A stretch of 64,000 nucleotides of DNA, taken from the NCBI GenBank assembly GCA_003212885.1, contig QCOP01000001.1, forward strand, positions 1-64,000, written 5' to 3'. Origin of the DNA: Prochlorococcus sp. AG-432-D11. Its GTDB lineage: Bacteria; Cyanobacteriota; Cyanobacteriia; PCC-6307; Cyanobiaceae. Numbering within the stretch: position 1 is the stretch's first letter; the number at the start of each line of letters is the position of its first letter. Positions 1-64,000 of this stretch are shown here, in pieces. Below the pieces are notes generated by a model that was not told the DNA's origin, ran no database searches, and saw only the letters and a list, made by a program, of their open reading frames with translations. The position numbers were made by a program, and so were the translations under genes.

Positions 1-54
1 AAAAATATTCAGAAGACATCGTCAAAAGTAAAGACTATCCATGATTTATATAAC

Positions 55-1149
55 TTACCAAATTCCACATTGTCCTTGATTTCTTAAAAGATGATCAGCT
101 AAAACCAAGGCTACCATTGCCTCAACCATTGGAACTGCCCTAGGAAGGACGCAAGGATCATGTCTACCTTTAGCAGCCAAAGTAGTTTCGTTACCTGAGG
201 AATCAACTGTTTTCTGTTTTTTCCCAATAGTCGCTGTTGGCTTAAATGCCACTCTTAATACAATTGTTTCTCCATTAGTGATCCCACCTTGAACACCTCC
301 TGAATTATTCGTTGCCGTTCTTAAGCGACCACTCTTCTCTGAACGAATAAATGAATCATTATGCTCACTCCCTTTAAGTAAAGTCCCTTGAAATCCCGAT
401 CCAATTTCAAAACCCTTAGAAGCAGGAAGAGACATAACTGCTTTAGCTAAATCTGCTTCAAGCTTGTCAAAAACGGGCATCCCAAGACCAGGAGGAGGAT
501 TACGAACTATACACTCAATTACTCCTCCACAAGAATCACCTTCTTTACTTATCTTTTCAATTCTTTCTATCATTGCGTTTGCCTGAAGTGAATCAGGACA
601 TCGCACTATATTTGCTTCAATATCTTCTTGGGATACTTGATCAAGGTTTATATCAGAGTCAATTGTATGAATTCTCTTAACCCACGCCAAAATCTCAGTT
701 TTTTGGTTTTTTTTACGCAAAAGCTGTTTTGCAATTGCACCTGCCGCAACTCTTCCTATAGTCTCTCTTGCTGATGCTCTTCCTCCACCACTCAAAGCTT
801 TAATGCCATATTTAAGTTGATAAGTACCATCTGCATGAGATGGCCTAAAAACATCTTTCATATCACCATAATCTGAAGGCCGTTGATCTCGATTTCGGAT
901 CAACATACATATAGGCGTACCAAGACTTTGATTGTTCAAAAGACCACTAAGAATCTCAACTTGATCAGTTTCCTTCCTTGGAGTTGTTATTTTACTTTGA
1001 CCAGGCCTTCGCCTATCAAGATCTAATTGTATCTGGGAAACATCAATCTCTAGCCTTGGAGGACAACCTTCTACTATGACACCAACGCCACCTCCATGAG
1101 ACTCTCCGAATGTAGTTACCTTAAATAGATCGCCAAAACTACTTCCCAT
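55..1149 (-). CDS. aroC: Chorismate synthase
   Basis: ORF with [17 protein letters not shown] and GGRASARET motifs. Confidence 0.97.
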
Positions 1150-1248
1150 AAACCAAAAGTTCCAAAGTCAAGAATAGATTAAATTAATACTTGAGAAAGA
1201 ATAATCAATGTTTATTCTTTTAGCAGGAAAAAACATATCCCCAATAAA

Positions 1249-1276
1249 AAAAGCCCCTTTTTTTAAGGGGCTTTTA
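1249..1276. terminator. Rho-independent, probably bidirectional terminator between psbA and aroC
   Basis: AAAAGCCCCTT-TTTTT-AAGGGGCTTTT hairpin flanked by A/T tracts, directly 3' of psbA. Confidence 0.85.
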
Positions 1277-1305
1277 TTATAGGTCAATTAATATGAAAAA
1301 TTAAA

Positions 1306-2388
1306 TTAACCAATTGCAGGAGCTACAAGAGCTACTGAAGTTGACTCTGCAGAAGCAAGGTCAAGAGGGAAGTTGTGAGCATTACGCTCATGCATTACTT
1401 CCATACCAAGGTTGGCACGGTTAAGAACATCTCCCCATGTTGGAACAACTTTTCCATTTGCATCAACAACAGATTGGTTGAAGTTGAAGCCATTAAGGTT
1501 GAAAGCCATGGTGCAGATGCCCATAGATGTCAACCAAACACATACAACTGGGAAAATTGCAAGGAAGAAGTGGAGACTACGACTGTTGTTGAAACTTGCA
1601 TATTGGAAGATCAAACGGCCGAAATAACCATGAGCAGCAACGATGTTATATGTTTCTTCTTCTTGTCCGAACTTATAACCGTAGTTCTGAGACTCAGTCT
1701 CAGTGGTTTCACGAATCAAAGAAGATGTAACTAATGAACCATGCATTGCAGAGAACAAGCTACCTCCGAACATTCCAGCAACACCTGCCATATGGAAAGG
1801 GTGCATAAGAATATTGTGCTCAGCCTGGAAAACAAACATAAAGTTGAACGTTCCAGAAATTCCGAGAGGCATTCCATCAGAGAATGAACCCTGACCAAAT
1901 GGGTAAACAAGGAAAACTGCGAAAGCAGCTGATACAGGAGCTGAGTAAGCAACACAGATCCAAGGACGCATACCTAAACGATATGAAAGCTCCCACTGAC
2001 GGCCCATATAGGCACAAATTCCGATAAGGAAGTGGAAGATTACAAGCTGGTAAGGGCCACCGTTATATAGCCACTCATCAACTGTTGCAGCTTCCCAAAT
2101 TGGATAGAAGTGCAAGCCGATTGCATTACTTGAAGGAACAACAGCACCTGAAATGATGTTATTTCCATACATAAATGAACCAGCAACTGGTTCACGAATG
2201 CCATCTATATCAACTGGAGGAGCAGCAATAAATGCAACTACAAAACAAGCTGTGGCAGCCAACAAGCAAGGGATCATCAAAACACCAAACCAACCGACAT
2301 AAATGCGGTTGTTGGTTGAAGTAACCCACTCACAGAACTGTGGCCAACCTTTGAGCAGCGAAGAACGCTGCTGCTGAATGGTGGTCAT
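1306..2388 (-). CDS. psbA: Photosystem II D1 protein
   Basis: Full-length 360 aa D1; C-terminal [18 protein letters not shown] extension; [24 protein letters not shown]. Confidence 0.99.
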
Positions 2389-2403
2389 GAGGACGAGAGT
2401 TGT

Positions 2404-2417
2404 GTCCCAATTGGGAC
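2404..2417. promoter_or_regulatory. 14-bp perfect palindrome GTCCCAATTGGGAC just upstream of the psbA start codon
   Basis: Direct reading; ends 16 nt from the psbA ATG. Confidence 0.5.
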
Positions 2418-2592
2418 GGTAAATAAGGACAGGATATTACCTGCCAGATTGGATATTACTTGAAAATCCTTAAGAATGTGAGCCATAAGACGGGGAAATT
2501 ATTAAGAAATTACAAACATGCATCAGGGGGGCAGAGATCTCTTAATATTTCCTTTATAAATCCTTTAAAGCTTAATGGTCCTCATTAAACTA

Positions 2593-2709
2593 ATGCTAAA
2601 TGGCAAGCATCACGAAGAAAGGCTCCCTCTAAAACTTGCAAGACATCGGAAGATTGAACTTGAGGGGTTAGGAGCTACAGTCTACTGGAGTGAGCGAATC
2701 TTTATATAA
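2593..2709 (+). CDS. Candidate small protein, 38 aa (MLNGKHHEERLPLKLARHRKIELEGLGATVYWSERIFI), not in ORF track
   Basis: Uninterrupted ATG..TAA ORF in the psbA-aspartoacylase gap; balanced, protein-like composition. Confidence 0.5.
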   Translation: MLNGKHHEERLPLKLARHRKIELEGLGATVYWSERIFI

Positions 2710-2755
2710 GACTAAAAAAATAAATTTTCAACAATCTAAATCATTAGCATCCCAA

Positions 2756-3676
2756 TTACATTAAAGATATCAATTCATCAACCCATTTTCTATCTGTCAT
2801 TATTGTCTCTTTTCTAGTCAAGCTTAATGCTATACCTTTCTCACGATAAGCAGCTTCATTAATAAATAGAGGCACTTCTGAACCCATTAAAGAATATTTA
2901 GACTCATTAAATTTTTCTTCTATATCATATCCTGAAAATAAGCAAGTATCTTTGTTTAATGGAAGCCAATCCTTTCCATCTAAATTAGGATGCACAAATC
3001 CATTGATATTTCCGTTGCCATCTCTTGGGAAATCAACACTTCTTAAATGAGAATGAATAATAAGAGTTTCAGGGAAGGTGAACAGTTGCTTCTTAAGCTT
3101 ATGAAAAAGATTAAAAATAGTAGAAAGTACAAGTAATGTTTGGCTAACAATTCTTTCACAAAGAACCCCTTGGGCAACTGGACCAATTTCGACAACAATT
3201 CCACATGGCCAATATTCAACTAAAAAGCCCTTCTGAGTTAAATCCTTCTCATACAAATAAACAGGCAAGCCAAGTTCATACTGTAAGAACGAAGCTATAG
3301 CCAAGTCTGCTGGTCTTCTTCCATAGAGGACTATGCAAGTGCCCATATTCGCAGTAGTACTATGAAAATCAAAAACAAATTGTGATTGTTTGCTCCCACC
3401 CTTTCCATATATATGATTGATTGATCTTGCTCGAAGGACCTCATAAGCATTATTATTTAAATCTTGAAGTATTTCTGAATAGAATGTTCTATTTAAATCC
3501 ATATCAATATATCTAAGACATTTCTCCATTGCTAATGGATTTCCAATGTCACTAAAAAATTTAATCCCATGAGTATCTATCAAGCTAGGTTTATTTTGCC
3601 ACTGTTTTAATAGCCAAGGGGCATTGATTTCATTGCCATGTGTTCCTCCTAATATAAGCAATTTTTTTTCAGACAT
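2756..3676 (-). CDS. aspA: Aspartoacylase / succinylglutamate desuccinylase family
   Basis: GGTHGNEINAPW metal-binding motif; DMDLNRTF; FDFHSTTANMG. Confidence 0.85.
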   Translation of the reverse strand: MSEKKLLILGGTHGNEINAPWLLKQWQNKPSLIDTHGIKFFSDIGNPLAMEKCLRYIDMDLNRTFYSEILQDLNNNAYEVLRARSINHIYGKGGSKQSQFVFDFHSTTANMGTCIVLYGRRPADLAIASFLQYELGLPVYLYEKDLTQKGFLVEYWPCGIVVEIGPVAQGVLCERIVSQTLLVLSTIFNLFHKLKKQLFTFPETLIIHSHLRSVDFPRDGNGNINGFVHPNLDGKDWLPLNKDTCLFSGYDIEEKFNESKYSLMGSEVPLFINEAAYREKGIALSLTRKETIMTDRKWVDELISLM

Positions 3677-3745
3677 TAAAGATTCACTCTTATGTAATTT
3701 ATTTTAAATATAATTAAATCAAACAACTTAAGCTTCAACTTATAA

Positions 3746-4732
3746 ATGCCAATTCCATCCGCAATTGTTAAATCTGCTAGAAGGTTTTGGAAATGGGAAT
3801 GGATGAATTTAATGAATGGGTTAGCCCCATCGGATAAAAAAGGAAATTTTTGTCGTGTTCCTAGCCAAAAGCTTACAACCTCAATTCCAGTTTCCAGCGA
3901 CCTCATGGGAAGAGCTAAAGAAGACTTGCCGATTTTGATTGTTGGGAGAAGCTGCCCTTGGGCTCATAGAACATGGCTAATGTTCGAATTAAAAAATCTA
4001 AAAGATCAAATCAATTTGATCTTTGCAAGAGCAGATCATAGTGCTGGAAGATGGGCTATTGAGCCAGCTTGGCATGGGCTTAAGACACTTGATGAAATTT
4101 ATAAAAAATGTCAAATGCCAGCTAAATTCAAATCCACTGTGCCTGTCTTAATTGATCCGAAGCCATCAAAACATAAACATCCAGAAATACTAGGGAATGA
4201 AAGCTCAGAACTTGTTATTGCTCTAAATAATTGGCCTCTAAACCAAGATCAAATAGATCTCAATCCAAGTTACCTTATCGAAGAAATTAATTACTGGCAA
4301 AATATGATCCAACTATCTGTCAACGATGGTGTATATCGATGCGGATTTGCTAGGAATCAAAGCGCATATAACAAAGCTAGTAATGAACTCTTTAAAGCCA
4401 TAAATTTTATTGAAAAAAAACTTTCTCAAAAAGGACCTTGGCTATGTGGAGAACATCTTACAATTGCAGATGTTAGATTATTTCCAACTCTAATAAGATG
4501 GGAAATGGTTTATTCACCTCTGTTTAGATGCTCCAAAGTCCCTTTATGGAATTTCCCCAATACTTGGGAGTGGAGAAAAAAATTTGCAAGCATACCCAAT
4601 GTCACTAAAACAATTGATTCTGAAGCATGGAGAACTGATTATTTTGGGGCACTATTTCCTCTTAATCCATCTAATATAATACCAGATGGTCCAGATATAA
4701 TGACACTTATTAATTCCAAAATTAGTTTTTAA
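3746..4732 (+). CDS. Glutathione S-transferase, Ecm4 / glutathionyl-hydroquinone reductase type
   Basis: GRSCPWAHRTWL motif plus GST C-terminal domain; start may be further downstream. Confidence 0.85.
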   Translation: MPIPSAIVKSARRFWKWEWMNLMNGLAPSDKKGNFCRVPSQKLTTSIPVSSDLMGRAKEDLPILIVGRSCPWAHRTWLMFELKNLKDQINLIFARADHSAGRWAIEPAWHGLKTLDEIYKKCQMPAKFKSTVPVLIDPKPSKHKHPEILGNESSELVIALNNWPLNQDQIDLNPSYLIEEINYWQNMIQLSVNDGVYRCGFARNQSAYNKASNELFKAINFIEKKLSQKGPWLCGEHLTIADVRLFPTLIRWEMVYSPLFRCSKVPLWNFPNTWEWRKKFASIPNVTKTIDSEAWRTDYFGALFPLNPSNIIPDGPDIMTLINSKISF

Positions 4733-4733
4733 A

Positions 4734-5408
4734 ATGAACAATTTATCATCAGATTCCATAAATAAAAATACAGAACAAGGGCAAAGAAAATATCAAGGTA
4801 TCTATGGGATTTATGAAATAAATAAAAAAGATGAGCATGAGGTTAGGCTTTATAGAATATCACTTCTATGTTGTGGCTTATCATTCAACTTCGGCTTAAG
4901 TCAATGGATTCTCCTTGGGCCTAATTATGCTTGGATATGGATTATTCCACTATCAATCTCAACATTTTTTGCTCTTAATTGGATACATATATACCTGCGT
5001 TCAATTCACAATATCTTAAAAATATTTTGCTTATTAGGTTCTCTTGGAGCTTTAATTATTTTAAGTGTTATTAATCCACAGACCCTATTAATAGAAATAT
5101 CAAACAAACCAATATATTTACTACCTATTACTCCTCTTTTTGCTGCATTAACAGGCTTAGGATTCAAAGAGTATTTCTGCTTTAGGCAAGTAGAAGCAAT
5201 TGGAATAACAATATTGCTGCCTCTAAGCTTGTCCTTTCATTTACTTAATTTATTTAATCATTTCTTTTCAATCTCACTAATTTATCTATCAAGTATTTTA
5301 TTAATTATTTTAGCTTTAAAGAAATTCGGTACAAACCCTGCAAATGATATTGGAGATAAAAGCATTTTTGACTTTCTAGAAAATGAGCGATCTTCATCAA
5401 GAGCATAA
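4734..5408 (+). CDS. Conserved integral membrane protein (DUF2301-like)
   Basis: Multiple hydrophobic helices; starts immediately after the GST gene. Confidence 0.6.
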   Translation: MNNLSSDSINKNTEQGQRKYQGIYGIYEINKKDEHEVRLYRISLLCCGLSFNFGLSQWILLGPNYAWIWIIPLSISTFFALNWIHIYLRSIHNILKIFCLLGSLGALIILSVINPQTLLIEISNKPIYLLPITPLFAALTGLGFKEYFCFRQVEAIGITILLPLSLSFHLLNLFNHFFSISLIYLSSILLIILALKKFGTNPANDIGDKSIFDFLENERSSSRA

Positions 5409-5574
5409 ACACAAAAAATTTTAGCCACAAAGCAAGTCAACCAATCAGTATCTTTTAATACATTTTTATTGGCTTTGTCTGGAAATCAAACCTAGTTCGG
5501 TTTACATCTGTGGCAGATTCTCACAAGTTGTTTAATGTATCTATGTTGAATGAACCTGCATCCGTCAAGCATTA

Positions 5575-5793
5575 ATGAACTCAATAGACGAACACATTCA
5601 AAAGGATCAATCTGAGATCCAAGCTGCAGAAGCTGAAGGCAATGCAGCAAAAGTAAGACACCTTACTGATGAGCTTAACTCTCTAGAAGAATACAAGGAG
5701 CATCATCCGGAAGACAAGCATGATCCAAATGCTCTTGAACTTTTTTGCGATGCAAACCCTGATGAGCCAGAGTGTCTTGTTTACGATGACTAA
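5575..5793 (+). CDS. cp12: CP12-like Calvin-cycle regulator (GAPDH/PRK), N-terminally divergent
   Basis: C-terminal ALELFCDANPDEPECLVYDD matches the CP12 C-terminal redox motif. Confidence 0.85.
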   Translation: MNSIDEHIQKDQSEIQAAEAEGNAAKVRHLTDELNSLEEYKEHHPEDKHDPNALELFCDANPDEPECLVYDD

Positions 5794-5810
5794 GAAATAG
5801 AACTTCTTTG

Positions 5811-5857
5811 AAACCATTAAAAAAAGCGGGTTAAACTCCCGCTTTTTTTAATGGTTT
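5811..5857. terminator. Bidirectional terminator, 20-bp perfect stem
   Basis: AAACCATTAAAAAAAGCGGG-TTAAACT-CCCGCTTTTTTTAATGGTTT. Confidence 0.92.
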
Positions 5858-6044
5858 AATAATCCATATTAAAATCTGAGGGGCTTCCAGTTAAAGAACA
5901 AACCACTGCTTCCTCGTTCTTCATGGCTCTAACCTCATTAATCGGACGGCCCATACGCTTTAGAACTTCAATATCTTGACTCGTTTGGCATCGTGCAATC
6001 ACTTTGCCTTCTTGATCTAAGCAAGTGTAAAAATTCATAATCAC
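5856..6044 (-). CDS. Small hypothetical protein, probably conserved in cyanobacteria
   Basis: 62-aa ORF with terminator at its 3' end. Confidence 0.6.
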   Translation of the reverse strand: MIMNFYTCLDQEGKVIARCQTSQDIEVLKRMGRPINEVRAMKNEEAVVCSLTGSPSDFNMDY

Positions 6045-6114
6045 AAAATCTACATCCCATTTATGACCAACTTTTAGCTACTCGACAAGAAGAAACTTGA
6101 TCTGAACACAAAAA

Positions 6115-7107
6115 TTACTTAATCTCTAAAGCTTCCCAGACTCTACTCAATAATAAATCCAAGCCATCATTCATAGCTGCCGAAATCGAAAAAACTTTTT
6201 TCCCTATTTCACATTCAATCTGTTTTATTAATTTATTTTGTTGGTCCTTATTTAGCAGTTCTTTTTTATTAAGAACAAGAATTCTCTCTCTCCCCAAAAG
6301 ACCATGTCCATATGCCATCAATTCTTCTTCGATGATTTTAATGTCATTAATTGGATTAGCTGTTGAAGCATCAACTAAATGAATAAGCAATCGTGTCCTC
6401 TCAATATGTCTAAGAAAATCATGTCCAAGACCTATGCCACTAGCTGCGCCCGCTATTAATCCTGGGATATCAGCGAAAACGGTTCCATCTCCACTTGGCT
6501 TTCTGACTACACCAAGATTTGGAATTAAAGTTGTAAAGGGATAATTGGCAATTTTTGGCTTTGCCGAAGAAAGAACCGAAATTAATGTACTTTTACCTGC
6601 ATTAGGCAAACCAATAATGCCTACTTCTGCAAGAAGCTTCAGCTCTAGTTTCAAATCCCACTCCTCTCCTTCAGCCCCCTCTGTAAATTTCTCAGGCGCT
6701 CGATTTCTATTACTTAAATAATGAGCATTTCCTAAACCTCCTCTCCCGCCATAAGCAACAACAAGCGTTTCACCATGATGCACTAAATCACCAAAGACCA
6801 TGCCAGTCATTTGGTGCCTTACTTGTGTTCCGCAAGGTACCTTTAAAAAAATATCTTCTCCTGATGCACCAGTACATTTATTGGGGCCACCTCTAACCCC
6901 ATCACTCGCAGATATCAACCTATTAAATTTAAAATCTAATAAAGTTTGTAGATTGGAGTCAGCTTGAAGAATAACTCCTCCTCCCTTTCCTCCATCTCCG
7001 CCTGAGGGACCACCAGCTGGAACATATTTTTCTCTTCGAAAAGCAACTATGCCATCGCCTCCTCTTCCGGCTTTGACTCTAATAAATGCTTGATCAATAA
7101 ACTGCAC
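6115..7107 (-). CDS. obgE: Obg-family GTPase
   Basis: Gly-rich Obg fold, [16 protein letters not shown]. Confidence 0.97.
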
Positions 7108-7113
7108 AACAAA

Positions 7114-9546
7114 TCAACGTAACCAGACAACGCTACATCCTGTTCCTCCATCCCTCTGTTCAGCATCAGTAACACGCTCAACATATGGCAACGTTTTCAA
7201 CCATTTTCTCAAACCTATTTTCAATTTTCCGGTACCTATTCCATGAATAACCCACAATTTCCCTACTGTATTTCGTATAGCCTCTTCAACGGCTACTTCA
7301 GCTTCATGCACTCTCAGTCCTCTAACATCCAAGGTATTTCGGCGTGTTCTGATTTTTGAACTATAAGCGTTAGAACTAGAAGAACTAATGTGAACAAAAG
7401 GTTCTTTAGATATAGGCTTACGACCATCCAAGCTTTCAACTTCCGATAAATCAAGAACACTTCGAAAAACACCGCAAAGAACTGTTATTTGATCCGAATC
7501 TTCTGAAATACTTAGTACATCAGCCGACTTTCCAATAGAAACTAATTTTACTTTTTCTCCTATCTCAGGCCTCCAGCCCAAATTTTCTTTCTTTTGAATC
7601 TGATGTTGTGTATCAATTTGAATTTGCCTCAAACGCCTCCCAGCTTTCCGAGCTACCTCCCCATCAGCATTTTTTTTACGTAAACGCTTTATAAGCTCTC
7701 TCACTTCTTGTTGACCATCACATATTTCTTTCTGCAACATTTGCTTACCTAGAACATTGAAATCTTTATGTTTCTTTCTTTGCTCCTCAAAAGCTAAGAG
7801 CAATTCATCATGAAGCAACTCAGTTCTAGCAAGCAATTCTGATGCATCTTCTGCAGCCTTTTGTTGACGTAATTTCTGCTCTTCCAACCCTTTGATGATT
7901 TGATTGACATCATCTATTCCTTTTGGTGCAACCAGTCTTTTAGCTTGGCTAATAATTTCTACATCTAGACCAAGTCTCCTAGCAATAGCCAATGCATTAC
8001 TTTTACCAGGAATTCCCCATTGCAAATGAAAAGTAGGCTTCATTGTTTCACTGTCAAAGGCAACAGAAGCATTCTCAAACCGTTCGTCAGAATATTTTAA
8101 TGCTTTCAATTCACCAAAATGGGTTGTTGCAATTGTCAACTTCGCCCTATTAGCAAATGTTTTTAAAAGTGATATCGCCAAAGCTGTACCTTCAGTAGGA
8201 TCTGTACCTGCGCCCACTTCATCTAATAATACTAAAGCAGGGCCAGAACGTTGGTCAATTGCATCAATAATGCGTTTAATACGAACGATATGACCACTAA
8301 ACGTCGATAAGCTTTGCTCAATAGATTGTTCATCACCGATATCAGCTAAAACTTGATTAAACCAAGGCAAAGAAGGATGCTTATCACAGGGGATTAGCAT
8401 GCCACATCTTGCCATTAAAACTGCTAGACCAATACTTTTAAGAGCAATAGTTTTTCCTCCAGTATTGGGACCAGTGATAGCAACTACACGCAATTGGGAT
8501 GAAATTTCAAAAGTTGTTGGCACTACTTCAAATCCGCTTTTATGTTTGTATTGCCAATAAAGCAATGGATGTCTAAACCCTTTAATCAACAAGTCACATT
8601 CTGAGTTCTCATCTATTAAAGGAGACTTCCCACCTAACCAATCCCCATATCGCGCACGAGCGAAAGCTAATTCAATCTCAAGCAAAATACTGGTCATTAT
8701 CTCTAAATCTTCAACACAATCAGCAACTTGCCTACTCCATATACTCAATAATCGCTTTTCCTCTTCTAAGATTTCAGCTTGAAGTTTTACAATTTTGTTG
8801 CCAAGAGGAATGATTGATTGTGGTTCTAAAAAAATTGTATTACCTGAGCCAGAAGTGTCGTGAATAATGCCTCCAATTTGGTCAGCAGAACCAATCTTCA
8901 GTGATATAACTGGGCGTCCATTCCTTTCAGTTATAACGTTATCTTGAACTATAAAACTAAATTTCCTTAGCAAGTCATTAATAATTCCTCGACGTGTTAA
9001 AGTCTGATCTCTTAAGTGTTGACGTAATTCAAATAATTTATTGCTTGCTCTATCTGCAACTCGACCTCCTTCATCTAAGCCAAATTCAAAAACTTTAAGT
9101 AAGTTAGAAAAACTAGAAATACCTTGAACCAACTCAGTCGTAACAGGACGCAAAGTCTTATCAGCAACTTTCTGCTTGATTCGTTTTGCAGCTTTAATTG
9201 TTTGATTAACTCTAAATAATTCTGCACCAGAGGCTATTCCTCCTTTGACACAAATACCTAATATTGAACTGATTTCATAGATTTCACTAAAGCTCAGTCC
9301 TCCTTCCATAGTTTTCTCAAGATGACCAATTTCTAATGTTTCAGCCAACATCCTTCTAGTAGTAGATATATCAGCAGGCAAACTCAACTGTTTACATTCC
9401 TTTTTAGCTTGCGGAGTACATGCAAATGTAGAAAATTGAAGACATAATTCATGCCAATCAATTAGCTCTAAAGTCTCCTTTAGAACTAATTCTGGAATCT
9501 TGACGGGGTTATGAACACTCTCAAAGTCAACCATTTTGATAAACAA
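7114..9546 (-). CDS. mutS2: MutS2 endonuclease / ribosome-collision factor with Smr domain
   Basis: ITGPNTGGKTIALKS Walker A; C-terminal LDVRGLRVHEAE..HGIGTGKL Smr domain. Confidence 0.95.
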   Translation of the reverse strand: MFIKMVDFESVHNPVKIPELVLKETLELIDWHELCLQFSTFACTPQAKKECKQLSLPADISTTRRMLAETLEIGHLEKTMEGGLSFSEIYEISSILGICVKGGIASGAELFRVNQTIKAAKRIKQKVADKTLRPVTTELVQGISSFSNLLKVFEFGLDEGGRVADRASNKLFELRQHLRDQTLTRRGIINDLLRKFSFIVQDNVITERNGRPVISLKIGSADQIGGIIHDTSGSGNTIFLEPQSIIPLGNKIVKLQAEILEEEKRLLSIWSRQVADCVEDLEIMTSILLEIELAFARARYGDWLGGKSPLIDENSECDLLIKGFRHPLLYWQYKHKSGFEVVPTTFEISSQLRVVAITGPNTGGKTIALKSIGLAVLMARCGMLIPCDKHPSLPWFNQVLADIGDEQSIEQSLSTFSGHIVRIKRIIDAIDQRSGPALVLLDEVGAGTDPTEGTALAISLLKTFANRAKLTIATTHFGELKALKYSDERFENASVAFDSETMKPTFHLQWGIPGKSNALAIARRLGLDVEIISQAKRLVAPKGIDDVNQIIKGLEEQKLRQQKAAEDASELLARTELLHDELLLAFEEQRKKHKDFNVLGKQMLQKEICDGQQEVRELIKRLRKKNADGEVARKAGRRLRQIQIDTQHQIQKKENLGWRPEIGEKVKLVSIGKSADVLSISEDSDQITVLCGVFRSVLDLSEVESLDGRKPISKEPFVHISSSSSNAYSSKIRTRRNTLDVRGLRVHEAEVAVEEAIRNTVGKLWVIHGIGTGKLKIGLRKWLKTLPYVERVTDAEQRDGGTGCSVVWLR

Positions 9547-9552
9547 ACAAAG

Positions 9553-9960
9553 TCACTGATTAGATTGAATTCCACTAGAAGGCTCATAAAGAATCTCCAA
9601 CCAATTCCCTTCTGGATCCTGTAAATAGAATGAAGCTGTCCCATCTCTATGATCATGTAAATCTCCTATTTCAATTCCAGATCCCTTTAAAACTCTATGT
9701 ATACGCTGCACTTCACTCCTATCAGTAAAATGGAATGCAAAATGAGGCCCGGCAACTTTATAAGTAGGTCCTAAGAGAGCGAGTCCATCCTTACTGATCT
9801 TGGTCTCTAAATAGCACCAATCTTGATCATCCCAAACCAATTTCATTCCAAGGCTCAGATAAAAAGCTTTAGCCCTCTCAACATCTTTCACCCTTATTGC
9901 CAAATGCCCGAGCCGTTCTACATTGATTCGGTTTTTTTGAACGTCTATATCTTCTAACAT
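9553..9960 (-). CDS. Glyoxalase/VOC family protein
   Basis: LGHLAIRVKDVERAKAFY..YLQDPEGNWLEI. Confidence 0.9.
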   Translation of the reverse strand: MLEDIDVQKNRINVERLGHLAIRVKDVERAKAFYLSLGMKLVWDDQDWCYLETKISKDGLALLGPTYKVAGPHFAFHFTDRSEVQRIHRVLKGSGIEIGDLHDHRDGTASFYLQDPEGNWLEILYEPSSGIQSNQ

Positions 9961-9964
9961 AAGA

Positions 9965-10969
9965 TCACCCTAAATTATTCAACCAGCCAGCTGCATCACA
10001 AGCATGATAAGTAAGAATCAAATCAGCACCGGCTCTCTTAAAACATAACAAAGTTTCAAGAACTAATTTTTTTTCATCTATCCATCCTTTCTCAGCTGCT
10101 GCCTTAACCATTGAATACTCTCCACTTACATTGTATGCAGCAATTGGCAACTCAGATTCTTGTCTTAGACGATAGATTATATCCAAATATGCCAAACCTG
10201 GTTTGACCATTAAGATATCTGCTCCTTCTTGTTCATCAAGTTGTGCTTCTGTAATAGCCTCTCGAGAATTAGCAGGATTCATTTGATAAGTACTTTTATC
10301 CTTTGGTATTGGCTTAGAAGCAATAAGTTTAGGAGCAGAATCTAAAGCTTCCCGAAAAGGACCGTAATAGGCAGAAGAATATTTAGCTGTATAACTAATA
10401 ATGCCAACATCTTCAAAACTCTCTCCATCCAAAGCCTCCCTAATTGCTCCGACACGACCATCCATCATATCGCTTGGTCCAATCAAGTCAGCACCTGCAG
10501 AAGCCTGTACGAGTGCTTGTTTACATAAATTCTCTATAGTCTCATCATTTAAAATAACGCCATCATTGCTTACAATCCCATCATGGCCATCACTTGAATA
10601 AGGATCCAATGCTACATCCGTCATTATAATCATCTCAGGTAATTCTTTTTTAATCAAACGAATAGCTCTTGGTATGAGACCATCTTCGTTAAAACACTCT
10701 GCTCCATCCTCACTTTTTAACGACTGATCTATTTTTGGGAAAAGAACTATACATCTAATACCTAATTTCCATGCTCTTTCAACTTCAAAAACTAGGGCAT
10801 CTAAAGTCCAACGATTAGAACCAGGCATTGCTATAATTGGCTCCACCTCACGCCCAGAATGCACAAACAAAGGGTAAATAAAATCAGTTGGTCCTAATGA
10901 GGTCTCCTGAACCAAAGCTCTTATTGAAGAGGTTCTACGTAGGCGGCGTGGACGATAAATCAGGTCCAT
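9965..10969 (-). CDS. hemB: Delta-aminolevulinic acid dehydratase
   Basis: PLFVHSG, SPSDMMDGRVGAIR, MVKPGLAYLD. Confidence 0.97.
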   Translation of the reverse strand: MDLIYRPRRLRRTSSIRALVQETSLGPTDFIYPLFVHSGREVEPIIAMPGSNRWTLDALVFEVERAWKLGIRCIVLFPKIDQSLKSEDGAECFNEDGLIPRAIRLIKKELPEMIIMTDVALDPYSSDGHDGIVSNDGVILNDETIENLCKQALVQASAGADLIGPSDMMDGRVGAIREALDGESFEDVGIISYTAKYSSAYYGPFREALDSAPKLIASKPIPKDKSTYQMNPANSREAITEAQLDEQEGADILMVKPGLAYLDIIYRLRQESELPIAAYNVSGEYSMVKAAAEKGWIDEKKLVLETLLCFKRAGADLILTYHACDAAGWLNNLG

Positions 10970-11013
10970 ATGTTCAAAACAAAGAATTTAAGGTGTTTTT
11001 ACTTTAGATCAAG

Positions 11014-11949
11014 CTAAAAACTAGCTAATTCAAGCCAGTCCTTTCTAGGATCCTCTGATCGCCATTTTCTCATCTCATGAAGAAGTTCAATCTCTTTTGA
11101 AGACAAATTAGAAGGTATTTTCATTTTTAAATAAATAATAATGTCGCTACGTCCATTAGTTCTGGGCCAACCTTTACCTTTAAGTCTTAAAGCCTGACCA
11201 GAAGGTGTTCTAGGAGGGATTGTGACTTGTACTTGACCATCAGGAATGAGAATGAGTAAAACAGCACCTAAAAATAGCTCATCAAAAGTAACAGGTAAAT
11301 CGCAACAAAGATGGTCTGACTCAAAATACCATATGGGATGAGATTCTAACTGTAGCTTGATGTAAAGATCACCTCTTTTACCTGTACCAGGCTGAAAATT
11401 CCCCTTTCCTCTTACTCGAAGCTTGGAATTAGATTTAACACCTTTAGGAATCTTAATTTCCACTTTTTCATTATTTACAATAAATGACCTTTGTGATCCA
11501 TAAAAAGCTTCCGAGAACGAAATCTTTAAGTCAAACTCTGCATCCAAATTAATAGACTTTTTATAACCTACAGTTGAACGATTAGAGAACCCTTGAAAAT
11601 CACTATTCGTATAAGCAGATTGGCTACTACCAAATCTTCCTAGCAGATCATTAATAAACTCTTCAAAATTACCAAACTCAACAGCCGAACCGCCCTCCCC
11701 TACTCCTTCAGATGATGGATCCCAATACTTTCCAAATTGTTCATAACGTTTTCGCTTCTGAGGATCTGAAAGGACTTCATAGGCTTCACTTATTTCTTTA
11801 AAACGTTCTTCTGCTTCATTATTACCAGGGTTAACATCAGGATGATATTTTCTTGCCAGTTTTCTAAAAGAAATTTTTATTTCACTAGAGCTAGCTCCAC
11901 GGTTAACTCCTAAAATTTTAAAATAATCTCGAAAACCACTTTCAGACAT
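11014..11949 (-). CDS. DnaJ-type co-chaperone (CbpA-like, no Zn finger)
   Basis: J-domain KYHPDVNPG; C-terminal substrate-binding domain; no CxxCxGxG repeats. Confidence 0.9.
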   Translation of the reverse strand: MSESGFRDYFKILGVNRGASSSEIKISFRKLARKYHPDVNPGNNEAEERFKEISEAYEVLSDPQKRKRYEQFGKYWDPSSEGVGEGGSAVEFGNFEEFINDLLGRFGSSQSAYTNSDFQGFSNRSTVGYKKSINLDAEFDLKISFSEAFYGSQRSFIVNNEKVEIKIPKGVKSNSKLRVRGKGNFQPGTGKRGDLYIKLQLESHPIWYFESDHLCCDLPVTFDELFLGAVLLILIPDGQVQVTIPPRTPSGQALRLKGKGWPRTNGRSDIIIYLKMKIPSNLSSKEIELLHEMRKWRSEDPRKDWLELASF

Positions 11950-12087
11950 AAATTACTAAATTTTAATAACCGAGCATCAAACCCTTTTGGAAAGGACCAT
12001 CATCGTAACTATCAAACAAATGTCATTATGAAATGTACACATTAAGAGATAGGCTAGCAAAAGTTTAAATGGAAATGGTTTTTCCAC

Positions 12088-13740
12088 GTGACCTTTATTA
12101 ACGGATTTCACCTAAGAAACTTGAGGGGCGACATTTTAGGTGGACTGACAGCTGCAGTTGTAGCTCTTCCTTTGGCACTAGCCTTTGGTAACGCAGCACT
12201 TGGGCCAGGAGGCGCAATATATGGCCTCTATGGAGCAGTTGTAGTTGGTTTTTTGGCGGCATTATTTGGAGGAACACCAGCCCAAGTAAGCGGACCAACA
12301 GGTCCAATGAGCGTAACAGTCGCTGGAGTTATCGCTAGCCTTGCTGCAGTAGGCGTTCCAAGAGATTTATCTGCAGAACAAATTTTGCCTTTGGTAATGG
12401 CTGCTGTTGTTATAGGAGGACTCTTTCAAATTTTATTTGGTTTATTAAAGCTAGGAAAATATATAACTCTTGTTCCTTACTCAGTTGTCTCAGGCTTCAT
12501 GTCTGGAATTGGAGTGATTATTATTGCTCTCCAACTTGGACCTTTACTTGGTATTTCTACACGAGGAGGTGTTATTGAGTCTCTTAATGGATTGAGTTCT
12601 AATTTTGCCCCGTATCCTCCCGCGATAGGGGTGTCAATAATGACTCTTGGAATTGTATTTTTAACTCCTAGAAAAATCAGCCAATGGGTTCCATCTCCAC
12701 TTTTGGCGCTTTTGATTGTGACTCCAATATCAATGATCTTATTTGGAGACACATCTTTGGATCGTATTGGAGAAATCCCAAAGGGTCTTCCATCTTTAAG
12801 TATTCCAAGCTTCAATTCATACTTTCCAATAATTCTTAAAGCAGGTTTAGTTCTTGCAGTTTTAGGAGCAATTGATTCTCTTCTAACTTCTCTAGTAGCT
12901 GATAACATCTCTCAAACTAGGCACAATTCAGACAGAGAATTAATTGGTCAGGGTATAGGGAATGCAGTGGCTGGGCTTTTCTCAGGCCTACCTGGTGCAG
13001 GGGCAACAATGAGAACAGTTATAAATGTCAAATCAGGAGGACAGACTCCTCTTTCAGGCATGGTCCATTCAATCGTGCTTTTAATAGTTCTTGTAGGTGC
13101 AGGACCTCTTGCGGAACAGATCCCTACAGCACTTTTAGCAGGAATACTTATAAAAGTCGGATTAGACATCATTGACTGGGGATTTTTGTTACGTGCTCAT
13201 AGACTCTCTCTTAAAACAGCTGGAGTAATGTATGGAGTCTTATTAATGACAGTTTTCTGGGATTTAATATGGGCTGTATTGGTAGGTGTTTTTATCGCAA
13301 ACATGCTAACAATTGACTCAATCACAGAAACTCAGCTGGAAGGAATGGATGCAGATAATCCAGTGGAATCGTCTCCAGGAGATCTGCCTTTGCCAGCTGA
13401 CGAGCAACAAATACTTTCTCAATGCTCAGGAGAAGTAATGCTATTCAGACTTAGAGGTCCTTTAAGCTTCGGAGCAGCAAAAGGCATTACGGAGAGAATG
13501 ATGCAAATAAGGAATTATAAGGTACTTATCCTTGATATTACTGATGTACCGCGTCTTGGAATCACAGCTAGTTTAGCTATTGAAGAAATGGTCCAAGAAG
13601 CAACATCTAACTCACGCAAAGCGTATGTTGCAGGAGCCTCAGATCAAGTTCAAGAAAGGTTGTCAAGGTTTGGAGTCAAAGGACTTGTTCCATCAAGGAA
13701 ACAAGCACTTGAGGCAGCTTTGTCAGACTTAAAAGCTTGA
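12088..13740 (+). CDS. bicA: SulP-family transporter with STAS domain (BicA-like bicarbonate transporter)
   Basis: SulP core GLTAAVVALPLALAFG, C-terminal STAS; adjacent to sbtA/sbtB; GTG start. Confidence 0.8.
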   Translation: MTFINGFHLRNLRGDILGGLTAAVVALPLALAFGNAALGPGGAIYGLYGAVVVGFLAALFGGTPAQVSGPTGPMSVTVAGVIASLAAVGVPRDLSAEQILPLVMAAVVIGGLFQILFGLLKLGKYITLVPYSVVSGFMSGIGVIIIALQLGPLLGISTRGGVIESLNGLSSNFAPYPPAIGVSIMTLGIVFLTPRKISQWVPSPLLALLIVTPISMILFGDTSLDRIGEIPKGLPSLSIPSFNSYFPIILKAGLVLAVLGAIDSLLTSLVADNISQTRHNSDRELIGQGIGNAVAGLFSGLPGAGATMRTVINVKSGGQTPLSGMVHSIVLLIVLVGAGPLAEQIPTALLAGILIKVGLDIIDWGFLLRAHRLSLKTAGVMYGVLLMTVFWDLIWAVLVGVFIANMLTIDSITETQLEGMDADNPVESSPGDLPLPADEQQILSQCSGEVMLFRLRGPLSFGAAKGITERMMQIRNYKVLILDITDVPRLGITASLAIEEMVQEATSNSRKAYVAGASDQVQERLSRFGVKGLVPSRKQALEAALSDLKA

Positions 13741-13787
13741 AATTAATTTTTTGATCTTTTTTAAATTTAGAGTTATCCAAAAACACT

Positions 13788-14783
13788 ATGGATACAAGTC
13801 TTTTTCTTCAAAATGTCTTATCTCCTCCAGTTCTATTCTTTTTCCTTGGAATTGTTGCAGTAGTTCTTCGTTCTGATCTGGAAATACCCGCTCCATTACC
13901 TAAACTTTTTTCACTTTATTTACTTTTAGCAATTGGATTTAAAGGGGGTATAGAACTTCAAAGCAGTGGTTTTAGTGGTCTTGTTATTCCTACAGTCACT
14001 GCAGCAATATTAATGTCATTGGTAATTCCATTAATTTGTTTTTTAATCTTAAGACTTAAGTTTGATGTATTTAATTCTGCTGCTATTGCAGCCGCATATG
14101 GCTCAATTAGCGCAGTAACTTTCATTACTGCCGAAAGTTTTCTAGAAAGTCAAAATATTCATTTTGATGGATTTATGGTTGCAGCTTTAGCATTAATGGA
14201 ATCTCCTGCAATTATTGTGGGATTAATCCTTGTTAAACTTGGTGCTCCCAAAAATAGACCAAATTCAAAGGGAATGAAGTGGGGCTCAATATTGCATGAA
14301 TCAATGCTTAATGGGTCAGTATATTTACTACTTGGTAGTCTAATTATAGGTTTTCTTACAGCAGCACATAACCCTGCAGGTGTTTTAAAAATGCAGCCTT
14401 TTACTGGGAAATTATTTTATGGAGCAGAGTGCTTCTTCCTTTTAGATATGGGAATAGTTGCAGCACAACGATTACCTAGTTTAAAAAAAGCAGGCTCATT
14501 TTTAATTTTCTTTGCAATACTAATTCCTTTAATCAATGCTTTCTTAGGGGTATTAGTTGCTAAACAACTTGGGCTTGAACAAGGGAATGCTCTCCTTTTC
14601 TCTGTTTTATGTGCAAGTGCTTCTTATTTAGCCGTACCTGCAGCAATGAGAATGACTGTCCCTGAAGCAAAAGCAAGTTACTATATCTCTACAACTTTAG
14701 GCTTAACATTCCCATTTAATATTGTTATAGGCATCCCAATTTATATGGGATTGGTCAACCAAATTATTCCTTCCATCAATTAA
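13788..14783 (+). CDS. sbtA: Sodium-dependent bicarbonate transporter
   Basis: SbtA core: FKGGIELQSSG, AAAYGSISAVTF, SASYLAVPAAMR. Confidence 0.93.
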   Translation: MDTSLFLQNVLSPPVLFFFLGIVAVVLRSDLEIPAPLPKLFSLYLLLAIGFKGGIELQSSGFSGLVIPTVTAAILMSLVIPLICFLILRLKFDVFNSAAIAAAYGSISAVTFITAESFLESQNIHFDGFMVAALALMESPAIIVGLILVKLGAPKNRPNSKGMKWGSILHESMLNGSVYLLLGSLIIGFLTAAHNPAGVLKMQPFTGKLFYGAECFFLLDMGIVAAQRLPSLKKAGSFLIFFAILIPLINAFLGVLVAKQLGLEQGNALLFSVLCASASYLAVPAAMRMTVPEAKASYYISTTLGLTFPFNIVIGIPIYMGLVNQIIPSIN

Positions 14784-14788
14784 AATCA

Positions 14789-15073
14789 ATGAAAAGATTA
14801 GATCTTATATTTAGTGAAAGAGAATTGGATGCAATTCTTAGTTGTCTTGAGAAAGCAGAAGTTCCTGGATACACCGTAATGAAACATGCTACTGGCAGAG
14901 GTCCTGAAAGAATAGTCACTGAAGATATGGAATTTACAGGCTTAGGGGCAAATGCTCATGTAATAGTATTTTGTGAAAAAGAAATTTTAGCAAAAGTGAA
15001 AGAAGATATTCAATCTATTTTGAGCTATTACGGCGGGGTTGCATATGTTTCTGAAGCAATATCACTTTGGTAA
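14789..15073 (+). CDS. sbtB: SbtB-like PII protein
   Basis: 94-aa PII-like protein with GYTVMKHATGRG, directly downstream of sbtA. Confidence 0.85.
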   Translation: MKRLDLIFSERELDAILSCLEKAEVPGYTVMKHATGRGPERIVTEDMEFTGLGANAHVIVFCEKEILAKVKEDIQSILSYYGGVAYVSEAISLW

Positions 15074-15108
15074 GAACTCAAACTAATTTTCTTGTCATTT
15101 AGAAAGCA

Positions 15109-16065
15109 TTATGAATGTACCCAATCAACCCTAATAGATTTACGGCTATTTAAATAACGATCAATTGCCATAGCAGCAATACATCCATCAGAAGCTGCGA
15201 CCACTGCCTGCTTAAAAGGTGTATTTCTTATATCCCCAATAGCCCAAACACCATCAGAAGTTGTCGCCATGAAATCATCCACAACAACACCACCATCTTC
15301 CTTTAAAGCAATCTGATCTCCAAGGAAATCAGTAATTGGCTTTGAACCACTCATATATACAAAAACTCCTTCGACAATTAAAGACTGATTTTCTTCTTGA
15401 GTCCGATTTTTAACTAGTATTCCATTAACCCCAGCATCGTTGCCTTGTATCTCAACAAGCCTAGTTCGGCTCCAATGCTTCACATTAGGTTTATGTAATA
15501 AATCATTTGCGTGTAAATCGTCCTGCTTTGGATCACTTGAGGTAATCCAATGAACAGTAGAAGCAAATTTTGTTAGGACCTGAGCCTCTTCCAGAGCTTC
15601 CTTATTAACTCCTACCACAGCAACCTCTTTATTTCGATAAAAAGCCCCATCACAAGTAGCACAGTAACTAACTCCTCGCCCTAAAAAATCAGCTTCTCCT
15701 TTAAAAGAAGCTGGTCTTCCCATAGCTCCACTAGCCAAAACTAGAGAACGTCCCTTAAAAGTACCTTCAGGAGTAAAAACAGTCTTCCACTCTCCTGATA
15801 CATCAATACCAAATACCTGAGCCCTTCTATAATCGGTTCCATATTGCACTGCCTGATCTCTCATAAGCGTAAGAAGATTGTCTCCGCTCATTTCAGTGGA
15901 AACACCAGGATAATTTGCGATTTGATGAGTTATTGCAAGAGCACCAACTGCAGGGTTTTTGTCGAGAATAACAGTTTTAAGATCAGCTCTAGATGTGTAA
16001 AGGGCACAGCTGCATCCTGCAGGACCACCACCAACTATTACAACATCAGCTTCTATGGTTTCCAA
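15109..16065 (-). CDS. Thioredoxin reductase-like flavoprotein (NADPH site degenerate)
   Basis: FAD motif VIVGGGPAGCSCALY, CATC redox centre, WAIGDIRN; see finding. Confidence 0.85.
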   Translation of the reverse strand: METIEADVVIVGGGPAGCSCALYTSRADLKTVILDKNPAVGALAITHQIANYPGVSTEMSGDNLLTLMRDQAVQYGTDYRRAQVFGIDVSGEWKTVFTPEGTFKGRSLVLASGAMGRPASFKGEADFLGRGVSYCATCDGAFYRNKEVAVVGVNKEALEEAQVLTKFASTVHWITSSDPKQDDLHANDLLHKPNVKHWSRTRLVEIQGNDAGVNGILVKNRTQEENQSLIVEGVFVYMSGSKPITDFLGDQIALKEDGGVVVDDFMATTSDGVWAIGDIRNTPFKQAVVAASDGCIAAMAIDRYLNSRKSIRVDWVHS

Positions 16066-16167
16066 GTGTTTTTCTCCTAAAGCGAATTAACATCTTTATT
16101 AAGAAGATATCAAGATAATGGCAAACCAAAAAAGATTTATAAAACCTCTTAAGAAAAAGCCAATCTT

Positions 16168-16195
16168 GTAAGGATTGATCTCACAGAATCCTTAC
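16168..16195. repeat. 9-bp inverted repeat GTAAGGATT-10 nt-AATCCTTAC in intergenic region
   Basis: Direct reading. Confidence 0.6.
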
Positions 16196-16478
16196 TCTAT
16201 TTAAGAAAGGTTTTAGAACTTTGGATTCTCTTTTAAAGGTTGATCTTATTTCCTCATAAAATATGACTCATCAGACGCATATGGATATACAAAATAAAAA
16301 GTCTTTCATTAAGAAAACACTGGTCTTAATTTGATAGGCTTTGGGAACTACTCAGCCAAAAACCAATACAGCCAAAGCAGGCTGAACCATATTTTGAAAA
16401 TCTTTGAAAACCTAAATTTTAACTCTTACCTTAAAATTAAGAAAAAGATCCTAAGATTAATTTTGGCAAAAAACAAAA

Positions 16479-16772
16479 ATGAGTTCTTCTGAAACCCTCT
16501 TACAAGCTGTTTTGAATAGAATTTCAGCCAGAATGAGCCAGCAACTAGTTGATTCAGCTGCTGAAATTGCCTCAAAAGCCAAAGAGGCTCCGGGGAAACT
16601 GAGCCAAGAATGGTCATTACTCAAAGAAGAAATAAAGGAGGAAATAGAACGCCTTGAGAAAGAAGAACTAGAAAATTCTTACAAAGAGAATCTTTCACCA
16701 GCCCAGAAAAAAATCAAATCACTTCGAGCAAAGGTCCAACAATTAACTACAAAGATTGAGGAAAGAAATTGA
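16479..16772 (+). CDS. Small coiled-coil hypothetical protein
   Basis: 97 aa, helical/charged; stop codon overlaps start of the next gene. Confidence 0.75.
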   Translation: MSSSETLLQAVLNRISARMSQQLVDSAAEIASKAKEAPGKLSQEWSLLKEEIKEEIERLEKEELENSYKENLSPAQKKIKSLRAKVQQLTTKIEERN

Positions 16773-18451
16773 AATACCTTAAGAACTTAAACATGTTTAT
16801 AAGAAGACTTTATAGATCCATCTTTATTTGGCACACTTTTTTTTCTTTAATATTTTTGCTTTGGTGGGATGGACAATCCTTTACATATCTAAGAACATAT
16901 GATGAAAAAACAAAGTCCTCTCGACAACGATTAAGGGCTAGTTGGTTAAAAGCAAGAATCCTCAGACTAGGTTCAGCATTTATTAAGCTTGGTCAACTCC
17001 TTTCGGCAAGACCTGATCTTTTGCCTAAAGGATGGATTGATGAATTATCTTCTCTACAAGATCAAGTCCCATCATTTAGTTTTAACAAAGCTCAAGAGAT
17101 TATTCAAAGAGAATTAGGTCAAAGGTGCAAAGAAATAATTGATATTAATGACAAGCCTTTGGGAGCAGCATCTCTAGCTCAGGTGCATAAAGCAACTTTA
17201 AGAAGTGGGCGGCAAGTAGTTCTAAAAATACAAAGGCCCGGACTAGAAAATGTTTTCAAGCTTGATCTTGAAATTATGCAAAAAGTTGCAGGCCTTATAC
17301 AAAAGAATAAAGATTGGAGTCAAGGAAAAGATTGGGTTGCAATTGCCCAAGAATGCAAAAAAGTTTTAATGCTAGAACTTGATTTTAGAATTGAAGCTCA
17401 ATACGCAGCTAGGTTCAGACAACAATTCTTTGATTATTCTAAAATCAAAGTGCCAGGAGTTATTTGGGAGCTAACTACAGAAAAAATAATCTGCCTTGAC
17501 TACATACCTGGGATCAAAATCAACGATACTAATGCGATAAAAGCTAAAGGTTTAGACCCATCTCAAATAGCAGAAATAGGTGCAGAAAGTTATTTAAAAC
17601 AACTAATCGAATTTGGATTTTTTCATGCGGATCCTCATCCAGGCAACCTTGCGGTTAGTGAAGACGGTTCATTGATTTATTATGACTTTGGAATGATGGG
17701 AATGCTTTCTGAGCGAATCAGAAAAAGAATTGGTTCCATGGTAAAAAGTGCAGCTCTAAGGGATACCAATACCCTTATCAAGCAGCTACAAGAGGCAGGG
17801 TTAATTGCTTTAGATATCGAACTTGGACCTGTCAGACGTTTAGTGCGAATGATGCTTAAAGAAGCCCTTACTCCGCCGTTCAAGCCCAATGCTTTAGATA
17901 AAATTTCAGGAGATTTATACGAACTAGTTTATGAAAAACCCTTTAGACTGCCAGTAGAACTGATTTTCGTTATGAGAGCTCTATCTACCTTTGAAGGGGT
18001 AGGAAGAACTCTCGACCCAAGCTTTAACCTTGTTTCTATTGCCAAACCATACCTAATTCCATTAATGACTTCTAATAACACAAACCCTAATGACATCTTT
18101 AATGAAATTAGTCGACAAGTTGGACAACTAGGAAGCAAAGCAGTAACTCTGCCCAAGCGATTAGACGAGAATCTTGAAAGATTAGAAGATGGTGACCTAC
18201 AAATACAAGTTCGTCTTGGAGAATCGGATAGACAATTCAGAAGAATCGTCAATGCACAGCATTCTATTAGCCAATCTATTTTATTAGGTTCTCTAGGCAT
18301 TTCTACAGCTCTGTTAGGTTCCAGTAAACAGCCTATTCTTGCTTTAGTTCCCATTATTCTTTCATTACCAATTGGGATAGGATGGATAAACCTTCAAGCA
18401 AAAATAAAAAAAGACTCAAGAATAGAAAAAATGAAATCTAACAACAGATAG
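16769..18451 (+). CDS. ABC1/UbiB-family atypical kinase
   Basis: KLGQLLSARPDLLP, GAASLAQVHKATL, FFHADPHPGN, YYDFGMMG. Confidence 0.95.
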   Translation: MKYLKNLNMFIRRLYRSIFIWHTFFSLIFLLWWDGQSFTYLRTYDEKTKSSRQRLRASWLKARILRLGSAFIKLGQLLSARPDLLPKGWIDELSSLQDQVPSFSFNKAQEIIQRELGQRCKEIIDINDKPLGAASLAQVHKATLRSGRQVVLKIQRPGLENVFKLDLEIMQKVAGLIQKNKDWSQGKDWVAIAQECKKVLMLELDFRIEAQYAARFRQQFFDYSKIKVPGVIWELTTEKIICLDYIPGIKINDTNAIKAKGLDPSQIAEIGAESYLKQLIEFGFFHADPHPGNLAVSEDGSLIYYDFGMMGMLSERIRKRIGSMVKSAALRDTNTLIKQLQEAGLIALDIELGPVRRLVRMMLKEALTPPFKPNALDKISGDLYELVYEKPFRLPVELIFVMRALSTFEGVGRTLDPSFNLVSIAKPYLIPLMTSNNTNPNDIFNEISRQVGQLGSKAVTLPKRLDENLERLEDGDLQIQVRLGESDRQFRRIVNAQHSISQSILLGSLGISTALLGSSKQPILALVPIILSLPIGIGWINLQAKIKKDSRIEKMKSNNR

Positions 18452-18467
18452 TCCAAACACTTTCAAT

Positions 18468-19787
<1,320 letters not shown>

Positions 19788-19905
19788 TTAGATATTATGA
19801 TCTGTTGGACCAAGAAACTCATTTATTGGTAATTCCTGTAATTCCAGAAACTTTGTTTCTTTGATTTTCAAGACGAGCAACCTAACAAGTCCAAACAAAA
19901 ATTCC

Positions 19906-20304
19906 ATGAGAATACTTCATACAATGCTAAGAGTTGGTAACTTGCAAAAATCCATTCATTTCTACACTTCAGTTTTAGGAATGCAGCTCTTAAGGAAAAC
20001 AGATTACGAATCAGGGAGATTCACGTTAGCTTTTCTTGGATATGGTGATGAAGAAAATAACAGTGTTCTAGAATTAACTCATAATTGGGATAAGCATAAT
20101 TATGACCTTGGGAACGGTTTTGGGCATATTGCACTTGGTGTAAATGAGATTTATAAAAGTTGTGAAGAAATTCAAAACAACGGCGGCAAAATTATTAGAG
20201 CTCCTGGTCCCATGAAACATAGTCAAACAGTAATTGCTTTTATACAGGACCCTGATGGGTACAAAATTGAACTAATAGACCTTGCCTCCCGCCAAAAAAG
20301 ATGA
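19906..20304 (+). CDS. gloA: Lactoylglutathione lyase
   Basis: MRILHTMLRVGNLQKSIHFYTSVLGM..QDPDGYKIELI; start taken as internal ATG of the 19861 ORF. Confidence 0.92.
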   Translation: MRILHTMLRVGNLQKSIHFYTSVLGMQLLRKTDYESGRFTLAFLGYGDEENNSVLELTHNWDKHNYDLGNGFGHIALGVNEIYKSCEEIQNNGGKIIRAPGPMKHSQTVIAFIQDPDGYKIELIDLASRQKR

Positions 20305-23095
20305 TGCTGTGGAAACTACATTGACAAACTCCGCTTCCCAAAATAAAAGCTTAACTAGCAATCCTGATCTCTTTAGCCAAGACTGTTGGAATCTTCTATT
20401 AGATAGTGAAAATGAAGCGGATCGTTGGAGGCACGAATTTGTTAATGTCGAACATGTATTACAAGTACTATTTACTGATGAAAATTACAGAAATTTTATA
20501 AAAGATCTACCAATTAATTGCAATAGTTTTATTAACAGCTTGGAAGATTTTCTTGCAGAACTACCATCACCAGGAACAACTCAACTTTTTATTGGCGAAG
20601 CCTTAGATTCACTTCTAGATAGGTCCGACGAATTTCGAAGAAAATGGGGATCAAAAAATATTGAAATTTCACATTTATTACTATCAATTGGACGAGATCC
20701 AAGGATTGGTTCGTTATTGTTTGAAAAATATAATCTTCCCAGTGAGCTTTTAGAAGCTGAGTTAAGACGAATCCCAAAAATCAATGCCTTAGAAAATAGA
20801 AATGTCAAAACGAATATCAATGTACCTAATAAAAAAAATCAAGAAATACAAAATACTGAAACCACTATACAAAATAATACTCCTATAACAAGTATCACTA
20901 ATTTTAGAAATAAAGAGCGCCTCAATAGTGGATTGGATGAATTCAAGCTTGAAAAAGAAAGTGATATCCTCGATACCTATGGGACTGACCTAACAGAAAG
21001 TGCAAAATCAGGTTTATTAGATCCAGTTATTGGAAGAGAAGAAGAGATTAATTTAATACTCAAAGTATTATCTAGAAGGAATAAGAATAACCCTATTTTA
21101 ATTGGATCGCCAGGTGTAGGCAAAACAGCAATTGCAGAATTACTAGCTCAGGAGATAGTATCAAACAATGTACCTGATTCAATTAAAGGATTAAGACTAA
21201 TATCACTTGACATCGGTGCTCTAATTGCAGGTACAAAGTTCAGAGGGCAGCTTGAAGAGCGTTTACGTTCAATATTTGAAAAGGCTAGTGATCCTAACAA
21301 TAAAGTTATTTTATTTATTGATGAAATACATACAATTTTAAATACTGATCGTTCAAGTTCAGATGCTGGTAGTTTCTTAAAACCTGTTCTTGCAAAAGGA
21401 GAATTAAAATGCATTGGAGCAACAACTCCTGAAAATTATCGAAGGACCCTAGAGAAAGACCAGGCTCTTAATATAAGATTCCAAAAGATTTTAATAAAAG
21501 AACCAAGCATATCATTGAGCGTTGAAATACTGAGAGGGCTTAAAGATCGATATGAAAAACATCATGGAGTAACCATTTCTGATGATGCTTTAATTACCGC
21601 AAATCAATTAGGAGATAGGTATATTAGTGACAGATGCCTTCCAGACAAAGCAATTGATTTGATCGATGAAGCTTCCGCTCAAATAAAAATAGATTCAACA
21701 AAAAAACCTAGTAAAATAGAGGAAAAAGAATTAAGAATCGAGGAAATAAACAAAGAATTGCTTCAAAAAACTGAAAAATTAAGTGATATCGATTTACAAA
21801 AAATTGATGATTTGAAATTTATTCTGGACCGAGAATTATCCGAACTTTATGAAAGGTGGAATAAAGAAAAAAGCATATATAATGATCTAAAGCAATTAAC
21901 TAATGAAAGAAATGATTTAATCGAATTAATAGCAACAAGCCAACAGAATGGAGACCTTGAGGAATCAGCAAGGCTTCAATATGAAGAACTACCTAATCTA
22001 CAAAAAGAAATTGCAAATACTGAAAATACCTTAAAAAGATTTTCTCAATCTGAATACTCGTTAATCAAAAATATTGTGACTCCTGATGATATCGCTGAAG
22101 TGGTTTCTAGATGGACAAGTATACCTGTAAATAAAGTCCTTGCTGGAGAAAAAGAAAAACTTTTAAACCTTACTAAAGAACTTGATCAGAAAGTAATTGG
22201 GCAAAGCAAAGCTGTTGAAGCAGTAAGTGCAGCCATCAAAAGAGCACGAGCAGGAATGAAAGATATTAAAAGGCCAATAGGATCATTTCTTTTCCTAGGC
22301 CCTACTGGTGTTGGCAAAACAGAGCTTGCAAAAGCCCTTGCAAACTCTTTATTTGATGAAGAAGAAGCACTCGTAAGATTAGATATGAGTGAGTTTATGG
22401 AACGAAACGCAGTAGCCAGATTACTAGGGGCTCCTCCTGGATATGTAGGCTACGAAGAGGGAGGGCAACTGACAGAGGCTATACGGAGAAGACCCTATGC
22501 AGTTCTACTTTTAGATGAAATAGAAAAAGCACATCCCGATGTCTTCAATATCCTTTTGCAAGTGTTGGATGATGGGCGTCTTACAGACTCACAAGGGAGA
22601 ACAGTAAATTTTCAGCACACTGTAATTATTCTCACTAGCAACCTAGCCAGCAAGGCAATTCTCGAGAATACTGTAATGTCACAAAATACAACCAAAGTTT
22701 TAGAGAATCAAAGTACTAATAAATTAAGTGAACATATTGATAAGGCTCTTAAAAATCAATTCCGGCCAGAATTTCTTAATCGCATTGATGAGATTGTCTG
22801 TTTTAATCCACTTTCTCTCAACGATCTTCAATCAATAATTCAATTACAATTAGAAGAAATATCTCATTTACTAGCAGACCAAAATCTGCAATTAAGAGTT
22901 GACGCTTCAACTATAGAATCCCTTGCAAATGAAGGTTTTGAACCAGAATACGGTGCAAGACCGCTTCGAAGAATTCTTAGAAGGCGAATAGAAAACCCTC
23001 TGGCTACTAAATTACTTGAAGATAAATTTATAAACTCAAAAGCAGTTAGAATAAAGGGAACCTCTGAACAATTAGAATTTTTCCCAGAAAACTAA
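20282..23095 (+). CDS. ClpB-type AAA+ disaggregase paralogue (ClpB2-like)
   Basis: Two AAA+ modules, about 128-aa ClpB-type middle domain, GAPPGYVGYEEGGQLTE. Confidence 0.88.
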   Translation: MPPAKKDDAVETTLTNSASQNKSLTSNPDLFSQDCWNLLLDSENEADRWRHEFVNVEHVLQVLFTDENYRNFIKDLPINCNSFINSLEDFLAELPSPGTTQLFIGEALDSLLDRSDEFRRKWGSKNIEISHLLLSIGRDPRIGSLLFEKYNLPSELLEAELRRIPKINALENRNVKTNINVPNKKNQEIQNTETTIQNNTPITSITNFRNKERLNSGLDEFKLEKESDILDTYGTDLTESAKSGLLDPVIGREEEINLILKVLSRRNKNNPILIGSPGVGKTAIAELLAQEIVSNNVPDSIKGLRLISLDIGALIAGTKFRGQLEERLRSIFEKASDPNNKVILFIDEIHTILNTDRSSSDAGSFLKPVLAKGELKCIGATTPENYRRTLEKDQALNIRFQKILIKEPSISLSVEILRGLKDRYEKHHGVTISDDALITANQLGDRYISDRCLPDKAIDLIDEASAQIKIDSTKKPSKIEEKELRIEEINKELLQKTEKLSDIDLQKIDDLKFILDRELSELYERWNKEKSIYNDLKQLTNERNDLIELIATSQQNGDLEESARLQYEELPNLQKEIANTENTLKRFSQSEYSLIKNIVTPDDIAEVVSRWTSIPVNKVLAGEKEKLLNLTKELDQKVIGQSKAVEAVSAAIKRARAGMKDIKRPIGSFLFLGPTGVGKTELAKALANSLFDEEEALVRLDMSEFMERNAVARLLGAPPGYVGYEEGGQLTEAIRRRPYAVLLLDEIEKAHPDVFNILLQVLDDGRLTDSQGRTVNFQHTVIILTSNLASKAILENTVMSQNTTKVLENQSTNKLSEHIDKALKNQFRPEFLNRIDEIVCFNPLSLNDLQSIIQLQLEEISHLLADQNLQLRVDASTIESLANEGFEPEYGARPLRRILRRRIENPLATKLLEDKFINSKAVRIKGTSEQLEFFPEN

Positions 23096-23167
23096 GCAAA
23101 CTAAATTAGCCACGCTAAATTTCAGAAAAAGCTAACGGCGTGTCATTCAGCATCAAATTATTTCATT

Positions 23168-23407
23168 GTGACCAGTTCAACCCCTAAAGAAAACAATCTT
23201 GAAGAATCAACTCAAGAGCAAGAACCTGTTTCTCAAAAAGGCTTTCTTGGATCAACTATTGATGAATTGAAATTAGTCATTTGGCCGAGTCGCCAACAAT
23301 TATTCAGTGAATCAATAGCTGTAATATTAATGGTCACTCTTTCAGCTGCATTAATAGCTGCTCTAAGTCGTTTCTATGGCTGGGGAGCCTCTCAACTATT
23401 CAGTTAA
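23168..23407 (+). CDS. secE: Preprotein translocase SecE
   Basis: ELKLVIWPSRQQLFSES SecE signature; precedes nusG; GTG start. Confidence 0.93.
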   Translation: MTSSTPKENNLEESTQEQEPVSQKGFLGSTIDELKLVIWPSRQQLFSESIAVILMVTLSAALIAALSRFYGWGASQLFS

Positions 23408-23457
23408 ACTAAAGTTCATCATCATTACTAGCAACCCCTTATTTAATCAATTTTCCA

Positions 23458-24120
23458 GTGACAGAGTCCTATCAAACCATACAAGATCCATCTCAGGAAA
23501 ATGAAGTTTCTATTGAGAATCATTCAAAAGAAATTGGAACTGAGTCCAAGCCAACTGGAATAGCAAGATGGTATGCCATCCAAGTCGCCTCTAGTTGTGA
23601 AAAGAAAGTAAAAGCAACCCTCCAACAAAGAGCAGTTACTCTTGGTGTGAGCAACAGGATCTTGGAAATTGAAATTCCTCATAACCCAGCTGTAAAATTA
23701 AAAAAAGATGGCTCTAGGCAATCCACAGAGGAAAAAGTTTTCCCAGGCTATGTACTTGTGAGAATGGTTTTAGACGAAGACACAATGATGGCTGTAAGAA
23801 GTACTCCAAATGTAATTAATTTTGTAGGAGCTGAAGACCGACGAGCTACTGGGAGAGGTAGAGGACATATCAAACCAAGGCCTTTAAGCCGTCAAGAGGT
23901 GAATCGAATCTTCAAAAGAGCTGCTGAGAAGAAAACAGTGGTGAAAATTGACTTGTCAGAAGGGGACAAAATCCTTGTCACTTCTGGTCCTTTTAAAGAC
24001 TTCCAAGGCGAAGTAATTGAAGTCTCTAGCGAAAGAAGCAAACTTAAAGCATTACTTTCAATATTTGGAAGAGAAACCCCTGTAGAACTGGAATTTTCTC
24101 AAATTAATAAGCAGAACTAA
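23458..24120 (+). CDS. nusG: Transcription antitermination protein NusG
   Basis: WYAIQVASSCEKKVK; VFPGYVLVRM; KOW domain; GTG start. Confidence 0.97.
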   Translation: MTESYQTIQDPSQENEVSIENHSKEIGTESKPTGIARWYAIQVASSCEKKVKATLQQRAVTLGVSNRILEIEIPHNPAVKLKKDGSRQSTEEKVFPGYVLVRMVLDEDTMMAVRSTPNVINFVGAEDRRATGRGRGHIKPRPLSRQEVNRIFKRAAEKKTVVKIDLSEGDKILVTSGPFKDFQGEVIEVSSERSKLKALLSIFGRETPVELEFSQINKQN

Positions 24121-24230
24121 GTTGATTCTTTGAAACCAAGTTAGTTTTCAAGCCGATTAAGAAGTAAATTTGCTAGAAGACAAAAAAATTCCTTTCTAAT
24201 TTAATTAGTAATCAAACCAATTTTAAGAAG

Positions 24231-24656
24231 ATGGCCAAGAAAATTGTTGCTGTGATCAAGCTAGCTCTTCAAGCTGGCAAAGCTAACCCCGCTCCTCCAG
24301 TGGGACCTGCTCTAGGTCAACATGGAGTAAATATCATGGCGTTTTGCAAAGAATACAATGCAAAAACTCAAGATAAAGTTGGCTTTGTTATCCCAGTTGA
24401 AATATCTGTTTTTGAAGATAGAAGTTTCACCTTTATAACAAAAACTCCTCCTGCTTCCGTTCTAATTACTAAAGCAGCAGGAATTTCTAAAGGATCTGGA
24501 GAGTCTTCAAAAGGACAAGCAGGTACTATTAGTAAAGCTCAACTTGAAGAAATCGCAAAAACGAAATTGCCTGATCTCAATTGTAATAGTGTTGAATCAG
24601 CAATGAGAGTCATAGAAGGAACAGCCAAAAACATGGGTGTTTCAATCGGTGACTAA
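24231..24656 (+). CDS. rplK: 50S ribosomal protein L11
   Basis: [26 protein letters not shown]. Confidence 0.99.
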
Positions 24657-24661
24657 AGTAA

Positions 24662-24712
24662 CGACTTTTCAAAAGTAGTTCCAATTCACAAAAGGGGGAG
24701 ACTGAAAAGTCG
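24662..24712 (+). promoter_or_regulatory. Long-range inverted repeat in rplK-rplA spacer, candidate L1 autoregulatory structure
   Basis: CGACTTTTCA (24662-24671) / TGAAAAGTCG (24703-24712), GGGGGAGA in the enclosed arm. Confidence 0.4.
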
Positions 24713-24732
24713 CTTGACCCCACAAAAATCAA

Positions 24733-25440
24733 ATGACAAAACCATCCAAAAGAATGCTGGAATTGTCTTCTAAAATAGAAGACAAAGCCTATCAACCACT
24801 TGATGCCATCAAACTAGTAAAAGAAAATGCAAAGGCAAAGTTTGATGAAACAATTGAAGCTCACGCAAGATTGGGCATAGATCCAAAATATACCGATCAA
24901 CAATTAAGGACCACAGTTGCATTACCTCAAGGGACTGGTCAAAGTGTTCGAATTGCTGTGATTACACGAGGGGAAAAGGTTGCCGAAGCGAAGTCTGCCG
25001 GAGCTGATCTTGCAGGAGAAGAAGACCTGGTAGAGATCATTAACAAAGGGGAGATGAATTTTGATCTCTTAATTGCATCGCCTGACATGATGCCCAAGGT
25101 TGCAAAGCTTGGAAGAATTCTTGGCCCCCGAGGATTGATGCCCAATCCTAAAACTGGAACAGTAACAGCTGATCTTACTAATGCAATTAAAGAGTTTAAA
25201 GCTGGAAAGCTTGAATTTAGAGCTGATAAAGCAGGAATTGTTCACGTAAGATTCGGCAAAGCAAGTTTTTCTGAAGAAGCTCTACTTGAGAATTTAAAGA
25301 CTCTCCAAGAAGCTATTGATAGAAACAAACCTAGCGGAGCTAAAGGCCGATACTGGAAGAGCTTATATATCACTTCCACAATGGGTCCCTCGGTTGAAGT
25401 AGATATAAACGCTTTGCAAGATATACAAGAAGAGAACTAA
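24733..25440 (+). CDS. rplA: 50S ribosomal protein L1
   Basis: [20 protein letters not shown]. Confidence 0.99.
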
Positions 25441-25479
25441 TACCTTCTTTTGTTATATTAATAACTGGTTAACACCATT

Positions 25480-25662
25480 GGGCATACGCCCTGCCTAAGA
25501 CAGTAGGTTAATTCCTTCGTTTGATTTATCAAACTAATTAGTAAACCCTACCGAGGCTCATGAAACGATTTTTTCCAATGGATCTTATCGGCATCGGCCT
25601 CGACTCCTTTTTGAGTTAAAAAGGCCGTATGTTCAAATCTTCACCCGATACGATCCACCATT
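25480..25662 (+). promoter_or_regulatory. L10 ribosomal protein leader (L10(L12)4 mRNA binding region)
   Basis: CTGCCTAAGACAGTAGG...CCCTACCGAGGCTCATGA pattern immediately upstream of rplJ. Confidence 0.85.
25606..25624 (+). repeat. Stem-loop CCTTTTT-GAGTT-AAAAAGG within rplJ leader
   Basis: Perfect 7-bp stem, 5-nt loop. Confidence 0.6.
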
Positions 25663-26190
25663 ATGGGCCGCACTCTGGAGAGAAAAAAACAAATAGTCGA
25701 AGAGATCAAAGGACTTCTTAACGAAGCCGAAATGGCTTTGGTTTTGGACTACTCAGGTTTGTCCATCAAAGAAATGTCTGATTTAAGAAGTCGCCTTGAA
25801 ACCAGCAAAGGCGTATGCAAGGTTACTAAAAACACCTTGATGCGTAAAGCTATTGATGGTGATGCTTCTTGGTCTAATCTTGAATCTTTGCTTACTGGCA
25901 CTAATGCTTTCGTACTTGTAAAAGGAGACGTTGGTAGTGCAGTTAAAGCAGTTCAAGCATTTCAAAAGGACACAAAGAAATCTGAGACAAAAGGAGGGTT
26001 ATTTGAAGGCAAACTTCTTTCTCAAGAAGAAATAAAAGCCATTGCAAGTCTTCCAACAAAGGAAGTTTTAATGGCGCAAATTGCCGGTTCATTGAATGCA
26101 TTATCAACAAAACTTGCTATTGGCATCAATGAAGTACCTTCTGGTCTTGGAAGAGCCCTAAAACAGCATGCCGATAGTGGTAACAGCTGA
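25663..26190 (+). CDS. rplJ: 50S ribosomal protein L10
   Basis: L10 family N-terminus; rplJ-rplL order. Confidence 0.98.
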
Positions 26191-26246
26191 TTAGAATTTT
26201 TGACTATTCATTAATTTCATCTCAAAATCGTTTCTCAATTACAACA

Positions 26247-26648
26247 ATGTCCGCAAAAACTGATGAGATTCTAGAGTCTCTGAAATCCTTATCCTTACTT
26301 GAAGCTTCAGAACTTGTAAAACAAATCGAAGAAGCATTTGGTGTATCTGCAGCTGCCTCTGCTGGAGTAGTTATGGCAGCACCTGGCGCAGCAGCTGCAG
26401 GCTCTGGTGGAGCTGATGCTGCTGCCGAGGAACAGACTGAATTCAATGTCATTCTTGAGAGCTTTGATGCCTCAGCAAAAATCAAAGTTCTTAAAGAAGT
26501 TCGCAATGCCACAGGTCTTGGCTTAGGAGATGCCAAAGCTATGGTTGAATCTGCTCCTAAAACCATTAAAGAAGGTGTTTCTAAAGAGGACGCAGAAGCA
26601 CTTAAGAAAGCAATCGAAGATGTTGGAGGGAAAGTAACTCTTAAATAA
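26247..26648 (+). CDS. rplL: 50S ribosomal protein L7/L12
   Basis: [37 protein letters not shown]. Confidence 0.99.
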
Positions 26649-26697
26649 GGCAAATTTTGCTAAACAAGGGAATTAAACTTTCCATATAAAACATTTA

Positions 26698-26726
26698 AGC
26701 CGATCGTAAGATCGGCTATTTTTTTT
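26698..26726 (+). terminator. Rho-independent terminator after rplL
   Basis: AGCCGATC-GTAA-GATCGGCT-ATTTTTTTT. Confidence 0.92.
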
Positions 26727-26728
26727 AT

Positions 26729-27223
26729 ATGAATAAAAATCTTGGCAAAGTCATTAGTGCAGCAACTGATGGTGCATGCAGTGGTAATCCTGGCCCTGGC
26801 GGCTGGGGCGGTTTAATTCGTTTTGAAAATGGAAGTGTAGAAGAATTTGGAGGATTTCACCCTGCAACAACCAACAACCGCATGGAGCTATTTGCAGCCC
26901 TATCCATCTTAAAAAAGCTTAAAGAATTGCCTAGACAACAAAACCTAAAAATTAGAACAGATAGTCAATATCTTATTAATGGCTATGAACAATGGGTTTT
27001 TGGTTGGAAAAAAAAAGGGTGGAAAACATCATCCGGGAAAAGTGTTCTCAATAAAGATCTCTGGGAAGCATTAGACCAAGCTCGTCTCTCAGGAGTAAAT
27101 CTTGAATATGTGAAAGGTCATAGTGGAGACAAAGACAACGACAGAGTCGATCAAATAGCTGTAAGCTTCTCTAAAAGGATTGAAATATCTTTGAGTTCTA
27201 GTTCACAAATAACTTATGAATAA
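26729..27223 (+). CDS. rnhA: Ribonuclease HI
   Basis: [35 protein letters not shown]. Confidence 0.97.
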
Positions 27224-28406
27224 TTTCTCTCCCTTTAATCAATTATTCTCTGTAAAGTCCTTACACAAGAAACTGTTAGAGCCAATTCTAGATAGTGATA
27301 ATGGTTTAGATGCTGAAGTATTAACTCAATTAAGCCTTTCTACATTAAAACAAATTTCACTTTATAAATCTTTCCCTATAATCTCAGATCTATTAAAACA
27401 ACTCAAAAATGAGCTTCAAATAAGTAACCCTAAATTAGAGCAAAATTTGTTTGGTTGCCACTTTGCAAATCCAATTGGTCTAGCAGCTGGATTCGATAAA
27501 AATGGTATAGCTGCAGGTATTTGGGACTATTTTGGTTTTGGCTTCTCGGAGTTAGGCACTGTAACCATGCACTGTCAACCAGGCAATCCCAAACCTCGGC
27601 TTTTTCGACTAGCTAAAGAACAAGCTGCTTTAAATCGTTTGGGATTTAATAACAATGGTTCGAAAGAAATGCTCAACACTTTAAAGAAACAAGACTTGCG
27701 CGAGAAGAATGACAGAAAATCTTTGATAGGAATTAACTTAGGAAAATCCAAAATTACAACGATTGATAATGCCCCAGAAGATTATGCATTTTCCTTAGAG
27801 CTCCTAGCACCTTTGGCTGATTATGCCGTAATCAATGTCAGTTCACCCAATACGCCCGGTCTAAGAATTTTGCAAGAAGAAACACGATTAAGGAGACTAA
27901 TTGCAAAATTAAGACGATTACCTGAATGTCCTCCCTTATTAGTAAAAATCGCTCCTGATCTAGATGATTATGGTATTGATGCCATAGCCAAAGTAGCCTT
28001 TGAAGAAGGTCTGGCAGGATTAATTGCAGTAAATACAAGTATTGATAGGCTTGGACTAGAAAACAGAATCCTCAATCAAACAGGCAACGCCTTAAAGAAT
28101 GAGGCGGGTGGGTTGAGTGGAAAACCTCTTCAACAAAGGGCATTATCTGTTGTCAAACAATTATATAAAACTACAAAAGGAGAATTGCCCTTGATTGGAG
28201 TAGGAGGTATCGACTCTCCAAAAATTGCCTGGGAAAGGATTACTGCGGGTGCATCATTAATTCAAATTTATACAGGCTGGATTTATAAAGGACCACAACT
28301 AGTTCCCCAAATTCTTGAAGGTTTAATCTCACAACTTGACCAATATGGCTTTAACTCTATCTCAGAAGCTGTTGGTACTGATGCCCCATGGAAAAACCAA
28401 AAATAA
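27216..28406 (+). CDS. pyrD: Dihydroorotate dehydrogenase (class 2)
   Basis: [31 protein letters not shown]. Confidence 0.96.
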
Positions 28407-29503
28407 ACTTAGAAAACTCTCTATTAAATAGACCTCACTATCACGGAGGAAATCTAGAAGAGCATTCCAAAATACTAGGAGTTTCTCCTAATAAAATTGT
28501 AGATGCAAGTGCATCTTTAGTACCTTTCCCACTAACCAACAAACTAAAGAAAGTTCTAAAAAGAGCCATAGATAAAAAACTACTTTATAGCTATCCAGAT
28601 AGAAACCATACTTCTCTAAAAAAGGCAATCGCCAGTTGGCATAACATTGACGAAGCCTGTGTCTTCCCTGGTAACGGAGCCGCAGAACTTTTTACCTGGG
28701 CAGCCAAGGATGCTGCAAAAGAAGGCATCAGTACTCTTCCTTCACCAGGGTTTTCAGACTATGAGCGAGCTTTAAAATGCTGGGATGCTCAATATATTCA
28801 TATGGCTCTTCCTTTATTATGGAGCAACAAATTTCCACAAGATTTTCCATTAACCCCAACAACAAAAGTTATTTGGATAACCAACCCTCATAATCCAACA
28901 GGACAACTTTGGAGCCGTGATTCATTAGAAACATTCTTAAAGAAAGGTCATTTAATCATTTGTGATGAAGCGTTCTTACCACTAGTACCTAATGGAGAGA
29001 AACAGTCGCTCGTTCCATTATCATTCAAGTACTCTAATCTAATAATTATTCGAAGCCTTACAAAACTTTTTGGGATTGCAGGTTTAAGACTTGGCTATGC
29101 AATTAGTCACCCTGAGCGACTAGACTTTTGGCAACTATGGAGAGACCCTTGGCCCGTAAATAGCATTGCTATTTTACTTGGGGAAACAATAATGAATGAT
29201 CACAATATGCTAAAAGGATGGTTACGGAAAGTACAACATTGGGTCAGAGAAGAAGGGCAGTGGTTTAACGCAAAATTTGCAACGTTAAATGATTTAAATG
29301 CATATCCATCAGTTGCAAATTTTCAGCTTATAAAAAGCAAAAAACCTCTTAAGGGTTTTAATGAGAAGCTATTAAATTCATATATTCTTTTGAGGGACTG
29401 TAGTTCTTTTAGAAACCTAGATAAAAACTGGTTTAGAATAAGCTTTCAAAATAGGAAAAAAAATAAACTTATTTTCAAATCTTTTCAAAAATTTTTAACT
29501 TAA
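28388..29503 (+). CDS. PLP-dependent aminotransferase (L-threonine-O-3-phosphate decarboxylase / CobC-like)
   Basis: Fold type I motifs [33 protein letters not shown]. Confidence 0.8.
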
Positions 29504-30580
29504 AGTAATCAATATCCTCACTATTTCTTTTGTTGAATCTCTAAGTTGCAATTGCTTAATGCATTTTTTCATATCTTTAAGCAATTCAGGAGATTCATTT
29601 ATTCCCAACAATCTATTTCCAAGCAAATTATCAAGAATCTTTTCTAAACGAATATGATTAGTATCACTCTGATGAAGAATTAATGCTCCACCAGATTCAG
29701 CTGCATAGGCAGCGTTAAATTCTTGATGATTATCAGTTGCATAAGGATAAGGAACAAGAATTGAAGGAATACCACAAAAAGCTATTTCGCTCAAAGCACT
29801 AGCCCCTGAACGGCTGATCACAAGGTCTGAATGAGCAAGGAGAGCGGGTACTTCATCGCTAAAGGCTCTTTCTACAATATTTACATGCCTGAGTTGCGGT
29901 TTATCATTTTTCCCAATCAAATGAACAACTCTGCATCCTTGATTTAAAAACTTTGGCAAAACATATCTAACCATTACGTTTAACTGCACAGCTCCTTGAC
30001 TGCCACCCATGACCAATAAAAGAGGGCCTTCGCCATTAGGTACCCAATCTGGAAGAGATTTTTGGAATAGAAACTCTTCTCGAACGGGTGTTCCAGTTAT
30101 AACAGTTTTACAATTTCCGAGATATTGCTTAGCTGGTTCGACGCCCAATGCCACTAAATCACAAAATCGGCCCAACAATCGCGTAACTTTTCCTGGATAA
30201 GCATTGGATTCATGAATCAAAACTTTAATACCACAAAACTTTGCCGCAAGAATTGCTGGGGCGGCAATATATCCACCTGTTGTAAAAACCAAATGAATAC
30301 CTTCTTTCTGAATAAATTGAATAACAACAATCGTTGATCTAAAAAGGTTAAAGCACTGAGCTACTCTATTAAAAAGAGACCCTCTCAAGCCCTCCACATC
30401 AATAGTCTTTAAAGGAAAATGATCGCCAATTATTTCCCTCTCCATACGACCTTTCACGCCCAGCCAAAATACCTTCCAATTTTTGGGAAGAGTTTTTGCA
30501 ACCGATAATGCAGGGAAAAGATGGCCTCCAGTCCCACTTGCAGCAATCAATATCTTTGGCATCTTTAACAATGAAAGCAA
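29495..30580 (-). CDS. murG: UDP-N-acetylglucosamine transferase MurG
   Basis: AASGTGGHLFPALSVA; TGGYIAAPAILAAK; SRSGASALSEI. Confidence 0.97.
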   Translation of the reverse strand: MLSLLKMPKILIAASGTGGHLFPALSVAKTLPKNWKVFWLGVKGRMEREIIGDHFPLKTIDVEGLRGSLFNRVAQCFNLFRSTIVVIQFIQKEGIHLVFTTGGYIAAPAILAAKFCGIKVLIHESNAYPGKVTRLLGRFCDLVALGVEPAKQYLGNCKTVITGTPVREEFLFQKSLPDWVPNGEGPLLLVMGGSQGAVQLNVMVRYVLPKFLNQGCRVVHLIGKNDKPQLRHVNIVERAFSDEVPALLAHSDLVISRSGASALSEIAFCGIPSILVPYPYATDNHQEFNAAYAAESGGALILHQSDTNHIRLEKILDNLLGNRLLGINESPELLKDMKKCIKQLQLRDSTKEIVRILITLS

Positions 30581-30608
30581 TTCTTATGATTAAGTTATAG
30601 GTAATTCT

Positions 30609-31346
30609 TTGAAAACATTGACACCTCATTTACTCAAAGTTGTTCTTGGGTCAGTGATTTTTACCCTAAGTACATTCCCTGCCAATGGATTTTCGCAAAA
30701 TTTAGGAATTAAATCTTTTTGCAATAAACTTGAAACAGCACTCAATAATAAGGAAAAAGCTAATTTTGCTTCCCTCCTATCAGAAGAAATTTATAAAAAC
30801 TTTTATAGTTCGTACCAAGATCTCATAGAAAATTTCCCTAATTCTAAATGGGAAATAAATCCATTAGAGCAAAGAAAAAAAGAAAGTTTTACTGTTGAAA
30901 TCATTATAACTGGACAAAATACTCAGGGAAAGAATCAATATTTGCTAGAATCAAAGCAACTCTTAAGACTCAATTTAAAGAATAATATTGTTATTAAAAA
31001 AGAGTTAATTAGTGAATATTCTATTGTCAAAAGCAAAAATAATGCCATTACGATGACTTTTAATATCCCAAATTCTGTTTTAACAGGAAGCATATATGAT
31101 ATAGATGTAATTTTGGACAAGCCCCTAGGAGATGAAATCCTTGCAGGAGGAATCATTAATGTACAAAATGACCTAAATACAAAAATTTTAAATAAAAATA
31201 TTCCCCTAATGCCATTAGCATCAGGAGGATTATTTAAAACTGCACAAGCCCCTTTAGAGACAGGAAAGCAAAAATGGGCTGTACTATTAGCTCATCCTGA
31301 AGGAATAATTTCAATTTTCAAAACAGTTAAAATAGTTTCTAATTAA
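30609..31346 (+). CDS. Exported hypothetical protein
   Basis: N-terminal signal-like hydrophobic segment; 245 aa; flanked by murG and pgk. Confidence 0.7.
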   Translation: MKTLTPHLLKVVLGSVIFTLSTFPANGFSQNLGIKSFCNKLETALNNKEKANFASLLSEEIYKNFYSSYQDLIENFPNSKWEINPLEQRKKESFTVEIIITGQNTQGKNQYLLESKQLLRLNLKNNIVIKKELISEYSIVKSKNNAITMTFNIPNSVLTGSIYDIDVILDKPLGDEILAGGIINVQNDLNTKILNKNIPLMPLASGGLFKTAQAPLETGKQKWAVLLAHPEGIISIFKTVKIVSN

Positions 31347-31410
31347 ACCAAAAAGAAAACATTTTAAAATTTGGGAATTTCATTAATTATTGAACATATA
31401 GTACTATCCC

Positions 31411-32616
31411 TTACACTGAATCGAGTGCTGCTACCCCTGGAAGGATCTTACCCTCCAGCAACTCTAGGCTGGCTCCACCACCAGTAGAAATATGAGACAT
31501 TTGATTGGCAAGACCGGCCTTTTCTACAGCTGCGACCGAATCTCCACCACCAATAATTGTGCAGCAGCCTTGATTGCTTAGTTCAGCCAATGATGAAGCA
31601 ATGGCATTAGTGCCATTTGCAAACTTATCAAATTCAAAAACACCCATTGGGCCATTCCAAATTACTGTTTTGCAATTACTTAGGGCTTCTTGAAAAACTT
31701 TAATTGAGTCAGGTCCTATGTCTAAACCCATCCAACCTTCGGGAATGGAATTTATAGATGTTATTTGGCTATTTGCATTTGGAGAGAAATCATCTGCCAA
31801 GACAACATCTGTTGGCAAAAGCAACTCAACACCTTTTAATTTTGCTTTTTCTTCAAGATCCTTTGCTAACTCAAGCTTATCTTCTTCTACTAAACTATTC
31901 CCTACTGAGAGCCCCCTAGCCTTATAAAAAGTGAAAATCATTCCACCACCAATTAATACCTTGTCACATTTATCAATAAGTGATTCAAGTACACCAATTT
32001 TACTACTGACTTTAGAGCCTCCAACAATAGCAGCGAGTGGGCGCTTAGGTGAATCAATCGCTCCTTGAAGATATTGCAATTCCTTCTCCATTAAATAGCC
32101 TGCAACATTTGGACTAAGAAATTGAGTTACTCCTTCAGTGGAAGCATGAGCCCTATGGGCAGCACCAAAAGCGTCATTTACGTATATTTCGGCATTGGCT
32201 GCCAATTCTTTGGCAAAAGTTTTATCATTTTTCTCTTCACCCTCCATAAAACGAACATTCTCAAGAAGAACTACTCCTCCCTCAGAAATTGATGATATTT
32301 TTTCAGCTGCATCAGGTCCAATACAACTATCAGTTTTCAATACATCTTGGCCAAGCAATTCAGAAAGTCTTTTTGCAACAGGTGTTAAACGCATTCCTTC
32401 GTTCACTTTCCCTTTGGGCCTTCCAAAATGAGCAGCAAGAATAACTTTTGCTTTTTTTGCAATCAAATCAGTAATGGTTGGAATTGCTGCTCTGATTCGT
32501 GTGTCATCAGTTATGTCACCGTTATCATTCACGGGTACATTGAAATCAACTCTTACGAATACACGCTTGCCGCATAGCTCCTCAGCGCCGAGACTAGAAA
32601 GAGAACGCTTTGCCAT
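31411..32616 (-). CDS. pgk: Phosphoglycerate kinase
   Basis: [36 protein letters not shown]. Confidence 0.99.
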
Positions 32617-32744
32617 GAGGTCCTAAATACGAATAAAAACTGAGCGACAATAACCCGAGATCGTTGCAAATTATTTTTTACTAAGCCAGAAGAGTCATCT
32701 GACCATTGGGAAAAAATCCTCAAATCCTATACCCTGACTAAAAT

Positions 32745-33097
32745 ATGTTTAAAAAAATCCTTTTCCCTATTTGTCAGAACCAAGCATTTTTCAACACTTT
32801 CAAAAGTTATCGACCTTACTAAGAGTCAAAGATCAGAAATCATTCATTAATTGAGAACTATCGCAAAGAAAAACAATATATACATATTTATTAAATAAAA
32901 CTATTGAACAATGTTTAGAAAAATAATTTTTCGCACGATAGAAAAACAGATAAAAATCTAAATCAGGTAATTTGAGGTGTTATCAAATAGATTTAATCGT
33001 GATATCTGTGAGGAATATAAATCTTAGAAGAGATTCAAGAGGTAAAATCAATCAAATAATTGAAATCATTACCTATACAGCTATGATAATCTCATGA
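32745..33097 (+). pseudogene. Decayed universal stress protein (UspA-family) gene
   Basis: Fragments in three frames: MFKKILFPI (32745), KVIDLTKSQRSEI (32803), IDLIVISVRNINLRRDSRGKINQIIEIITYTAMIIS* (32987-33097). Confidence 0.7.
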
Positions 33098-33954
33098 AAT
33101 CTCCTATTATTCAGTGGTATCCTGGACATATAGCAAAAGCTGAGAAGCACCTAAAAAATAATCTAAACAAAGTAGATTTAATTATTGAAGTCAGAGATGC
33201 AAGAATACCCCATTCCACATCTCATCCAAGTTTAAAGCAATGGATCAATAACAAAAAGCATATTTTAGTGATTAATCGAAAAGATATGATTTCAGAAAGT
33301 AATTTAAAAAAATGGGATCACAAATTGATTAATGAAGGTAAACAACCTTTTTGGTGTAATGCAAAAATCGGTCAAGGTATAAACGAAATTAAAGAAGCTG
33401 CTGTAAGAACTGGTACTGAATTAAATGCTCGAAGATTATCTAGGGGAATGCTTGCTAGACCTATTAGGGCACTCACTCTTGGATTCCCCAATGTTGGCAA
33501 ATCCGCTTTAATTAATCAATTAATGAAGAGAAAAATAGTTGCTAGTGCTCGTCGAGCAGGAGTAACCAAATCATTACATTGGGTTAGACTGGGCAAAGGT
33601 CTAGATTTACTTGATGCACCTGGAATTTTACCACCTCAACTTGATGATCAGAAATCCGCTCTAAAACTTGCTATCTGTGATGATATTGGTGAAGCAGCAT
33701 ATGACGTTGAATTAGTAGCTATAGCTTTTTTAAACTTGCTTGAAGAAATTACAGGTAAAAACTCGGTTCGCGCTGAATCTATTCTTCAAAAACGTTATGG
33801 AATAGAGATGAAAATTGATTTTAAAAATTCACATGAATGGTTAAAGCTCTGTGCTATTCAACATACTTCTGGAGATACAACAAGAATGGCTCAAAGATTC
33901 TTAGATGACTTCCGAAAATTACTCTTGGGCCCGATCTCTCTAGAACTTCCATGA
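33094..33954 (+). CDS. ylqF: Ribosome biogenesis GTPase YlqF/RbgA
   Basis: Circularly permuted GTPase: QWYPGHIAKAEK, NRKDM, GFPNVGKSALINQL. Confidence 0.94.
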   Translation: MKSPIIQWYPGHIAKAEKHLKNNLNKVDLIIEVRDARIPHSTSHPSLKQWINNKKHILVINRKDMISESNLKKWDHKLINEGKQPFWCNAKIGQGINEIKEAAVRTGTELNARRLSRGMLARPIRALTLGFPNVGKSALINQLMKRKIVASARRAGVTKSLHWVRLGKGLDLLDAPGILPPQLDDQKSALKLAICDDIGEAAYDVELVAIAFLNLLEEITGKNSVRAESILQKRYGIEMKIDFKNSHEWLKLCAIQHTSGDTTRMAQRFLDDFRKLLLGPISLELP

Positions 33955-34922
33955 CAATAGAAACGAAACAAGAAAATTTTGGTCATGGAGATGGAGAGCT
34001 CGTTGTACTTAGTTATACAAAACCATTACCGATGAGACTGGATAGATGGCTGGTAAGCCAAAGACCTGAACAAAGCAGAGCTCATATTCAAAAATTCATT
34101 ACTCAAGGGTTAGTAAAAGTAAATGGTGTCTTAGCAAAATCAAAAACACCTTTAAGACAAGGGGATGAAATTGCAATTTGGCTGCCCCCCCCAGAGCCTC
34201 TACCTTATTTAATTCCAGAAAAAATGGAATTAGATGTACTTTTTGAAGACGAACATTTGATAGTAATCAATAAACAGGCGGGCCTGGCAGTTCACCCTGC
34301 TCCAGGCAATAAAAACGGAACTTTAGTAAATGGATTATTAGATCACTGCAAAAATTTACCTGGAATTGGAGGCAAACTCAGACCTGGCATAGTACACAGA
34401 CTAGATAAAGACACTACAGGTTGTATTGTTATTGCCAAAAGCCAAGAGGCATTAGTCAACCTTCAAAAGCAAATACAAAACCGTATTGCATCCAGGAACT
34501 ACATCGCTATAGTTCACGGGGCTCCTCAATCAACAAAAGGTACAATCTGTGGTTCTATAGGACGTCACCCTGTTGATAGAAAAAAATATGCAGTAGTTTC
34601 GGACGATCTTGGTAGATTTGCTCGTACTCATTGGAAGTTAGAAGAAAGACTAGGAGATTATTCCCTAATGAGCTTCAAGCTAGATACAGGAAGAACTCAT
34701 CAAATTAGAGTCCACTGTGCACATTTCGGTCATCCGATCTTAGGAGACCAAACATATAGCCGATGCAAAAAATTACCTACTCAATTGCAAGGTCAAGCTT
34801 TACATGCTATCGAACTTGGACTTATTCATCCAAAAACAAAAAAAGACATGCTTTTCAACGCTCCTTTGCCTAAATCCTTCAATAAAGCCCTAACAATACT
34901 GCGTAAAAATATACTGCATTAG
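33951..34922 (+). CDS. rluD: RluD-family 23S rRNA pseudouridine synthase
   Basis: S4 domain; GIVHRLDKDTTGCIVIAK. Confidence 0.93.
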   Translation: MTIETKQENFGHGDGELVVLSYTKPLPMRLDRWLVSQRPEQSRAHIQKFITQGLVKVNGVLAKSKTPLRQGDEIAIWLPPPEPLPYLIPEKMELDVLFEDEHLIVINKQAGLAVHPAPGNKNGTLVNGLLDHCKNLPGIGGKLRPGIVHRLDKDTTGCIVIAKSQEALVNLQKQIQNRIASRNYIAIVHGAPQSTKGTICGSIGRHPVDRKKYAVVSDDLGRFARTHWKLEERLGDYSLMSFKLDTGRTHQIRVHCAHFGHPILGDQTYSRCKKLPTQLQGQALHAIELGLIHPKTKKDMLFNAPLPKSFNKALTILRKNILH

Positions 34923-36531
34923 AAAGCCTCAGTAATTCTTGGTGATGCTGCTGCTAGCTCCTTTGCAAGATCTGACTGAGGATTTTGAAAAATTTCTCCA
35001 GCAGTACCTTCTTCAACAATAGAACCTTTGTCTAAAAGAATAATCCTGTGACAAAAACTACTTGCAACTGATAAATCATGTGTAATAAACAAAATTGATA
35101 TCTTTAAATTAGTTTGCAATTGTCTTAATAAATCCAAAATATCAGCCTGGATTTTATAATCAAGCATGCTAATACTTTCATCACAAATTAAAACTCTAGG
35201 CTCCAATGCAATTGCCCTAGCTATTGCAACTCTTTGCTGTTGACCTCCTGAAAGTTCTTTTGGAAAACGATTCATAAACTTCTCTGGAGGATTTAATCCT
35301 ACTAGACATAACAAAGATCTAGTTCTTTCCCTAGCTACAGCAACCGAACATAATCCATGTATCAAGAATGGATCTGAAATAATATCTAAGACTGTCATCT
35401 TTGGATTTAAAGATGCAAATGGATCTTGAAAAACTAATTGAATTAATTTACGTGATTCCTTCAGTAAAGCATTATTTAATTGAGAAATATTCCTACCCAT
35501 AAACTTGATGACCCCACCCCTTATTGGATTAAGACCTAGTAATGCTCTGCACAATGTGCTCTTACCACAACCTGACAATCCAACAACTCCCAAAGTTTCT
35601 CCAGAACTTAAAGAGAAACTCACTCCATTAATTGCTTTTACCCAATCAATCTTCCATGGATATCCACCTATAGAATGCCAGCATCTAAGTTCCTCAACTT
35701 CAAGAATCTTATCGGCAAAAGGATAATCCTTATGTGAATTTAATTCTCTTATTCTTGCAGCATCTACCAGTTCTTTACCAATAATCGACTTAGGATTTTT
35801 AACAAATGAATTACTATAACTTTCCTCTATAATTTTACCTTGATGAAGAATCGATATACGGTCACACCATCTTAAAGCCAAAGCAATATCATGCGTAATT
35901 AATAGTAATGCACTTCCCAAATCTAAACATAGCTCTTTCAATTCACGCATAATCCTACTGGCAACAACAACATCTAAACTTGAAGTAGGTTCATCAGCAA
36001 TAATTAAAGGAGGGTTTAATGCTATAGCTAGTGCAATGGCAACACGTTGACGCATTCCACCACTAAATTCATGAGGATAACAGTTAAATAGAGATGAATC
36101 AATACCAACTTTAATAAGCAATTCTTTTGCTTTATTGTAATGCCAAATAGATGATTTATGAGGTTTATGTGCTTTCAAAGTATCAAGAATATGATCACCT
36201 ATTGTCATTAAGGGATTTAAGCGAGTCATGGGATCCTGAAAAACCAAACCAATAGTCTGCCCACGAAAATTCTTAGACTTTTGGGGATCAATTCCAAAGA
36301 AATTTCTGCCATTCACACTAATATCACCAGCGCAAAAACACCCCTGAGGGAGAATATTAAGCAATACCCTTGAAAGAGTACTTTTACCAGAGCCCGACAT
36401 CCCTATTAAGGCAACACTTTCTCCTTTCCCAACCTTTAAATCTAAGCCATCAAGGATCAGCTCTTTACTATTGGGATATCCCATCTGCAAGTGCTGAATC
36501 TTTAAAACATTTTCATCAGAACTATTCATTG
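34919..36531 (-). CDS. Tandem-ATPase ABC transporter (oligopeptide/nickel type, DppD-DppF fusion)
   Basis: Two Walker A motifs (GMSGSGKST, GLSGCGKST) and two signatures (FSGGMRQR, LSGGQQQR); start taken at internal Met MNSSDENVLK (listed ORF runs to 36610). Confidence 0.9.
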
Positions 36532-36584
36532 TATGTAGCAATGATTGTTTACCATGAATAAAATGGATTAAATGCCAAGGTGGG

Positions 36585-38918
36585 ATGCTTGAAACCGCCT
36601 CCACATCCAAGACTAATCACAATAAGTCCAGTAGTGACTTAGAAGAACTTACATGCAAACAACCACAATTAAGAACTGAACCAATCTGTAGCACAGAGGA
36701 ATATCAAATTCAATTACCCGAGTGGCTTGTCGATTGTTTAGAAAACGCTCCACCAGGCATTGGAGAATCGTGTCCAACTACATCAGAATCATTATTGGCT
36801 AGTGCTTTTGACTTAGCTTTTAGACTTCACAAAGGTCAATTCCGTGCCAGTGGAGAACCATACATAGTTCATCCCGTTGCAGTAGCAGATCTACTCAAAC
36901 AAATTGGTGCAAGTCCAACTGTTATTGCAGCTGGATTCTTACACGATGCAGTTGAAGATACACATCTCACGCTTGAACAATTAGAAGCCTTTTTCGGGAA
37001 AGAAGTTAGTTGCCTGGTTGATGGAGTAACAAAATTAGGAAGTATTCATTTTACAAATAGAACAGAAGCACAAGCAGAGAACTTGCGGAGAATGTTTTTA
37101 GCTATGGCTAGTGATATTAGAGTTGTTCTGGTCAAACTGGCCGATAGATTGCATAACATGCGTACCATAAGTTCTCTTAAGCCTGACAAACAACAACGCA
37201 TTGCCCTAGAAACGAGAGAAATTTATGCTCCATTAGCTAACAGATTAGGTATTGGTCGATTCAAATGGGAACTAGAAGATCTCTCGTTCAAACTGCTTGA
37301 ACCAAAGGCCTTTAAAGAAATTCAAAAAGAGATTTCAACAAAAAGAAGTGATCGAGAAAAGAGATTAGGCATAACAATGAAGCTTTTAGAAAACAAGCTC
37401 AATTCAGCCGGCTTAAAAAATTGCGAAGTTGATGGTCGCCCCAAGCATCTCTTTGGCATATGGAGCAAAATGCAAAGACAAAAAAAGGAGTTTCATGAAA
37501 TTTATGATGTTGCTGCTCTAAGAATTATTGTTCCATCACTAGAAGGATGTTACCGAGCGCTTGCAGTTGTCCACGATACATTCAGGCCAATTCCCGGACG
37601 ATTCAAAGACTATATAGGCTTGCCTAAAGCAAATGGTTACCAATCGCTCCATACAGCAGTGATTGGAAGACATAGGCCCATAGAAGTTCAAATCCGAACT
37701 CCAGAAATGCATCAAATTTCTGAATTTGGAATAGCAGCTCACTGGAAGTACAAAGAAGGAGGCTCACCGGCTATGGGAAATACCGAAAGATTTAATTGGT
37801 TACGTCAATTAGTAGAATGGCAACAAGAAGGTGGCAATGATGATCATAATGATTACCTGTCTTCTATCAAGGAAGATCTATTTGATGAAGAAGTTTTTGT
37901 TTTTACCCCAAAAGGTGATGTTGTCGGTTTAAGGAAAGGCTCTACTCCAATCGATTTTGCTTATAGGATCCATTCCGAAGTTGGCAACCATTGCCATGGA
38001 ACTAGAATCAATGACAGACTTTCTCCATTATCAAAGCCATTAAGCAATGGTGATTTTGTTGAGATCTTAACTAACAATTCTGCTCACCCTAGTCTTGATT
38101 GGTTAAACTTTGTTGCCACCACAACAGCAAGGAACCGAATTCGCCAATGGTATAAGAAAAGTCATAGGGATGAAACTATTCAAAGAGGAAAAGAATTACT
38201 AGAAAAAGAGCTTGGCAGGAAAGGCTTTGAAACACTCTTAAAAGGAGATGCCATGCAAAAAGTAGCTGATCGATGCAATTTAAAATCGATAGAAGATCTA
38301 ATGGCTGCACTTGGTTTCGGAGCTATTACTCTTCACCAAGTCATCAACAGATTAAGAGAAGAAATCCGTTTGCAAAACATTACCCATATTCCCCCTCAAT
38401 CCAATACTGAAGTTGCAGAAGAATTATCTAGCCGAGAACCAATACCATTAAGGAATCTCTCAAAAGAGAACTCTCCCATTGTTGGAGTAGAAGGGCTAGA
38501 TTATCGCCTTGGGGGCTGTTGTAATCCTTTGCCTGGGGAAGCAATTGTAGGGACCGTTGCATTAGGAAATCATGGCATTACTATCCATAAACAAAACTGC
38601 GTCAATGTAAATTCAATCCCCAGCGATAGGCAACTACCCGTTAGATGGAATCAAAAATCTTCTATAATTAATGCAAGGTTTTCAAGTCAGGTCAAAATAG
38701 AAGTAATTGATCGTGTTGGAATTCTCAAAGACATTTTAATGAGATTATCTGATAGTGGGATTAACGTTAGTGATGCTCGTGTCAAAACTGCTTATGGAAA
38801 GCCTGCATGCATTGATTTAAGAATAGAAGTTCAAGACGCAGAGCAACTGAAAATAACTATGAACCAAATCCGCTCCATGGCAGACGTAATTGATATTGCT
38901 CGAACAAGCTTGAATTAA
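36585..38918 (+). CDS. spoT: Bifunctional (p)ppGpp synthetase/hydrolase
   Basis: HD (LHDAVEDT), RelA synthetase (GRFKDYIGLPKANGYQSLHT), TGS and ACT domains. Confidence 0.96.
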   Translation: MLETASTSKTNHNKSSSDLEELTCKQPQLRTEPICSTEEYQIQLPEWLVDCLENAPPGIGESCPTTSESLLASAFDLAFRLHKGQFRASGEPYIVHPVAVADLLKQIGASPTVIAAGFLHDAVEDTHLTLEQLEAFFGKEVSCLVDGVTKLGSIHFTNRTEAQAENLRRMFLAMASDIRVVLVKLADRLHNMRTISSLKPDKQQRIALETREIYAPLANRLGIGRFKWELEDLSFKLLEPKAFKEIQKEISTKRSDREKRLGITMKLLENKLNSAGLKNCEVDGRPKHLFGIWSKMQRQKKEFHEIYDVAALRIIVPSLEGCYRALAVVHDTFRPIPGRFKDYIGLPKANGYQSLHTAVIGRHRPIEVQIRTPEMHQISEFGIAAHWKYKEGGSPAMGNTERFNWLRQLVEWQQEGGNDDHNDYLSSIKEDLFDEEVFVFTPKGDVVGLRKGSTPIDFAYRIHSEVGNHCHGTRINDRLSPLSKPLSNGDFVEILTNNSAHPSLDWLNFVATTTARNRIRQWYKKSHRDETIQRGKELLEKELGRKGFETLLKGDAMQKVADRCNLKSIEDLMAALGFGAITLHQVINRLREEIRLQNITHIPPQSNTEVAEELSSREPIPLRNLSKENSPIVGVEGLDYRLGGCCNPLPGEAIVGTVALGNHGITIHKQNCVNVNSIPSDRQLPVRWNQKSSIINARFSSQVKIEVIDRVGILKDILMRLSDSGINVSDARVKTAYGKPACIDLRIEVQDAEQLKITMNQIRSMADVIDIARTSLN

Positions 38919-39124
38919 CTTTCCTGAAACAACAAGCTTTGATCTCTCAAAATTATCAGACTTTATTAATCCCCTCACAACTAGACATTAGAAATATTTT
39001 TTCATCAAAAAAATGTTATAAAAATTCTATATGCATATTCATAGACAACAAAATATAGCCATAGCAAAAATATTAAACTATAAAATCTAGACAATTCATG
39101 CTACGAGTAAAATCAACCTAATAT

Positions 39125-39598
39125 TTAATGCTTTTTCAAATAACGATGTCTTGTAGAAATACTTCTGAAGGCGCCATAGGAAAGCACTCCAGTAAGCAAT
39201 CCTAGAAGCAATCCAAAAACTGATGAGCCTAAAAGAATCCTGCTACTAAATAACCAACCTTGCTCAAATAACTCTTTTTTAGATAATTGATTGAGAGCTT
39301 CAAGATTGGTTCCTTCACCTAGGAATATAGATCCAACTTTATAATTAAACACATATAGCGGCACATAAGTTACTGGATTACTTACCCAGGTGCCAGCTGC
39401 TGCAAGAAGATGATTCCCCTTAAACAAACTGGCAAGACAAACGCCAATAATCGTTTGAAAACCAAAAAAGGGAAAGCAACCGCTAAAAACCCCGACAGCC
39501 AATCCTCTCGCTCGTTGAGCAGGAGTACCTTCCTGATTCATCAGCCACTTAATCAGAAACCTTACTCTTGTACAGTGCTTAAAGAAAACTTTGCTCAT
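39125..39598 (-). CDS. DUF2062 membrane protein
   Basis: GTPAQRARGLAVGVFSGCFPFFGFQT. Confidence 0.8.
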   Translation of the reverse strand: MSKVFFKHCTRVRFLIKWLMNQEGTPAQRARGLAVGVFSGCFPFFGFQTIIGVCLASLFKGNHLLAAAGTWVSNPVTYVPLYVFNYKVGSIFLGEGTNLEALNQLSKKELFEQGWLFSSRILLGSSVFGLLLGLLTGVLSYGAFRSISTRHRYLKKH

Positions 39599-39664
39599 GT
39601 CTACAAATATTCAAATCAAAAAAAGAAACTTCCCTCAAATTAAAGATTTTCAGTTAAAACTTTA

Positions 39665-41032
39665 ATGAGTTTAACATTGCCCACCGAAGATACCATTGCA
39701 GCAATTGCATCAGCAATTGCTGCAGGCAGTGGCGGAATTGCTGTAATACGAATATCTGGCAACAAAGCACAAGAGGCAGTTCAACAAATAGTCAATCTTC
39801 CTGGCAAGCAAAGATGGGAAAGTCACAAGATCCTTTACGGTCATATTGTGAATACAAAAAGCCAACAAAATATTGATGAGGTCCTCATTTTAAATATGGA
39901 GGGACCTAGAAGTTTTACAGGTGAAAATATCGTTGAGATTCACTGTCATGGTGGTTTAGTTAATGTTCAAAGAGTACTGGCACAAGTACTTGAACACCCT
40001 CAAGTAAGACGTGCATTACCAGGAGAATTTAGTCAACGAGCAGTCTTAAATGGGAAGTTAAATATAACTCAAGCAGAAGCTATTAATGACTTAATTTGTG
40101 CAAGAAGTGAAAAAGCTGCTGACCTAGCAATAGCAGGTCTTGAAGGCAATATAAGCCTTGAGATAAACTCCTTTAGAGATCAACTACTCAATCTCTTAAG
40201 TGAAATTGAAGCACGAATTGACTTTGAAGAAAATTTATCACCTTTAGATCCCAAGAAATTGATTAAAGATATTATCAATCTTAAAGATGATCTTCAAAAA
40301 CTTATAAGTGCTTCTAAGCAAGGAGCATTGGCACATAATGGGATTAAAGTTGCCATTATTGGTCAACCTAATGTTGGCAAAAGCTCATTATTAAATAGTC
40401 TTCTCAAGCGACAAAAAGCAATCGTCACAGATTTACCAGGTACCACTAGAGATGTTATAGAGAGTGAAATTATTTTGGAAGGTATGCCCATAACTTTAAT
40501 TGATACAGCAGGGGTAAGAGAAACTAACGATAAAATTGAAAAAATTGGCATCGCAAGAAGTCAACAAGCTATAGCCTTAGCAGATATTATTATTCTAGTA
40601 TTTGATCTTAATTTAGGATGGACATCTCTTGATGAGAACCTACTAAAACAAATCCCTCCAAAAACTCCTAGGATAATTGTTGGCAACAAATCTGATCTTA
40701 TTTTTAGCAAAAATAATAACATGGCAGATATATATATAAGCACAGTTAATGGGGAAGGTAACAATAATCTCTTAGAGCAATTAGTAAATATCTCTGGTGC
40801 TCAAAACTTAAATAGTCTAGAATTTTCTCTCAATGAAAGACAATTAGATTTAGTAAAAGAGGCATCGAATTCTCTAAAGGAAGTCGAAAAAGCAGCAGCA
40901 AATGACTTGCCATGGGATTTCTGGACAATTGACTTGCGAAGAGCAATTTATTCGTTAGGTGAATTAACTGGTGAAGAAATTTCCGAAACTATTCTTGACC
41001 GAATTTTTTCAAAATTTTGTATTGGGAAGTAA
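39665..41032 (+). CDS. mnmE: tRNA modification GTPase MnmE
   Basis: DTIAAIASAIAAGSGGIAVIRISG; GQPNVGKSSLLN; C-terminal FCIGK. Confidence 0.98.
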   Translation: MSLTLPTEDTIAAIASAIAAGSGGIAVIRISGNKAQEAVQQIVNLPGKQRWESHKILYGHIVNTKSQQNIDEVLILNMEGPRSFTGENIVEIHCHGGLVNVQRVLAQVLEHPQVRRALPGEFSQRAVLNGKLNITQAEAINDLICARSEKAADLAIAGLEGNISLEINSFRDQLLNLLSEIEARIDFEENLSPLDPKKLIKDIINLKDDLQKLISASKQGALAHNGIKVAIIGQPNVGKSSLLNSLLKRQKAIVTDLPGTTRDVIESEIILEGMPITLIDTAGVRETNDKIEKIGIARSQQAIALADIIILVFDLNLGWTSLDENLLKQIPPKTPRIIVGNKSDLIFSKNNNMADIYISTVNGEGNNNLLEQLVNISGAQNLNSLEFSLNERQLDLVKEASNSLKEVEKAAANDLPWDFWTIDLRRAIYSLGELTGEEISETILDRIFSKFCIGK

Positions 41033-41079
41033 GTTTCCTATATTAAAGCTTAAACATTAATCTCAGACCAATTGTTCTC

Positions 41080-41949
41080 TTGAAAAATATCACTCCTTCA
41101 ATTCAAAAGGTACTTGACAAGTTTCTAGATGAGGACATTGGACGCGGAGATCTTAGTCTTATCAATACCGAAGACAAATTTGTAAATGCCCACTGGATCT
41201 CAAAGCAAAATGCTATTTTTTGTGGAGGGCTATTTATAGAGTACATTTTCCTAAAATTGAATGCATCTACAAAAGTTAAGCTAAAAAAAACTGACGGTGA
41301 AACATTAACTGCAGGTGAAAAAATCCTAGAATTAACTGGTCCAGTGGCTTCTTTACTATCAGGAGAACGAACAGCTCTTAATCTCTCTATGCATCTTTCA
41401 GGAATTGCTACTGCAACAAAAAAAATGGTTTCATACCTTGAGGGCACGGAAATAAAACTTGCTGATACAAGGAAAACAACACCAGGGCTAAGAGTTTTTG
41501 AAAAATATGCCTTTAGATGTGGAGGAGGAATAAACCACAGAATGGGGCTAGATGATGCCGCTATGTTGAAAGAAAATCATATAGCATGGGGACAAAGTAT
41601 TACTCAATCTGTTGAGGAGCTTCGTCAAAACATACCGTGGACAGCAAAAATTATTGTTGAAGCAGAAACTCCTCAACAAGCAAAAGAAGCTGTTCAAGCA
41701 GGAGCTGATGGAGTTCTTCTTGACGAAATGAATCCTGAAAAAATATCTATTTTAGTTCCACAATTAAGAGAAATTGCATCAATAAAAAATAAAAAGGTTA
41801 TAATAGAAGCTTCTGGGATTAATCCAAATAATATAAAAAAATATCTATCAACTGGTATTGACTTGATATCAAGCAGTGCAGCAATAACTAAAAGTCCATG
41901 GATAGATTTCAGCATGCGCTTTAACAGTCCTGAACAAGATCTGTTATGA
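41080..41949 (+). CDS. nadC: Quinolinate phosphoribosyltransferase
   Basis: [31 protein letters not shown]. Confidence 0.97.
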
Positions 41950-43757
41950 AACAAATCGAAAAAACTCTTGAAAACTTAATAGGGCAGTCTTTGAACGCAG
42001 CTTTAGCTGAAGGTTCATTAACTAAACATACAAATGATTGTTCTTGTCAAATTAGTGTTTTACCTTCCACAAAGCCAGAGTTTGGAGATTTCCAAATTAA
42101 TAGTGCTCTATCTCTAGCTAAGGTTTTCAGAAAATCACCTCGTGAAATTGCAGAATTAATTATAAATCAACTAAACAAAATCGAAAGCTTTAAGAACATC
42201 TGTAAGCCTGCTGAAATTGCTGGACCAGGTTTTATAAATTTAACCTTAAATGAGAGTTGTTTGATCTCAGGAATTTTTCAACGACTTAATGATTCGAATC
42301 TATGTGTTCCTAAAGTAGAAGTCAACTTAAAAGAGCATCAGAAAAAACCTATAGTAGTTGATTTCTCAAGCCCAAATATCGCAAAAGAAATGCATGTTGG
42401 ACATCTGCGCTCCACAATCATAGGAGATTCAATAGCAAGAGTCCTTGAGTTTCGAGGATATAAGGTACTTCGTCTAAATCATGTTGGCGACTGGGGCACT
42501 CAATTTGGAATGTTGATTACACATCTAAAAGAGGTAGCACCTCAAGCACTAAAAGAATCAAATGCTATCGAATTAGGAGATTTAGTGACTTTTTACAGAG
42601 AAGCAAAAATAAAGTTCGATGAAGATAAAAATTTTCAAAAAGCATCTAGAGATGAAGTAGTTAAGTTACAAAATGGTAATGTTGATAGTCTTAAAGCCTG
42701 GAGCTTATTGTGTAATCAATCTCGTAAAGAGTTCCAAATAATATATGATCGACTAAATATTAATCTTATTGAGAGAGGAGAATCTTTCTACAATAAATTT
42801 TTAAAAGGAGTAATCAATGAACTTGATGAATGTGCATTATTAAAAAAAGATAATGGTGCACAATGTGTTTTTTTGAATGAAGTCAAGGGGTGGAAGAGCA
42901 CCTCTCCCCCAGTAATTGTGCAAAAAAGTGATGGAGGATTCAACTATGCAACTACAGACCTTGCAGCTATTAAATATCGACTATCTGCCGTTCCAGAAGG
43001 AGATGGAGCAGAACGATTAATATACGTCACAGATTCAGGCCAAGCAAGTCATTTTGAAAGTGTTTTTGAGATTGGGAAACTTGCTAATTGGGTAACTAAT
43101 AAAAATCAATGTAAACACGTACCTTTTGGTTTAGTACTTGGCGCAGATGGGAAAAAACTCAAAACTCGTTCAGGTCATACTGTTAGATTAAAAGACTTGC
43201 TGGATGAATCAGTGGAACGAGCAAAAGCAGATTTAATATCAAGGCTTTCTTCTGAAAAACGAGAAGAAAATGAGGAATTTATTAATAAAGTTTCAAAAGT
43301 AATTGGCATTGCTTCCGTTAAATATGCTGACCTCAGTCAAAATCGAACAACAAATTATCAATTTAATTTTGATCGAATGCTCAACTTACAAGGTAATACT
43401 GCACCATACCTTTTATACGCCTTTGTTAGAATTGCAGGGATTCAGCGTAAAGGTGGAAATATAAATCATGCCATTAATAGCCTGAAATTTACTACACAAC
43501 AAGAATGGAATCTCATTAGGCACTTGCTAAAATTTGATGATATAATAATAGAAGTAGAAGAAGAACTCCTTCCTAATAGATTGTGTAACTACTTGTTTGA
43601 ATTAAGCCAAATTTTTAATAGATTTTATGACAAGATTCCAATACTTAAAGCCAATGTTATAGAAAAGTCATCTCGCTTAGCACTTTGCAAATTAACTGCT
43701 GATACCTTACAACTAGGATTAAGTCTTTTAGGCATTGAAACATTACAAAGAATGTAA
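41946..43757 (+). CDS. argS: Arginyl-tRNA synthetase
   Basis: [23 protein letters not shown]. Confidence 0.98.
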
Positions 43758-44890
43758 TGAAAAATTCACGAAACCCCATTAACAATGAACCTCCCTCTCC
43801 CCGTATTGCGGTTCAGAATATGCAATCTTACTCTGCACCACTAGAAGGTAGAAGAAACTTACTTAGGCTAGACTTTAATGAGAATACTCTTGGACCAAGT
43901 CCAAAAGTAATTGAAGTAATTAAGAAATTCTCATCAGAAGAAATAGCAATTTATCCGGAATATAGTGATCTATTAGATTTAATCACTAAGACGATTAATA
44001 TTTCAAGAAGTAAAAGCATTTTAAATACAAATCAAATTGGTCTTTTTAATGGGGTTGATGCTGCTATTAATGCAATATTTCACTCTTATGGTGATAGTCG
44101 CGATAAGCTTTTAACAACTATTCCTACATTTGGCTATTACTCACCATGTGCAGCAATGCGAGGCATGGAAGTAATGGCAATTCCCTACAAAACTGGAAGT
44201 TTTGAATTCCCTTTCAACTTAATATCTAACTATTTAAAAGAACATACTCCAAAGCTACTAATTATATGTAACCCTAATAATCCTACAGGTACAATGTTAG
44301 ACCCTTCTAAAATCATTGAACTTGCTAAAATATCTCCAAAAACTTTAGTCATTATTGATGAAGTATATGAAGCATTCTTAGGACAAAGTGTTATTCCAAT
44401 AATCAACTTTAATGACACAAAAAATATTATTATATTAAGGTCTCTCTCAAAAACAGCTGGTCTAGCAGGTCTAAGGATTGGTTTTGCAATAGGCAATAGT
44501 CAAGTTATTGATCATATAAAAAGTGTTACAGGACCTTATGACATAAACAGTTTTGCAGTAGCAGCAGCTTACGCCTCATTATCCGATGCTTCACATACAA
44601 AAAGATATGTAGAAGAAGTTATAAAAGCAAGGGAATGGATCAAAAATAAACTTATCTATCATGATATAAGATATCATATAGATGCTGGAAACTACTTTCT
44701 TATTTGGCCTAAAAAAGAAACTAAATTAGTAGAGAATCTCCTAAAAAAATCTGGTATTTTAGTTAGAAATATGTCTGGAAAATATTTAATAGATAAGTCA
44801 TTAAGAGTTAGTATTGGTACATTAGAGCAAATGAAGTTTTTCTGGGAAGTATTTGAAAAAATAGAAACTAAAAATCAATCTAAAACATAA
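43757..44890 (+). CDS. hisC: Histidinol-phosphate aminotransferase
   Basis: LDFNENTLGPSPKV; NPNNPTGTML; RSLSKTAGLAGLRIGFAIG. Confidence 0.88.
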   Translation: MKNSRNPINNEPPSPRIAVQNMQSYSAPLEGRRNLLRLDFNENTLGPSPKVIEVIKKFSSEEIAIYPEYSDLLDLITKTINISRSKSILNTNQIGLFNGVDAAINAIFHSYGDSRDKLLTTIPTFGYYSPCAAMRGMEVMAIPYKTGSFEFPFNLISNYLKEHTPKLLIICNPNNPTGTMLDPSKIIELAKISPKTLVIIDEVYEAFLGQSVIPIINFNDTKNIIILRSLSKTAGLAGLRIGFAIGNSQVIDHIKSVTGPYDINSFAVAAAYASLSDASHTKRYVEEVIKAREWIKNKLIYHDIRYHIDAGNYFLIWPKKETKLVENLLKKSGILVRNMSGKYLIDKSLRVSIGTLEQMKFFWEVFEKIETKNQSKT

Positions 44891-45618
44891 ATCTTCAAAT
44901 TATCTGGCAAATCTTTAGAAACACTAATTGTCTTAGGACTCTTAATAACCTCAACTCCTTTGAGGGCATCTAAAAAGGGATTAATGTCAGTTAAATCGCA
45001 ATTTTTTAAGTTTTCATCCTTAATATATTGAACTGGGATAACTAATTTCGGACCCATACTTCTTACAACTTCAGCGGCTTCTTTCCCATTAAACACTTTA
45101 GAGCCTCCGCCAACTGCAATAAATAACACATCAGGCTTACCAATTAGTAACTGATCTTCAGTTGAAGGAAGGGTTGCAGCGCCACCAAAATGAACAAAAT
45201 TCAAATCCCCTTGATTCCACTGCCACAAAGACGAGAATCCATATCTTCGACCATTCAATCGATCATGAGGAGAATGAAAACCTCTTATTCTCAAACCATT
45301 TATTTTGTAAGAGCCTGGTTCAACCAAAAATATTTCATACTTATCTTTGTACTTTATATATCCCTCATCAAGTAAAAGTGAGCTTGCAAGAACAATATCA
45401 GCATCAACATTAGGTTCATCTAAATTTTGAGTACAGCCAACAGCTTTAAATGGATTTAGTAAAATCTTATGACCTGCACCATTAATTATCATTGAGCTAT
45501 GGCCAAGATTTGTTATTTTTACCTTTTCTGCACGAGCAAAAAAAGGAAAGCTTGTAGAAAACAAGACAACTAAGATAATTGTTCGTAAAGTCTTTGTTAG
45601 AAGCAAGTAAAAATTCAT
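44875..45618 (-). CDS. MBL-fold, L-ascorbate-6-P lactonase-like exported protein with degenerate metal site
   Basis: Hydrophobic N-terminus; NLGHSSMIINGAGHKILLNPF; no HxHxDH; see finding. Confidence 0.75.
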   Translation of the reverse strand: MNFYLLLTKTLRTIILVVLFSTSFPFFARAEKVKITNLGHSSMIINGAGHKILLNPFKAVGCTQNLDEPNVDADIVLASSLLLDEGYIKYKDKYEIFLVEPGSYKINGLRIRGFHSPHDRLNGRRYGFSSLWQWNQGDLNFVHFGGAATLPSTEDQLLIGKPDVLFIAVGGGSKVFNGKEAAEVVRSMGPKLVIPVQYIKDENLKNCDLTDINPFLDALKGVEVIKSPKTISVSKDLPDNLKIYVLD

Positions 45619-45650
45619 AAACTAATTTCTCAAAAAATAAAAGTAGCAAG

Positions 45651-46250
45651 TCATTCTCTCATTTTAGTCAAAGACAAAAAATTCTTAAGTAAGTCGTGAC
45701 CAAATTCTGTAAGCACACTTTCAGGGTGAAACTGCACTCCTTGTAAGTGTAAATATTTTTTATGCATTATTCCCATAATAGTTCCATCTTCTAACCAAGC
45801 TGTTACATCAAAACAATCGGGTAAACTAACCTTTTCTGCCACAAGACTATGATATCTAGTCCCAATAAATGGATTAGCCAAACCATAGAATACACCCTTA
45901 TTATTATGGAAAATTTTTGAAGTTTTACCATGGACAAGTTCACTTGCCCCAGTAATCTTCCCACCAAAAACTTGTGCAATAGTTTGATGCCCTAAACAAA
46001 CACCAAGTATAGGGATATCGCTAGAAAGCTTCTGTACAACTTCTAGACAAATTCCTGATTGATCTGGATCACCTGGTCCTGGCGACAGAATTATTGCATT
46101 TGGACTTAATTCAATAATCTGAAGTATAGATAATTGATCATTCCTTTTTACTACAATTTCTTCAGCAACAGCAAAATCTGTAGCCAATTCACCAAGATAT
46201 TGAACAAGATTAAAAGTAAAACTATCGTAGTTATCTATTACAAGGATCAT
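45651..46250 (-). CDS. trpG: Anthranilate/aminodeoxychorismate synthase glutaminase component
   Basis: VIDNYDSFTFNLVQYLGEL; SPGPGDP; GVCLGHQ; GVQFHPES. Confidence 0.95.
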   Translation of the reverse strand: MILVIDNYDSFTFNLVQYLGELATDFAVAEEIVVKRNDQLSILQIIELSPNAIILSPGPGDPDQSGICLEVVQKLSSDIPILGVCLGHQTIAQVFGGKITGASELVHGKTSKIFHNNKGVFYGLANPFIGTRYHSLVAEKVSLPDCFDVTAWLEDGTIMGIMHKKYLHLQGVQFHPESVLTEFGHDLLKNFLSLTKMRE

Positions 46251-46257
46251 AAACAGA

Positions 46258-46722
46258 CTAAATAATTGCCAAGCGAACTAATAAAGGGGGCAACAATAAA
46301 AGTGCTCCTACTATTACAGATGTAAGTGAAGCTACTAAAACGGCTGCAGCTGCGCAATCTTTAGCTACTCGAGCCAAAGGATGAAACCGTCTACCTATCG
46401 CCAAATCTACAACAGCTTCAACAGATGTATTTATTAACTCTAAAACTAAAACAGCAGCAATAATCAAAACAAGTATGGCAAAATTATACAAAGGAAGTTC
46501 TAACCACAACCCAAGAAGACTTGCTACCGAACCTAAAGATAGATGAATACGAAAATTGCGTTGACTAGAAAAAGCGTACCCAAGTCCTTGAGCTGCATAA
46601 CGAAAACTAGAAGGCAAGTCTTTGGCTATCTTCCATGAACCTCTTCTAGAAGGCCTATCAAGATGATTTGAAAGTTTAGTAACCTTTGAGGCGTCTAAAG
46701 AATTTACTTTCTCAGCACTCAT
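46258..46722 (-). CDS. dgkA: Diacylglycerol kinase
   Basis: NFRIHLSLG; ELINTSVEAVVDL; AKDCAAAAVL. Confidence 0.93.
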   Translation of the reverse strand: MSAEKVNSLDASKVTKLSNHLDRPSRRGSWKIAKDLPSSFRYAAQGLGYAFSSQRNFRIHLSLGSVASLLGLWLELPLYNFAILVLIIAAVLVLELINTSVEAVVDLAIGRRFHPLARVAKDCAAAAVLVASLTSVIVGALLLLPPLLVRLAII

Positions 46723-47303
46723 TACTGATTTACCTCAAAAGCACTAAGATTTGAGTAATTGTTACTAGCATTTATAAGTTTGCCCTGAAAAGTCAACATC
46801 TGATCAAGCATTTGAGAGTTCGGGTGATCCCATCCAAGTAAATGGAGAAGACCATGGGTAATAAGCCAGCATAACTCATTTTCCAAGGTGTGTTCTAAAG
46901 AAATAGCTTGTTTATGAGCAGTGGGCATGGAAACAACTATATCTCCCAGCTCTAGAGTCTCCTGAGGAAATGACAACATATGTATATTCTCATCAATAAC
47001 AGGAAAAGACAAAACATCTGTAGGCTCAGATTTGCCTAACCATTGTTGATTCAAATCAGAAATTGTTAAGTCGTCAGTAAACTGAAGACCTAAACTAAAC
47101 TTGTTCGATGCTATAAAAACTCGAGGGAGCTTTTCATGCACTAACTTTTTAGCCGAATAAATCCAAACCCTTAAACGGTCTAGCCAATATTGAGAATGAT
47201 TTAAGTAACTATTTGCGGGATTTTTAATAAAGTAATCTGAAGAAATTGGAGTAAAAGCAAGATCCAGTTCAATTTTTTCTAATTGAATTTCCATCACATT
47301 CAA
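46722..47303 (-). CDS. ybeY: Endoribonuclease YbeY
   Basis: WLITHGLLHLLGWDH. Confidence 0.95.
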   Translation of the reverse strand: MNVMEIQLEKIELDLAFTPISSDYFIKNPANSYLNHSQYWLDRLRVWIYSAKKLVHEKLPRVFIASNKFSLGLQFTDDLTISDLNQQWLGKSEPTDVLSFPVIDENIHMLSFPQETLELGDIVVSMPTAHKQAISLEHTLENELCWLITHGLLHLLGWDHPNSQMLDQMLTFQGKLINASNNYSNLSAFEVNQ

Positions 47304-47491
47304 TTAGGTATATTTGGACGTGAAATTGATGCAATTAACACAATAAAAATAATAAAACCAAAAGCTGTTAAACCTAAATGCACTAGACTCTGGCCACCTT
47401 TACGGACCATATTCTTCATTGCAAGTTTTACAAAACTTGGAGATGAAGTATTTTTCTTTATAGAAACATTTGAAGATAAATCTTTTTTCAT
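47300..47491 (-). CDS. Small membrane protein (DUF3285-like)
   Basis: MKKDLSS..KLAMKNMVRKGGQSLVHLGLTAFGFIIFIVLIA; start chosen to avoid overlap with prfB. Confidence 0.65.
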   Translation of the reverse strand: MKKDLSSNVSIKKNTSSPSFVKLAMKNMVRKGGQSLVHLGLTAFGFIIFIVLIASISRPNIPN

Positions 47492-47498
47492 AATGTAA

Positions 47499-48624
47499 TT
47501 AACGCTCTTGCAATTTTGCAGTGGCCATCTTTTGTCTGAGTAGAGACTCAATAAACAAATCTAATCCCCCATTCATTACTCCTTCAACATCTGTAGTTTC
47601 ATCGTCAGTTCGAAGGTCTTTGACCATTTGATATGGATGAAAGACATAATTTCTTATCTGATTACCCCATGCTGCTTCGACGATATCACCCCTAATATCA
47701 GCAATCTCTGCAGCCCTTTGCTCCTGCGCAATAACCAATAATTTTGCTTTTAAGAGTGCCAAAGCCTTCTCCTTATTCTGGAGTTGAGAACGTTCTTGAG
47801 TACATCTAACAGCCATACCTGTCGGAATATGCAAAATACGTACAGCTGTCTCAACCTTATTTACATTTTGGCCCCCAGCACCACCAGACCTACTAGTAGT
47901 AACTTCTAAATCCTTTTCTGGTAAATCCATTTTCACCTCACTCTCTAACTTAGGCATGACTTCTACTCCTGCAAAACTAGTTTGCCTCTTGCCATTGGCA
48001 TTAAAAGGGGAAATACGAACTAAACGATGCGTTCCTTTTTCATTCTTCAAATAACCATAAGCATAACGACCTTCAATTTCAATCGATGCACTTTTAATAC
48101 CCGCTTCTTCTCCTTCAGACATTTCACTTACCAACACCTTCATTCCATGACCCTCTGCCCATCTTGAATACATTCTTAAAAGCATCTGAGCCCAATCTTG
48201 TGCATCTGTCCCTCCAGCACCAGCATTTATAGATAAAACTGCACCTTCTTTGTCATAAGTACCACTTAACAATCGTTCCAATTCCCAAGCATCTAAATCT
48301 TGTTTCAAAGTCTTCAAACCAGACTGAGCCTCAAATAGCATTTCTTCATCAGGCTCTAATGCATATAGCTCTAAAATCGCTTCAGCGTCTTGAACTAAAG
48401 TCGTCCATTTTTCTAACTTTTTCAACTGATCTTTAATCTCATCAAGATGTTGCATTTGCATCTGTGCATCCTTAGGATTATTCCAAAGATCAGGTTGTGC
48501 AACAATCTGCTCTAGATTCAGCTGATCAGCCTTTAATTTAGCCTCGTCAAAGACAGTCCTGGGCATTGCCCAGGCGAATAGTCAATGATGAGAGTTCTCT
48601 TTTGAATTCTGTGAGATCTTGCAA
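47499..48624 (-). CDS. prfB: Peptide chain release factor 2, programmed +1 frameshift
   Basis: RF2 body in listed ORF; upstream frame encodes [25 protein letters not shown] then UGA in CTTTGAC; TTG start at 48624. Confidence 0.9.
48558..48574 (-). promoter_or_regulatory. Perfect hairpin CCTGGGC-AAT-GCCCAGG immediately upstream of the prfB frameshift site
   Basis: Direct reading; 7-bp stem, 3-nt loop, 3' arm contains the SD-like AGG. Confidence 0.6.
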
Positions 48625-48703
48625 TTTAAATCATCCAATTCTCTACTTTCAAAATATTAGCGATCAACTTCTAATAAAATAAATTCATTAAGAAAAATAC
48701 CTA

Positions 48704-48958
48704 ATGTCAAAAGTTGAGATCTACACTTGGCGCTTTTGTCCTTTCTGCATAAGAGCAAAATCACTGCTAAACCAAAAAGGGGTTCAATACGCAGAATACG
48801 CAATAGATGGCAACAATGATGCTCGTGAGAAAATGAGTATTAGAGCAGAAGGCAGAACTACGGTACCTCAAATTTTCATAAATGATCAAGGTATTGGTGG
48901 GTGTGATGAGCTTTATGAGCTCGAAAGCAATAACCAACTAGATAAGCTTCTAACTTAA
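48704..48958 (+). CDS. grxC: Glutaredoxin 3
   Basis: IYTWRFCPFCIRAKSLL; TTVPQIFIND. Confidence 0.97.
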   Translation: MSKVEIYTWRFCPFCIRAKSLLNQKGVQYAEYAIDGNNDAREKMSIRAEGRTTVPQIFINDQGIGGCDELYELESNNQLDKLLT

Positions 48959-48967
48959 TACCAAACA

Positions 48968-49894
48968 ATGAAACATCTATTTATTATCGATCCAATTCGC
49001 TTAATCAAGCCAACTAAAGATTCTTCTGCTGCACTAATGCAAGCAGCCCAAAGAGCCTCGATTGACATATGGGTATGCCTTGATTCTGATCTTCAAGCAC
49101 TTGGGAATCAGGCAAGCGTAACCGCTCAAAAAGCGATCCCTGAGCCATGGATTACACTGAACGATCCTCAAAACTATTTACTAAAAGAATTCGACTGCAT
49201 TTGGATGCGTAAAGATCCACCTGTAGACGAAGCCTTTTTATATGCAACTCACCTTCTAGAAGTAGCTGAACGCAATGGTGTTTTAGTCCTAAATAAACCA
49301 TCTTCATTAAGAGCATGGAATGAAAAATTAGGCGCCCTAAGGTTTAGTCATTTAATGTCACCCACTATTGTTGCTAGCAGAGTAAAAGAACTAACATTGT
49401 TTGCAAAAACTCATGGCGAAGTAGTTATAAAACCATTAGGGGGCAAAGGGGGACAGGGTGTAATACGTATATCAAGTTCCGAACCAGGATTACAAGCATT
49501 AATAGAACTAGTAACATCACAAGAACAAATGCCTGTGATGATGCAAAAGTATTTGACAGAAGTTGAAAATGGAGATAAACGCATCTTGTTAGTTAACGGA
49601 AAGCCATTAGGTGCAATAAATAGACGGCCCAAACCTGGAGACTTCCGCAGTAATCTTGCTCTTGGTGGAACGCCAGAAGCAACTGACTTATCAAATCAAG
49701 AATTAGAGATATGTGAGTGCCTTGCACCTTCGTTAATAAAAGAAGGTCTATTCTTTGTAGGTATTGATGTTATTGGAGGAATGTTAAGTGAAATAAATGT
49801 CACAAGTCCAACAGGAATAAGAGAAGTTGAGGGTTTGATGAAAGTCCAACTTGCTGATCAAGTGATTCAAAGTCTATTAAAAACCTTTTTTTGA
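48968..49894 (+). CDS. gshB: Glutathione synthetase
   Basis: [29 protein letters not shown]. Confidence 0.97.
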
Positions 49895-51286
49895 TATTTC
49901 TTCTTTCCCACGAGTAGATAATTGAGTCGCCAAAACATCTAACTTCAATCCAACTTCCCTGATTTCATCGTCAACATTAGACCCATCGACAATTCCAGCA
50001 CCAGCGAATAAATCAAGCCTCTTTCCACAAGCAGACCCACAACGAATAGCTACTCTAAATTCAGCGTCACCTTCACTATCAACCCATCCAATTGGAGCAG
50101 CATAGGCATTCCTATTAAACGACTCCAATGTCCTTATCCAATTCATAGCTTCCTTACAAGGCAATCCTGCGACTGCTGGAGTGGGATGTAGTGTATTCAC
50201 TAAACCAAGTGGAGAGCATTTTTGAACTCTACTTCTAATAGGTGTATGTAAATGAATTAACTCTCCATATTTAACGATAGTAGGTTTATCTTTAAACATA
50301 GGGTTAAGACCATGCCTTCTCAATTTCCCAGAAATTGAAGTCACTACCAACTGATGTTCCCTCAAATCCTTAAGTGACTTTAATAAATTACAACCATTAT
50401 CACCCTTCTTTGCAGTACCTGCCAAAGCATCACTTTCCAAAACATCATCTCTCACACTAATTAATCTTTCTGGAGATGCTCCAAAAAAAGATTCCTCTTT
50501 ACATCTATTCCACATAAATCTACAACTTCCTCTTTGATATCTACGTAGATTAAACAAAAGCTTTGTTGGTGAGATAGCTTTGTCAAGCTCAATCGATTGC
50601 TTAACCGCAAGTACAATTTTAGTGAGTTGGCCAGAACTTACTAAATCAATACCCTTACCTAAAGTCACCTCAAAACTTTTTATCCAATCAGAAGTGTTTA
50701 ATATGGAGAATTCATCTTTATGAGTCATTAATAGATTATTTGTATCTAAATTCATCAAGTTTTCGCGCATTAACCACAATTGTTCAACAAAGTCTCTAAC
50801 ACCTGATTTGTCTATGACAGAAGAATTTAATCGCAACCATCCCTGACCTTTAGAAGACGTAAACTGCCACTTTGGAAGAACCGCCTGAACAGCAGGCGAA
50901 GATTTATTTTCGGGAATGTATTGGTATGGATGTTCAAAAAATGTAAACGCAAATAAAACTTTTGGTTTAGCTTGTGATGGAACATCAATAGAGCAATCAA
51001 CTAATTTAGATAAAGTAAAATCACTAAACCTTTGCGCCAGATCAAACCTTTTATGACCAACCATCTCAAAATTTTGGCATTGTCCTGTAGCTGCAAAACA
51101 TAAGCCTGGAGACATATCCCAAAGGAATTTAAATTGATTATCTTCAGACAAGGTATCTAAACAAGCCAAGGGATCTAAACCATTTACAGGCAAGGCCATG
51201 CTCAATACACTTTGATCTGTACCTCTTTCAGACCAAGACTGCAAAGAGGTATTTAAAATTTCACTGAAAATACTTCTCATTTTCAT
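49877..51286 (-). CDS. menF: Isochorismate synthase
   Basis: Chorismate-binding fold [27 protein letters not shown]; adjacent men genes. Confidence 0.9.
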
Positions 51287-51320
51287 GCAAAATTAGACAC
51301 AGATCAAAGGCCGTGATCAA

Positions 51321-52337
51321 ATGTATAAATCGTTACTCAGGTTAATCGGACAGAAACAAAAACTCATGGAAGATCAAAATGCTGTTGCATCACTTCACTC
51401 CTTAAAAAAAAGAAACAAACATCTTTGGAGAAAAGCAATTAAATGGCCTCTGTACTCAGTCGCTGTCATGCCAATCGTTTTAGCATCATGTTGGAAAATA
51501 GGGATGCAACAGAATATCCATTTTGGTCAACTTATAGGATTTCTTATTGCATCGGTTCTACTGTTGATTTGGGAAAATTTAACCAATGATCTTTTCGATG
51601 CAGAAACAGGTGTAGATCAATTTAAATTTCATTCCATAGTCGCTTTAACTGGTCAAAAAGCATTAATCAAGAACCTGGCAAATTTATCTCTCTCAATAGG
51701 TCTTTCTTTAATGCTCTATTTAGCTCTCAGAAGCCATCTTTCGGTAATCGTTTTAGTTATCGGATGTTGCGCCTTAGGCTATCTATACCAAGGCCCTCCG
51801 TTTCGATTAGGATATAAAGGTATAGGCGAACCTCTCTGCTGGGTTGCATTCGGACCTTTAGGAACAGCAGCAGCTTTAATGGTTCTATCTGAACCTGAAA
51901 ACGCTTTAACAAGAATACCCTGGGAAACAGCAACTCTTCTAGGGGCAGGTCCAGCTCTTGCAACAACACTAGTTCTATTTTGCTCACACTTTCATCAAGT
52001 AAATGATGACAAACAACATGGAAAAAAAACTTTATTAGTCAGATTAGGAACCAAGAAAGCCGCAAAACTTGTACCCTGGATTATTGGTATGTGCTTTCTT
52101 CTAGAATTGACTCCAGTTGTTTTTGGCTTTTTACCACCAACAACCATTTTCTGTCTAGCAGGCTTACCTTCAGCCTTCTCACTAATCCGCTTGCTCAAGA
52201 AAAACTATAACCATCCAAAATTGATTAGCGAAAGTAAGTTCTTGGCTTTACGTTTCCAAACTCTGAATACTCTTGGGATGAGTATTGGAATTGCAATTTC
52301 TCCAATACTTGGCCTGAATGTAATAGAGTCTTTCTAG
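51321..52337 (+). CDS. menA: 1,4-dihydroxy-2-naphthoate phytyltransferase
   Basis: UbiA-like prenyltransferase NLTNDLFDAETGVD; DDKQHGKKTLLVRLG; men context. Confidence 0.92.
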   Translation: MYKSLLRLIGQKQKLMEDQNAVASLHSLKKRNKHLWRKAIKWPLYSVAVMPIVLASCWKIGMQQNIHFGQLIGFLIASVLLLIWENLTNDLFDAETGVDQFKFHSIVALTGQKALIKNLANLSLSIGLSLMLYLALRSHLSVIVLVIGCCALGYLYQGPPFRLGYKGIGEPLCWVAFGPLGTAAALMVLSEPENALTRIPWETATLLGAGPALATTLVLFCSHFHQVNDDKQHGKKTLLVRLGTKKAAKLVPWIIGMCFLLELTPVVFGFLPPTTIFCLAGLPSAFSLIRLLKKNYNHPKLISESKFLALRFQTLNTLGMSIGIAISPILGLNVIESF

Positions 52338-52343
52338 AGTTTT

Positions 52344-53312
52344 ATGCTATTAAATTTTCAAAAAAAATTCTATACATTTAAGTTACCTAAATCTATAATC
52401 ACATCACAGGGTAGGCTTCAGGAGAGAAAAGGTTGGTTATTACAAATTCAAGATTCAGATAGTCGAATAGGTTGGGGAGAAGTATCACCTTTCGATGAAT
52501 CTGAATTAAGTGATTGTAGAACAATTTTGCAAGAGCTTAATGCATCTATAGATCGTTCGTTGTTAGAAATAAAAATGTCAACCTGGCCGAATTGCCTTAA
52601 TTTTGGCATAGGTGCTGCCTTAGCGGAAATAGATGGATTAGTCGGAAACTACTCACATCAACCATGGCTGACAAAAGCTAAAACTGCCTACTTGTTACCA
52701 TCAAATGACTCTTTAATTCCATTTCTAGATTCAATAATAATCAAGAACGAGAACAATCCATCAGATATTACAATTAAATGGAAAGTTGCGATTCACCCTG
52801 AAGAAATAGAAAGATATTTATTCAAAGAGATCAGCAAACGACTACCCAATAATAGTCGTTTAAGATTAGATGCTAATGGAGGCTGGAATTTTCAACAAGC
52901 CACTTCCTGGGTTGACTTGTTAAAAGACGAACCGAAGCTTGAATGGTTAGAACAACCTTTAGGGTCAAAAGATTTAGATGGTCTAACACAATTATCAAAA
53001 AGATTACCAATTGCATTAGATGAGTCACTTCTTGATAATCCTTCTCTTATTAACACCTGGAAAGATTGGCAAGTTCGAAGACCTATTCTAGAGGGTGATC
53101 CAAGGAAATTGCTCAAAGAATTGACTGATGGGAAAACGCAAATAACTATTAGCACATCTTTCGAAACAGGTATCGGTATGAGGTGGAATTATCATCTAGC
53201 AGCAATCCAACAAAAAAGTTCAACTCCAACAGCCGCTGGTCTCGCACCAAGTTGGCATCAGATAGGAGATCTATTTAACAATAATCCAGAAATAGTATGG
53301 AGGGCTGTATGA
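52344..53312 (+). CDS. menC: o-Succinylbenzoate synthase
   Basis: Enolase superfamily ITIKWKVAI, RLDANGGW, LEQPL, ALDESL. Confidence 0.93.
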   Translation: MLLNFQKKFYTFKLPKSIITSQGRLQERKGWLLQIQDSDSRIGWGEVSPFDESELSDCRTILQELNASIDRSLLEIKMSTWPNCLNFGIGAALAEIDGLVGNYSHQPWLTKAKTAYLLPSNDSLIPFLDSIIIKNENNPSDITIKWKVAIHPEEIERYLFKEISKRLPNNSRLRLDANGGWNFQQATSWVDLLKDEPKLEWLEQPLGSKDLDGLTQLSKRLPIALDESLLDNPSLINTWKDWQVRRPILEGDPRKLLKELTDGKTQITISTSFETGIGMRWNYHLAAIQQKSSTPTAAGLAPSWHQIGDLFNNNPEIVWRAV

Positions 53313-54559
53313 AAAGAGTACATTTGATTACTTATGAAACGGATCAAGTTGATAAAGCACTAAAAAAAATTACATCTCTCTTAGGAAATTTTGCATGGAT
53401 TAATATTCAAGACCCAAAAGATAGAGAAGATAACCAGAACAATTTATTGTTAGAAAGCGATCTACCCAAAGAACCAGGCTTCATTATCCGTAGTGGTGGT
53501 AGTAATTCTAGACCACATCAATGTCTGCAAAGTTTGCGTAATCTCACTCAATCAGCAAAAGCTACAGGAGAATGGCTTAGGCGCAATGGTATTGAACCAC
53601 ATAATTGTCATATCTTTAATCCTCTACCTATTCATCACATAAGTGGACTGATGCCTTGGTGGAGAAGTAAATGCTGGAAGACAAATCATACAGTCATACA
53701 ACCCTATTTAATGAGACATCCAGAAGATTTACAAAACACATATAAAGATGTTCTGCAACACGGATACAATATTACCTCTCTAGTACCTACTCAACTGGCT
53801 CGATTACTCAAATGTACTGAAGGGAAACAATGGTTACAAGCATTTTCAATTATATGGGTTGGAGGAGCCCCAATTTCAGAAGAATTGGCTCATCAAGCAC
53901 GACAAGCAAAAATAAATTTATCTCCTTGTTATGGATCTACTGAAACTGCTGCAATGATAAGTGCTCAATCACCAAAAGAGTTCTTAAATGGCAATTCAAC
54001 CTCAGGTTATTTACTGGAGGATATTGAAGTTAAAACTTCTAAAAATCAAGTACTGCAAGTTCGATCATCAAGATTGGCTCTAGCATTATCAAAACAAGGA
54101 ACGCCACAAAAAATTACAAATGCGCATGGCTGGTGGGAGTCTGGAGATGCTGCAAAAATAATTACAAAAAATGGGAAAAAAGAAATTAAAATAATAGGCA
54201 GAATAGATAGAGCTATAAATTCAGGAGGGGAAACAGTTTATCCAGAAAGCCTAGAATTAAAAATAACCAATTATTGTAGGGAGAATCAAGTCCCTATCAC
54301 TAAAGTACTTTTAATTACTACGAATAATGAGACGTGGGGGGAATCATTTTTTGCCTTATTACGATTCTCTAAAGAGATAAGCAAAAGTAGAAAAGAATTA
54401 TATCTAGTACAACTTAGTCATTTTACTAATAGTTGGCTACCCCAAGAGAAGCCCATAGACTGGATTGAATGCCCTGGGCTTCAAGTTAATTCAATAGGTA
54501 AGTTTGAATTAAAGAAATGGAAAACATGGCTTGAGTCTGCAAGAAATCAAAAAAAATGA
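53297..54559 (+). CDS. menE: O-succinylbenzoate--CoA ligase
   Basis: ANL motifs YGSTETAAMIS, ESGDAAKI, GRIDRAINSGGETVYP, GKFELKKW; degenerate A3 loop. Confidence 0.85.
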   Translation: MEGCMKRVHLITYETDQVDKALKKITSLLGNFAWINIQDPKDREDNQNNLLLESDLPKEPGFIIRSGGSNSRPHQCLQSLRNLTQSAKATGEWLRRNGIEPHNCHIFNPLPIHHISGLMPWWRSKCWKTNHTVIQPYLMRHPEDLQNTYKDVLQHGYNITSLVPTQLARLLKCTEGKQWLQAFSIIWVGGAPISEELAHQARQAKINLSPCYGSTETAAMISAQSPKEFLNGNSTSGYLLEDIEVKTSKNQVLQVRSSRLALALSKQGTPQKITNAHGWWESGDAAKIITKNGKKEIKIIGRIDRAINSGGETVYPESLELKITNYCRENQVPITKVLLITTNNETWGESFFALLRFSKEISKSRKELYLVQLSHFTNSWLPQEKPIDWIECPGLQVNSIGKFELKKWKTWLESARNQKK

Positions 54560-54573
54560 TTTTCGAGACAATC

Positions 54574-55023
54574 TCATGTATGCTCTGATTCAGCCAACCA
54601 CGTTGATAATGGTAATGGCAAACTACACCGTTGACGATTAACCGAATCAATCGAGAAATGCTTTACGCAAACCAATGCAACTCGTTTGTGTTTAGATTGA
54701 AAGATTACTTTCAATTCAAAACTTGAAGAATCAATCTTCTTTGGACATAATTCAACATCTAAACAATCTCCAACATAAATTGGTAAATAAAATTCTGCCG
54801 AGCAATGAACAATGGGCAGCAAAGAAGCTAATCTTGGGGCACCCTCATGACTAGTAGGGAAAATTTCTAACACATTAATTCCGAAAGTTTGAAGACTTTC
54901 TTCCCAAGCCTCATGGGACCATCTAAAAAGCTGATAAAAGTGGATCACGCCAGCAGCATCAGTATCTCCAAAGCGAGCTATTCGCTTAAGATTAAGCCAT
55001 TTCTTTATAAGGCGATCAGACAC
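54574..55023 (-). CDS. 1,4-dihydroxy-2-naphthoyl-CoA thioesterase (4HBT)
   Basis: RFGDTDAAGVIHFYQLFRWSHEAWEE hotdog motif; men context. Confidence 0.88.
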   Translation of the reverse strand: MSDRLIKKWLNLKRIARFGDTDAAGVIHFYQLFRWSHEAWEESLQTFGINVLEIFPTSHEGAPRLASLLPIVHCSAEFYLPIYVGDCLDVELCPKKIDSSSFELKVIFQSKHKRVALVCVKHFSIDSVNRQRCSLPLPLSTWLAESEHT

Positions 55024-55026
55024 AAT

Positions 55027-56211
55027 TCACCTATCAACTGATCCCATAATGACGTCTATTGAGCCAAGGATTGCCATAATGTCTGCCACTTTTGCGCCTT
55101 TTAGTATATGAGGCAAAATCTGCAAATTATTTGAATCAGCAGCACGAATCTTAAACCTCCAAGGAGTAACATCATTATTCCCCTGAATAAATACTCCAAT
55201 TTCTCCTTTTCCAGACTCCAATCGCGTATAAAGTTCGCCTTTTGGAATTTTAAAGGTTGGCGCAACTTTTTTTGCTAGGTATTGAAAGTCAAAGCCATTA
55301 AACAAACAAGATTTCCCTTCTGCTATTTTGGAAGCCTCAATATTTTCTGTAGGTCCACCAGGAATCATGTCACAGGCTTGATATAAAATTTTCAAAGATT
55401 GTCGCATCTCCTCGATTCGTACCCTATAGCGGGCAAAACAATCACCCTCTTGCTCAGATGCAATGCTCCAATCAAAGTCGTCATAACACTCATAATGATC
55501 TACTTTTCTCAAGTCCCACTTCACACCTGAAGCTCTTAACATGGGTCCTGAAAGACTCCAGTTAATCGCTTGCTCCCTATCAATAACACCCAACCCCTCA
55601 ATACGTCTACGAAAAATAGGATTATTAGTGATTAGCTTTTCATATTCGTCAATTTTTGGTCCAAACCAATCACAAAAATCTTTGCATTTCTCCAGCCAAC
55701 CCCTTGGCAAATCACAGGCAACTCCACCAATACGAAAATAATTGTTGTTAATCAATCTTTGGCCTGTGGCTGCTTCCCAAAGGTCATAAATCATCTCTCG
55801 TTCTCTAAAAATATAGAAAAAAGGAGTTTGTGCACCTACATCTGCCAAAAAAGGACCCAACCAAAGCAAATGATTTGCAATTCTATTGAGCTCTAGCATC
55901 AAAATTCGTATATAACTTGCCCTTTTGGGAACAGCGATATTTGCTAAACGTTCTGGAGCATTGACCACAATTGCTTCGTAGAACATTCCAGCTGCATAAT
56001 CCATACGACTGACATAAGGAACAAACATGACATTTGTTCTGTTTTCAGCAATTTTCTCCATCCCCCGATGGAGGTATCCAATTACTGGTTCACAATCAAC
56101 AACATCTTCACCATCTAGTGTTACTACTAAACGTAAAACACCGTGCATGGAAGGATGATGGGGCCCAAAGTTCACCACCATTGGCTCTGTACGCGTTTCG
56201 AGTTGCGACAT
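55027..56211 (-). CDS. ndhH: NAD(P)H-quinone oxidoreductase subunit H
   Basis: [29 protein letters not shown]. Confidence 0.99.
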
Positions 56212-56257
56212 TGGGCCTTTACTTACATATGTACATTTTAGATACTAATTAGTTCTC

Positions 56258-57166
56258 ATGAAAGAAGAATCTAAAATTGGCAATTATCAATTCAACCATG
56301 TGCCGGTATTAGCTGATGAATTACTGCAAGCAATAAAGCAGCTCACAGAAGAACATTGCCCAGATTTTTCAATGATTGATGCAACAATAGGCGGAGGCGG
56401 ACATTCAAAGCTCATTTTGAGCGAATTCCCAAGGTTATCTTTAACAGGTCTTGATCAAGACCCTGAAGCAATACAGGCTGCATCTGAAAGACTAAAAAAC
56501 TTTTCTCCAAGAACCAAATTTTTTGAAACAAATTTTGCTGATTTCACACCTCAAGCACAAACAGAAATCGTTTTTGCCGATTTAGGTGTTAGTAGTCCTC
56601 AAATCGATCAAGCATCACGGGGATTTAGTTTTCGACTAGATGGACCAATCGATATGCGAATGTCACCATCAATCAAAATTACAGCTGCTGAACTATTAAG
56701 TAGTCTTAATGAAAATGATTTAGCGAATTTAATTTATAATTATGGTGATGAAAGATTTTCTCGAAGAATTGCAAGAAAAATCAAAAATGATCTTTTAACT
56801 TGTGGGCCTTATAAAAACACTGCTGCCTTAGCCTATGCAATAGCAGGATGCTATCCAAAAAGAATGCGTTATGCCAAAATCCATCCTGCCACAAGAACAT
56901 TTCAAGCCCTTCGCATAGCAGTGAATAATGAAATCAATATCCTCAAAGAATTTTTAAATAAAGCGCCTAATTGGTTAAAACCAGGAGGTATTCTTGTAAT
57001 AATAAGTTTTCATTCTTTAGAAGATAGAGAAGTCAAAATATCATTCAATGAAGATAAAAGATTACAAAAAATTACTCGTAAGCCTATTCAAGCGAGTCAA
57101 CAAGAAATAGAAAAGAACCCAAGAAGTCGAAGTGCTAAGTTAAGAATCGCTAGAAAATTATTATAA
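56258..57166 (+). CDS. rsmH: 16S rRNA m4C1402 methyltransferase
   Basis: HVPVLADELL; DATIGGGGHS; FHSLEDREVK. Confidence 0.97.
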   Translation: MKEESKIGNYQFNHVPVLADELLQAIKQLTEEHCPDFSMIDATIGGGGHSKLILSEFPRLSLTGLDQDPEAIQAASERLKNFSPRTKFFETNFADFTPQAQTEIVFADLGVSSPQIDQASRGFSFRLDGPIDMRMSPSIKITAAELLSSLNENDLANLIYNYGDERFSRRIARKIKNDLLTCGPYKNTAALAYAIAGCYPKRMRYAKIHPATRTFQALRIAVNNEINILKEFLNKAPNWLKPGGILVIISFHSLEDREVKISFNEDKRLQKITRKPIQASQQEIEKNPRSRSAKLRIARKLL

Positions 57167-57176
57167 ATTTAATTGC

Positions 57177-58325
57177 CTAAATTTTAGATTTGAAAATTGC
57201 ATCTGTTAAAAAATCTGAAATCTGAGATACATCCTCTTCAGTGGTATATCTTCCTAAACTTAATCTCAAAGAACATTCAACCTCTTGAAGACTTCTTCCA
57301 AGCGCAAGCAGTACATGAGAAGGAGCTCCATTACTACATGCAGAACCACTACTACAAGAAATATGCTTTCTTAAAAGAGAATTCATTTTCTTTCCTCTCA
57401 CATTTGGAACAGTAATATTCAGATTATTTGGTAAACGGCTTTTTAGAGACCCATTAATCTTCAAGCCATGAATCTTATTTGTAAGATCATTTAAAAGTGT
57501 ATCTCTAAGAAACTTGTATTTATGAATATTCGTATGAATATCTTCTATTGCAATTTTAGCTGCTGTAGCGAAGCCAACTACAAGAGGAAGAGGCAATGTT
57601 CCAGGCCTAAGGCCTTGTTCCTGACCTCCTCCCCACTGAAGAGGTTGAATACGTATATTCTTTTTCTTGATTAAGGCACCTATACCTTTAGGACCATAGA
57701 TTTTATGCGCACTAATAGTTAGCAAATCTATATCTAATGTATCTATATTAAAAGGTATATTACCCAAAGCTTGAGATGCATCACAATGTAAAAGTGCAGA
57801 ATTATATTTACATCTTAAAGCTATTTCTCGAATAGGTTGTAATACACCAATTTCATTATTAGCCATCATTATACTGACCAAAAAAGTATCTTTTTGAAAA
57901 GCTTTTTCGAATTGATCAAGAGAAATAATTCCATCTGAATTTGGTTGCAATTCTGTTAGTCGAAACCCTTCTTTTTGTAATTTTCTTAATGGCTCAAGTA
58001 CAGAAAGATGCTCTGTCGAAAGAGTAATTACGTGGCCCTTATCGCCAGTTTCAGCAGTCCTCGCCCTTGCATAACCAAGCAAAGCTAAATTATTAGCTTC
58101 CGTGGCTCCACTCGTAAAAATCAATCGAGTTGGATCTACTCCTAATAGTTCAGCCAAGCATTCCCTTGATACATTGCTCGCTGCACAGGCATAAATTCCA
58201 TCACTATGTTGCCTGTCAGACGGATTGGCAAAATAGTCGCTCCAATACGGCTCCATAGCCTCCAGTACTCTTGTTGAACAAGGTGTGGAGGATTGATAAT
58301 CAAGATAGAGGGGTTTTCCCTTCAT
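57177..58325 (-). CDS. Cysteine desulfurase (NifS/IscS family)
   Basis: YLDYQSSTPC; SGATEANNLALLG; SAHKIYGPKGIGAL; SCSSGSACS. Confidence 0.94.
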   Translation of the reverse strand: MKGKPLYLDYQSSTPCSTRVLEAMEPYWSDYFANPSDRQHSDGIYACAASNVSRECLAELLGVDPTRLIFTSGATEANNLALLGYARARTAETGDKGHVITLSTEHLSVLEPLRKLQKEGFRLTELQPNSDGIISLDQFEKAFQKDTFLVSIMMANNEIGVLQPIREIALRCKYNSALLHCDASQALGNIPFNIDTLDIDLLTISAHKIYGPKGIGALIKKKNIRIQPLQWGGGQEQGLRPGTLPLPLVVGFATAAKIAIEDIHTNIHKYKFLRDTLLNDLTNKIHGLKINGSLKSRLPNNLNITVPNVRGKKMNSLLRKHISCSSGSACSNGAPSHVLLALGRSLQEVECSLRLSLGRYTTEEDVSQISDFLTDAIFKSKI

Positions 58326-58409
58326 AAAGGGACTAGTGAAAATAACAACAAATAAATATCCTTAATAGTGACAATAATATATGCTCCAAAAATCTTAATT
58401 GCTTGATTC

Positions 58410-59138
58410 ATGGCTCTTTCCGAAAACTTACAAACAGAAGCTCCCCAGCAACACAGGATCTTACTCGTTGATGACGAGCCAGGGATAAGGAATGCGGTAA
58501 AAGCATATCTTGAAGATGAAGGATTTGATATAACGACCGCAACAGATGGAGAAGATGGATGGCAGAAAGCTCAACAAATAGTCCCTGACGTTGTTCTCAG
58601 TGATGTAATGATGCCCAGATGTGATGGATATGAACTATTAAAAAGACTTCGTGACAATGAAAGATTAGCTGGAACACCAGTGATCTTTCTTACAGCAAAA
58701 GGGATGACAATAGATAGGACTCAAGGATATCAAGCTGGAGTCGATGATTACATACCAAAACCTTTTGACCCAGATGAACTAGTTGCACGAGTTAAAAACG
58801 TAGTTGCTAGGCAGGAGAGACTACTGAGAGAAGCAGCGAGATTCGCAGATACTGATGTTGGTCAAATGGCAAAACAAATTACAGAAATACGTTCAATGTT
58901 AACTCATGCTGATAACAATTTAGCTAAAAGAGATACCGTCATACCAAATTTCACACCTCGCGAAGAAAGTGTGCTTCAACTAGTTGCTGAAGGATTAATG
59001 AATAAAGAAATAGCCAGGCAACTAGAAACATCGATTCGTAATGTAGAAAAATATGTAAGTAGACTTTTTATCAAAACTGGAACTTCAAGCAGAACTGAAT
59101 TGGTAAGATATGCCTTAGAAAACCATCTTGTTAAATAA
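58410..59138 (+). CDS. NarL/LuxR-type response regulator
   Basis: REC domain LLVDDEPGIRNAV..LSDVMMPRCDGYE..LTAKG; HTH LTPREE-like TPREESVLQLVAEGLMNKEIARQL. Confidence 0.94.
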   Translation: MALSENLQTEAPQQHRILLVDDEPGIRNAVKAYLEDEGFDITTATDGEDGWQKAQQIVPDVVLSDVMMPRCDGYELLKRLRDNERLAGTPVIFLTAKGMTIDRTQGYQAGVDDYIPKPFDPDELVARVKNVVARQERLLREAARFADTDVGQMAKQITEIRSMLTHADNNLAKRDTVIPNFTPREESVLQLVAEGLMNKEIARQLETSIRNVEKYVSRLFIKTGTSSRTELVRYALENHLVK

Positions 59139-59157
59139 TATTCATTTGTAAGAAAGT

Positions 59158-59865
59158 TCAGGATTTAACAAACTCTATTAACTGTGAATAATAAAAAGGT
59201 GCTTGATTAAATTTTCTTCTCACAACTGAAAAACCTGACGATTTAGCAGCATCAATAATCCCCTGTTCTCTAAGTGTGTAAGCTCTAGTCGTCTTACTTG
59301 GTCCTGGGAAAAGCTGACCAATTTTTTTTAATAATGCTAATAATGGTGTATAAGGAGCAAAACTAACAATCAATCTTTCTTGACTTAAACTGCATAAGTG
59401 ACGGACCATGTCTTCAGCAGCATTTTGAGGGTAATGAATAAATACATCTAGACAAATGACAGTATGAAAAGTACCTGTCAAATTCTCTAAATCAGAAGTT
59501 AAAAAATTGATCTTAGAATGATTTAAACCTGAGAGTTTTGCTCTTCGCCTCGTTTCATCGACCATTGCTTTCGATATATCGCTAACAGTCAGCGAATTTG
59601 CACCTAACAAAGCGAGAGGGATAGCAAGGCTGCCTACTCCACAACCTGCATCACAGAAACTAAGTTGATTAATTTTTCCAGATTCCTTAATCCAATCCAG
59701 AACATCATCAACAGTTTTCTGGTGACCGAGTCGAATATTTTTTTGGACATTATTAACATCCTTGCTATCACTATAAATTCGATTCCATCTATCAAAACCA
59801 GTACCATTGAAATAAGTTGACACCTCTGCTTTCTCAGCTTTTTTTAGATCTTCTATCGTCATCAT
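59158..59865 (-). CDS. chlM: Mg-protoporphyrin IX methyltransferase
   Basis: YFNGTGFDRWNRIY; DAGCGVGSLAIPLA. Confidence 0.96.
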   Translation of the reverse strand: MMTIEDLKKAEKAEVSTYFNGTGFDRWNRIYSDSKDVNNVQKNIRLGHQKTVDDVLDWIKESGKINQLSFCDAGCGVGSLAIPLALLGANSLTVSDISKAMVDETRRRAKLSGLNHSKINFLTSDLENLTGTFHTVICLDVFIHYPQNAAEDMVRHLCSLSQERLIVSFAPYTPLLALLKKIGQLFPGPSKTTRAYTLREQGIIDAAKSSGFSVVRRKFNQAPFYYSQLIEFVKS

Positions 59866-59891
59866 TTCAAAAAAATCACTTATTGAGGATA

Positions 59892-61049
59892 CTACTCAGC
59901 CGTTCGCCAAGTTAACTCATTAGATTGAATGTCAAAATGCCATCTCAAAAGATTTTGAAATTTTTTGCCAATTAAGCAGTTTTCAATCGAGATATTCTTA
60001 GAAATTACTCTTCGCGGTGAAATAGTTGCAGACCAAATTGCTGCGGAAGCATCCTTAGTCCAAGAAGCAAATCGTTTGCACCCTTCAAGCAAAGGAAGAG
60101 TCGTTCCTGCAAAAGTACCATCTGTCAAGCGACACAAACCTTTCTGAACTAGCAAAGTTTGTCCTTCCCATTGAAATTCTTCCTTATCAAGACCATATGC
60201 CGCCAAAGCATCACTAACTAAAATCAATTGATTTGATGCCAACTTATAAAGCATTACAACCACTTTAGGAGAAACATGAAATCCATCAGCAATTACCCCC
60301 ATTGAGATTTTGTCATTAAAGAGTGCTTCTCCAATTGGCCCAGGATCTCTATGATGAATTCCACGCATGCAATTAAATACATGCGTCAGCATAGTGACAC
60401 CTTCATCAAAAGCTATGTTTGATTCTTTTGTATTTGCTGCTGAATGGCCAAGGCAGATAGTTATGCCTAGAGAAGTTAATCTTCTTATAATCTCTGCAGA
60501 ACCAGGCAACTCTGGTGCAAGCGTAATCAAAGCAATTTCATTTTCATAACCATTGATATACTCATCTAATTTACTAAGACTTGGTTTAGAGAGGTATTTC
60601 AATTGATGAATACCTCGAAAATTTTTGTGTAAGAAAGGACCCTCTATATGAGCACCTAATATTTTACAGGTATTATTTACTTTATTTTCTCTTAATTCTC
60701 TCAATATATCCAATGATTTTCTTAAAGATTCTCTAGAGCAAGTTACTAAAGTTGGAGCAATAGCTTCAATTCCATCCTTCCAAAGCTGCTCTAATAATAA
60801 TGTTAATCTTGGCAAATCTTTTAAATCAAGGTCATTAAAAGAAAGACCTAGCCCTCCATTTATTTGAAGATCTATGCCTCTTGGACTAAGCCAATCGCCC
60901 TTCCAATCCTCACTTAATGAATCAATACTTTGATTGAAAGGTTTTATAGAAACAATTTTATGATTTGAATCAATGGAAACACTCCAATATTCATTCTGGT
61001 TTGGAATTGATATTGGATTAGGAAAGCGTACATTGGTTATATATCGCAT
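59892..61049 (-). CDS. nagA: N-acetylglucosamine-6-phosphate deacetylase
   Basis: GAHIEGPFL; LGHSAAN; THVFNCMRGIHHRDPGPIG; LVSDALAA. Confidence 0.94.
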   Translation of the reverse strand: MRYITNVRFPNPISIPNQNEYWSVSIDSNHKIVSIKPFNQSIDSLSEDWKGDWLSPRGIDLQINGGLGLSFNDLDLKDLPRLTLLLEQLWKDGIEAIAPTLVTCSRESLRKSLDILRELRENKVNNTCKILGAHIEGPFLHKNFRGIHQLKYLSKPSLSKLDEYINGYENEIALITLAPELPGSAEIIRRLTSLGITICLGHSAANTKESNIAFDEGVTMLTHVFNCMRGIHHRDPGPIGEALFNDKISMGVIADGFHVSPKVVVMLYKLASNQLILVSDALAAYGLDKEEFQWEGQTLLVQKGLCRLTDGTFAGTTLPLLEGCKRFASWTKDASAAIWSATISPRRVISKNISIENCLIGKKFQNLLRWHFDIQSNELTWRTAE

Positions 61050-61129
61050 AGGAAACAGTTTAATTTAAAAGCTAGTGCAGAATTAGTCTTTTCTAGCCAT
61101 TATTAATAGAGAACTCTAAATTATCCAAC

Positions 61130-61666
61130 GTGGTCTCAGGAGATGCTGAAAAACAGGCGCAAGTTGCAGTTGTGATGGGTAGTGACTCTGATCTGCCAAC
61201 ATTAGAACCCGCCATCAATGTATTAAAAGAGTTTAATCTCTCAGTAGAAATAAGAATACTGTCAGCACATAGAACACCATTGGTCATGATGGAATTTGCT
61301 CAAAATGCTGAAAAAAAAGGACTAAAAGTAATCATTGCCGGTGCTGGAGGAGCGGCTCATCTCCCAGGCATGATTGCCTCATTAACCTTGTTACCTGTGA
61401 TTGGCGTACCGATACAAAGCAAAAGTTTATCTGGTATAGATTCACTACATTCAATTGTTCAAATGCCCAACGGCATACCAGTAGCAACAGTTGCAATTGG
61501 CGGTGGGTTAAATGCTGGATTACTAGCTGCCCAAATACTAGCTTCAAATAATAATCAACTAAAAGACATAATTAAGAATTACCGAAAAAAAATGAGAGCA
61601 CAAGTAATTAATAAAGATCGAATCCTTCAAGAAATTGGATGCAAGGAATATTTAAAGAAAATATAA
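61130..61666 (+). CDS. purE: N5-carboxyaminoimidazole ribonucleotide mutase
   Basis: VMGSDSDLPTLEPA; SAHRTP; IAGAGGAAHLPGM; GTG start. Confidence 0.98.
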   Translation: MVSGDAEKQAQVAVVMGSDSDLPTLEPAINVLKEFNLSVEIRILSAHRTPLVMMEFAQNAEKKGLKVIIAGAGGAAHLPGMIASLTLLPVIGVPIQSKSLSGIDSLHSIVQMPNGIPVATVAIGGGLNAGLLAAQILASNNNQLKDIIKNYRKKMRAQVINKDRILQEIGCKEYLKKI

Positions 61667-61690
61667 AATTCTAAAAATTAAAAGATCAAT

Positions 61691-62293
61691 TTAGATAACT
61701 TTCATCTCGTGGAGTTTTTGAATAACAAGTTCAACACTTTCTTCTAACTGCAATTCCCCAGTATCAACTTGCAACTCAGGAGTTTGTGGCGTCTCATATG
61801 GACTAGAAATACCTGTAAATTCCTTTATCAAGCCTTGCCTTGCCTTGGCGTACAAGCCTTTAGTATCTCTTTCTTCACATTTCGCCAAATCGGCTGCACA
61901 GTAAATTTCTATAAAATCACCTCTATCAACTAATGCCCTTGCTTTCGCTCTGTCATCGCGAAAAGGTGATACAAATGCCGTTAAGACAATTATCCCAGCA
62001 TCAAGAAACAGTTTTGAGACCTCACTAATTCTTCGAATATTTTCTTCTCTATCGGAATCTGAAAACCCAAGATCTTTACATAATCCATGGCGAATATTAT
62101 CTCCATCAAGCACATAAGTGGATAATCCTTTTTCAAATAATTTCGCATTCACAGCATTTGCCAAAGTACTTTTTCCAGAACCAGATAATCCTGTAAACCA
62201 TAAAATTGCACTTCTATGACCTCGTTGTTGTGAAATTGCCTGACGATCAACAGACGCTTCATGCCAAACAATATTCTTAGATTTGTCAGTCAT
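61691..62293 (-). CDS. cysC: Adenylylsulfate kinase
   Basis: WFTGLSGSGKSTLANAV; LDGDNIRHGL; FVSPFRDDR. Confidence 0.97.
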   Translation of the reverse strand: MTDKSKNIVWHEASVDRQAISQQRGHRSAILWFTGLSGSGKSTLANAVNAKLFEKGLSTYVLDGDNIRHGLCKDLGFSDSDREENIRRISEVSKLFLDAGIIVLTAFVSPFRDDRAKARALVDRGDFIEIYCAADLAKCEERDTKGLYAKARQGLIKEFTGISSPYETPQTPELQVDTGELQLEESVELVIQKLHEMKVI

Positions 62294-62355
62294 ACCTTTC
62301 TAAGATCACTTAAACATCAAGAGTAATCCTACCCAATGATATGGATATAAACGCC

Positions 62356-62679
62356 TCATCCACCAGCCTGTTTAGGAGAAAAGCCCTGCTCTTTTAATAT
62401 TTTCATAACTCCAAAGATCTGGTCTCCTTGCAATTCAAGTATTCCTCCTTTAACTGTACCTCCTGTACCAAGATGTGCTTTAAGAGTCTTAAGCAATTTC
62501 GTAATTTCAGATTCTTGAATATTCAATCCAGTAATCTCTGTTACTGTCTTACCTCCTTTACCTCCTCGACTTTTTTGAACACGTACCTTCATCTCAGCTT
62601 TAAGTTGAGACTGTAATGTAAATTCATTTGATTGAGGTGCCAAATCATCACCAAATTCTTTCCAGGTTCGCTTCTTCAT
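62356..62679 (-). CDS. SUI1/YciH-family translation factor
   Basis: KTVTEITGL..LKAHLGTGGTVKGGILELQGD. Confidence 0.94.
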   Translation of the reverse strand: MKKRTWKEFGDDLAPQSNEFTLQSQLKAEMKVRVQKSRGGKGGKTVTEITGLNIQESEITKLLKTLKAHLGTGGTVKGGILELQGDQIFGVMKILKEQGFSPKQAGG

Positions 62680-62722
62680 TCATCTATTTATTAGTCTGTT
62701 ATATAAATCGCTTCGCTCTTAG

Positions 62723-63973
62723 GTGTCAAGCAAAATTAATTCCACCCCAACAGATACAGACCTTTCAATTAAGGCCAGACCAACAGATTCAGGTCGTTTT
62801 GGCCGTTTTGGTGGTCAATATGTACCAGAAACTTTAATGCCAGCTCTCGCAGAACTAGAATCTGCTGCTGAAAAAGCTTGGTTAGATCAAGATTTCGTTA
62901 ATGATCTTAATCACTTATTAAAAACATATGTAGGGCGGGCAACTCCTCTTTACGAGGCAAGTAGACTCTCTAGCCACTATTCGAAACAAGGAAGTGGAGC
63001 AAGAATTTGGCTAAAACGAGAAGACCTTAATCATACTGGTGCTCACAAAATCAATAATGCGCTAGGACAAGCTCTTCTTGCAATCAAAATGGGCAAAAAA
63101 AGAATTATTGCTGAAACTGGAGCTGGACAGCATGGTGTTGCTACTGCAACAGTATGCGCCCGATTTGGACTGGAATGCGTTATCTATATGGGCCAAGAAG
63201 ATATGAAAAGACAAGCTTTAAACGTATTTAGAATGAAACTCTTGGGTGCAAAAGTTCAACCAGTTCTTTCAGGTACTGCAACTTTAAAAGATGCGACTAG
63301 TGAAGCAATTAGAGATTGGGTTACGAATGTCAACACAACTCATTACATTCTTGGTTCAGTTGCTGGCCCACATCCATACCCAAAAATAGTTAGGGATTTT
63401 CATGCAGTCATTGGTCAAGAGACTAAGCAACAATGCATTGATGCATTTGGTAGAGCTCCTAACATTCTCATGGCATGTGTAGGCGGAGGGTCAAATGCAA
63501 TGGGTTTATTTCATTCATTTATTGAAGATTTATCGGTAAGACTAATAGGCGTAGAAGCAGCAGGAGAAGGAGTACACACTGATAAACATGCCGCCACAAT
63601 TACTGAAGGCAGGATTGGAGTATTGCATGGAGCAATGAGTCTTCTTCTTCAAGATCAAAATGGACAAGTGCAAGAAGCGCATTCAATTAGCGCAGGTCTT
63701 GACTATCCAGGAGTTGGGCCGGAGCATAGCTATTTAAAAGAAATTGGACGAGCAGAATATGTAGCTGTTACAGATAAAGAAGCGCTAAATGCTCTCCAAT
63801 TAGTAAGTAAACTAGAAGGGATTATTCCTGCATTGGAAACAGCTCATGCATTTGCTTGGCTAGATAAACTAGCACCTTCATTACCTTCAGGGACTGAGTT
63901 AATCATTAACTGCTCGGGGAGAGGAGACAAGGACGTAAATACCGTTGCAAACAAATTGGAATCTATGCTGTAA
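62723..63973 (+). CDS. trpB: Tryptophan synthase beta subunit
   Basis: [45 protein letters not shown]. Confidence 0.99.
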
Positions 63974-64000
63974 AGCAGTTCAGTATCTTGTGACCGAATT

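Follow-up and report, generated by a model that had tools for sequence, protein, structure and literature searches.

What occupies the spacer between pgk and ylqF in this Prochlorococcus genome and, if it is a former gene, when and how often was that gene lost? The question arose in the window, by which we mean the whole stretch of 64,000 nucleotides that was analysed. An earlier note on this DNA had read three peptides in the spacer, each in a different frame, as consecutive parts of a decayed universal stress protein (usp) gene, and had considered it a recent loss and a rarity among streamlined genomes. We found no paper on a usp gene at the pgk-ylqF locus, or on its loss, in the open-licence literature.

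Results

The gap measures 477 bp (32617..33093), rather than the 460 bp reported earlier, and has a GC content of 0.29 compared with a window mean of 0.37; in relatives with an intact usp it is mostly 508-515 bp long. Its left border is the start of pgk, as in all relatives surveyed. This divergent neighbour (31411..32616, minus strand) appears in the ORF list with 401 aa and was named phosphoglycerate kinase from the first reading and its protein sequence. To the right, the ORF list gives a ylqF/rbgA-type GTPase of 286 aa (33094..33954, plus strand), the presumed former downstream operon partner, with orthologs in 194 of the 201 genomes of the same family. It is followed by an ORF of 323 aa (33951..34922, plus strand) that overlaps the ylqF stop in an ATGA, and which we call an RluD-type pseudouridine synthase by inspection of its sequence alone. 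A six-frame check of both strands returned only short mechanical ORFs in the gap, which agrees with the first reading that no long ORF lies there and rules out a different intact gene on either strand. A conserved RNA was also rejected, with no Rfam match in the window locus and nine relatives. Regarding other signals in the gap, a promoter scan gave 3 promoter-like sites with 2.7 expected, and a terminator scan found none.

To place the gap in context, we surveyed 119 pgk-ylqF gaps of the same family, keeping the window's own gap (also L111) apart; L031 and L192 look like one genome counted twice. Of the 119, 62 encode an intact Usp at this position, with a single domain and a length of about 127 aa, so that relatives do carry the gene in synteny, the outcome in favour of the earlier note, which had proposed this check. 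L133, additional to these, is cut by a contig end and intact where readable. With 91.8 bits for PF00582, the intact low-GC copy L130 is above the cut-off of 24. Intact copies are found at the locus in the LLVII grade, in strains MIT1300xe (G057), MIT1307xe (G051) and MIT1341xe (G031) (strain names from PMC11559063). In most low-GC lineages with an intact copy there is one Usp match per genome, this copy being their only Usp. MIT1223 (G003, LLVIII) has no intact usp at the locus, and the same holds for G010 and G116, which we take to be SS120 and MIT9211, respectively. When genomes without usp at the locus were searched for any Usp, 14 of 15 had none; G060, also without usp at the locus, has three Usp genes elsewhere.

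The 62 intact syntenic orthologs were used to build a profile in which the window copy takes no part, and we aligned it to the gap by dynamic programming, tolerating frameshifts and stops. The three peptides were found as first described, with MFKKILFPI at 32745, KVIDLTKSQRSEI at 32803, and IDLIVIS...AMIIS plus a stop codon at 32987-33097, each in its reported frame. The alignment gave 41.7 bits for 32745-32844 (profile positions 1-34, with one frameshift at 32788) and 24.3 bits for 32987-33037 (profile positions 92-108). All the pieces are on the plus strand. Piece 1 (32745..32787) comprises the ATG start and the first beta strand (MFKKILFPICQN-QA; profile positions 1-15). After the one-base frameshift, piece 2 (32788..32844) corresponds to helix 1 (FSTLSKVIDLTKSQRSEII; profile positions 16-34) and is 63% identical over 19 aa to ortholog L164 by tblastn. 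Piece 3 (32987..33097) contains the C-terminal 36 codons and the stop (IDLIVISVRNINLRRDSRGKINQIIEIITYTAMIIS), and from IDLIV to the stop it has the same codon count as intact orthologs, with no indel. Between pieces 2 and 3 lies the erased middle (32845..32986, plus strand), of 142 nt instead of the 171 in intact genes according to the distance between the aligned segments and the profile spacing (35-91); similarity to Usp was not detectable here by the frameshift-aware alignment. The TGA that ends the tail (33095-33097) overlaps the ylqF ATG at 33094, forming an ATGA (33094..33097, plus strand). This overlap, also pointed out before, is shared with intact relatives, in many of which the usp stop ends three bases into ylqF, reading GTGA or ATGA in 37 of the 62.

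Regarding the significance of these scores, null maxima were about 19-21 bits in dinucleotide shuffles and 22.1 bits in 520 other window stretches, and the reverse complement of the gap gave 11.7 bits. As an independent check, in an hmmsearch of 3057 six-frame stop-to-stop segments from the window with a profile of the 62 intact orthologs, pieces 3, 1 and 2 ranked 1st, 2nd and 4th (E 0.0011, 0.02 and 1.5), with collinear matches at profile positions 91-124, 1-20 and 10-34. Single pieces score modestly alone (E 0.001-1.5), and a Pfam scan of pieces 1 and 3 gave no PF00582 match, piece 2 being too short for the scan. One could argue that three short peptides in freely chosen frames of an AT-rich gap came to resemble Usp by chance, the N-terminus MFKKILFPI being itself like a low-complexity string, but chance is ruled out by scores above every shuffle and every other window stretch, by three of the top four HMM matches falling in one gap and in order, and by the intact usp that most relatives outside the Prochlorococcus crown have at this position. 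The proposed identity as a decayed Usp is what the frameshift-aware search recovered.

The remnant has a frameshift near codon 15 and in-frame stops, which break its reading frame, and its middle is short by about 29 nt. Among the 30 conserved positions (those shared by at least 90% of intact copies), the window keeps 9, compared with 25-28 in intact low-GC orthologs; the other 21 have changed, mostly in the direction of A or T. Nondegenerate sites carry at least 26 changes in about 66 (0.39), and the GTRG and APCPVLVVP motifs of the tail are destroyed. These breaks were read from one genome of the species. We consider the gene dead because 21 of 30 conserved positions have changed, about 29 nt have been lost, and stops and a frameshift interrupt the frame. 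That sequencing or single-cell amplification errors broke an intact gene might be suspected of an assembly of the kind made from single amplified cells, 54% complete and in 57 contigs, but from such errors one would expect an indel or two with the rest of the gene conserved, and the count of lost conserved positions, the missing nucleotides and the intact flanking genes rule this out. No intact Usp (PF00582) was found in the genome assembly, which at 981 kb and that level of completeness may lack another copy lying elsewhere. The window copy is neither a functional Usp, nor a split gene, nor a sequencing error. We put at roughly 96% the probability that the gap holds a unitary pseudogene, the in-place remnant of a single-domain usp. 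Homology, synteny, the broken frame and the loss of conserved residues are all observed here, together with several decayed copies on separate branches.

Using the same frameshift-aware method, decayed usp was found above the null in L113 (G021), L141 (G042), L143 (G103), L146 (G054), L168 (G200), L172 (G132) and L217 (G127), and nothing above the null in the remaining gaps without an intact usp. The earlier note had taken a recognisable pseudogene to be uncommon in such genomes; at this locus, seven other branches carry one. In all sampled lineages of the LLI, LLII/III, LLVIII and HL types, usp is dead or gone. On a mixture-model tree built on Pgk and YlqF, the window falls within a group of 22 rows lacking an intact copy (support 91/94), beside LLI-, LLII/III- and LLVIII-type genomes; 19 of these rows have no trace of usp and 3 have a decayed one. 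The HL rows, also without usp, form a long branch outside this group in the mixture tree and lie inside a larger crown in a first tree (118 rows, LG+G4). In that first tree the window grouped with the HL clade, but with a warning of long branches, and the mixture-model tree leaves the window at the base of the crown without a fixed sister, so that we name no sister group for it. The intact-usp label has to change 8 times on the mixture tree (7-9 in bootstraps), and strongly supported branches alone force 3 changes.

Some gaps show the gene in other states. L148 (G138) has an open-frame usp with only 17 of the 30 conserved positions, against 25-28 in the other low-GC intact copies, and looks like a gene under relaxed selection on its way to death. 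L168 and L216 (G150) are close sisters, the former with a dead, mostly deleted usp and the latter with an open copy shortened to 119 aa, which makes them a good pair for watching usp die; G060 belongs to their genus. Finally, in L144 (G015) an open frame of 116 codons leads up to the ylqF start, and its best Usp match is 17.6 bits, below significance, so that this is either a very diverged usp or another ORF.

To date the loss, we simulated the neutral decay of low-GC intact copies with AT-biased, F81-like substitutions and an assumed 0.03 or 0.1 indels per substitution. The simulated copies had fallen to the total score of the window after about 0.2-0.3 substitutions per site, and hardly any still attained it beyond 0.4; the Usp signal was erased by about 0.5. 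From this simple model, which gives an order of magnitude only, we infer that usp died in the window's lineage roughly 0.2-0.4 neutral substitutions per site ago. Agreement of the window with the nearest relatives in the sample is 37-43% at the four-fold sites of pgk and ylqF, which is near saturation. With flanking sites near saturation and a decay of at most 0.4, the death would therefore fall on the branch that belongs to the window alone, later than its split from any relative in the sample. The recent loss that the earlier note had suggested is accordingly recent relative to the age of the lineage, as it appears younger than any sampled split, but probably old in absolute terms.

These values also bear on whether there was a single ancestral loss at the base of crown Prochlorococcus, with all crown lineages carrying one old pseudogene at varied stages of erasure. 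No sampled crown lineage (22 rows) has an intact copy, and several crown gaps have a like length of 475-482 bp, as if sharing a deletion of about 35 nt. However, the signal is erased by about 0.5 substitutions per site, yet crown lineages compared with one another are near saturation at the flanking 4-fold sites, so remnants as strong as the window's could not outlast the crown ancestor unless selected. Besides, the remnant-bearing L143 and L172 are placed apart within the crown. We consider one shared loss quite unlikely. Since a remnant becomes unreadable within about half a substitution per site, and each of the eight readable ones stands alone on its branch, separate deaths are the best interpretation of them; the independence of each loss follows from this reasoning and is probable rather than observed.

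Gap length shows a pattern of its own. Some other crown lineages resemble the window in having a gap of 475-482 bp, either by coincidence or through a shared deletion. In the LLI-type genus g56 (L121, L127, L132, L135, L139, L140, L150, L157 and L165), gaps measure 478-482 bp and lack a usp signal, and they align at 67-89% identity with only 2-10 indel columns; their first ~90 bases on the pgk side are nearly invariant, which suggests a conserved pgk promoter or leader. HL-type gaps have shrunk to 205-225 bp. In the HL-type g18 (L195, L197 and L201-L205) the 211-215-bp gap is 88-98% identical, compared with 72-87% at flanking 4-fold sites; being more alike than those sites, the shortened spacer is therefore under constraint.

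Discussion

According to these results, the following history can be proposed. Divergent from pgk, a usp gene of about 127 codons would once have headed a usp-ylqF-rluD transcription unit, and its translation would have immediately preceded that of ylqF, the usp stop overlapping the ylqF start. Decay would have proceeded by point mutations, the frameshift near codon 15, stops and a net loss of about 29 nt from the middle, while the flanks stayed unmoved. The 3' end of the remnant is still aligned to the ylqF start, presumably because the old usp stop and the ylqF start codon share bases that ylqF still needs. The remnant may now serve only as ylqF leader, within an interval that is probably also the divergent promoter region shared with pgk. 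Crown Prochlorococcus (LLI, LLII/III, LLVIII and HL types) would have lost, or be losing, the same gene, several lineages separately, and the cause may be that a stable oligotrophic habitat made a stress protein less necessary.

Whether the tail is still in use deserves attention. Its last 33-41 codons, ending at the ATGA, could be translated as a short leader ORF that couples to ylqF and is retained by selection. In the window, 47 codons without a stop lead up to the ylqF start in the frame of this tail. For 20 lineages without usp signal, the open frame is 56.9, compared with 50.6 +/- 2.1 in shuffles that keep the last 21 nt, with 0 of 500 shuffles as high. This excess is real against shuffles, but undetected coding ancestry could by itself lengthen the open frame. 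Besides, in five species of g56 with an alignable tail, changes are spread evenly over the codon positions (10, 9 and 8), whereas intact usp gives, for example, 11, 0 and 36. These counts show no coding constraint, several g56 tails carry stops or indels, and the APCPVLVVP motif is the one already gone from the window. Judging from these codon positions, a still-translated tail appears not supported in LLI-type genomes, and we regard it as a minor and unlikely rival to a dead gene. It is just as improbable that, following an ancestral relaxed need, the single usp of Prochlorococcus was inactivated separately many times after the crown split with each dead 3' end kept open as a ylqF-coupling leader frame.

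As a dead gene, the usp remnant is an ordinary unitary pseudogene, and the repeated loss at one locus of what is usually the only Usp is mildly interesting. The value of the pgk-ylqF interval lies in being a fixed place at which the stages of one gene, from intact through dying and dead to erased, can be compared among many free-living marine cyanobacteria, so that the speed of dead-gene disappearance in streamlined genomes can be calibrated. Here, such genomes lose sequence similarity much faster than length. Crown Prochlorococcus mostly does without any Usp, a state probably reached through repeated losses. Some of these would postdate the main genome reduction by a long time, which bears on whether gene loss in Prochlorococcus was a single early burst.

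Another Usp missing from Prochlorococcus is Slr0244, the two-domain Usp of Synechocystis (PMC11447641). Both are Usp-family genes absent from this group, but Slr0244 differs in its 284 aa with domains in tandem and in the role proposed for it, in state transitions; it would be at most a putative ortholog of the single-domain usp. The closest known counterpart is the single-domain PF00582 ortholog at the pgk-ylqF locus of marine picocyanobacteria, with which the remnant shares the locus, the ylqF stop/start overlap, and a collinear N-terminus, helix 1 and C-terminal DLIVMGTRGxNL. In contrast to that gene, the window copy has a broken frame, no recognisable middle and few of the conserved residues, and cannot make a Usp. 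In early Prochlorococcus, nonessential genes have been described to become pseudogenes and then be deleted (PMC10837832). The usp locus resembles this unitary pseudogene model in its in-place decay within an AT-rich reduced genome, with relatives at intact, decayed and erased stages in both. It departs from the model in having decayed several times separately, and in that length often outlasted sequence, with gaps of 475-482 bp in which no Usp is recognisable any more.

Follow-up and report, generated by a model that had tools for sequence, protein, structure and literature searches.

A conserved hairpin beside the prfB frameshift site of Cyanobacteriia as a candidate stand-in for the internal Shine–Dalgarno duplex

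In bacteria, the shift within prfB, the gene for release factor 2 (RF2), is the textbook case of +1 frameshifting, with a duplex between an internal Shine–Dalgarno (SD) element and the anti-SD regarded as what stimulates it. A survey of 12,753 bacterial species found programmed +1 frameshifting of prfB in 64 % of them, with TGA in 98.6 % of the cases (PMC12421855). The prfB of Escherichia coli, as set out there, has UGA as codon 26, CUU at the slip, C after the UGA, an SD-like element 3 nt upstream and the RF2 body in the +1 frame, all of which recur at the locus considered here; however, E. coli carries AGGGGG (about -8.4 kcal/mol), whereas this locus has AGGA (-3.7 kcal/mol) inside a conserved hairpin. 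Another relevant system is the synthetic hairpin H1 of Huang et al. 2018 (PMC6321510), in which, as here, CUUUGA has a stable stem close to the 5' side of its E-site codon. In E. coli 70S ribosomes, such a synthetic upstream hairpin provided ~60 % of the SD's +1 stimulation, did so only without RF2, and was proposed to mimic the SD duplex (PMC6321510). The natural stem has a comparable geometry, but H1 was engineered with 12 bp, whereas the natural stem has 7 bp and is conserved across a bacterial class; cyanobacteria are unmentioned in that paper. Within the phylum itself, the prfB genes of non-photosynthetic Cyanobacteriota (families f39-f47) share CTTTGAC, the spacer codon and RF2 in the +1 frame with the present locus, yet have AAGGAG, AGGAGG or similar before the shift site and no overlapping hairpin.

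The locus lies in a window of 64,000 nt, i.e. the whole stretch of DNA analysed, from Prochlorococcus sp. AG-432-D11 (GCA_003212885.1, contig QCOP01000001.1). The genome assembly is ~54 % complete, and a single gene of the RF1/RF2 family was found in it; prfA is therefore missing from the assembly.

The shift site and the reading frames of prfB

An earlier note on this DNA had traced prfB from a TTG through a 25-residue RF2 N-terminus to an in-frame UGA, placed the shift at exactly CTTTGAC, and continued RF2 in the +1 frame, and all of its coordinates are correct (Table 1). The TTG occupies 48624-48622, with an in-frame TGA at 48633-48631 closing the zero frame above it; the second in-frame TGA, at 48549-48547, is codon 26 and stands between CTT (48552-48550) and C (48546). 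Reading in the +1 frame from the GAC at 48548 yields 349 aa before the stop at 47499 is reached. Across both frames the protein has 374 aa; it contains both the SPF and the GGQ motifs, scores 463 bits against TIGR00020 (cut-off 370), and aligns with solved RF2 structures without a gap across the junction.

Table 1. Positions of the prfB features in the window, with the stems found at prfB in other phyla
Feature	Position	Strand	Remarks
Shift site CTT TGA C	48546..48552	minus	CTTTGAC in all of the best 80 relatives
Hairpin CCUGGGC-AAU-GCCCAGG	48558..48574	minus	arms 48574-48568 and 48564-48558; -12.1 kcal/mol
SD-like CAGGAC	48556..48561	minus	AGGA could pair with the 3' end of 16S rRNA; duplex predicted at -3.7 kcal/mol
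prfB zero-frame ORF	48547..48624	minus	TTG start, 25 codons, closed by in-frame TGA
prfB +1 frame, RF2 main body	47499..48548	minus	349 codons and stop; SPF and GGQ
ATG of the mechanical ORF (MPRTVF)	48564..48566	minus	artefactual start within the hairpin loop; not kept class-wide
Stems ending at -11			E. coli, Klebsiella, Tistrella, Sinorhizobium, Shinella, Parabacteroides, Bacteroides, Mitsuaria

Among the best 80 relatives (GTDB genomes), CTTTGAC is in register in every one and is preceded, in the other frame, by the same kind of N-terminal peptide (here RLGNAQDCL), while, of 400 genomes from the family, 351 hold the exact motif CAGGANTGYCTTTGAC; among the 251 with a completeness of 90 % or more, 245 hold it. 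Because the motif recurs in the relatives and the family, and the other-frame peptide in the relatives, the frameshift arrangement of the gene is real and neither an assembly nor a sequencing error. Close homologues with the N-terminus in one frame, which the earlier note had named as evidence against its claim, are not among the best 80 relatives, all of which keep the shift; programmed +1 frameshifting of prfB is supported by comparison with the relatives, the family motif, and the RF2 profile and structures. Class-wide, 194 cyanobacterial prfB sites were located, 160 of them distinct, and CTTTGA is in register in all 194. Loss of the shift was seen nowhere in Cyanobacteriia, the loci apparently without it being RF1 paralogues. 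The frameshift itself is the textbook autoregulatory case of prfB, and hence already known; the unusual part is the conserved hairpin that contains the SD-like element. In one genome (G558), a second, diverged RF2-like gene (L241; 46 % identity) carries a CTTTGAC and a GAAGGC of its own but lacks the hairpin.

As the predicted start of prfB, TTG 48624 is supported by its homologues, since, of 92 picocyanobacterial sites, 65 have TTG and 26 have GTG at the corresponding codon (91 together) and none has ATG, compared with ATG at 91 of 102 sites in other Cyanobacteriia. A TTG or GTG start of prfB is a clade-wide weak start in picocyanobacteria. The downstream ATG at 48566, with which a mechanically called ORF opens, had been judged artefactual, and the comparison bears this out: it is absent from many relatives (present at 71 of 92 picocyanobacterial sites vs 15 of 102 others), and the N-terminal helix that it would omit aligns with solved RF2. 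This ATG occupies the hairpin loop together with the first base of the 3' arm and is, judging by the codons found there, a by-product of an Asn, His or Asp codon followed by Ala. Two further observations concern the surroundings of the gene: a mini-frame, ATG ATT TAA, lies at window positions 48626-48634, one base 5' of the TTG start; and on the same strand downstream (45651-47498), translations indicate ORFs for a small membrane-like protein, a YbeY-like protein, a DgkA-like protein and a PabA/TrpG-like glutamine amidotransferase, possibly one operon.

The hairpin and the Shine–Dalgarno-like element

Directly 5' of the shift site lies a hairpin of 7 bp, the 3' arm of which contains the AGG of the SD-like element. 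The earlier note had described CAGGAC as an SD-like element three nt upstream of the site; its position holds, with TGT as the spacer before CTT, but, as part of the conserved stem's 3' arm, it is not an ordinary SD. The 3' end of the hairpin is 5 nt upstream of CTT (stem end at -6) and two nt from the E-site codon, a distance that is invariant, with no indel among the distinct sites. Predicted stabilities range from -7.7 to -12.1 kcal/mol, high-light Prochlorococcus reaching only about -7.7. Folding of the 141 nt that surround the site gives a structure only slightly more stable than those of shuffled sequences (z -1.43), and RNAalifold, applied to an alignment of cyanobacterial sites, recovered five of the seven pairs, since variation is greatest in the pairs that close the loop. 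Between 48300 and 48800, Rfam gave no credible match above gathering score.

Pairing is retained in full at 142 of the 160 distinct sites, and 15 more keep six of the seven pairs. Pair 5 is G-C at 98 distinct sites, G-U at 38, A-U at 22 and never A-C, and pair 7 is C-G at 69, U-A at 50, U-G at 27 and C-A at 3. For 79 diverse sequences, 96.2 % of cells are paired (92.0 +/- 0.5 % in shuffles) and the covariation score is 0.249 (0.164 +/- 0.011 in shuffles); none of 500 shuffles matched the observed pairing or covariation, and doubly changed cells likewise exceeded all 500. Sliding the arms out of register abolishes the pairing. An RF2 tree implies at least 12 changes of the 5' base in pair 5, and tree-based independent-pair tests, too few for significance alone, point in the expected direction, none contradicting the pairing when counted from the 5' base. 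The hairpin is present in every sampled family of the photosynthetic Cyanobacteriia and in 81 of 82 genus labels, its loop varying freely.

The coding sequence bears the same imprint. A synonymous null, which holds the protein fixed and samples codons according to the usage of the gene concerned, leads one to expect full pairing at 5.6 of 82 sites (6.8 with the Gln codon fixed), vs 76 of 82 observed. Out of 105 conserved four- and sixfold-degenerate columns, the lowest entropies belong to CTT at -1 (0), CTG at -8 (0.10) and CGC at -9 (0.23), with the remaining Leu and Arg columns at 1.6 to 2.5 bits; this comparison of codon columns is made within the same genes and hence on the same tree. Codon -8 is CTG in 81/81 and codon -9 is CGC in 79/81, while codon -7 uses only the Gly codons GGC and GGT and codon -5 only codons ending in a pyrimidine. 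Such low codon variation upstream of the shift site is due to the stem, and covariation and synonymous constraint show the hairpin to be conserved as a structure, beyond sequence alone. Rare-codon pausing at CGC CTG is ruled out as a cause, the same codons being kept in GC-rich Cyanobium and Synechococcus.

With regard to the SD-like element, the 16S rRNA of the window's own genome has GGATCACCTCCTAAC as its 3' end, so that SD pairing is possible. The strong form of the element, approaching AGGGGG and typical rather than universal, is absent here. The median predicted SD duplex is -3.7 kcal/mol in Cyanobacteriia vs -5.9 kcal/mol in 33 non-photosynthetic Cyanobacteriota (range -5.9 to -9.4), and the median 27-nt fold is -11.7 vs -1.4 kcal/mol in the same two groups. 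Given this weak SD relative to the outgroups, prfB here is a variant of the frameshift cassette, and a hairpin is shown, in terms of predicted energies, to be exchanged for SD strength between the two groups. AGGA is retained in nearly all Cyanobacteriia. Individual exceptions include a Prochlorococcus genome (G389, L086) that has lost the hairpin and has AGAGGA instead (-5.8 kcal/mol), with no second hairpin-free, better-SD case among the 266 genomes of the genus; a locus (L170) at which the SD is broken (AGCA) and six pairs are retained; and a picocyanobacterium (G064, L084) that has neither hairpin nor AGGA and still keeps CTTTGAC.

Beyond the phylum, 17 prfB records (Pseudomonadota, Bacteroidota, Bacillota) showed no overlapping hairpin. 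Eight of the 17, however, have a best stem that stops exactly at -11, right at the 5' side of a strong SD, and changes between relatives (Sinorhizobium, Shinella, Tistrella) preserve its pairing. Stems of this kind in Pseudomonadota and Bacteroidota resemble the cyanobacterial hairpin in standing directly upstream of the shift cassette, but differ in ending at -11 and leaving the full SD free; with few records sampled, they are a lead.

Proposed mechanism and its rivals

When RF2 is scarce, the ribosome would stall once CUU occupies the P site and UGA the A site, and the peptidyl-tRNA would slip to UUU, allowing RF2 to be completed. In Cyanobacteriia, the stimulator of this step appears to have been rebuilt: the strong internal SD, seen as AAGGAG or AGGAGG in the non-photosynthetic relatives, would have been reduced to AGGA, and a hairpin now ends 5 nt upstream of CUU, at the place expected for an SD–anti-SD duplex. 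On leaving the stalled ribosome, the hairpin would most likely refold and serve in cis as a substitute for that duplex, favouring a slip of one nucleotide forward. We consider it probable, though by no means assured, that prfB undergoes autoregulatory +1 frameshifting in which a refolding hairpin stands in for the SD duplex; formation of the hairpin on the ribosome and stimulation of the shift are what we infer from the conserved pairing and its position. The natural stem is stable and adjoins the E-site codon on its 5' side, as the refolding account calls for (PMC6321510). However, the synthetic hairpin known to work has 12 bp against 7 here, and the retention of CTTTGAC in the picocyanobacterium lacking both hairpin and AGGA is a further counterpoint. 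The retained AGGA may mean that an SD is still acting and competing with the hairpin.

The main rival to the hairpin as stimulator is the converse, that it is an attenuator which hides AGGA and so lowers frameshifting or sets an RF2 threshold, the opened SD being the real stimulator. AGG falls within the 3' arm, and the AGGA duplex, at -3.7 kcal/mol, is weaker than the hairpin, at -7.7 to -12.1 kcal/mol, so that the two structures are mutually exclusive; the retention of AGGA in most species also speaks for such a role. However, point mutations would suffice to weaken an SD, leaving a class-wide 7-bp hairpin unneeded; six pairs persist where the SD is broken (L170); and loss of an attenuator should not require the stronger SD that accompanies hairpin loss in G389. 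All told, attenuation seems unlikely, though deserving of attention. Conservation by itself leaves function unspecified, and the hairpin might be a conserved part of the prfB mRNA that serves some other purpose, such as protein or small-RNA binding, processing or pausing, and adjoins the shift site only incidentally; the fixed distance to CTT, the overlap with the SD position and the absence of the hairpin where the SD is strong make this quite improbable, and it is not a terminator, as no T run follows it.

The remaining alternatives concern whether there is an RNA structure, or a frameshift, at all. A palindrome in the DNA at which a protein binds would likewise yield matching arms through its dyad, but G.U is common (65 cells, pairs 5 and 7) and A.C rare (3), which is the signature of RNA, and the loop is free to vary, so that a DNA site is very improbable. 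That the hairpin is a by-product, with only the protein sequence and the SD conserved, draws on the fairly conserved R-L-G-x-A/T-Q-D peptide, but is extremely hard to reconcile with 76 of 82 sites being fully paired when the synonymous null gives 5.6-6.8, or with CTG and CGC being fixed alike where they are rare (CTG is 4 % of Leu codons here) and in GC-rich genomes. Finally, the ATG 48566 frame is open and scores 459 bits against TIGR00020, as it would if RF2 began there or if the shift were a sequencing error; against this stand the identical shift in hundreds of genomes, the N-terminal helix that aligns with solved RF2 and the many relatives without the ATG, and the prospect of there being no frameshift is practically negligible.

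Implications for RF2 and the frameshift cassette

The passages searched in a frameshift review, the 12,753-genome survey (PMC12421855), a 2026 paper on prfB evolution and a paper on frameshift prediction contain no mention of a hairpin at the prfB shift site. For Cyanobacteriia, the broader proposal is that a natural hairpin replaced the internal SD as +1 stimulator, and that in other phyla, too, the prfB cassette perhaps includes hairpins abutting the SD that have so far escaped notice, a proposal for and against which we see the balance as even. If true, the cyanobacterial hairpin would be a natural case of an effect that is otherwise engineered in the literature surveyed. The combination of a class-wide hairpin and a weakened SD offers an evolutionary swap with which to test how upstream duplexes push the ribosome one base forward, and it shows that RNA structure shapes RF2 at its synonymous positions and perhaps in its amino acids too.
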